A DNA stretch of 33,322 nt from Bacteroidales bacterium (lineage in GTDB: Bacteria > Bacteroidota > Bacteroidia > Bacteroidales > VadinHA17). Below are positions 1 through 33,322 of the stretch, one piece after another. Numbering within the stretch: position 1 is the first letter of the stretch; the number at the start of each line of letters is the position of its first letter. A model generated the notes under the pieces. The model saw nothing but the letters and a program-made list of their open reading frames with translations, did not search any database and was not told where the DNA came from. The position numbers and the translations under genes were made by a program. The stretch is from NCBI GenBank assembly GCA_019429325.1, contig JAHYJA010000018.1, positions 1 through 33,322 on the forward strand, read 5' to 3'.

Positions 1-735
1 GATGGTATTGGCCAGACCGTTACCAAGGTGTGTGGCAATAACTGCTCCCCTGTCCAGTGCTTCAGTTATCTGAGCAGACGAGCCGTTATGATGACCGAGG
101 CCCACTATTATCCCAAGAGAACTGCACCTTGATATAAAATCCATGGCACCTTCGGTCTCCGGGGCAATCGTAACCTGAAGGATATTTCTTCCGGAGGCAT
201 CATAAAGTTTCATGAACTCATTCCAGTCGGGCTTACGGACATGTTTTAAAGGGTGTGCTCCCCTGTAACCATCATCTGCTGAGATATATGGACCTTCGAG
301 GTGAAACCCGGCAATTGAGCCACGCGACACGGGATCATTTTTCGCCCTGGCCAGCAGGGCGAAGTTTTTCATGTAAATGGCATGATCGTCGGTGGTAAGG
401 GTCGGCATATAGGTAGTAACACCAACCTCCCAGAACGAGGAAGTGATAAGATTAATGCCCTCTAAGCTGAGTTCCCCCCCGGTATCAACAAACGAGACTC
501 CCTTATAGCCATTTACCTGATTATCAATAAGACCGGGAGCAATATATATCCTCTCCTGCCCTTCCTGAAGCTTTTCGATCCTGAAAACACCTGTGATCCT
601 GCCATCTTTGAACTCCACCCTGACAGGTGTATGATCCAGATAGAAAAGACCCTCCACGCTGTTCTGTGAATAAGAGAAATTACAGGTAAGAAACGGTAAC
701 AGGAAAAAGAAAATGAAAATCTTGTTTTTATTCAT
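1..735 (-). CDS. N-acetylglucosamine-6-phosphate deacetylase-like amidohydrolase, N-terminal part (truncated by window start)
   Basis: Reverse-strand translation starts MNKNKIFIFIFFLLPFLTCNFSYSQ (signal peptide) and continues ...IYIAPGLIDNQVNGYKGVSF...GFHLEGPYISADDGYRGAHP...VTIAPETEGAMDF...VGLGHHNGSSAQI...ATHLGNG, typical NagA/amidohydrolase motifs. The ORF runs off position 1 and is absent from the supplied ORF track. Confidence 0.8.
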   Translation of the reverse strand, partial: MNKNKIFIFFFLLPFLTCNFSYSQNSVEGLFYLDHTPVRVEFKDGRITGVFRIEKLQEGQERIYIAPGLIDNQVNGYKGVSFVDTGGELSLEGINLITSSFWEVGVTTYMPTLTTDDHAIYMKNFALLARAKNDPVSRGSIAGFHLEGPYISADDGYRGAHPLKHVRKPDWNEFMKLYDASGRNILQVTIAPETEGAMDFISRCSSLGIIVGLGHHNGSSAQITEALDRGAVIATHLGNGLANTI

Positions 736-817
736 AGCATAATATGATTTAACGTTTATTTGAATTTTAAAAGTTAAAGAACCAAAATACACAAATTTCG
801 GGAAATCCTGCCGGAAT

Positions 818-857
818 AAAAAAACCCCGGGGGATATTTATTTCATCCACCCGGGGT
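818..857 (-). terminator. Rho-independent terminator for the Gfo/Idh gene
   Basis: 8-bp perfect stem ACCCCGGG (824-831) / CCCGGGGT (850-857), followed on the minus strand by a T-run (A-run 818-824 on plus), about 20 bp past the stop at 879. Confidence 0.8.
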
Positions 858-878
858 AATATTGATTCTGTTCTTTTC

Positions 879-2333
879 CTAAAGTTTATACGGCCTCCTG
901 TATTCGTAATGCATCAGCCTGTGGTTGCAGGCTTCGGCATCATCAACGAAGGTAAATGTGGCCGGATCCCATTTTACCGGTCTCTTCAGTTCATGTGCAA
1001 TATTGCCCAGACAGCAGGTTATCGCTGTACTGCACCCTACTTCAATCGAGGCTGTCGGTTTCTTTCTTGATCTTACGCAATCGACGAAGTTCTGCATGTG
1101 AGGTGAGCTGATCTCGAACTGGAGTCCTGCCTGTGTGGGAGCAGGCCGGCCCTGGGCAGCAGCCTGGGCTGTGGCCTGGCGGCCTTGCGCGGCGGGTCTC
1201 TGTGCCTGCTGCTGAGCAGGAGGACGCTCGCCTCTTGGCTGTGGGCGGTTTCCGGCTATCTCTGCGGGGATAAGAGAAGGATCCGAACAGCCTATATAGC
1301 CGCGCGCCACCTCAATCCAGCCTTTTGTCCCGATGAACTTAATGCCCTGTGCCCCCGGATTATCCTCAAGATATGGCTGTTCCGTCATAACAACACCGGA
1401 CAGGTATTTAAAGGTCATGTACGGCTGTCCCTTGTACCCCTGGGGGATAATCTCGTATGGAGCCGAACCGTCCATCCCTATGGCTGCCTGTGCAATATCG
1501 AACATATGGGCGCCCCAGTCGGCGGTATAGCCGTTACCCATCTCAAGGTACCAGCGCCATGCTCCCCAGATCGCTTCATTCTGCACAGGATTGAGCGAGA
1601 TGGGAGGTGCAAGGTCGGGATGATAGGTGATCTTATCGTCATTGAGCGGGCCCAGCCACAGATTCCAGTTCAGGTTGCCCGGTACGGGCGTTGCCGGCAG
1701 ATCGTAAGGTTTAGGCGGATCGCCGACCTTAGCATAGATCTTCTCAATATGCCCGATAGCGCCGGCCTGAACCAGTTCAATGGCTTTCTGGAATTCCCTG
1801 CTTGAGCGCTGCTGACTCCCGACCTGTACCACACGTTTTGTATCATTGGCGACCCTGGTCATGACCAGAGCTTCCCTGATAGTATAGGAGAGCGGCTTCT
1901 GGACATACACATCCTTGCCGGCCTGGCAGGCATGAATTGTCATCAGGGCATGCCAGTGATCGGGTGAGACGACCTCAACAACATCGATATCCTTGCGCTC
2001 AAGCAATTTCTCATATTGCTCATAGGTATCGCAACGGGGAGCAAGTCCTTTTGATTTTTGCCACTCCTCGATGGTCCTTTTGTATCGTTCCTGTTTAACT
2101 GTGTCAACATCGCAGCATGCAACGATCTGAAGCCCGGGTGCTCCGGCAAATCCCCTGAAATCAGAAAGCGACTGGCGTCCCAGTCCGATCGTACCCATCA
2201 AAACCCTGTCGCTCGGAGGCATCCTGATACCGTCAATCACATAGCTTGGAAGGATCGTCAGCCCCGTAAGTCCGATGGCAGATAATCCCAGAAAATCGCG
2301 ACGATTAAGTCCTTTTGTTGTTTCCTTTTTCAT
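879..2333 (-). CDS. Gfo/Idh/MocA family oxidoreductase with Tat-like signal
   Basis: N-terminal RRDFLGLSAIGLTGL (twin-arginine), GTIGLGRQSLSDFRGF nucleotide-binding region, and the ...VQKPLSYTIREALVMTRVA... EKP-like motif of the family. Confidence 0.9.
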   Translation of the reverse strand: MKKETTKGLNRRDFLGLSAIGLTGLTILPSYVIDGIRMPPSDRVLMGTIGLGRQSLSDFRGFAGAPGLQIVACCDVDTVKQERYKRTIEEWQKSKGLAPRCDTYEQYEKLLERKDIDVVEVVSPDHWHALMTIHACQAGKDVYVQKPLSYTIREALVMTRVANDTKRVVQVGSQQRSSREFQKAIELVQAGAIGHIEKIYAKVGDPPKPYDLPATPVPGNLNWNLWLGPLNDDKITYHPDLAPPISLNPVQNEAIWGAWRWYLEMGNGYTADWGAHMFDIAQAAIGMDGSAPYEIIPQGYKGQPYMTFKYLSGVVMTEQPYLEDNPGAQGIKFIGTKGWIEVARGYIGCSDPSLIPAEIAGNRPQPRGERPPAQQQAQRPAAQGRQATAQAAAQGRPAPTQAGLQFEISSPHMQNFVDCVRSRKKPTASIEVGCSTAITCCLGNIAHELKRPVKWDPATFTFVDDAEACNHRLMHYEYRRPYKL

Positions 2334-2416
2334 AGTTTTATTGATATAATTTAAATGATTTGGTCCCGCTTAAAAATAGAAATTATTGCTTACAAACAAA
2401 CTTCTGCAGGAAATAT

Positions 2417-4129
2417 TTATGGCGTTTTGATGTCGCGTATGTTGAGCTGAAGGTTTCTGTTGCCCCTGAACTCATTCATTTCCACCGAATAACAAATGTC
2501 AAAAGGATTACCTCCCCTGATGTATTCAAAATAGTTTGCCTGGCCGAAAGCTATTGCGGGAAAGGTTTTAGTCCCGGTGGATTCCTGGCAAAGATCAAGC
2601 TTAAGATGTTCTCCGCTTGAACCCACCATTCTCCCGGTACCGCTGTCGGAGACATTCCTTGAGACGAATATGGGTGACATGTTTTCGGGGCCGTAGGGCT
2701 GGAACCGGTTGAGAAGCCTGAAGAACTCCTCATCGATCTCAGAGAACGAAAGCTCCGCGTCGATAAATATCCGTGGCACAAGCTGGTCTTCGGATATTGT
2801 GCTGTTTACATACTGTTCAAATCTTTCCATGAAGGGTTTAATATTCTCCTTCTTCAGCGTCAGTCCGGCTGCAAACATATGTCCTCCAAAGCTTTCAAGC
2901 AGGTCACTGCAAGCCTCAATGGCCTGGTAGAGGTCATATCCCTGTACTGAACGGGCCGAGCCTGTGGCAAATCCGTTCGATTCAGTAAGAATGACCGTCG
3001 GCCTGTAATAGGTCTCTATAAGCCTGGATGCAACTATCCCGATAACTCCCTTTTTCCAGGTGGGATTATAAAGGACCGTCGTCCTGGAATTCGTCGACCG
3101 GTGATCATCAGAGATCATCCTCATTGCCTCGGTTGTAATGGTACGGTCGACCGTTCTCCTTTCGATATTGAAGTTATTTATCTCCCTGCTTATGCCTGTG
3201 GCAATTTTCAGATCATCAGAAATAAGCAGGTCGACTGCTCTTTTTCCCGCTTCCATCCTTCCGGCAGCGTTTATCCTTGGGCCGAGCTTAAAGACTACAT
3301 CCTCTATCGTTAATGTCCTGGTAACCTCGGCTTCCCTGATTATCTCCCTCAGACCCATGCGCGGAGACTCATTCAGATGCTTAAGCCCGTAATAGGCAAG
3401 TACCCTGTTCTCTCCGGTTATGGGAACTATATCAGATGCGATGCTTACAGCAACGAGATCGAGGTAATTGGTTATTTCACTGAAGGGAATACCATGGATC
3501 CGGGAATATGCATGAATAAGCTTGAATCCCACTCCGCAACCCGAAAGTTCCTTGTACGGATAACTGCAGGCGGGCTGTTTCGGATCAAGTACTGCCAGAG
3601 CGTCCGGGATCTCATCGCCGGGATAATGATGGTCGCAGATAATCACATCCATCCCCCTGGATGAGGCATTTTTGACTTTTTCAACCGCCTTGATGCCGCA
3701 GTCGAGGGTAATTATCACCTTGCAGTTATTCTGTGAAGCAAAATCGAGGCCCGCAAAAGAGACTCCATAACCTTCCTTGTAACGATCGGGGATATAATAG
3801 ATGACATTTGAGCCCTGGTTCCTGAGAAATGAATAGACAAGGGCAACGGCTGTAGTGCCGTCAACATCATAATCGCCGTAAACAAGTATCTTTTCATTCC
3901 TCTTGACCGCGGTCGAGATCCTGTCAACGGCAATGTTCATATCTTTCATCAGGAACGGATCGTGAAGATAATCGAGAAGGGGATTGAAAAAGGCGTCAGC
4001 TTCGTCAGCTGTGGTGATGTTCCTCTGTACCATCAGCAGGGCTAAGGATTCTAAAACGCCAAGAGAGGCTGCAAGCTGTTTTACAACAGCGGTATCAGGC
4101 TTCTCCTTCAAGATCCACTTCTTTTTCAT
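2417..4129 (-). CDS. recJ: Single-stranded-DNA-specific exonuclease RecJ
   Basis: DHH-family motifs YGDYDVDGTTAVAL, ICDHHYPGDEIPDALAVLDPKQPACSYPY, GPRINAAGRM, SFGGHMFAAGLTL. Confidence 0.95.
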   Translation of the reverse strand: MKKKWILKEKPDTAVVKQLAASLGVLESLALLMVQRNITTADEADAFFNPLLDYLHDPFLMKDMNIAVDRISTAVKRNEKILVYGDYDVDGTTAVALVYSFLRNQGSNVIYYIPDRYKEGYGVSFAGLDFASQNNCKVIITLDCGIKAVEKVKNASSRGMDVIICDHHYPGDEIPDALAVLDPKQPACSYPYKELSGCGVGFKLIHAYSRIHGIPFSEITNYLDLVAVSIASDIVPITGENRVLAYYGLKHLNESPRMGLREIIREAEVTRTLTIEDVVFKLGPRINAAGRMEAGKRAVDLLISDDLKIATGISREINNFNIERRTVDRTITTEAMRMISDDHRSTNSRTTVLYNPTWKKGVIGIVASRLIETYYRPTVILTESNGFATGSARSVQGYDLYQAIEACSDLLESFGGHMFAAGLTLKKENIKPFMERFEQYVNSTISEDQLVPRIFIDAELSFSEIDEEFFRLLNRFQPYGPENMSPIFVSRNVSDSGTGRMVGSSGEHLKLDLCQESTGTKTFPAIAFGQANYFEYIRGGNPFDICYSVEMNEFRGNRNLQLNIRDIKTP

Positions 4130-4133
4130 TCTG

Positions 4134-4844
4134 TTATTTGTTTAACCATTCAAGATCAAAGAGATCCCGGAGGTTGTTTCTGAGAATGTTCTTTGCCTTT
4201 TCAAGATCCTGTTTCCCTCCAAGTTCCTTTTCAAGCGAAGTCACGCCCTTGTCAGTAAAACCGCACGGATTGATATGTTCAAAATATGAAAGATCGGTGT
4301 TCACATTGAACGCAAATCCATGCATGGTAATGAACCTGCTTGCCTTCACTCCTATCGCACATATTTTCCTGGCTTTCCCGGGTACATCCGGATCAAGCCA
4401 GACACCCGTACCGCCATCAAGCCGTTCACCTCTCAGCCCAAATTCACCGGCTGTCCTTATAACAGCCTCCTCCAGACCCGACACGTACTGCTTTATTCCA
4501 ATCCCCAACGCCTCCAGGTCAAAGATCGGATATCCGACAATCTGCCCCGGCCCGTGGTATGTGATATCGCCTCCCCTGTCGGTCCTGTAGAAAGAGGCAT
4601 CATTTGCCCTGAGCTGAATATAATCAAGCAGAAGATTCGCTTCCGAACCACTTTTACCAAGGGTATAAACATGTGGGTGCTCAACAAAAATCAACGTGCC
4701 GGATATTCTGTCCCTGCAGTCTGCATCAGAGATCTCTCCCTTTTTTTTGCCTTCAAGCAGTTGATCGAATAATTGTTCCTGATAATCCCATGCTTCTTTG
4801 TAACCCGTTAATCCAATATCCTTATATTCAACGCAGTAGCTCAA
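4134..4844 (-). CDS. lipB: Lipoyl(octanoyl) transferase LipB
   Basis: EHPHVYTLGKSG, DRGGDITYHGPGQIVGYPI, GVWLDPDVPGKARKICAIGVKASRFITMHGFAFNV are LipB motifs. Confidence 0.95.
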   Translation of the reverse strand: MSYCVEYKDIGLTGYKEAWDYQEQLFDQLLEGKKKGEISDADCRDRISGTLIFVEHPHVYTLGKSGSEANLLLDYIQLRANDASFYRTDRGGDITYHGPGQIVGYPIFDLEALGIGIKQYVSGLEEAVIRTAGEFGLRGERLDGGTGVWLDPDVPGKARKICAIGVKASRFITMHGFAFNVNTDLSYFEHINPCGFTDKGVTSLEKELGGKQDLEKAKNILRNNLRDLFDLEWLNK

Positions 4845-4882
4845 ACCAATTATACCTTTAGAAAGGTTTAAAGATAATCAAA

Positions 4883-5737
4883 TTATCGGTTTGCCACATG
4901 TTTTTCCGCATGAAAAGAGGAACGCACAAGAGGAGCGCTCTCAACAAATTCAAAACCAGCTGAAAGCGCCAGAATCCTGTATTCCTCAAACTTACCGGGT
5001 GTGATATAATCAACGGGCTCCATATAGCCGGTTCCTGGCCTGAGATATTGACCGATGGTAAGGATCCTGCACCCGGCTGCCCGGATATCGTTTATTGTTT
5101 CTTCAACTTCATTTCCGGTCTCTCCCAGTCCAAGCATAAACCCTGATTTTGAAGCTATGCCGTTCTGTGCAAGATATCTTATAACGTCGAGGCTTCTCTC
5201 GTATTTTGCTTTTGTTCTGATGAGGGGAGTCAGTCGCCGTACCGTTTCAACGTTATGTGAGATTATTTCGGGACGGGCATCGATCACTTTCTGAATATTC
5301 TCAGGTTTACCATCGAAGTCTGGGATCAGCGCTTCTATGGTCACTTCCGGATTTATCTCTCTTATTGACCGTATTGTTTCGGCCCAGATGCCTGCTCCCC
5401 CGTCAGGCAGATCATCCCTGTCGACCGATGTAATCACGGCATGCCTGAGGTGCATCGCTCTCACTGACAATGCAACCCTTTCGGGTTCTCCGTTATCCGG
5501 AGGCAAAGGCTTCCCTGTTTTTGTTGCACAGAACCTGCAGGCTCTGGTACATATATCGCCCAGGATCATGAATGTGGCGGTGGCTGCATTCCAGCATTCG
5601 CCTATATTGGGGCAGTTGCCGCTTGTACAGATCGTATGAAGGCCGTTCTCTTCAATGATCCTTTTAACCCTGGCATAGTTCTCTCCGCTTGCCCTCTGCA
5701 TCTTAAGCCAGGAAGGTAATCGTCTGACATGTTTCAT
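4883..5737 (-). CDS. lipA: Lipoyl synthase LipA (radical SAM)
   Basis: CTSGNCPNIGECW cluster motif, GDICTRACRFCATKTGKP (CxxxCxxC), SGFMLGLGET, C-terminal LVRSSFHAE. Confidence 0.96.
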   Translation of the reverse strand: MKHVRRLPSWLKMQRASGENYARVKRIIEENGLHTICTSGNCPNIGECWNAATATFMILGDICTRACRFCATKTGKPLPPDNGEPERVALSVRAMHLRHAVITSVDRDDLPDGGAGIWAETIRSIREINPEVTIEALIPDFDGKPENIQKVIDARPEIISHNVETVRRLTPLIRTKAKYERSLDVIRYLAQNGIASKSGFMLGLGETGNEVEETINDIRAAGCRILTIGQYLRPGTGYMEPVDYITPGKFEEYRILALSAGFEFVESAPLVRSSFHAEKHVANR

Positions 5738-5865
5738 ACAGCAAATATAATTAATATCACCCGGGTTACAGACACATCCATGATCAGTTAACTATGCCGT
5801 TCACACAACAGCATTCAATGTTAATAACATATATGATTTTACATCGAACCGATGTCAAAAAGAAT

Positions 5866-5873
5866 TATATTTG
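5866..5873 (+). promoter_or_regulatory. Bacteroidetes-type -7 box (TATATTTG) upstream of fucI
   Basis: Matches the TAnnTTTG consensus of Bacteroidetes promoters. It overlaps the TTG used as start in the ORF track (5871), implying the real start is ATG 5916. Confidence 0.55.
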
Positions 5874-5915
5874 ATTACGGAAAAAATCATTCTGACAAAA
5901 TCAAAAACATATCAT

Positions 5916-7718
5916 ATGGCTGTAAATGAGTTCAAGATCAATAAAAATTATCAGACCGTTATAGGTGATTTTCCAGGGGTGGGAATTCGTCCGGCGATTG
6001 ATGGGCGCATGAACGGGGTACGTGAATCACTGGAAGAGCAGACCATGAACATGGCACGATCGGCGGCGGCGCTCATCAGCAACAATCTGAGATATCCCAA
6101 TGGAAAACCCGTGGAGTGTGTGATAGCTGATACAACCATCGGAGGCGTTGCGGAGGCCGCGATGTGTGCAGAGAAATTCAGGAAGAACGGCGTCGGTGTG
6201 AGCCTAACCGTAACACCCTGCTGGTGCTATGGAAGTGAGACCATCGATATGGACTCTTTAGTCCCGAAGGCGATCTGGGGATTTAACGGGACCGAGAGGC
6301 CCGGTGCTGTATATCTGGCAGCGGCCCTCGCCGGACATACCATGAAGGGCCTGCCGGCTTTCGGCATTTACGGACGCGACGTTCAGGATGCGGGAGATAC
6401 CGGTATTCCGGATGACGTCAGTGAAAAAATACTCCGATTCGTAAAGGCGGGTCTGGCGGCATCTTTTATGAAAGGGAAATCATATCTCTCCATGGGCTCG
6501 GTATCAATGGGTATTGCCGGTTCCATCGTCAGGGAAGATTTTTTCCAGGAATATCTCGGTATGCGTAACGAATATGCCGATATGAGTGAATTTACACGGC
6601 GGCTGAACGAAGAGATCTACGACAAAAACGAATATAAAAAGGCGATTGGATGGACAAGGCAATATTGCAGGGAGGGGAAAGACCTTAATGAAAAGCCTGC
6701 ATCAAGAGCCCGGAAAGATAAGGAGTGGGAGATTGTGGTAAAAATGGCTCTTATAGCCCGTGACATGATGGTAGGTAATCCGCAATTGAAAAAAGCAGGG
6801 TTCGGAGAGGAAGCTCTCGGCCATAATGCCATCCTTGCAGGGTTCCAGGGTCAGCGCCAATGGACCGACCATATGCCCAACGGCGATTTTCTCGAGGCAA
6901 TCCTCTGTTCTTCCTTCGACTGGAACGGCATAAGACCCCCGTACCTGGTGGCGACTGAGAACGATGCAATGAACGGGGTGCCGATGCTTATGGGGTACCT
7001 GCTCACGAACAGTGCACAGATGTTCTCTGATATCCGTACATACTGGAGCCCCGAAGCCATTAAGCGGGTAACCGGCGAAAAGCTCGCAGGGCATGCCGAA
7101 GGAGGAATCATTCATCTTATAAACTCAGGAGCCTCAGCGCTCGATTTTTCCGGAAGGCAAACGAGAAAAACCGAATCGGTCATCAAACCCTTCTGGGAAA
7201 TTACCGGCAGGGATGCTGCCGAATGCCTGAAAGCCACCCAATGGCCTCCCGCCAGCAGGGGCTACTTCAGGGGCGGAGGGTTCTCCTCGCAGTTCGATAC
7301 AATAGGTGTGATGCCTGTAACAATCTCAAGGATCAACCTGGCTAAAGGGCTGGGACCCGTTTTGCAGCTGGCTGAGGGCTGGACCGTTGAACTTCCTCCA
7401 AGAGTGAATAAGATACTTACAGACCGGACAGATCCCACCTGGCCGACTACCTGGTTCGCACCAAGACTTACAGGCAGGGGCGCCTTTAAGGATGTCTATT
7501 CGGTCATGGCCAACTGGGGTGCCAACCATTCTGCATCAAGCTACGGGCATATCGGTGCCGACCTTGTCACACTCGCATCAATCCTGCGTATCCCTGTCTG
7601 CATGCACAATGTAAGCGAGGAAAAGATCTTCCGTCCGAGTGCATGGAACGCTTTCGGAATGGACCCCGAAGGTGCCGACTACAGGGCATGCCTGACTTAC
7701 GGACCATTATACAGATAA
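5916..7718 (+). CDS. fucI: L-fucose isomerase
   Basis: [25 protein letters not shown]-type N-terminus, [22 protein letters not shown], long homology-like FucI sequence to C-terminal [19 protein letters not shown]. Start set to ATG 5916 ([13 protein letters not shown]) instead of TTG 5871. Confidence 0.93.
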
Positions 7719-7731
7719 AAATAGAATAGAC

Positions 7732-8175
7732 ATGGAAAACAATGCTGAGAAAAGAATAATTGAGATCGACCAGGATACATTAAAAGATCTGAATGCCACA
7801 CGAAAATGGACAATGTTCCTTGCTATCATAGGATTCATACTGGTTGGATTCATGCTCATTGCCGGTCTTGCCGCCGGCACGTTCCTCTCCGTCTTCAAAA
7901 CGGAGGAAGTGAATCTGGGAATACCGGAATCACTTGTGATACTTTTGTTCCTTGTAATTGCTGCTATCTATTTCTTCCCGGTCTTCTTCCTTTTCCGTTT
8001 CTCCAGACACACATCAAGGGGTGTGTCAAAGCTTGACAGTGCGGAAATACACAAGGCTTTTAAAAACCTCCGCACTTATTTTACCTATATCGGGATTCTG
8101 GCGATTATCGTGATCGTGATATATCTTGCTGCACTGGTTTTTGCCGGTACTTCAATGTCATTCCTGAATCCCTGA
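7732..8175 (+). CDS. Small multi-pass membrane protein (about 3 TM; DUF5362-like?) inside the fuc operon
   Basis: Hydrophobic segments MFLAIIGFILVGFMLIAGLAAGTFL, LVILLFLVIAAIYFFPVFFLF and IGILAIIVIVIYLAALVFAG; spaced 13 bp after fucI and 3 bp before fucK. Family name is tentative. Confidence 0.75.
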   Translation: MENNAEKRIIEIDQDTLKDLNATRKWTMFLAIIGFILVGFMLIAGLAAGTFLSVFKTEEVNLGIPESLVILLFLVIAAIYFFPVFFLFRFSRHTSRGVSKLDSAEIHKAFKNLRTYFTYIGILAIIVIVIYLAALVFAGTSMSFLNP

Positions 8176-8178
8176 ATC

Positions 8179-9591
8179 ATGCCCGGCGGAGATATCGTCC
8201 TTGTGTTCGATTGTGGTGCCACAAACGTACGGGTCATAGCGGTCAGCTCAAAAGGCAGTATAGTTGCATCCGGATCATACCCCAACAATACCCGGCCGGA
8301 CCCTTATTACCCCTCTTTCCGGATCTGGGATGTGAACGAGATATGGGAGAAAATGTGTCTTGCCTCCCGTAAGGTTATAAACAGGATCAACCGGAATGAT
8401 ATCGCTGGCGTAACCGTGACAACATTCGGAGTGGACGGCACCCTGGTTGACAGTTCGGGAGAAATGCTTTATCCGGTTATCTCATGGCAATGTGAGAGAA
8501 CTATCCCCATTATGGCGAACATCGGAAAGTATATCCCGCTTGCGGATCTCTACAGGGAAAGCGGTGTGTTGCCTTTTACATTCAATACCATAAACAAGCT
8601 TATCTGGTTCGCTGAACAAAAACCGGAACTGACACAAAAAGCTCAAAGGTTCCTCTTCATGCCCTCTCTTTTCGCACACAGGCTTACAGGAGAAATGGTG
8701 AATGATATCACTATGGCAGGCACCTCCATGCTGACGGACCAGTCGGCCAGGCAGTTCTCTGCCAACATATGCCGGAGGACCGGTTTCCCGGTTGAAAAAC
8801 TCGGTATCGCAGTTGAGCCCGGAACCATTACCGGGACGATTACCAGGGGAGCCTCGGAAGAGACCGGGATCCCACAGGGAACCCCCGTCGTTGCAACTGG
8901 ACATGATACACAGTTTGCGGTTTTCGGATCAGGAGCTAAAAAAAACCAGCCGGTGCTCAGCTCGGGCACCTGGGAGATCCTTATGGTAAGATCGGAAAAA
9001 TTCAGGTCGGATGAAGAACAGCTTAAAATGGGTATAACAACCGAGCTCGATTCCAGACCGGGACTTTTTAATATCGGCAACCAGTGGATAGCTTCCGGTG
9101 TGCTTGAGTGGGCACGCAGAAATTTCTATCACGATGTGAAGGACGACGTCTATGAGGTGATGATCTCCGAGGCCGAAGCTGTCCCTCCGGGCTGTAATGG
9201 TGTGAAAGTTACTCCGAAGTTTTATGAAGAGCTAAAGGGGAAGCCCGGAGGAGAGATTACCGGTCTTACCATGGAATCGACCAGGGGGGAGATTTATCGT
9301 GCCATGCTTGAAGCGCTTGCAGAAAGGCTTGCAGAAGGCAAGAGAGCACTTGAGACCGCCGGTGGCTTTAAGACCGAAAGCATCCTGTGTGTCGGGGGAG
9401 GTTCCAAAAACAGACTCTGGAACAAATTAAGGGCAGAACGCACAGGAGTTCCTGTCAGGATAATAGACCAGAAGGAGACCACTGTCCTTGGCGCCTCCCT
9501 TTTCGTCCAGGCAGCCTGCGGCAACGCCTCCTCCCCCGAAGAGGCCAGATCAGCAATTGAATACAACACTGAGATAATCGAACCCCTTTAA
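8179..9591 (+). CDS. fucK: FGGY-family carbohydrate kinase, probable L-fuculokinase
   Basis: VLVFDCGATNVRVIAV phosphate-binding motif, TTFGVDGTLVD, GHDTQFAVFGSG, LSSGTWEILM, VGGGSKNRLWNKLRAERTG; immediately downstream of fucI. Confidence 0.85.
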   Translation: MPGGDIVLVFDCGATNVRVIAVSSKGSIVASGSYPNNTRPDPYYPSFRIWDVNEIWEKMCLASRKVINRINRNDIAGVTVTTFGVDGTLVDSSGEMLYPVISWQCERTIPIMANIGKYIPLADLYRESGVLPFTFNTINKLIWFAEQKPELTQKAQRFLFMPSLFAHRLTGEMVNDITMAGTSMLTDQSARQFSANICRRTGFPVEKLGIAVEPGTITGTITRGASEETGIPQGTPVVATGHDTQFAVFGSGAKKNQPVLSSGTWEILMVRSEKFRSDEEQLKMGITTELDSRPGLFNIGNQWIASGVLEWARRNFYHDVKDDVYEVMISEAEAVPPGCNGVKVTPKFYEELKGKPGGEITGLTMESTRGEIYRAMLEALAERLAEGKRALETAGGFKTESILCVGGGSKNRLWNKLRAERTGVPVRIIDQKETTVLGASLFVQAACGNASSPEEARSAIEYNTEIIEPL

Positions 9592-9593
9592 AA

Positions 9594-9687
9594 GCGGAGG
9601 GCAAGGGGCAGGGAGCGGGGAGCGGGGGGCAGGGAGCAGGGAGCGGGGAGCAGGGAGCGGGGAGCGGGGGGCAGGGAGCAGGGAGCG
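9594..9687 (+). repeat. G-rich heptanucleotide tandem array, consensus GC[A/G]GGG[A/G]
   Basis: 13 consecutive 7-nt units: gcggagg gcaaggg gcaggga gcgggga gcggggg gcaggga gcaggga gcgggga gcaggga gcgggga gcggggg gcaggga gcaggga, then gcg. Confidence 0.97.
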
Positions 9688-9725
9688 TAAAGATCAAAGG
9701 TTATATGTCCTGATAATAGTGTGTT

Positions 9726-10595
9726 ATGGAAATTGCATATCTGAACGGAAACTACCTGCCGGCCGACGAAATAAAAATAAGTCCGGACGACCGGGGATTC
9801 CTTTTTTCCGACGGTATTTATGAGGTCGTGAGGTGGTATGAAGGTTTCTTTTACGATATGGAGGGGCATACCCTCCGGCTCAAAAGAAGTCTGCAGGAGG
9901 TGCGCATCAACTGGACCGGATCAGACTCGTTCCCATCCATTGCACAGGAGCTCATTAAGCTGAATGAATTGCAGGGTGCTCCCGCACTTGTTTATCTTCA
10001 GGTCACCAGGGGCGCTGCAAGAAGGTCTCATGCATTTCCGCTTCCCTCCGTACCGCCGACTGTTTATGCCTTCGCCAGAGGATTCAATCCTCAGCGCGAA
10101 CTTGTCGCCGGCGGGATCGGTACGATCCTGCTTAAGGACCCCCGGTGGAACAGGTGCGACATTAAATCAGTGGCGCTTCTGCCCAATATTCTCAGTTTTC
10201 AGGAGGCCAGGGAGAAAGAGTGTTATGAATGCCTTTTTGTAAAGGACGGTTTTATAACGGAATGTGCACATTCGAATGCATTCTTTGTGGTTGAAGGTAC
10301 GCTATTCACACACCCCGAATCTGAAAAGATCCTGTCGGGGATAACCCGAAAAAATGTATTGCGTATAGCGCGCGAAGCAGGTATCAGGGTGAATGAGACA
10401 CCCTTCCCCGCGGAAAGGTTAAATGAGATCAGCGAAGCTTTTGTAACCAACACCTCTTTTGAGATCGCTCCGGTAATATCCATAAATAAAACACCTGTCG
10501 GGAACGGGAAACCAGGGCCGGTAACGGCAATGCTCAGGCAAAGGTTCGATGCTGAGATACTTGCTTTGAGGACTAATAACGCACCTGAAGCATAG
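9726..10595 (+). CDS. Class IV aminotransferase, probable D-amino-acid transaminase
   Basis: YLNGNYLPADEIKISPDDRGFLFSDGIYEVVR N-terminus, RCDIKSVALLPNILSFQEAREK (PLP lysine region), SGITRKNVLRIAREAGI. Confidence 0.87.
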   Translation: MEIAYLNGNYLPADEIKISPDDRGFLFSDGIYEVVRWYEGFFYDMEGHTLRLKRSLQEVRINWTGSDSFPSIAQELIKLNELQGAPALVYLQVTRGAARRSHAFPLPSVPPTVYAFARGFNPQRELVAGGIGTILLKDPRWNRCDIKSVALLPNILSFQEAREKECYECLFVKDGFITECAHSNAFFVVEGTLFTHPESEKILSGITRKNVLRIAREAGIRVNETPFPAERLNEISEAFVTNTSFEIAPVISINKTPVGNGKPGPVTAMLRQRFDAEILALRTNNAPEA

Positions 10596-10611
10596 CCTGA
10601 TTAATTCATAA

Positions 10612-10707
10612 ACTTTGTGAACCTTAGTGTAATCCTTTGAGTTCCTTCGTGGTTAAGGTTTTTTTACCACTAAGTGTCACAAAGGCAAACACTAAGTAAC
10701 ACAAAGG
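10612..10707. repeat. Intergenic inverted repeat, 42-nt arms built of ~11-nt CCTTTGTG/CTTAGTG units
   Basis: Arm 10612-10653 aligns ungapped with the reverse complement of 10666-10707 at 30/42 positions. Matches fall in blocks (CTTTGTG, CTTAGTGT, CCTTTG, GTGGT) separated by mostly 3-nt mismatch bubbles. Confidence 0.9.
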
Positions 10708-10761
10708 TAAACAATAGGTTAGTAATAAAAATGAATAGTAAAGGATAGACCTCTTTTTTCC

Positions 10762-10769
10762 TATATTTG
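10762..10769 (+). promoter_or_regulatory. Bacteroidetes-type -7 box (TATATTTG) upstream of lysS
   Basis: TAnnTTTG match 18 bp upstream of the lysS ATG at 10787. Confidence 0.55.
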
Positions 10770-10786
10770 CACAAATTTTAAACACT

Positions 10787-12331
10787 ATGAGCAATTCCGG
10801 ACTGAGTGAGCAGGAGCTGATAAGGAGGGATTCTCTCAATGAGCTGAGAAAACTTGGTATCGACCCCTACCCTGCCGCCGAATTCAAGACCAACGCTTTT
10901 GCACAGGATATCATCAATAATTACTCCGAAGGGGAGAATAATTATCAGGATGTCACTATTGCCGGACGCATCATGAGCCGGCGAATAATGGGCAACGCCT
11001 CGTTTGCAGTATTAATGGATTCTTCCGGAAGAATACAGATCTATCTTCGCAGGGATGATGTTTGTCCGGGCGAGGACAAGACAATGTACAACACTGTCTT
11101 CAAGCGTCTTCTGGATATCGGGGATATTATTGGCGTCAGGGGACATGTTTTCAGGACACAGACAGGTGAGATCACCGTTCATGTGAAAGAATTCACAATA
11201 CTCTGCAAATCGCTTCATCCCCTGCCTGTTGTGAAGGAGAAGGATGGTGTGATGTACGATGCGGTTACTGATCCGGAGATGCGTTACCGCCAGCGTTATG
11301 TGGATCTGATAGTGAATCCCCATGTACGTGATGTTTTCCGTAAAAGGACACAGCTTATCCAGTCGATGAGGGAGCTTTTCAATTCACGGGGATACCTTGA
11401 GGTGGAGACTCCGATCCTTCAGCCCATACCCGGAGGAGCCTCAGCCAGACCCTTTATTACGCACCATAACACTCTCGATATACCTCTTTACCTGAGGATA
11501 GCCAATGAACTATATCTTAAGCGACTGATAGTAGGGGGTTATGAGGGGGTGTACGAGTTTGCCAAAGACTTCCGTAACGAGGGCATGGACCGTAATCATA
11601 ATCCCGAATTCACCGTAATGGAGATCTATATCGCCTACAAGGATTACAACTGGATGATGTCGTTCACTGAAGAGATAGTTAAAAAGGCAGCGCTTGATCT
11701 TCACGGAAAAACTGAAATTATTTACGGTGAAAAAACTATCGATCTTAACCCCCCCTATAAAAGGATAAGCATGCTTGATGCGATAAAGGAGAATACGGGA
11801 ACAGACATAAGCGGCATGGATGAGAAAGAACTGAGACAGGAATGTGAAAGACTCGGAATTCCTCTCACTCCTGAAATGGGCAAAGGGAAGATCATTGATA
11901 CAATATTCGGCGAGAAATGTGAACACAATTATATCCAGCCTACTTTCATAATCGATTATCCAGTTGAAACCTCTCCTTTGACAAAGATGCATCGCAGCAA
12001 GCCAGGTGTGACGGAACGGTTCGAGCTGATGATCAATGGCAAAGAGATTGCCAATGCGTATTCGGAACTGAACGACCCCATAGACCAGATGGCCCGTTTT
12101 CAGGATCAGCTCAGGCTCTCCGAGAAAGGGGATGATGAAGCGATGTTCATCGACCATGATTTTGTGAAAGCCCTTGAGTATGGAATGCCTCCCACATCGG
12201 GCATGGGAATGGGTATCGACAGGCTCGCGATGCTTCTCACCAACCAGCCTTCGATACAGGATGTGCTTCTGTTCCCTCAGATGAAGCCTCTGGTTCAAAA
12301 GCCGAAAGAGGATAAAGAGCAGGAGGAATAA
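10787..12331 (+). CDS. lysS: Lysyl-tRNA synthetase, class II
   Basis: SNSGLSEQELIRRDSLNELRKLGIDPYPA, EVETPILQPIPGGASARPFITHHNTLDIPLYLRIANELYLKRLIVGG, HNPEFTVMEIYIAY, GMGMGIDRLAMLLTNQPSIQDVLLFPQMKP. Confidence 0.97.
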   Translation: MSNSGLSEQELIRRDSLNELRKLGIDPYPAAEFKTNAFAQDIINNYSEGENNYQDVTIAGRIMSRRIMGNASFAVLMDSSGRIQIYLRRDDVCPGEDKTMYNTVFKRLLDIGDIIGVRGHVFRTQTGEITVHVKEFTILCKSLHPLPVVKEKDGVMYDAVTDPEMRYRQRYVDLIVNPHVRDVFRKRTQLIQSMRELFNSRGYLEVETPILQPIPGGASARPFITHHNTLDIPLYLRIANELYLKRLIVGGYEGVYEFAKDFRNEGMDRNHNPEFTVMEIYIAYKDYNWMMSFTEEIVKKAALDLHGKTEIIYGEKTIDLNPPYKRISMLDAIKENTGTDISGMDEKELRQECERLGIPLTPEMGKGKIIDTIFGEKCEHNYIQPTFIIDYPVETSPLTKMHRSKPGVTERFELMINGKEIANAYSELNDPIDQMARFQDQLRLSEKGDDEAMFIDHDFVKALEYGMPPTSGMGMGIDRLAMLLTNQPSIQDVLLFPQMKPLVQKPKEDKEQEE

Positions 12332-12413
12332 TCTGAGTTCCGTGGTGCGAATTTGAATTTTTATTTGTTTGCTATCTGCTTTTAGTTTATTTTTATCTCA
12401 AGTCTCTCAAACG

Positions 12414-12445
12414 GTTCGACGGTGCGACGGTGCGACGGGGCGAAA
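12414..12445. repeat. Short octanucleotide tandem repeat GTGCGACG (4 units, outer two degenerate)
   Basis: gttcgacg gtgcgacg gtgcgacg gggcgaaa in the lysS-DUF4956 intergenic region. Confidence 0.85.
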
Positions 12446-12473
12446 TATTCACTAACCCTAAAATCTGCTGGAA

Positions 12474-13091
12474 ATGATTGAAAACTTTACCGGTTACAAC
12501 AGCCTCTCTGTATGGGGCATCATGATGCGGTTCGGCGTAAACCTGTTCTTTCTTTTTATCCTGATCAGGTTTGTCTACTTCAAATACTCAAAAAAGGAGA
12601 AATTCCTCTTCACTTTCTTCCTCATCGGAATAACCGTATTCTTTATCTGCGCGATGCTGAGGAAAGTAGAGATCAATGTAGGGATCGGGCTGGGTCTGTT
12701 TGCCATTTTTGGCATACTGAGGTTCCGGACCCGGAATTTCAGCACGAAGGACATGGCTTATATATTCGCCACTATAGGCCTGTCTGTTATCAATTCTTTG
12801 AGTATGATCGATTTCCCCTTTTACGGGTTCATGCTGATCAATGTTATCATAGTTCTTTCGGCCTTTACCCTGGAAGAGTTCCTTCGGAAAAACTCATTCA
12901 ACAGCCACTGCATTGTCTATAACGATATTGACCTGCTTAAACCAGGCAGCAGAAACAAGCTCCTGAAGGACCTTTCAAACAAGACCGGCCTCAACATACT
13001 TAAGATCAGAGTAATTAAGATCGACTACAAAAGGGAGATCGCTGATCTCGAGGTATATTTTAAGGAAGATAAAACCTTAACTTCTGCCTGA
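12474..13091 (+). CDS. DUF4956 family membrane protein
   Basis: Multi-pass protein with GIGLGLFAIFGILRFRTRNFSTKDMAYIFATIGLSVINSL, characteristic of the DUF4956 family. Confidence 0.8.
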   Translation: MIENFTGYNSLSVWGIMMRFGVNLFFLFILIRFVYFKYSKKEKFLFTFFLIGITVFFICAMLRKVEINVGIGLGLFAIFGILRFRTRNFSTKDMAYIFATIGLSVINSLSMIDFPFYGFMLINVIIVLSAFTLEEFLRKNSFNSHCIVYNDIDLLKPGSRNKLLKDLSNKTGLNILKIRVIKIDYKREIADLEVYFKEDKTLTSA

Positions 13092-13138
13092 CCGGAAATC
13101 AATCCTCTCCCTTTGCCGGAACCGGACATCATTAAAAA

Positions 13139-13146
13139 TATATTTG
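13139..13146 (+). promoter_or_regulatory. Bacteroidetes-type -7 box (TATATTTG) upstream of the TPR protein gene
   Basis: TAnnTTTG match 57 bp upstream of ATG 13203. Confidence 0.45.
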
Positions 13147-13202
13147 TGTTTAACAAAGTGTTGGCATAACTTTATAGGTTAATATTACATACACCCGGGA
13201 AT

Positions 13203-15251
13203 ATGGCCGGAAGTTCCAATAGATTCTCCAGATTCTGGCAGGAGCTTAGGAGGCGCAAGACTGACAGGGTGATCGTTTTTTATGCTGCCACCGCTTTTGG
13301 CATACTCGAGCTTGTCGATATCGTTGCACCAGCCCTGTCGCTTCCCGACTGGACAATGACGTTCGTATTGATCCTGCTCTTGACGGGGTTTCCCGTATTC
13401 GTGGTTTTCTCATGGGTCTTTAACATTACACCTGCAGGCATTGAAAAAACGAAGTCGCGGGGCGAGAGGAAGAAGCCTCATGACGAAAAAGAGCTGAAAA
13501 GATGGAAAAGCTCTACCCTGGCAGGTCTTCTTATAATTCTGGGGCTTGTGGTCTTCAGTATTGCCAGGAACAATCTCAGTGCTACTGAAATAAGAAGAAT
13601 GGAAAAAACAATTGCCGTAATCCCCTTTGACAACTATTGCATTGATGATGAGTTCGAATTCCTGGGGGATGCGATCCCTAATGCCATTATCACGCACCTG
13701 GCCATCAGCAATGAATTTGAAGTTGTCTCTTTCACTGCCGTTTCAAAATACAAAGGAGCAGATAAACCGTCGATCCGGCAGATCGGAAAGGATCATAATG
13801 TGAACTTCGTTGTTGAAGGCTCGATTGAGATAATCAATGAAAAAGTCAGTATAAATGTCCAGCTGATAAATGCCAGAACTGACTACCATATCTGGGCAAA
13901 TGAGTTCGAGGGTGAGAAGAAGGAGCTACAGGCAATCAGGGCTGAAATAAACCTCAGAATTGCTGAAGAATTGAAAATTGCCCTTTCTCCGGAGGAAATC
14001 GAACAGATCGAAAGATCTCCGACCAGTAGTACTGAAGCCTGGCTGACTTACATTTCAGGAAATGTGGTTTCGGAAAATGTTTACTATTACCTTATTCTTG
14101 GAAACAGGTACGCCGATTCCATAAGTTTTGAAAATGCAATTAAAATGTACGGCAGGGCTATTGAATATGATCCCCTGTTCTCTCTGGCGTATGCAAAAAG
14201 AGCTATTACGTACGCATGGGGCTACTATACCCGCACACTGGATGAGAGCAGTATCGAAAAATGCAAAGCTGATATCGATAAAGCCTTAATTATTGACCCG
14301 GATCTCACAGAAGCCCTGATAGCTCTCGGGTTTTATCATTATTACTGCATACAGGATTACCAGGAAGCTCTTAAACACTTCACAAAAGCTTCTGAGCAAA
14401 GCCCCGAAAACTGGGAACCGCTTTTCTATATGGCAATGGTGCTCAGGAGAAACGGCGACTGGCAGACTTCACAGTCGCTGCTAACAAAAGTTATGAGGCA
14501 CAAACCTCAGAATGCCCTCATACTGACTAACATCGGCTTATCTTATGATTATCTCAGAGTTTACGATTCTGCATTGATGTATCATGAAAAGGCTATTAAA
14601 CTAATGCCGGCATGGTCAGCTCCCTGGGAAAACAAGATCAGTGCACTTCTGCTCCGGGATGGTTCAACGGAGAAAGCCCGGGAAACACGGGACACAGCAA
14701 TTCTTAAAACTGGCAACACTTTCAGCATGGCCGATATATATTTTGACATTTATGACGGGAAGTACGACGAAGCCCTTCGCAAAGCTGAACAGCTGAGCCA
14801 GTCAGATTTTAACGACCAGGGTGAAAAGTTCCTTCTCCATGCTTCAATTTCCAGCTTACTCGGCGAGCCTGGCATTGCAGAAAGATACTATAAATCGGCA
14901 CTTGGCTTTTACAAGAAGCAGCTTGAAAATGATCCTGATAATGCAGTAACCTATGCTAATCTGGGACTTTCCTATGCCGGACTGAAAAACAAAATATACG
15001 CTATTGAGGCAGGAGAAATAGCTGTAAACCTTATTACCTCAGATATGATGGCAAAGAATGACATGCTGATCATCCTCGCTCAGATCTGTGTTATAGTCGG
15101 GGAATTTGAAAAAGCCACCGGGCACATCGAATACCTTCTTGAGAATCCATTCCTCCTTTCAGTTAATTACCTGAAGCTCGATCCCGTATGGAAGTCCCTG
15201 CTCGACTATCCCGAATTCAAAAAGATACTCCTTAAATATTCTTCAAGTTAA
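13203..15251 (+). CDS. Membrane-anchored FlgO/TolB-N-like domain protein with C-terminal TPR repeats
   Basis: N-terminal hydrophobic segments, then IAVIPFDNYCIDDEFEFLGDAIPNAIITHL...GKDHNVNFVVEGSIEIINEKVSINVQLINARTDYHIWANEFEGE (FlgO-like/adenylate-cyclase-associated module), then TPR motifs (AIEYDPLFSLAYAKRAITYAWG, ALIIDPDLTEALIALGFYHYY, etc.). Confidence 0.85.
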   Translation: MAGSSNRFSRFWQELRRRKTDRVIVFYAATAFGILELVDIVAPALSLPDWTMTFVLILLLTGFPVFVVFSWVFNITPAGIEKTKSRGERKKPHDEKELKRWKSSTLAGLLIILGLVVFSIARNNLSATEIRRMEKTIAVIPFDNYCIDDEFEFLGDAIPNAIITHLAISNEFEVVSFTAVSKYKGADKPSIRQIGKDHNVNFVVEGSIEIINEKVSINVQLINARTDYHIWANEFEGEKKELQAIRAEINLRIAEELKIALSPEEIEQIERSPTSSTEAWLTYISGNVVSENVYYYLILGNRYADSISFENAIKMYGRAIEYDPLFSLAYAKRAITYAWGYYTRTLDESSIEKCKADIDKALIIDPDLTEALIALGFYHYYCIQDYQEALKHFTKASEQSPENWEPLFYMAMVLRRNGDWQTSQSLLTKVMRHKPQNALILTNIGLSYDYLRVYDSALMYHEKAIKLMPAWSAPWENKISALLLRDGSTEKARETRDTAILKTGNTFSMADIYFDIYDGKYDEALRKAEQLSQSDFNDQGEKFLLHASISSLLGEPGIAERYYKSALGFYKKQLENDPDNAVTYANLGLSYAGLKNKIYAIEAGEIAVNLITSDMMAKNDMLIILAQICVIVGEFEKATGHIEYLLENPFLLSVNYLKLDPVWKSLLDYPEFKKILLKYSSS

Positions 15252-15303
15252 TCTCACATAAACAGACAGGCTGAGTCTAATTATCAAACAAAAATTTAAT
15301 AAA

Positions 15304-15531
15304 ATGACAACACCTGATGACAAATATCTGGAAATTGGCAGGATTTTGCCACCTGCCTTTAAAATGGACCCGTCACTACTAAAATTCAATCTCTCTTACC
15401 TTTATGCTTTGGATCCGGCAGTCTTTAAAAGGGCTGTGCAGGAGCATATTGAGTACCTCAGAAAATGTGCAGACGCAGAAGCTGAGATGTACAGTAGAAT
15501 TCTGGAAAGTATTAAAGAACATTTGAAATAA
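15304..15531 (+). CDS. 75-aa hypothetical protein
   Basis: ATG-initiated ORF MTTPDDKYLEIGRILPPAFKMDPSLLKFNLSYLYALDPAVFKRAVQEHIEYLRKCADAEAEMYSRILESIKEHLK, codirectional between the TPR gene and the radical SAM gene. Confidence 0.65.
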   Translation: MTTPDDKYLEIGRILPPAFKMDPSLLKFNLSYLYALDPAVFKRAVQEHIEYLRKCADAEAEMYSRILESIKEHLK

Positions 15532-15634
15532 AAAGCTCCCGGGAAAAGAAAACTATCCTGATTTTTTCTACATGATATTAACAGGATGCAATATTTACAC
15601 GGCATTTTAACCTGTCTGTTTTTATAAAATATCA

Positions 15635-17221
15635 ATGAATAAACGCCCTGTCGTAATTGTTGCGTTCGAGGAATCTGATAATCTGGGAACAGGTTACCTG
15701 GCATCTGTATTGTCTGTTGCGGGATATGATACCAGGATAATCAATTTTAATGACGAAGATGAAGAAATTGTCTCTATTATTCAAAGGTTAAATCCATTAA
15801 TTGTTGGATTCTCAATTATATATCAATTTTATCTTCATGCCTTTAGGAAACTGATCGTTTCAATCCGTGAGGCCGGAATCAGTTGTCACCTTACAGCAGG
15901 AGGCCAATATGCAAGCCTGAGATTCACTGAACTTTTCAGATTTATTCCTTTCCTCGATTCGGTGGTCAGATTTGAAGGGGAATATACATTTCTCGAGTTG
16001 ATAAACTCCCTTTACTCGGGAACCGACTGGAGAAAAGTGAACGGAATTGCATATAAAGTAAACGATGAAGTAATTGCCACCCCGCTCAGGCTGCCGGAGA
16101 AAGATCTCGACAGGTTTCCATTGCCAATGCGGACACCACTCACAGAATACGCGTTTGATAAAAAATTCGCATCAATTCTGGCAGGAAGGGGTTGCATCCA
16201 CAACTGTTCATTCTGCAATACCAGAGAGTATTACAGGCAATCCGGGGGATCATATAAACGCATAAGAAAACCCGAAAAGGTGGCAGAGGAGATGGAACTG
16301 CTGCATAATAATAAAGACTGTACTGTTTTCCTGTTTCAGGACGATGATTTCCCAGTGAAGACAGGAAAAACTGCAGTCTGGACTGACAGGTTCTGTCACG
16401 AGCTGAAAAACAGGGGATTGCATAACAGATTAATGTGGAAGATAAATTGCCGGCCCGACGAGGTGGATCCAGTAAGTTTTGCCATGATGAAGGAGCACGG
16501 ATTATTTCTGGTTTATCTGGGTATTGAAGATGGTACTGACTACGGTCTAAAGAGACTGAATAAAGGTTTAACTGCGGCCCGTTGCATGGAGGGGATCAAT
16601 ACTCTCAAAAAACTAAAGATTAATTTCGATTACGGATTTATGTTGTTCCAGCCCTCTTCAACGTTTGCTACAGTCAATGAAAATCTTGACTTCCTGACAG
16701 GGCTTTGCAGTGATGGGTCCTCTCCCCTGACATTTCTTAAGATGATTCCTTTTTTTGATACCATCATCGAGAAAGAACTGATAGATGAAGGAAGATTAAC
16801 AGGAGTGCCCGGATTTTATACCTATCAATTTTACGAGGAGCCTCTTAACCACTATTGCGAGTTTACCACGGATTGTACAATGTTATGGCTGCGAGACACC
16901 AACGGTCTTTTAAATGTCCTCAGATGGGCAAGGAATTATATCGCCGTTCACGCTCGATTTGCAGAGCCCTCGCCGGAATTGTCAACAATTTCTCAAGATG
17001 TCAGAAAAATTACTGCAGAAAGCAATCTTTTTTTGCTGGATAAACTTAAAGAACTTTCAGTGATCTTTGAGACTGGGCGATTTAACAACGGTGATTACAG
17101 AAGCTTGACAGGCTATAAAGAAAGCATTAATGTAATGCATGATAACGCCAGAGCCAGGATAAACAACCAGATGATCCGGCTCCTGAGGCTCTCTGAAAAG
17201 CAATGGATTGAGGCTCTCTGA
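15635..17221 (+). CDS. B12-binding-domain-type radical SAM protein
   Basis: N-terminal Rossmann-like VVIVAFEESDNLGTGYLASVLSVAGYDTRIINFN...NPLIVGFSIIYQ, radical SAM motif GRGCIHNCSFCNTREYY (CxxxCxxC), FLFQDDDFP, YLGIEDGTDYGLKRLNKG. Confidence 0.88.
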   Translation: MNKRPVVIVAFEESDNLGTGYLASVLSVAGYDTRIINFNDEDEEIVSIIQRLNPLIVGFSIIYQFYLHAFRKLIVSIREAGISCHLTAGGQYASLRFTELFRFIPFLDSVVRFEGEYTFLELINSLYSGTDWRKVNGIAYKVNDEVIATPLRLPEKDLDRFPLPMRTPLTEYAFDKKFASILAGRGCIHNCSFCNTREYYRQSGGSYKRIRKPEKVAEEMELLHNNKDCTVFLFQDDDFPVKTGKTAVWTDRFCHELKNRGLHNRLMWKINCRPDEVDPVSFAMMKEHGLFLVYLGIEDGTDYGLKRLNKGLTAARCMEGINTLKKLKINFDYGFMLFQPSSTFATVNENLDFLTGLCSDGSSPLTFLKMIPFFDTIIEKELIDEGRLTGVPGFYTYQFYEEPLNHYCEFTTDCTMLWLRDTNGLLNVLRWARNYIAVHARFAEPSPELSTISQDVRKITAESNLFLLDKLKELSVIFETGRFNNGDYRSLTGYKESINVMHDNARARINNQMIRLLRLSEKQWIEAL

Positions 17222-17820
17222 AAAGCAATTGAGGCTCTCAGAAATAGATTGAATTGCCGTTGGCTTTAGCCAACGGATAAGAGACATTCTTTTTATCTTG
17301 GGCTTCAGCCCAAAAAAAGGGACTGAAGTCCCAGGTCTTGGGGGGAGCCCCAGTGATCCGTCAGCTAAAGCTGACGGCAATTGAGAAGACAAAAGCTGAG
17401 GGCAATTGAGAAACTGAAGCTGACGGCAATTGAGAACACTGAAGCTGAGGGCAATTGAGAAACTCAGAAGAGCAATTGAGGCTCTCAGAAATAGATTGAA
17501 TTGCCGTTGGCTTTAGCCAACGGATCTTGAGGCCTGTATGTTTTTGGGCTTCAGCCCATAAAGGGACTAAAGTCCCAAGTCTTGGGGGGAGCCCCAGTGA
17601 TCCGTCAGCTAAAGCTGACGGCAATTGAGAACACTGAAGCTGACGGCAATTGAGAAACTGAAGCTGACGGCAATTGAGATTCTCAGGAAAGCAATAAATT
17701 GCTGACTCTTCTGAAATCCGTCAGCTAAAGCTGACGGCAATTGAGAAGACAAAAGCTGACGGCAATTGAGAACACTGAAGCTGACGGCAATTGAGAAGAC
17801 AAAAGCTGACGGCAATTGAG
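17184..17820. repeat. Composite palindrome-rich repeat island (two ~160-bp modules plus 17-mer half-palindrome array)
   Basis: A 55-nt segment at 17224-17278 recurs identically at 17471-17525. Palindromes CCGTTGGCTTTAGCCAACGG (17257, 17504), GGGCTTCAGCCC, GGGACT[G/A]AAGTCCC and CCGTCAGCTAAAGCTGACGG (17358, 17602, 17718). The 17-mer AGCTGA[C/G]GGCAATTGAG occurs 11 times. Confidence 0.97.
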
Positions 17821-17911
17821 GTTGTTAGTAACTATTTTCTGCGGCCGGATAAACAATTCACCTGTTTATCCGTTATCAGACAAACAGATCGGCAGTAATA
17901 AAGATTATCAA

Positions 17912-18559
17912 ATGACAAAAAGAAGCTCCTTTCTCAGATATGCCATGCTGATGATGCGCAAAAATCACAACAGCAACAAGAGAAAGGGTGTATATAATTA
18001 TATGCTCAGAGCCTCGGTAAAGATTATCGGCATCTATCTGATAATAGTCGTTCCCTTTATCCTGATCATGAAAAGGCTTATCGATTTCAACAATATCTTC
18101 CAGTTCCTGACCGATAATTTCAGCGATGCATTTGTGTTTGTCCTGTTCACAGTTTCCGAATCCTTACTGGGAATGATCCCTCCCGATTTTTTTGTGATCT
18201 GGGCGGCCAAGTTCAACTCACCGGTCATCTTTCTTTCGCTGCTCGGGATCCTCTCATACGCCGGGGGAGTAATCTCATATTTCATCGGTCACTGGCTGGC
18301 CGAAACTCCCCGTATCAAAGCCTACTCGGAACGTGTCCTTGATAAATATATTATCCTTGTCAGGAAATGGGGGGGCGCCTTTATTATCATTGCCGCACTC
18401 TTCCCTTTCTCCCCATATTCCATGGTTGTTATGGCCGTGGCCCTGTTGAAATACCCTTTCAGGTTATACCTGCTTTTTGCCATTTCGAGAATAGCACGCT
18501 TCCTGATTCAGGGAGTCCTTTACCTCGATATCCTGAAAATTGATTCCTTTTTTGGTTGA
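17912..18559 (+). CDS. VTT/YqaA-like (SNARE-associated/DedA-related) membrane protein
   Basis: ESLLGMIPPDFFVIWAAKFNSPVIFLSLLGILSYAGGVISYFIGHWLAE...FPFSPYSMVVMAVALLKYPFRLYLLFAISRIARFLIQG. Start set to in-frame ATG 17912 because the TTG at 17816 lies in the repeat island. Confidence 0.75.
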   Translation: MTKRSSFLRYAMLMMRKNHNSNKRKGVYNYMLRASVKIIGIYLIIVVPFILIMKRLIDFNNIFQFLTDNFSDAFVFVLFTVSESLLGMIPPDFFVIWAAKFNSPVIFLSLLGILSYAGGVISYFIGHWLAETPRIKAYSERVLDKYIILVRKWGGAFIIIAALFPFSPYSMVVMAVALLKYPFRLYLLFAISRIARFLIQGVLYLDILKIDSFFG

Positions 18560-18571
18560 GACGACAGTATA

Positions 18572-21500
18572 TCAGGTGTCTGATTCCCTGAACTCTATCC
18601 TGCTGAAACCTGTCACAAGTTTTCTTAAAAGATTGTAATAGAGAGCAACATATAAAATCAGGGTTACTATCCAGATAACTGTCAGGTTAAAAAGGTAAGT
18701 ATCAATTTTCAGATTCCCGATCTTCTTGTAGGGTGCATAATAATGAGCTCTTCCGTAACCGGAGGTCGGCTTCATAAAAGCAGGTTCGTACTTCTGTATA
18801 ATTACCTCAGGTGTTTCGAGTGTTTTATCAATAACCTCATTATTCAGAAGAATATCCGCCAGTCGTTCGTTGTAATAATTATCCCTGAGTGCTATCATCC
18901 CTTCCCGTCCGATCTCCCTCTCTATTGATGCACTCACCTGGTCCTTCCTTTCAGAAGCACTCCTGCTGAGAGCGCGGAAATCTCTTGCAAGAAGGTCAAG
19001 GTACGACTCAACCTGCCTGGCAGTCTCAGGATCAAGGTCATCTTTATTCAGTCTGCTCACAATAAACTCAGGCGTTTCATAACCCGCCGATTCGGATAGC
19101 ATTTCAATATAATTCTTTAATCTCCTGCATTTAACCTCAGCCTCTTTTAGATCAGCATCCGGTTTAAGACACTCACGAAGGTCTTTCTTCAGAACATCGA
19201 TCATAAAACTGGCATAATAGTAATTCTGGCTTGCCTCCATGTCGTGTTCAAAAAAATTCTTCTGATACCTGTTGTTTTTGAACTGCTCAACAGCCAGCGC
19301 CTCAAACGACCAGCGGGCAGTCATCAGATCACCTATTACCGGCACGAACTGATCTGTGGAATACCTGCCTCTGTGCAATTTGTCGAATTTCACCAGTACC
19401 CCGCTCAGCAAGAGCTGGGGGATCAGTATGAAGGGGAGCAGAATATAAACTGTAATAACTGACTTAAATGCAGACGAGATATTCAAACCCAGCACATTTG
19501 CCGAACAGGAGGTTGTGAAAAGTACCAACCAGTATGTGAATGTCATGCCCTTTATGCCCAGTATCTGGTTACCGACCAGTATGAACGAAAGCGATTGTAT
19601 TGCCGATATCGCAAACAGAATTACTATCTTGGAATTAAGGTAACTGAACCAGCTCAGGTTAAGGAATGATTCTCTTTTAAGTATTTTCCTGTCCCTGATG
19701 ATCTCCTCGGCGCTGATCATCAGTCCAAGGAACAGCGCTGTTATGACGCACATGAAAAGGTATGCCGGCAAATTTTCGTTCTGGCTGAAAAGATAAGTAC
19801 CCTCTTTAATATACCTGGTAAAATAGCCCAGTATCAATGCAAGGAGCGGCGCTCCCAGAAGACTTATTATTATGTATTGCCTGTTGGCCATTTTTGAGAG
19901 AATATCTCTTAAAAAGAATATCTTCATCTGCCTGAAGAGTCCCGGAATACTGTAGTAATTTTCAGGAAGTTCTTCCTTTTCCGGGAGATCAACCGGCATT
20001 TTACTGCTTATCTTCTCCCTGAATCTGGCATACCATTCTTCCGGGGCAACTTTTCTTGTCTGTGTCAGTTTCCCCCGTTCGTCCATTATTTTTGCCTCAA
20101 CGATCTGCAGTACCTGTTCGGTATTTATGTTGCCGCACTTTGTGCACTGGTCCTCTTCGGCATTTGCGTGCCTGCTGAGTTTTTTGAAATAGATTATTGC
20201 CTCGTTGGGATTTCCGTAATAAATCTGGTATCCTCCCTTGTCAAGTATAATGATCTTGTCAAACAGCTTATACAGGTCGGAGCAGGGCTGGTGAATGTTC
20301 ACAATAACAAGTTTGCCCTTGTAGGTCTGTTCCTTGAGAAGGTTTACAACTATCTCTGAATCGACAGATGAGAGACCGGAAGTCGGTTCGTCAACAAAAA
20401 GGATAAACGGTTCGCGGACCAGTTCAAGTGCGATATTGATTCTTTTACGCTGGCCTCCGCTGATAACTTTGTCAAGCGGACTCCCCACCTTAAGATCCTT
20501 AATATCATAGAGATCCAGATCCGCAAGCAATCTTTCGACTATTTTCCTTATCCTGTTTTTCTTAAATCTGTTAAGGCACATGCGTGCATTGTAGTAGAGG
20601 TTCTCAAAAACGGTAAGTTCCTCAATCAGTAGGTCGTCCTGAGGTACAAAACCGATAATGCCCTCCAGCCTGCTCCTTTCCGCCGGAATATTAAGATTGT
20701 ATCCGTTAATGAATATCTCTCCGCTCTGCGGTTTAAGGTTTCCGTTCAGAAGATCAAGAAGGGTTGATTTACCTGTACCGCTTACACCCATTATACCCAC
20801 AAGCTGACCCGACTCACCATGGAAATTAAAGTTCTGAATGCCATTGTCACTGTCCCTGAATTTGTACACCACATCCTGTGCGGTAAGGGATACCCTGGCT
20901 TTATGCCGCGACTCGTTAAAGATCCCGAACAGCTCGGTATAATAGATGGTTTTGATCCCATGACCTTTAATGGTTGAGCCATTGTCAAACAAGTATGTTT
21001 GCCTGGGGTAGATGCGCTGCCCGTTCAGATAAAGATCTTCATGGCCAAGGTATCTGAAGATGAATGTTTTAGCACTGACAATATTAAGAAATATCAACTC
21101 TCCCGGGATGTTGGCCATGAACATATGCCTGGCTCTTTTATAATAACCGGCCTGCTTGTTGTTTATTATCAGAAGCTTTTCCTTCTCCGGTATCTTACTA
21201 AGCGGGTCGATAATGAAGCTCTTAATATTTTTATACTCGTTCTCAGGGATGTTTAATGCAAGTGCAACAGTCATCAGAAAATCAAGTTCATTTTCAGTGA
21301 TCTCCTCCCCGTAGGAGATAAAATCGATAAGTTGAATAACAATATAGATCTTCTGCTTCTGCCTCAGCTCCTCGTTTATACCGGCACAAATCTTCTTTAT
21401 CCTTATTCCTTTGGCTGCAGCAATATCACCTCCCATGCCTGTCTCCTCTGTTCCGGTGGCTGAATAAAGTTCAAGATAATCATCAAACATTTTCATATAG

Positions 21501-21643
21501 CGCCCCACCTGCTGGCTGCTAAGAAGCTGTTCGAGAAACGACTTAACGATATCCCTTTCCCTTTTCGAAATTTCACTTACCGAACGTATGTCACTGATCA
21601 GGGCAAACAGTTGCATCAGGGCTCTCAGAATAGGCTCACTCAT
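18572..21643 (-). CDS. ABCG-like ABC transporter (TerB-like and FHA-like N-terminal regions, NBD, ABC-2 permease)
   Basis: Walker A GVSGTGKSTLLDLLNG, signature VISGGQRKRINIALELVREPFILFVDEPTSGLSS, FHA-like LYLNGQRIYPRQTYLFDNGSTI, C-terminal TM segments. Confidence 0.88.
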   Translation of the reverse strand: MSEPILRALMQLFALISDIRSVSEISKRERDIVKSFLEQLLSSQQVGRYMKMFDDYLELYSATGTEETGMGGDIAAAKGIRIKKICAGINEELRQKQKIYIVIQLIDFISYGEEITENELDFLMTVALALNIPENEYKNIKSFIIDPLSKIPEKEKLLIINNKQAGYYKRARHMFMANIPGELIFLNIVSAKTFIFRYLGHEDLYLNGQRIYPRQTYLFDNGSTIKGHGIKTIYYTELFGIFNESRHKARVSLTAQDVVYKFRDSDNGIQNFNFHGESGQLVGIMGVSGTGKSTLLDLLNGNLKPQSGEIFINGYNLNIPAERSRLEGIIGFVPQDDLLIEELTVFENLYYNARMCLNRFKKNRIRKIVERLLADLDLYDIKDLKVGSPLDKVISGGQRKRINIALELVREPFILFVDEPTSGLSSVDSEIVVNLLKEQTYKGKLVIVNIHQPCSDLYKLFDKIIILDKGGYQIYYGNPNEAIIYFKKLSRHANAEEDQCTKCGNINTEQVLQIVEAKIMDERGKLTQTRKVAPEEWYARFREKISSKMPVDLPEKEELPENYYSIPGLFRQMKIFFLRDILSKMANRQYIIISLLGAPLLALILGYFTRYIKEGTYLFSQNENLPAYLFMCVITALFLGLMISAEEIIRDRKILKRESFLNLSWFSYLNSKIVILFAISAIQSLSFILVGNQILGIKGMTFTYWLVLFTTSCSANVLGLNISSAFKSVITVYILLPFILIPQLLLSGVLVKFDKLHRGRYSTDQFVPVIGDLMTARWSFEALAVEQFKNNRYQKNFFEHDMEASQNYYYASFMIDVLKKDLRECLKPDADLKEAEVKCRRLKNYIEMLSESAGYETPEFIVSRLNKDDLDPETARQVESYLDLLARDFRALSRSASERKDQVSASIEREIGREGMIALRDNYYNERLADILLNNEVIDKTLETPEVIIQKYEPAFMKPTSGYGRAHYYAPYKKIGNLKIDTYLFNLTVIWIVTLILYVALYYNLLRKLVTGFSRIEFRESDT

Positions 21644-21755
21644 AATACTAAATTATCAAGCCTAAAATACATCTAATTATTCACCTTTTCAAATAAAACA
21701 GGATACCCCTCGTTTGAACTAAAGGATTTTAATTCCTTAATCAGATTGAATTTTT

Positions 21756-21763
21756 TACATTTG
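21756..21763 (+). promoter_or_regulatory. Bacteroidetes-type -7 box (TACATTTG) upstream of the PorP/SprF gene
   Basis: TAnnTTTG match 25 bp upstream of ATG 21788. Confidence 0.5.
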
Positions 21764-21787
21764 GCAAAATAAATTGATGAATTATTC

Positions 21788-22810
21788 ATGAATGAAACTA
21801 AAAAGTTCCTGATGAGTTTAATTAATGATATGAATGATCATTCTTCCGGTACAAACATGTTAAAGGCTCCCTGGAAATTTCTGCTGGTTGTTCTGTATGT
21901 TTTCTCGTTCAATATCACCACCGGTCAGGAGATACCGGTAAACCCAATCTCATACAAGCTCTTTACTCCGTTTCTCTTTAACCCTTCGGTTGCAGGAAGC
22001 AAGGATTTCTTTTCCACCGACATTATGGCCGGCTTCCGGGGAAAAAACCAGGCCCAGATCATAAGCGGCAACACAAGGCTTATAAAGAAAGTCCCCGGAA
22101 CCGCCGCCTCCGCCAGGGGCTTTGAGTTCACAGGAATAGGTGTCGGCGGCGCAATCTTCAATGAAGTGTATGATTCGTCCCGTAATGCAGGTTTCATGGC
22201 TGCCGGTTCATATCATTTAGCCCTGGATAAAAGAGCCCTCTCTTTCGTGTCGGCAGGTATTGCCATGCGTGGATTTTACCATCACTTTGCCGGCAGTACT
22301 GATCACGGGATACCTGCGGAAGATCATTATTTTCCAAATATCGACGCCGGCTTGTATTATTATAATCCATACTTCTATGCCGGACTCTCAGGCCTGAACC
22401 TCCTGGGTCGTCCTTCAAACCCCGATACTCTCAGTACCTATCTGATACCTGTTACCCGGCAATATTTTTTCAATACCGGGGTCAAGATAGTTGTTAGCCG
22501 TGCTCTTAATCTGGTAATTGAACCTTCTGTAATATTTGTTACTGACGATTCGCTCTCGACAGACCTGAAGAGATCCGTCAAGCCTGCCCTGAGGCTTTAT
22601 GCGGGTGATTTTTGCCTCGGGACCTGGTTTAACGATTTTGAGAGAGTCTCTTTCCTTTTCCAGTTCAGGTATCCGAGATTTTATGTGGGTACCTTTTTCG
22701 AACTCCCGAAAAACACTGCCTTCTACAAACAGCCTCTTACAGCAGAGGTTGCATTCGGGCTGAATCTATCTAAAACAAAAGCCGGGTACTCCGTCCGCAG
22801 TCACTGGTAA
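21788..22810 (+). CDS. PorP/SprF family type IX secretion-associated outer membrane protein
   Basis: YKLFTPFLFNPSVAGSKDFFSTDIMAGFRGKNQ... (NPA-AG-type motif), GVGGAIFNEVYDSSRNAGFMAAGSYHLAL, INAGLYYYNPYFYAGLS-like repeat typical of PorP/SprF. Confidence 0.85.
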   Translation: MNETKKFLMSLINDMNDHSSGTNMLKAPWKFLLVVLYVFSFNITTGQEIPVNPISYKLFTPFLFNPSVAGSKDFFSTDIMAGFRGKNQAQIISGNTRLIKKVPGTAASARGFEFTGIGVGGAIFNEVYDSSRNAGFMAAGSYHLALDKRALSFVSAGIAMRGFYHHFAGSTDHGIPAEDHYFPNIDAGLYYYNPYFYAGLSGLNLLGRPSNPDTLSTYLIPVTRQYFFNTGVKIVVSRALNLVIEPSVIFVTDDSLSTDLKRSVKPALRLYAGDFCLGTWFNDFERVSFLFQFRYPRFYVGTFFELPKNTAFYKQPLTAEVAFGLNLSKTKAGYSVRSHW

Positions 22811-22826
22811 TAATTCTTAACGAAAC

Positions 22827-24410
22827 ATGAAGAAGCTTTTCATAATAGTTTTGGTTTTCTGCCTGATAAATGGACTTAATGGATCAGCAGCAGACATCCA
22901 CTGGAACAAACTCTTCCCGTCCCTGAATCAGCATGTTTTGCCTGTGGCAGATACCATCATTAATGAGCAGATCATCAGAGTTGATTCTTTCCGGCTTAAT
23001 ATCATACCCCCGGCCTCAGGCATTCAGTTTTATGGCGACGGCATAATTTTCCTGTCGCAGTCGAGGGTAGAGACCAGGATGGTTCCGGCTCATGTCTCCT
23101 TCGGGACTGTGCAGGCCTATTATGGTCTGGTGAATGACTCTTCGGCAACTGACCGCAGGCTGTTCCTGCCTTTTTCATCCTTTCCTTACCCCTGCGATGC
23201 TACGACATTCAACAGCGATTTTACCATGATGCTTTACACCATGCGTACCCGGAATGATGCTACAGAAAAGATCTGGATGGCCAGGTACCGGCCGCTGGCA
23301 AACAGGCGCGACCGCTGGGAGTTTGATGACAAGCCTCTCAGTTTTTGTACCGGTAATTATACTTACTCTCATCCGGCATTATCTTCAGACGGCACGATCC
23401 TGATCTTCGCATCCGACAGGGAGGATTCGATCGGTGAAATGGATCTCTACATGACCAGGATGGCAGGGTATACATGGATGGAACCCGTGAACATGGGAAG
23501 TTTTATCAACACCCTCGGACATGAGATGCACCCCTTCCTCGATAAGGATAATAACCTTTATTTCTCATCCAACGGACGCAAGGGACTGGGAGGATTCGAC
23601 ATCTGGATGTGCCGCTTCGACGGAAAAGCCTGGGCTTATCCGGTGAATCTTACCTCTGTCATCAATAGTTATAACGACGACATAGCCTTTACCATTGACC
23701 GGGAGGATGGCGTATCTGCTTTTTACACCTCCAGGGAAAGATCCGGCAGACAGAACATGCAGCTCTACAGGGTGGTACTGAATCCGGAAAAACTTACAGG
23801 GGGTATAAAGAACCTTACCCAGGCCTTCAGCAGTATAGCACCTCCGGATAAGCTGATGCAGGAAAGACTGACGGCAATTCTGCCTGAACAAGCGCCACTG
23901 ATTGCGGAAAAAACAGAAGTGAAGGTTGAGCGTGCGGCAAAGCAGCCTGAAACTCAACCGGTTCAGGAAAAGCCGGTCGCCGAAGATGCAAAAAAGGCTG
24001 CAACGGAAGAGACGAAACCTGTTGAAGTCCCGGTTATACAACCATCTGTCCCGGAGAAGAAACCCCTCCCGGAACCTGTCAGGAAACCGGAACCGGCACC
24101 TGTTGCAAAAACTGAACAGCCTTCAATAACTCTCACCGACGCCAGGCAGGTTACACCCGGTGTGACATACATGATTCAGTTTTCCGCAAGCACTAGGCCT
24201 GCGGGAAAATTTCAGATCACCGTCGATGGCAGAAATTATACAACATACGAGTATTTCTACAGCGGGGCATACAGATCGTGTGCCGGGGAGTTCAATAATC
24301 TCGCAGGAGCCAGGGCACTCGAGACAGCCATGAGGAGAGCAGGGTTCAACCAGGCTTTTGTTGTGGCCTTCAGGAACGGCGAAAGGATTGTCTATTATCT
24401 TAACAAGTAA
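22827..24410 (+). CDS. PD40/WD40-like beta-propeller protein with P/E/K-rich linker and C-terminal SPOR-like domain
   Basis: SHPALSSDGTILIFASDREDSIGEMDLYMTRM and MHPFLDKDNNLYFSSNGRKGLGGFDIWMCRFDG are PD40 repeats. The C-terminus TYMIQFSAS...AGARALETAMRRAGFNQAFVVAFRNGERI resembles a SPOR domain. Confidence 0.8.
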   Translation: MKKLFIIVLVFCLINGLNGSAADIHWNKLFPSLNQHVLPVADTIINEQIIRVDSFRLNIIPPASGIQFYGDGIIFLSQSRVETRMVPAHVSFGTVQAYYGLVNDSSATDRRLFLPFSSFPYPCDATTFNSDFTMMLYTMRTRNDATEKIWMARYRPLANRRDRWEFDDKPLSFCTGNYTYSHPALSSDGTILIFASDREDSIGEMDLYMTRMAGYTWMEPVNMGSFINTLGHEMHPFLDKDNNLYFSSNGRKGLGGFDIWMCRFDGKAWAYPVNLTSVINSYNDDIAFTIDREDGVSAFYTSRERSGRQNMQLYRVVLNPEKLTGGIKNLTQAFSSIAPPDKLMQERLTAILPEQAPLIAEKTEVKVERAAKQPETQPVQEKPVAEDAKKAATEETKPVEVPVIQPSVPEKKPLPEPVRKPEPAPVAKTEQPSITLTDARQVTPGVTYMIQFSASTRPAGKFQITVDGRNYTTYEYFYSGAYRSCAGEFNNLAGARALETAMRRAGFNQAFVVAFRNGERIVYYLNK

Positions 24411-24516
24411 AGGTTTCGCGGAACTTCCCCAAGCTTTTCGTCAGAGTCGGGGAAGACCGCAAGACTCTAAGACTCGGGGACAAATTTCTATTCGATTTAC
24501 AAAGCTGGCTCCAATA

Positions 24517-24583
24517 CCGGATAAAAGACTAAAAAAATCTGTAATTGTGCAACGTTTTATTTTTATCCGGGTCTTTTATCCGG
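24517..24583. repeat. Inverted repeat CCGGATAAAAGAC...GTCTTTTATCCGG
   Basis: 13-nt perfect arms 24517-24529 and 24571-24583, 41-nt loop that ends with an extra TTTTATCCGG (24561-24570). Confidence 0.85.
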
Positions 24584-24629
24584 AACATTAATCAATTGAT
24601 GAGACCTGAATAAACGAAAGAACAATGAA

Positions 24630-25349
24630 ATGAGAAACCTGAAGTATTTTACCATTGTACTGATCTGCCTGAGCATGACAGCATGCCTGAACGGCCAGAT
24701 CAGGAAAACAGTCTATGGGAACAAAAAAGTTGTCACGAGGGAGAGACAAGCAAGGGATTTCACAGGTATAAGGGTCAGTACGGGAATCGATGTTTACCTG
24801 AGCCAGGGAAACAGTCCGAAGCTTACCGTCGAAGCCGACGAGAACCTGCACGAATATATTATTACAGAGAACCGGAATGGTGTCCTCCATGTTTATACGG
24901 ACGCCAATATCCGTTCGGCTGAGAGAAAACGGGTTTATGTTACGATGAAAAATGTCACATCTGTGGAGACTTCCAGCGCAGGTGATGTAATCGGAGAGAC
25001 CCCCATAAGAACAACGACCTTAAGACTCTCTGCAAGCAGTGCGGGCAGTATCAAGCTTGAGGTTTATGCCGACAGGATAAAGGCCGGCATAAGCAGTTCG
25101 GGTGATATTACACTCTCCGGTGAGGCGGATGAACTGGAAGCGGGGCTCAGCAGCGCCGGCGACCTGAACGCTTTCAATCTTACCGTCAGAGAGGCTGACA
25201 TATCGGCATCAAGTGCCGGTGATGCCGATATAACGGTAACGGAAAAACTTACTGCAAGGGCTTCAAGCGCAGGAGACATCAACTACAGGGGCAATCCCAA
25301 ATATATCGATGCCCATTCTTCAAGCGCAGGAGGAATACGCAAAAGGTAG
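24630..25349 (+). CDS. GIN-domain (DUF2807) protein
   Basis: Signal peptide, RDFTGIRVSTGIDVYLSQGNSPKLTVEADENL and repeated SSAGD/SSSGD motifs typical of the head GIN domain (DUF2807). Confidence 0.9.
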   Translation: MRNLKYFTIVLICLSMTACLNGQIRKTVYGNKKVVTRERQARDFTGIRVSTGIDVYLSQGNSPKLTVEADENLHEYIITENRNGVLHVYTDANIRSAERKRVYVTMKNVTSVETSSAGDVIGETPIRTTTLRLSASSAGSIKLEVYADRIKAGISSSGDITLSGEADELEAGLSSAGDLNAFNLTVREADISASSAGDADITVTEKLTARASSAGDINYRGNPKYIDAHSSSAGGIRKR

Positions 25350-25383
25350 TTACAATCCAATATATACTTTCTGCTTATAACAT

Positions 25384-25416
25384 GCCGCCAGGGTCACACC
25401 TGACGGCTTTTTTTTT
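25384..25416 (+). terminator. Rho-independent terminator after the DUF2807 gene
   Basis: GCCG-C-CAGG-(GTCACA)-CCTG-A-CGGC hairpin (one C/A mismatch) followed by 9 T. Confidence 0.8.
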
Positions 25417-25423
25417 AACTTTG
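25416..25423 (+). promoter_or_regulatory. Bacteroidetes-type -7 box (TAACTTTG) upstream of pgi
   Basis: TAnnTTTG match 33 bp upstream of ATG 25457. Confidence 0.5.
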
Positions 25424-25456
25424 CATTATAAGCGAACCGAGTATAAACCCATAATT

Positions 25457-26800
25457 ATGAAAGAAAATTTAAATATCGATCTGAAAAATACAGCCGGATT
25501 TGTCCCGTTCGAGGAGGTTGCGGCGCTTGCCCGGCTTTCGGTTATGCATCTCGACACCCTCAATAAAGGGACCGGTGCCGGAGGTGATTTTCTCGGATGG
25601 ATGTCCCTTCCCGATGATATTATACCTCAGCTCGACAGGATCGGGAAAGTGGCCCGCCACCTGAGGTCGGTCTCTGACACAACGGTAATCATAGGGATCG
25701 GTGGTTCATACCTTGGTGCAAGGGCAGTCATCGAAGCTCTCTCCCACACTTTTCAGCCGTTAATAAAGGGGAAACAACACCATATCCTTTACGCAGGCCA
25801 GACTATCTGCGAAGATTATATGTCGGACCTCCTGGAGATCCTTGACAACAGGAACTATTCCATCGTGGTAATTTCAAAATCAGGCACCACCACCGAACCT
25901 GCAATAGCCTTCAGGATACTTAAGGATCATCTTGAGAGGAAAGTGGGTAAGCCGGTAGCCGCCGACAGGATAATAGCAATTACCGACAGGGAAAAAGGGG
26001 CGCTCCGGTCGATGGCGGAACTGAACGGATATGAGACATTTGTTATTCCCGATAATATCGGCGGCCGGTTTTCGGTGCTGACACCCGTCGGTCTGTTGCC
26101 CATAGCGATCAGCGGACTCGACATCAGCGCCCTGGTAAAAGGTGCCAAAGCCATGGAGGCGCTCACAAGAAACAACAAGGATGCTTCATCCAACCCCTCC
26201 CTCCTTTATGCCGCCGCAAGAAACCTTATCATGCAATCGGGACGTAACACCGAGATACTCGCCGGATTCACTCCCCGGCTTCATTATTTCGCCGAATGGT
26301 GGAAACAGCTGTACGGCGAAAGCGAGGGGAAAGAGGGGAAAGGGATCTTTCCGTCGTCGGTTGATTTTACGACCGATCTCCATTCGCTGGGGCAATACAT
26401 CCAGGAAGGCCAAAGGATCCTGTTTGAGACGATCATTTCCGTAAAAAATCCCCGTAAAAAGATCACAGTCCCGCCAGAGAAGGATGATGCCGACCAGCTG
26501 AACTATATTGCCGGAAAAAGGCTTTCGGAGGTTAACTGCTGCGCTGAAAAAGGGACAGTCCTGGCACATAACGATGGCGGGGTGCCCATAATTACCCTTT
26601 CCGTCCCTCAACTGGATGAATATTACATGGGGCAATTGATTTATTTCTTTGAGATGGCCTGCGCCATAAGCGGATATATCCTCGATATCAATCCCTTTGA
26701 TCAGCCGGGAGTTGAGGCTTACAAGAAAAACATGTTTGCGCTCCTTAACAAGCCGGGGTTTGAAACAGAGTCGAAGAAGATAAAGGAAAAATTAAAATAA
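25457..26800 (+). CDS. pgi: Glucose-6-phosphate isomerase
   Basis: VIIGIGGSYLGARAVIEAL, VVISKSGTTTEPAIAFRILKDHLE, DNIGGRFSVLTPVGLLPIAISGLD, WWKQLYGESEGKEGKGIFPSSVDFTTDLHSLGQYIQEG. Start set to ATG 25457 since the 25382 ATG is upstream of the terminator. Confidence 0.96.
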   Translation: MKENLNIDLKNTAGFVPFEEVAALARLSVMHLDTLNKGTGAGGDFLGWMSLPDDIIPQLDRIGKVARHLRSVSDTTVIIGIGGSYLGARAVIEALSHTFQPLIKGKQHHILYAGQTICEDYMSDLLEILDNRNYSIVVISKSGTTTEPAIAFRILKDHLERKVGKPVAADRIIAITDREKGALRSMAELNGYETFVIPDNIGGRFSVLTPVGLLPIAISGLDISALVKGAKAMEALTRNNKDASSNPSLLYAAARNLIMQSGRNTEILAGFTPRLHYFAEWWKQLYGESEGKEGKGIFPSSVDFTTDLHSLGQYIQEGQRILFETIISVKNPRKKITVPPEKDDADQLNYIAGKRLSEVNCCAEKGTVLAHNDGGVPIITLSVPQLDEYYMGQLIYFFEMACAISGYILDINPFDQPGVEAYKKNMFALLNKPGFETESKKIKEKLK

Positions 26801-26808
26801 TAACAAAT

Positions 26809-27888
26809 ATGAAGATGGAACTTAAGAAAGATGCTGCGTGGGCGCTTCTGGTGCCAAGCAGTATGGGAGTACGGCTCACTCCGGCTAACGCTCAGCCGGT
26901 ACATTGCAGCGACACTTATCATATGTACGCTACCAGCGCCGAGACCAACGTTATAAGCATTTCGTCATACCTTGGCCTGCCGGTGAAGGTCCTGACAACA
27001 TTTGTCAAGGGAAGCCCGATCGCGCGTTTCATTAAAGATAACCTAGCCGGACGGCATATCGCTTATGAGGGTGTCGAAGTGGAACAGGGCGGCCCGTGGG
27101 GCTACCGCCACCAGTTCAACATAGCTGATTGCGGTTTCGGGACACGCGGTCCGAGGGTCCACAACGACCGTGCGGGTGAGGTGGGCAGAACCCTTAATGT
27201 GAAGGATTTTGACCTCGACAGGATATTCGGGAAGGAGGGTGTTCAGATACTCCACCTCTCAGGACTGATCGGAGCCCTTTCGCCTGAGACAAGCAGGTTC
27301 TGCCTTGAGCTTGCACAGGCAGCAAAGAAACACGGCACACGTATCTCCTTCGACCTCAATTATCGTGCTACATTCTGGAAAGGCCGCGAAAAGGAGCTCG
27401 CAGGGGTCTTTTCCGAGATAGCAGGCATCGCCGATATACTGGTCGGCAACGAAGAGGATTTTCAGCTGTGCCTGGGCATTGAAGGACCAGAGGCAGGTGG
27501 AAAAGATCTTGCAGCCCAGATCGGGAACTTCAAAGGGATGATCAGAAATACCAGAAAAGTATTTCCTGAAGTTGAAGTTTTTGCCACAACCCTACGGCAG
27601 GTCATCAGTGTCAATGAACATCTCTGGGGAGCCATAATGCTTGAAGGTGACAACTGGCATGTTGTCGAACCGCGTGAGATTCAAATACTTGACCGTATCG
27701 GCGGTGGTGACGGTTTTGTGGGAGGCATGCTCTATGCCATCCTTAAGAATATGGAACCGGAAAAATGGATACAGTTCGGATGGGCGACAGGAGCGCTTGC
27801 CACCACTGCGCTTACAGACTATGCCCAGCCCGCCGACGAGGAACAGGTGTGGAGCATCTGGAAAGGGAACGCCAGGGTAAAACGATAG
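26809..27888 (+). CDS. PfkB-family sugar kinase (2-dehydro-3-deoxygluconokinase-like)
   Basis: ISFDLNYRATFWKG..., ILVGNEEDFQLCLG, C-terminal DRIGGGDGFVGGMLYAIL (GxGD anion-hole motif). Confidence 0.85.
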   Translation: MKMELKKDAAWALLVPSSMGVRLTPANAQPVHCSDTYHMYATSAETNVISISSYLGLPVKVLTTFVKGSPIARFIKDNLAGRHIAYEGVEVEQGGPWGYRHQFNIADCGFGTRGPRVHNDRAGEVGRTLNVKDFDLDRIFGKEGVQILHLSGLIGALSPETSRFCLELAQAAKKHGTRISFDLNYRATFWKGREKELAGVFSEIAGIADILVGNEEDFQLCLGIEGPEAGGKDLAAQIGNFKGMIRNTRKVFPEVEVFATTLRQVISVNEHLWGAIMLEGDNWHVVEPREIQILDRIGGGDGFVGGMLYAILKNMEPEKWIQFGWATGALATTALTDYAQPADEEQVWSIWKGNARVKR

Positions 27889-27894
27889 AGCCTG

Positions 27895-29244
27895 CTATTC
27901 CCTGACAGCCAGCTTCTGTTCCTTAATAAAATCACCGATTATCCCTGTGAGATCCGGATAACCTATCTCCTGCAGGTCGTACCAGACCCTGGTAGATGGC
28001 TTCCTGATCATGATTATCCGGTTGAGATCTATCGGAGTCGCAATGATCACCGTGTCGCATTCCGTATTGTTAATGGTCGTTTCAAGGTCGGATAACTGCT
28101 TATCACCATATCCCATTGCAGGTAACAGGGTTCCTATTTCCGGGTAGATCCTGAAAGTCTCACTAAGGCTCCCGACAGTAAAGGGCCGTGGATCAACCAG
28201 TTCTGAAGCCCCGTACTTCCGTGCAGCGACCACTCCTGCCCCGATCTTCATCTCGCCATGTGTAAGCGTGGGGCCGTCTTCAACCACCAGTACCCTTTTA
28301 CCCCTTATCAACGATGCATCGTCAACCCGTATTGGTGAGGCACCATCCACCACGATCGCTTTGGGATTGACCTTCTCAATACTCTCCCTTACCGTCTGTA
28401 TGGCTTCAGGTCCGGCAGTGTCGATCTTATTTATCACAACCACATCGGCCAGTCGAAGCGTCACCTCGCCCGGATAATAGGTCAGTTCATGGCCGGCACG
28501 ATGAGGATCGGTTACCGTGATCATCAGATCAGGCTTATAGAAAGGAAAATCGTTATTGCCCCCGTCCCAGACAATGACATCACATCCGTCCGGGTCTTTT
28601 TCCGCCTCGCGGAGAATTGCCTCATAATCGACCCCTGCATAAATTACGTTACCCCTCACAACATGCGGCTCATACTCCTCCATCTCCTCGATCGTGCATT
28701 TATGTTTTGCCAGATCATCCACGGTGGCAAAGCGCTGGACTTTCTGGGCGAAGAGGTCGCCATACGGCATAGGGTGTCGAACTGCCACAACCTTAAGCCC
28801 TTCCTCCATCAGGATCTCTATGACCCTCCTCGATGTCTGGCTCTTGCCACATCCTGTCCTTACAGCCCCAACCGCAATCACGGGCTTGCTGCTCCTGAGC
28901 ATGGTGCCTGCCGGCCCAAGAAGGACAAAGCCGGCTCCCGCGGCATTAACAATGGCGCTTACCTCCATCACCTTCTGGTATGTAACGTCACTGTAGGAAA
29001 ACACACATTCATCCGCATTTAACTTCTTTATCAGCTGAGGCAGGTCCGACTCCGGAAAAACAGGGATCCCTTCAGGATATAATCTGCCCGACAGCTCAGC
29101 AGGATATCTTCTCCCGTCAATATCAGGGATCTGGGCTGCAGTAAATGCAACCACATTATAAAATTCATTATCCCTGTAGCATGTGTTAAAATTATGAAAA
29201 TCCCGTCCGGCAGCGCCGATAATTATTACATTTTTCCTGGTCAT
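27895..29244 (-). CDS. Cyclic 2,3-diphosphoglycerate synthase-like P-loop GTPase
   Basis: NVIIIGAAGRDFHNFNTCYRDN N-terminus, P-loop GAVRTGCGKSQTSRRV, VIVWDGGNNDFPFYKPDLMITVTDPHRAGHELTYYPGE, NKID motif. Confidence 0.82.
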   Translation of the reverse strand: MTRKNVIIIGAAGRDFHNFNTCYRDNEFYNVVAFTAAQIPDIDGRRYPAELSGRLYPEGIPVFPESDLPQLIKKLNADECVFSYSDVTYQKVMEVSAIVNAAGAGFVLLGPAGTMLRSSKPVIAVGAVRTGCGKSQTSRRVIEILMEEGLKVVAVRHPMPYGDLFAQKVQRFATVDDLAKHKCTIEEMEEYEPHVVRGNVIYAGVDYEAILREAEKDPDGCDVIVWDGGNNDFPFYKPDLMITVTDPHRAGHELTYYPGEVTLRLADVVVINKIDTAGPEAIQTVRESIEKVNPKAIVVDGASPIRVDDASLIRGKRVLVVEDGPTLTHGEMKIGAGVVAARKYGASELVDPRPFTVGSLSETFRIYPEIGTLLPAMGYGDKQLSDLETTINNTECDTVIIATPIDLNRIIMIRKPSTRVWYDLQEIGYPDLTGIIGDFIKEQKLAVRE

Positions 29245-29495
29245 ATTGCCTCCATTTTTAGATTATGAAATATTTTAAAGCTGAATAAGTTTTATTATTA
29301 GGAACAGGCAAATTTAACCTTTGCGGACCGAAATTCCGAACATTTCCGGATAATTGTTAAACAGTTACATTTTGAGCTTAATAAATTATTCATCAATATA
29401 TTAACAGATCACACCGTCGATTGTGAAAATATGTTAAATAAAATGTTTTTGAGATAAATAAGATGTGGCAAATTCTTTGTACTATTATGGCTTAA

Positions 29496-30107
29496 ATGAA
29501 TGTTTTAGCCCACATATACCTTTCCGGCGATTCCGATAAGATAATCATCGGCAATTACATAGGAGACTATGTTAAGGGTCGTGATTATCTGAAATATCCT
29601 GATCTTATCAGAAAGGGCATTATCCTTCACCGTCACATTGACGGGTTCACCGACCGTCATCCGGTCGTTCACCGCAGTAAAATATTTTTCACCCGGAAAT
29701 ATTACAAGTATTCAGGTGTGGTAACCGATATTATCTATGATCATTTTCTCACGAAGGAGTGGAATTTTTTTTCGCGCAGGCCTCTGGAGAGTGTCACCTA
29801 TAATTTTTACAGGGCGCTTGTGAATAACTATGAACTGCTTCCGGAAAATGTTCAGCAGATGATGCCCTTTTTCATCATAAACAACTGGATCGAATCGTAT
29901 CAGACGGTAGGGGGGATACGGAACGTTTTAAAAACCCTGAGCAAACGTACCACTCTTCCGAAGGAGACAAGGTTCGCCATCCGTGCACTTAAAAAGAATT
30001 ATTCCTCTCTCCAGGAAGACTTTATGGAGTTCTTCCCGCAGCTGATCGATTATGTAGAGAAGGATTTCGGAATCGAGATATCCCACCGCATTACGATCCC
30101 ATTCTGA
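29496..30107 (+). CDS. acpH: Acyl carrier protein phosphodiesterase-like protein (AcpH/DUF479)
   Basis: MNVLAHIYLSGDSDKIIIGNYIGDYVKGRDYLKYPDLIRKGIILHRHIDGFTDRHPVV...VTDIIYDHFLTKEW is the AcpH signature. Confidence 0.9.
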   Translation: MNVLAHIYLSGDSDKIIIGNYIGDYVKGRDYLKYPDLIRKGIILHRHIDGFTDRHPVVHRSKIFFTRKYYKYSGVVTDIIYDHFLTKEWNFFSRRPLESVTYNFYRALVNNYELLPENVQQMMPFFIINNWIESYQTVGGIRNVLKTLSKRTTLPKETRFAIRALKKNYSSLQEDFMEFFPQLIDYVEKDFGIEISHRITIPF

Positions 30108-31535
30108 TCATATAAGATGCTCATTACGGCTTGCATCGAGCCTCAGAAATATAAAAAGAAGTATTGTAAATCCCCAGAGGGAACTGCCTCCGTAGCTGAA
30201 AAAGGGCAGAGGGATGCCGATTACGGGAACCAGGCCGGTAGCCATTCCGATATTAATAAAGAAATGGACAAAAAATACAGATATGACCCCGTACCCGTAG
30301 ATCCTGGGGAAAGCTGATTTCTGCCTTTCCGCGAGGAAAACCAGGCGGAGGAGAAAGAATAAGAACAAGCCTATAACCACCAGGGACCCGGCAAATCCCC
30401 ACTCCTCCCCCACGGTACAGAAAATGAAATCGGTGCTCTGGGCAGGTACGAACTTGAATTTGGTCTGGGTTCCCTGCAGGTAGCCTTTTCCAGTCAATCC
30501 TCCGGATCCGATCGATATAAGCGACTGGTTAAGGTTATAACCCGTACCGTGCGGGTCGGATTTAAAACCGAGCATTATCTCCACCCTCTCCTTCTGATGA
30601 GGCTTAAGCAATGTGTTGAAGGCAAAATTTACACTGTTTATGAAAAGAATACTGCCAATAAGGAAAAGGTAGATAACCAGTATCGAAACTGCCTTCCTGT
30701 TATAAATATAGACTGCAAACACCATTCCTGAAAGAATGAGCGAGATCAGGATGATGATCTCTTCGTTTTCACGTAACTTCAGAACGAAATAGCTGAACAG
30801 GTATAATATCCCTGTGATAAGCGTAAATATTCCCAGGCCTGTAAAGCATAATTTCCATTTTCTTGTTGCAGCAAGTATCAGAATAAAAGCGATCGTGATC
30901 AGTGCAAAATTTATATAAAGATTGTCAAAGAGAAGGGTGACGAAAAACAATATTGCCATAATTACACCTGATACAAAGATATAGGGGCTGAGTCCCTCCC
31001 TGAACAGGACAATAAAAAAAGAGAGGAAGACAACAGCGGAACCCATGTCTGGCTGAAGGATGATGAGGATCATCGGGAAGAGGATAATTGCCGAGGCGGT
31101 CAGAACGGAGGTGAGCCGGGTAAGATCATGCCTCCCGGAGCTGAGGAAGGCTGCCAGGGCAAGAGCAGTGCCGAACTTGGCAAATTCGGAAGGCTGAAGA
31201 CTCAGCGAGCCGAATTCAAACCACGATTTTGCCCCGTTTACTTCCTTTCCTATGATCAGAACAAGCAGAAGGAGGATCATCATTCCGGCATATATGAGCC
31301 AGGCGAAAAAGAAATAGAACCTGCTGTCGATTATCACTATAAAAACAGCAAGAATAATGGTTGCAAGAATCCAGATGAACTGCTTCCCGTACCGCTGTGA
31401 AAGGTTAAGTAATCCAGTCTCTTCTTCATTGAAGACGGCAGCATAGATATTGAACCATCCCATTATGACCATCACGAGAAAGATCAGGACAGTGACCTTG
31501 TCGATCCCCTGCCATATATTTATGCTTCTTCTCAC
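30108..31535 (-). CDS. rodA: Rod shape-determining protein RodA (SEDS glycosyltransferase)
   Basis: LQPSEFAKFGTALALAAFLS, LQPDMGSAVVFLSFFIVLFREG, FKFVPAQSTDFIFCTVGEEWGFAGS, GIPLPFFSYGGSSLWGF. Confidence 0.96.
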   Translation of the reverse strand: MRRSINIWQGIDKVTVLIFLVMVIMGWFNIYAAVFNEEETGLLNLSQRYGKQFIWILATIILAVFIVIIDSRFYFFFAWLIYAGMMILLLLVLIIGKEVNGAKSWFEFGSLSLQPSEFAKFGTALALAAFLSSGRHDLTRLTSVLTASAIILFPMILIILQPDMGSAVVFLSFFIVLFREGLSPYIFVSGVIMAILFFVTLLFDNLYINFALITIAFILILAATRKWKLCFTGLGIFTLITGILYLFSYFVLKLRENEEIIILISLILSGMVFAVYIYNRKAVSILVIYLFLIGSILFINSVNFAFNTLLKPHQKERVEIMLGFKSDPHGTGYNLNQSLISIGSGGLTGKGYLQGTQTKFKFVPAQSTDFIFCTVGEEWGFAGSLVVIGLFLFFLLRLVFLAERQKSAFPRIYGYGVISVFFVHFFINIGMATGLVPVIGIPLPFFSYGGSSLWGFTILLFIFLRLDASRNEHLI

Positions 31536-33322
31536 TTGTCGTTCAGGTTAAGGTCCAGCATTCTCGTCTCGAGGTATTTGTTCGTTATTGCACCCTTAAG
31601 GTATTTTTCGATCATAAGGCTGGCCACGGGAGCGGCATAGGTTGATCCGAAGCCTGCATTCTCTACAAACACTGCAATTGCAATCTTCGGGTTATCCCTC
31701 GGGGCAAAAGCAATAAAGACTGAATGATCGTCTCCATGCGGGTTCTGGGCCGTTCCTGTTTTGCCGCATACGACAATATCCCTCAGCGCGGCTACTCTCG
31801 CGGTTGATCCTGCACCGCCGTTCACCGCCTCCTCCATCCCCGTTACCATCTGTTCGAAGTTAAGGGAATCGATATGGACGATATGCTTTCCCGTGAACTT
31901 AGGGTCAATCTCTCCGGCTGACCCGACGGCTTTAACGATATGAGGACTTATATAATAACCCCTGTTGGCTATTGCTGCTGTCATGTTAGCCATCTGGAGA
32001 GGTGTGGTAAGTATCTCTCCCTGGCCAATCGCCAGCGAAATGACTGTAAGCGCCCTCCACCCGCCCTTACCGTGATACTTGTCAAAATAGCTCACCGCGG
32101 GTATGAAGCCTGGAAGGTCATTTACAAAGTCTGTCCCCAGTTTTACCCCGAACCCGAACTCGTTAAGATACTCTTTCCATTTATCGAAGGCCGCGTAAAG
32201 GGAAGGGTACCGGGGATTTTCCAGTATCCTTCTGAAGGTCTGGCAAAAATAGGAATTGCATGAGTTGGACACAGCATGAACAAAGTCGAGTGGTGAGCTG
32301 TGGGAATGGCACCCTACAAAAAGGTATCCCATGTTGCAACCAAACAGGGTTGAGGGCGATACCACCTCTTCCTGCAGCCCTATTAACCCGTTCAGTGTCT
32401 TGAATGTTGAGCCGGGAGGATATGCGGCCATAAGGGCCCTGTTAAAGAGTGGCAGCATTGTATCGGCACTCAGTTTCGAATAGTTCTCCGACCTCACTCT
32501 TCCAACAAGCAGTCCGGGATCATAACCGGGTGAGGAGACAAGTGCAAGCACTTCACCGGTTTCAGGCTCAATAGCTACTATGCTCCCGGTCTTGTTCTTC
32601 ATCAGCAGTTCACCGTACTCCTGAAGATCCATGTCGATAGACGATATTATGTCCGAGCCCTGAACAGCTTCGGCGTCAGATCGTCCGTCGTTGTATGATC
32701 CTTTGATCCTGCTGTAAACATCCACAAGGAATATCTTCATACCCCTTACGCCTCTCAGCTCCTTCTCGTAGGCTTCCTCAATGCCGAGTTTGCCAATGTA
32801 ATCTCCTGATTTATAGTAAGTATCCTTCGAAATAATATTTTCATCCACTTCACTTACATATCCGAGGATATGTGCAGCAATGGGTTTTGAATATTTCCGG
32901 AGCGTCCTCGGCAGAATATAAAAACCCGGAAACAGGTACATCTTTTCCTGGAAAGTTGCATAGGTCTCGGCAGAGATCTGCTTGAGGAATATCGAAGGTG
33001 CCCTCCGTGAGTAGCCCGCAGCGGCCTTCATCCTTTCAATAAAGCTTTCCGGGGTTATTTCAAGCAGACTGCAGAATTCAGCTGTGTCGATGGCAGTAGT
33101 CTGGGATGGGACTACCATAAGGTCATAGGCTGCCTGGTTGTAAACCATCAGCTTCGCGTTACGGTCATAGATCAGACCCCGCCCGGGGTACTGGGTCACA
33201 TACCTCAGAACATTGTTTTCAGCCGACATGCGGTATGTATCTTTAACGATCTGTATTCCAAAGAGCCTGATGATCAGAGCTGCAGATGCAAGCACCACAA
33301 GTGTGATTACAATGTACTTTCT
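31532..33322 (-). CDS. mrdA: Penicillin-binding protein 2 (MrdA), 5' end truncated by window
   Basis: NVLRYVTQYPGRGLIYDRNAKLMVYNQAAYDLMVVP, AAYPPGSTFKTLNGLIGL (SxxK), SNSCNSYFC, CGKTGTAQNPHGDDHSVFIAFAP (KTG). The frame stays open to 33322; overlaps rodA by 4 bp. Confidence 0.95.
   Translation of the reverse strand, partial: RKYIVITLVVLASAALIIRLFGIQIVKDTYRMSAENNVLRYVTQYPGRGLIYDRNAKLMVYNQAAYDLMVVPSQTTAIDTAEFCSLLEITPESFIERMKAAAGYSRRAPSIFLKQISAETYATFQEKMYLFPGFYILPRTLRKYSKPIAAHILGYVSEVDENIISKDTYYKSGDYIGKLGIEEAYEKELRGVRGMKIFLVDVYSRIKGSYNDGRSDAEAVQGSDIISSIDMDLQEYGELLMKNKTGSIVAIEPETGEVLALVSSPGYDPGLLVGRVRSENYSKLSADTMLPLFNRALMAAYPPGSTFKTLNGLIGLQEEVVSPSTLFGCNMGYLFVGCHSHSSPLDFVHAVSNSCNSYFCQTFRRILENPRYPSLYAAFDKWKEYLNEFGFGVKLGTDFVNDLPGFIPAVSYFDKYHGKGGWRALTVISLAIGQGEILTTPLQMANMTAAIANRGYYISPHIVKAVGSAGEIDPKFTGKHIVHIDSLNFEQMVTGMEEAVNGGAGSTARVAALRDIVVCGKTGTAQNPHGDDHSVFIAFAPRDNPKIAIAVFVENAGFGSTYAAPVASLMIEKYLKGAITNKYLETRMLDLNLNDK

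Follow-up and report, generated by a model that had tools for sequence, protein, structure and literature searches.

A palindrome island in a Bacteroidales genome is most probably a cluster of non-autonomous, REPIN/BIME-like elements that are moved or maintained by a domesticated transposase of TnpA_Y1 subclass 1.2. We demonstrate the structure of these elements, the covariation of their stems, the conservation of a tag and a loop, the association of modules with tnpA, their dispersal in the genome, synteny of tnpA, and differing module content at orthologous sites. Most of the REP/RAYT systems known so far come from Proteobacteria, and the origin of REPINs is an open question. The system described here looks like a new branch of these "domesticated transposon" systems.

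Architecture of the palindrome island

The island spans positions 17184-17820 of the window (the whole 33,322-nt stretch of DNA analyzed) and is flanked by a radical-SAM-like gene on the left (15635-17221) and a gene for a membrane protein on the right (about 17912-18559), both on the forward strand. The initial annotation had described two modules here, and every sequence it named in them is present in its place. Each module comprises four C-loop hairpins (A, B, C, and E) and a GC-rich segment, D. Module 1 (17252-17382, forward strand), the best query for genome-wide searches, runs A-B-C-D-E, with AATTG ... CAATT at its ends. Its A unit (17252-17276; palindrome 17257-17276) consists of the tag AATTG followed by CCGTTGGC-TTTA-GCCAACGG in forward orientation. 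Hairpin B (17300-17311) reads GGGC-TTCA-GCCC, with a forward loop, and hairpin C (17319-17332) reads GGGAC-TGAA-GTCCC, with a reverse loop. These are followed by D (17340-17351; GGGGGGAGCCCC) and by the E unit (17358-17382; palindrome 17358-17377), which is a tagged unit on the reverse strand: AATTG followed by CCGTCAGC-TTTA-GCTGACGG. Read on the forward strand, E is CCGTCAGC-TAAA-GCTGACGG, and C is GGGAC-TRAA-GTCCC across both modules. A common C-TnnA-G center had been proposed for all hairpins; this holds for A, B, C, and E but fails for D, whose loop is of a type other than TTYA.

Module 2 (17499-17626, forward strand) follows the same plan and is a tandem duplicate of module 1, with 88% identity. 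It contains A (17499-17523; palindrome 17504-17523), B (17546-17557), C (17563-17576, here with a TAAA loop), and D (17584-17595) on the forward strand, and E (17602-17626; palindrome 17602-17621) on the reverse strand. A solitary third E unit lies at 17718-17742 on the reverse strand, with a full palindrome at 17718-17737. Relative to A, the E unit carries a TG-to-CA change on one stem arm and a compensating change on the other, as had been observed from the sequence. The outer units (A and E) and the inner hairpins (B and C) are nested in inverted orientation, so that a module looks alike on both strands.

Neither the palindromes nor the fold are expected by chance. With up to three mismatches allowed, the E palindrome occurs six times (three sites, both strands), but never in 100 shuffles. 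The predicted single-stranded DNA fold of module 1 has an energy of -38.6 kcal/mol (z = -8.0), which none of 200 shuffles equals, and in this fold A pairs with E as a single long hairpin. REPINs have been proposed to adopt either a long hairpin or a "clover" fold and to switch from one to the other (PMC3116915).

Modules 1 and 2 both lie within a 244-bp tandem duplication (1.9 copies, 90% matches) that includes DNA of the left flank. Thus, although both modules are present as annotated, they are not independent. The flanking DNA is itself found in tandem copies (GAGGCTCTC...; 17184-17244, forward strand), which extend over the 3' end of the preceding radical-SAM-like gene (its open reading frame ends at 17221). 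The last part of this gene (17184-17221) is therefore inside repeated flank, and in a sister genome the same gene reads into an E palindrome; the repeats thus alter protein ends.

Eight further copies hold only the right half of E and its flank (AAGCTGA[C/G]GGCAATTGAG), in tandem arrays with a period of ~25 nt. Three such units (right arm, CAATTGAG, and a spacer) are found at 17389-17461, two at 17632-17680, and three at 17748-17820, all on the forward strand. Half-palindrome arrays are also present at other loci (L003, 1390-1500; L014, 1370-1510), and arrays of a similar kind at L044 and L047. These arrays consist of the tag, one arm, and the loop, repeated with a period of 25 to 46 nt and with the breakpoint in the hairpin loop, which hints at slippage during replication or at template switching within the hairpin.

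Dispersed modules and a module-borne transposase gene

Searches of the 3.39-Mb, 263-contig assembly with a 136-nt module query returned 97 matches (E <= 10), which group into about 18 clusters. The element is thus dispersed through the genome rather than present as a single copy. A Pfam Y1_Tnp search of the same genome recovered five genes. One of these, a tnpA at C182:39913-40344, has an A-B array upstream and C-D-E downstream, with module palindromes on both sides, and its stop codon falls within the C hairpin (GGGACTAAAGTCCC). Judged by sequence, the window modules are the gene-less form of this tnpA-bearing element, since the gene there sits between B and C of the same module. The initial annotation had suspected a REP/BIME- or MITE-like element, possibly mobilized by a TnpA/RAYT enzyme and traceable through a gene flanked by the same palindrome. 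The discovery of such a gene, in the same module plan, supports that suggestion, with mobilization itself a matter of inference.

Three more Y---Q--HH TnpA genes occur in this genome (on C168, C14, and C36), each surrounded by different iterated palindromes (L031, 1-330 and 960-1500; L033, 1330-1430 and 1950-2130; L034, 1340-1440 and 1940-2030). Their 3-nt loops are apparently conserved (e.g., CC-TCC-GG and CC-GTA-GG). At the end of contig C221 of the same genome (G000; L035, 1-60), GGGGTTTC repeats adjoin a Y1_Tnp-like gene of another type.

The C182 TnpA is a 144-amino acid HuH/Y1 protein of the IS200 class with the signature Y---Q--HH. Seven residues are invariant in two alignments of 15 and 38 sequences (A1 and A3): H53 and H55 of the HuH motif, W93, Y113, Q117, H120, and H121. 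The protein scores 69.3 bits against the NCBIfam model for the IS200/IS605 family (NF033573; cutoff, 55) and only 27.8 against REP_Tyr_transpos, far below the cutoff of 80. An AF2 monomer model (mean pLDDT 92) has a Y1 transposase fold, for which the best Foldseek matches are the ISDra2 and IS608 TnpAs (E about 1e-9 to 1e-8). These two enzymes rank first in sequence and fold searches alike, with the Escherichia coli REP transposase (4er8) weaker. By profile and by fold, the enzyme is thus a class 1 Y1 transposase of the IS200/IS605 type. The class 2 TnpA_REP Y-motif (...NP) is found neither in this gene nor in its homologues, which have Y---Q--HH instead. Hence, the anticipated TnpA/RAYT enzyme proves to belong to the expected IS200/IS605 family but is no canonical RAYT, and the tag of its palindromes is AATTG rather than GTAG.

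The combination of Y---Q--HH with HuH and W[Q] motifs assigns the enzyme, by its signature, to TnpA_Y1 "subclass 1.2". This subclass was reported in 2018 as IS200-related, of low copy number, and found mainly in Bacteroidetes and Cyanobacteria; it was tabulated as REP "no", and the typical terminal secondary structures (end hairpins) of IS200 were described as generally absent (PMC6006769). We find otherwise, both in 73 loci of the clade studied here and among 30 other Y---Q--HH loci (see below).

Site comparisons and the growth of clusters

Module content differs between orthologous sites, which may reflect either gain or loss. In the sister genome (G033), the window site contains two E units only, and the C182:9.5k site contains one. 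Seven further cluster flanks were compared with this genome: C90 corresponds there to a degenerate palindrome only, C30a is apparently rearranged, and C22 stops at a contig edge. The other checked sites mostly show reduced arrays, not absence. Among other members of the genus, both window flanks were found in order in G033 only, the other matches having the downstream gene alone. In Flavobacterium hydrocarbonoxydans, the site of one module (L243) is occupied by a single fused palindrome in another genome (G472) and is module-free in other related genomes, most of which carry other inserts there, so that no clean junction can be read. Several Flavobacterium genomes without the module share another inverted repeat, of ~100 bp (TGTCATTTCGACGAAGGAGAAATC...), at one orthologous intergenic site (L257, L261, L263, L264, L265, and L266). 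The initial annotation had looked to empty sites in sister strains; reduced content is indeed found in the sister genome, but neither its sites nor Flavobacterium module flanks compared against 150 genomes yielded a clean empty site at which a junction or a target duplication could be defined. Transposition or excision was not observed in these genome comparisons.

The tandem duplication and the half-palindromes show that part of the growth proceeded by recombination or slippage, not transposition. Clusters might even grow exclusively by replication slippage or recombination at hairpins, with TnpA a former seeder that is now inactive. The 244-bp duplication, the 25-nt half-palindrome arrays, and the several sister-genome sites that have fewer units rather than none all favor this scenario. 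Nevertheless, we consider it unlikely: TnpA retains its HuH and Tyr residues without exception in both alignments, and complete modules occur at unrelated intergenic sites in several genomes.

Inheritance of tnpA

We find that tnpA is syntenic within Flavobacterium (two loci), Cyclobacterium, and Runella. A genome usually has one copy of the clade, and where paralogues exist they are diverged (e.g., the two of G072). This is the vertical, low-copy inheritance characteristic of RAYTs, which are likewise syntenic among species (PMC8049555), and not the pattern of mobile, multicopy, near-identical IS200/IS605 elements.

An ordinary IS200/IS605 insertion sequence, with an active and mobile TnpA and with MITEs, of which the window modules would be internally deleted copies, would agree with the family-level profile scores and with the position of the gene inside the element, between terminal hairpins. 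It sits poorly with the inheritance just described, namely one gene per genome, diverged paralogues, and synteny across species within genera, and near-identical recent tnpA copies at different sites, which it predicts, were not seen. The end hairpins of IS608 and ISDra2 also share the same orientation, whereas the outer hairpins here are inverted. We therefore regard such an insertion sequence as quite improbable.

A conserved plan across Bacteroidota

The repeat unit consists of 5'-AATTG, a stem of ~8 bp, and a TTYA loop. The 5' flank (AATTG) is conserved, while the 3' flank is not. AATTG takes the place of the GTAG/GTGG tag of RAYT-associated palindromes. Membership among GTAG- or CGTC-tagged REPs (PMC3733652) was considered and rejected, as the unpaired tag is AATTG and the CGTC of E lies within the stem.

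The plan A-B-[tnpA]-C-E recurs in Flavobacterium, Runella, and uncultured Bacteroidota, which bears out the expectation of homologues in related genomes and extends it across the phylum. In the named genomes reached by searching with the tnpA alignment, including cultured Flavobacterium, Cyclobacterium, and Runella, forward-loop hairpins before tnpA and reverse-loop hairpins after it are common. Across 73 homologous loci from other genomes, we counted 180 hairpins with a C-TTYA-G or C-TRAA-G center and a stem of at least 5 bp no more than 400 bp away from tnpA, compared with 0.4 in dinucleotide shuffles and about 0.002 to 0.005 per 400 bp in the distal flanks. When the loop was not preset, 105 of the 107 four-nucleotide loops near tnpA with stems of at least 7 bp were TT[T/C/A]A. 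At the 30 other Y---Q--HH loci, hairpin density is 2.48 per 700 bp close to the gene, compared with 0.29 at a distance and 0.11 for shuffled sequence, although only 10 of these loci have at least three hairpins and several have none at this threshold.

As in RAYT/REPIN systems, palindromic units are dispersed in many copies and flank a Y1 transposase gene, and they form inverted two-unit elements: in several genomes, outer pairs (forward, then reverse) lie about 115 to 160 bp apart. At least five inverted-pair modules of ~115-122 bp, with forward and reverse hairpins inside, are scattered through the genome of F. hydrocarbonoxydans, and A-B-C-E modules of ~115 to 160 bp occur at several loci in this species and in other Bacteroidota. 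In two genomes, modules (L121 and L122 in G062; L117 and L118 in G072) are embedded in a larger repeat of ~400 bp, a nested composite with TTCTTTGACATCTTGG... at one end and a degenerate inverse of it at the other.

Stem differences are compensatory, as had been claimed for A and E. The pattern AATTGCCN5CTTYAGN5GG, in which the N5 arms are free and the outer CC/GG, the inner C/G, and the loop are fixed by the search, found matches in 37 of the 295 genomes from the order, and its reversed control found none. Over 62 distinct matches, the whole stem pairs in 95.4% of cells. Double-changed cells number 147, relative to 48.3 in shuffles, and the covariation score is 0.671, relative to 0.169 (0 of 500 shuffles in both cases).

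The pattern also co-occurs with the gene. A close tnpA (E <= 1e-40) is present in 43 of the 295 genomes, 19 of which also have the pattern (5.4 expected). Stated differently, 19 of the 37 pattern-bearing genomes have a close tnpA, compared with 24 of the 258 others (Fisher test, P = 7e-9, which is optimistic because the genomes are related). Within the genus, module DNA and a close tnpA occur together in 11 genomes (P = 0.001). There are exceptions, in that 18 of the 37 pattern genomes lack a close tnpA and 24 of the 43 close-tnpA genomes lack the exact pattern; stem or tag variants or gene loss could explain these mismatches.

REPs are often located just behind genes, and the island has this location; hairpins may work in RNA whatever their origin, and local tandem duplication is evident, but it is highly implausible that these are RNA features of the flanking genes (terminators, mRNA stabilizers, or attenuators) amplified by recombination, with TnpA incidental, given that this combination of hairpin, tag, and loop surrounds the transposase phylum-wide and is essentially missing from the distal flanks of those loci, that the unpaired 5' tag is conserved though unnecessary for an RNA hairpin, that modules are symmetric for both strands, and that an Rfam search of the window gave no match.

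Proposed mechanism and significance

For a REPIN/BIME-like system maintained by TnpA, we propose that the enzyme most likely recognizes the hairpins in single-stranded DNA via their loop, with the 5' tag AATTG serving as a guide or cleavage determinant. Hairpin binding in single-stranded DNA and cutting near the tag would be expected by analogy with IS608, ISDra2, and TnpA_REP (PMC6006769, PMC8266576). By cutting and rejoining strands at the outer units, TnpA could spread and reshuffle modules, while its own gene stays in place and is inherited vertically, as RAYT genes are. Local tandem duplication and slippage would then enlarge the clusters.

According to one proposal, REPINs arose from the palindromes on either side of an IS200-like ancestor (PMC3116915). 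The position of tnpA between the inner hairpins of its module agrees with this idea. More tentatively, all subclass 1.2 TnpAs might be the transposases of a phylum-wide Bacteroidota REP world with lineage-specific tags and loops, in which the AATTG/TTYA clade would preserve an intermediate between IS200 and REPIN; we find this conceivable, but would not yet favor it.

What stands out is that a nested, inverted module of hairpins encloses an IS200-class transposase from a "no REP" subgroup, and that copies of the module lacking the gene occur genome-wide. Because cultured Flavobacterium and Runella share this plan, recognition (tag, loop, and stem), excision, and the IS-to-REPIN transition can be tested directly in culturable strains. 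Such systems would also account for many unannotated palindromes in Bacteroidota genomes. RepRanger counted many palindromes in Flavobacterium, in a text from which the terms RAYT and tetranucleotide are absent (PMC12306157). The papers searched, an incomplete set, describe no REP/REPIN-like system that is based on a subclass 1.2 IS200-class TnpA and combines AATTG, TTYA, and four nested hairpins, although an earlier description may exist.

Comparison with known systems

One close parallel is the REPIN/RAYT (TnpA_REP) system of Proteobacteria (Bertels and Rainey 2011, PMC3116915; PMC8266576; PMC8049555). Both have as their unit an inverted pair of tagged hairpins, dispersed between genes. In both, clusters adjoin a Y1 transposase that is inherited vertically in single copy, and each transposase has a palindrome family of its own. 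The present system differs in its class 1 (IS200-like) enzyme with Y---Q--HH, its AATTG rather than GTAG tag, its four nested hairpins rather than two, and the position of the gene inside the module, between B and C. The Marinomonas REPtron Mb has a REP loop, TTTA, that resembles the TT[T/C/A]A found here, and SELEX with this REP selected T, T, and A with the third base free (PMC8266576). This likeness may be read as a parallel, not as proof of a common recognition mode; the Marinomonas tag is GTAG and its TnpA_REP (group 3, PMC8266576) is of a different class. TnpA_REP subclass 2.6, the Bacteroidetes RAYTs with atypical hairpins (PMC6006769), shares the phylum, the atypical palindromes, and the genomic copies, but its Y-motif, YIH[QN]NP, belongs to a different class and not to the enzyme found here.

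IS200/IS605 elements with their MITEs and PATEs have in common with the present system the HuH/Y1 enzyme, end hairpins, and gene-less derivatives; here, by contrast, the ends are inverted and nested, the gene is vertically inherited, and there are more hairpins per end. TnpA_Y1 subclass 1.2 (PMC6006769) shares the Y---Q--HH signature, yet, unlike the members described previously, those studied here are surrounded by families of hairpins.
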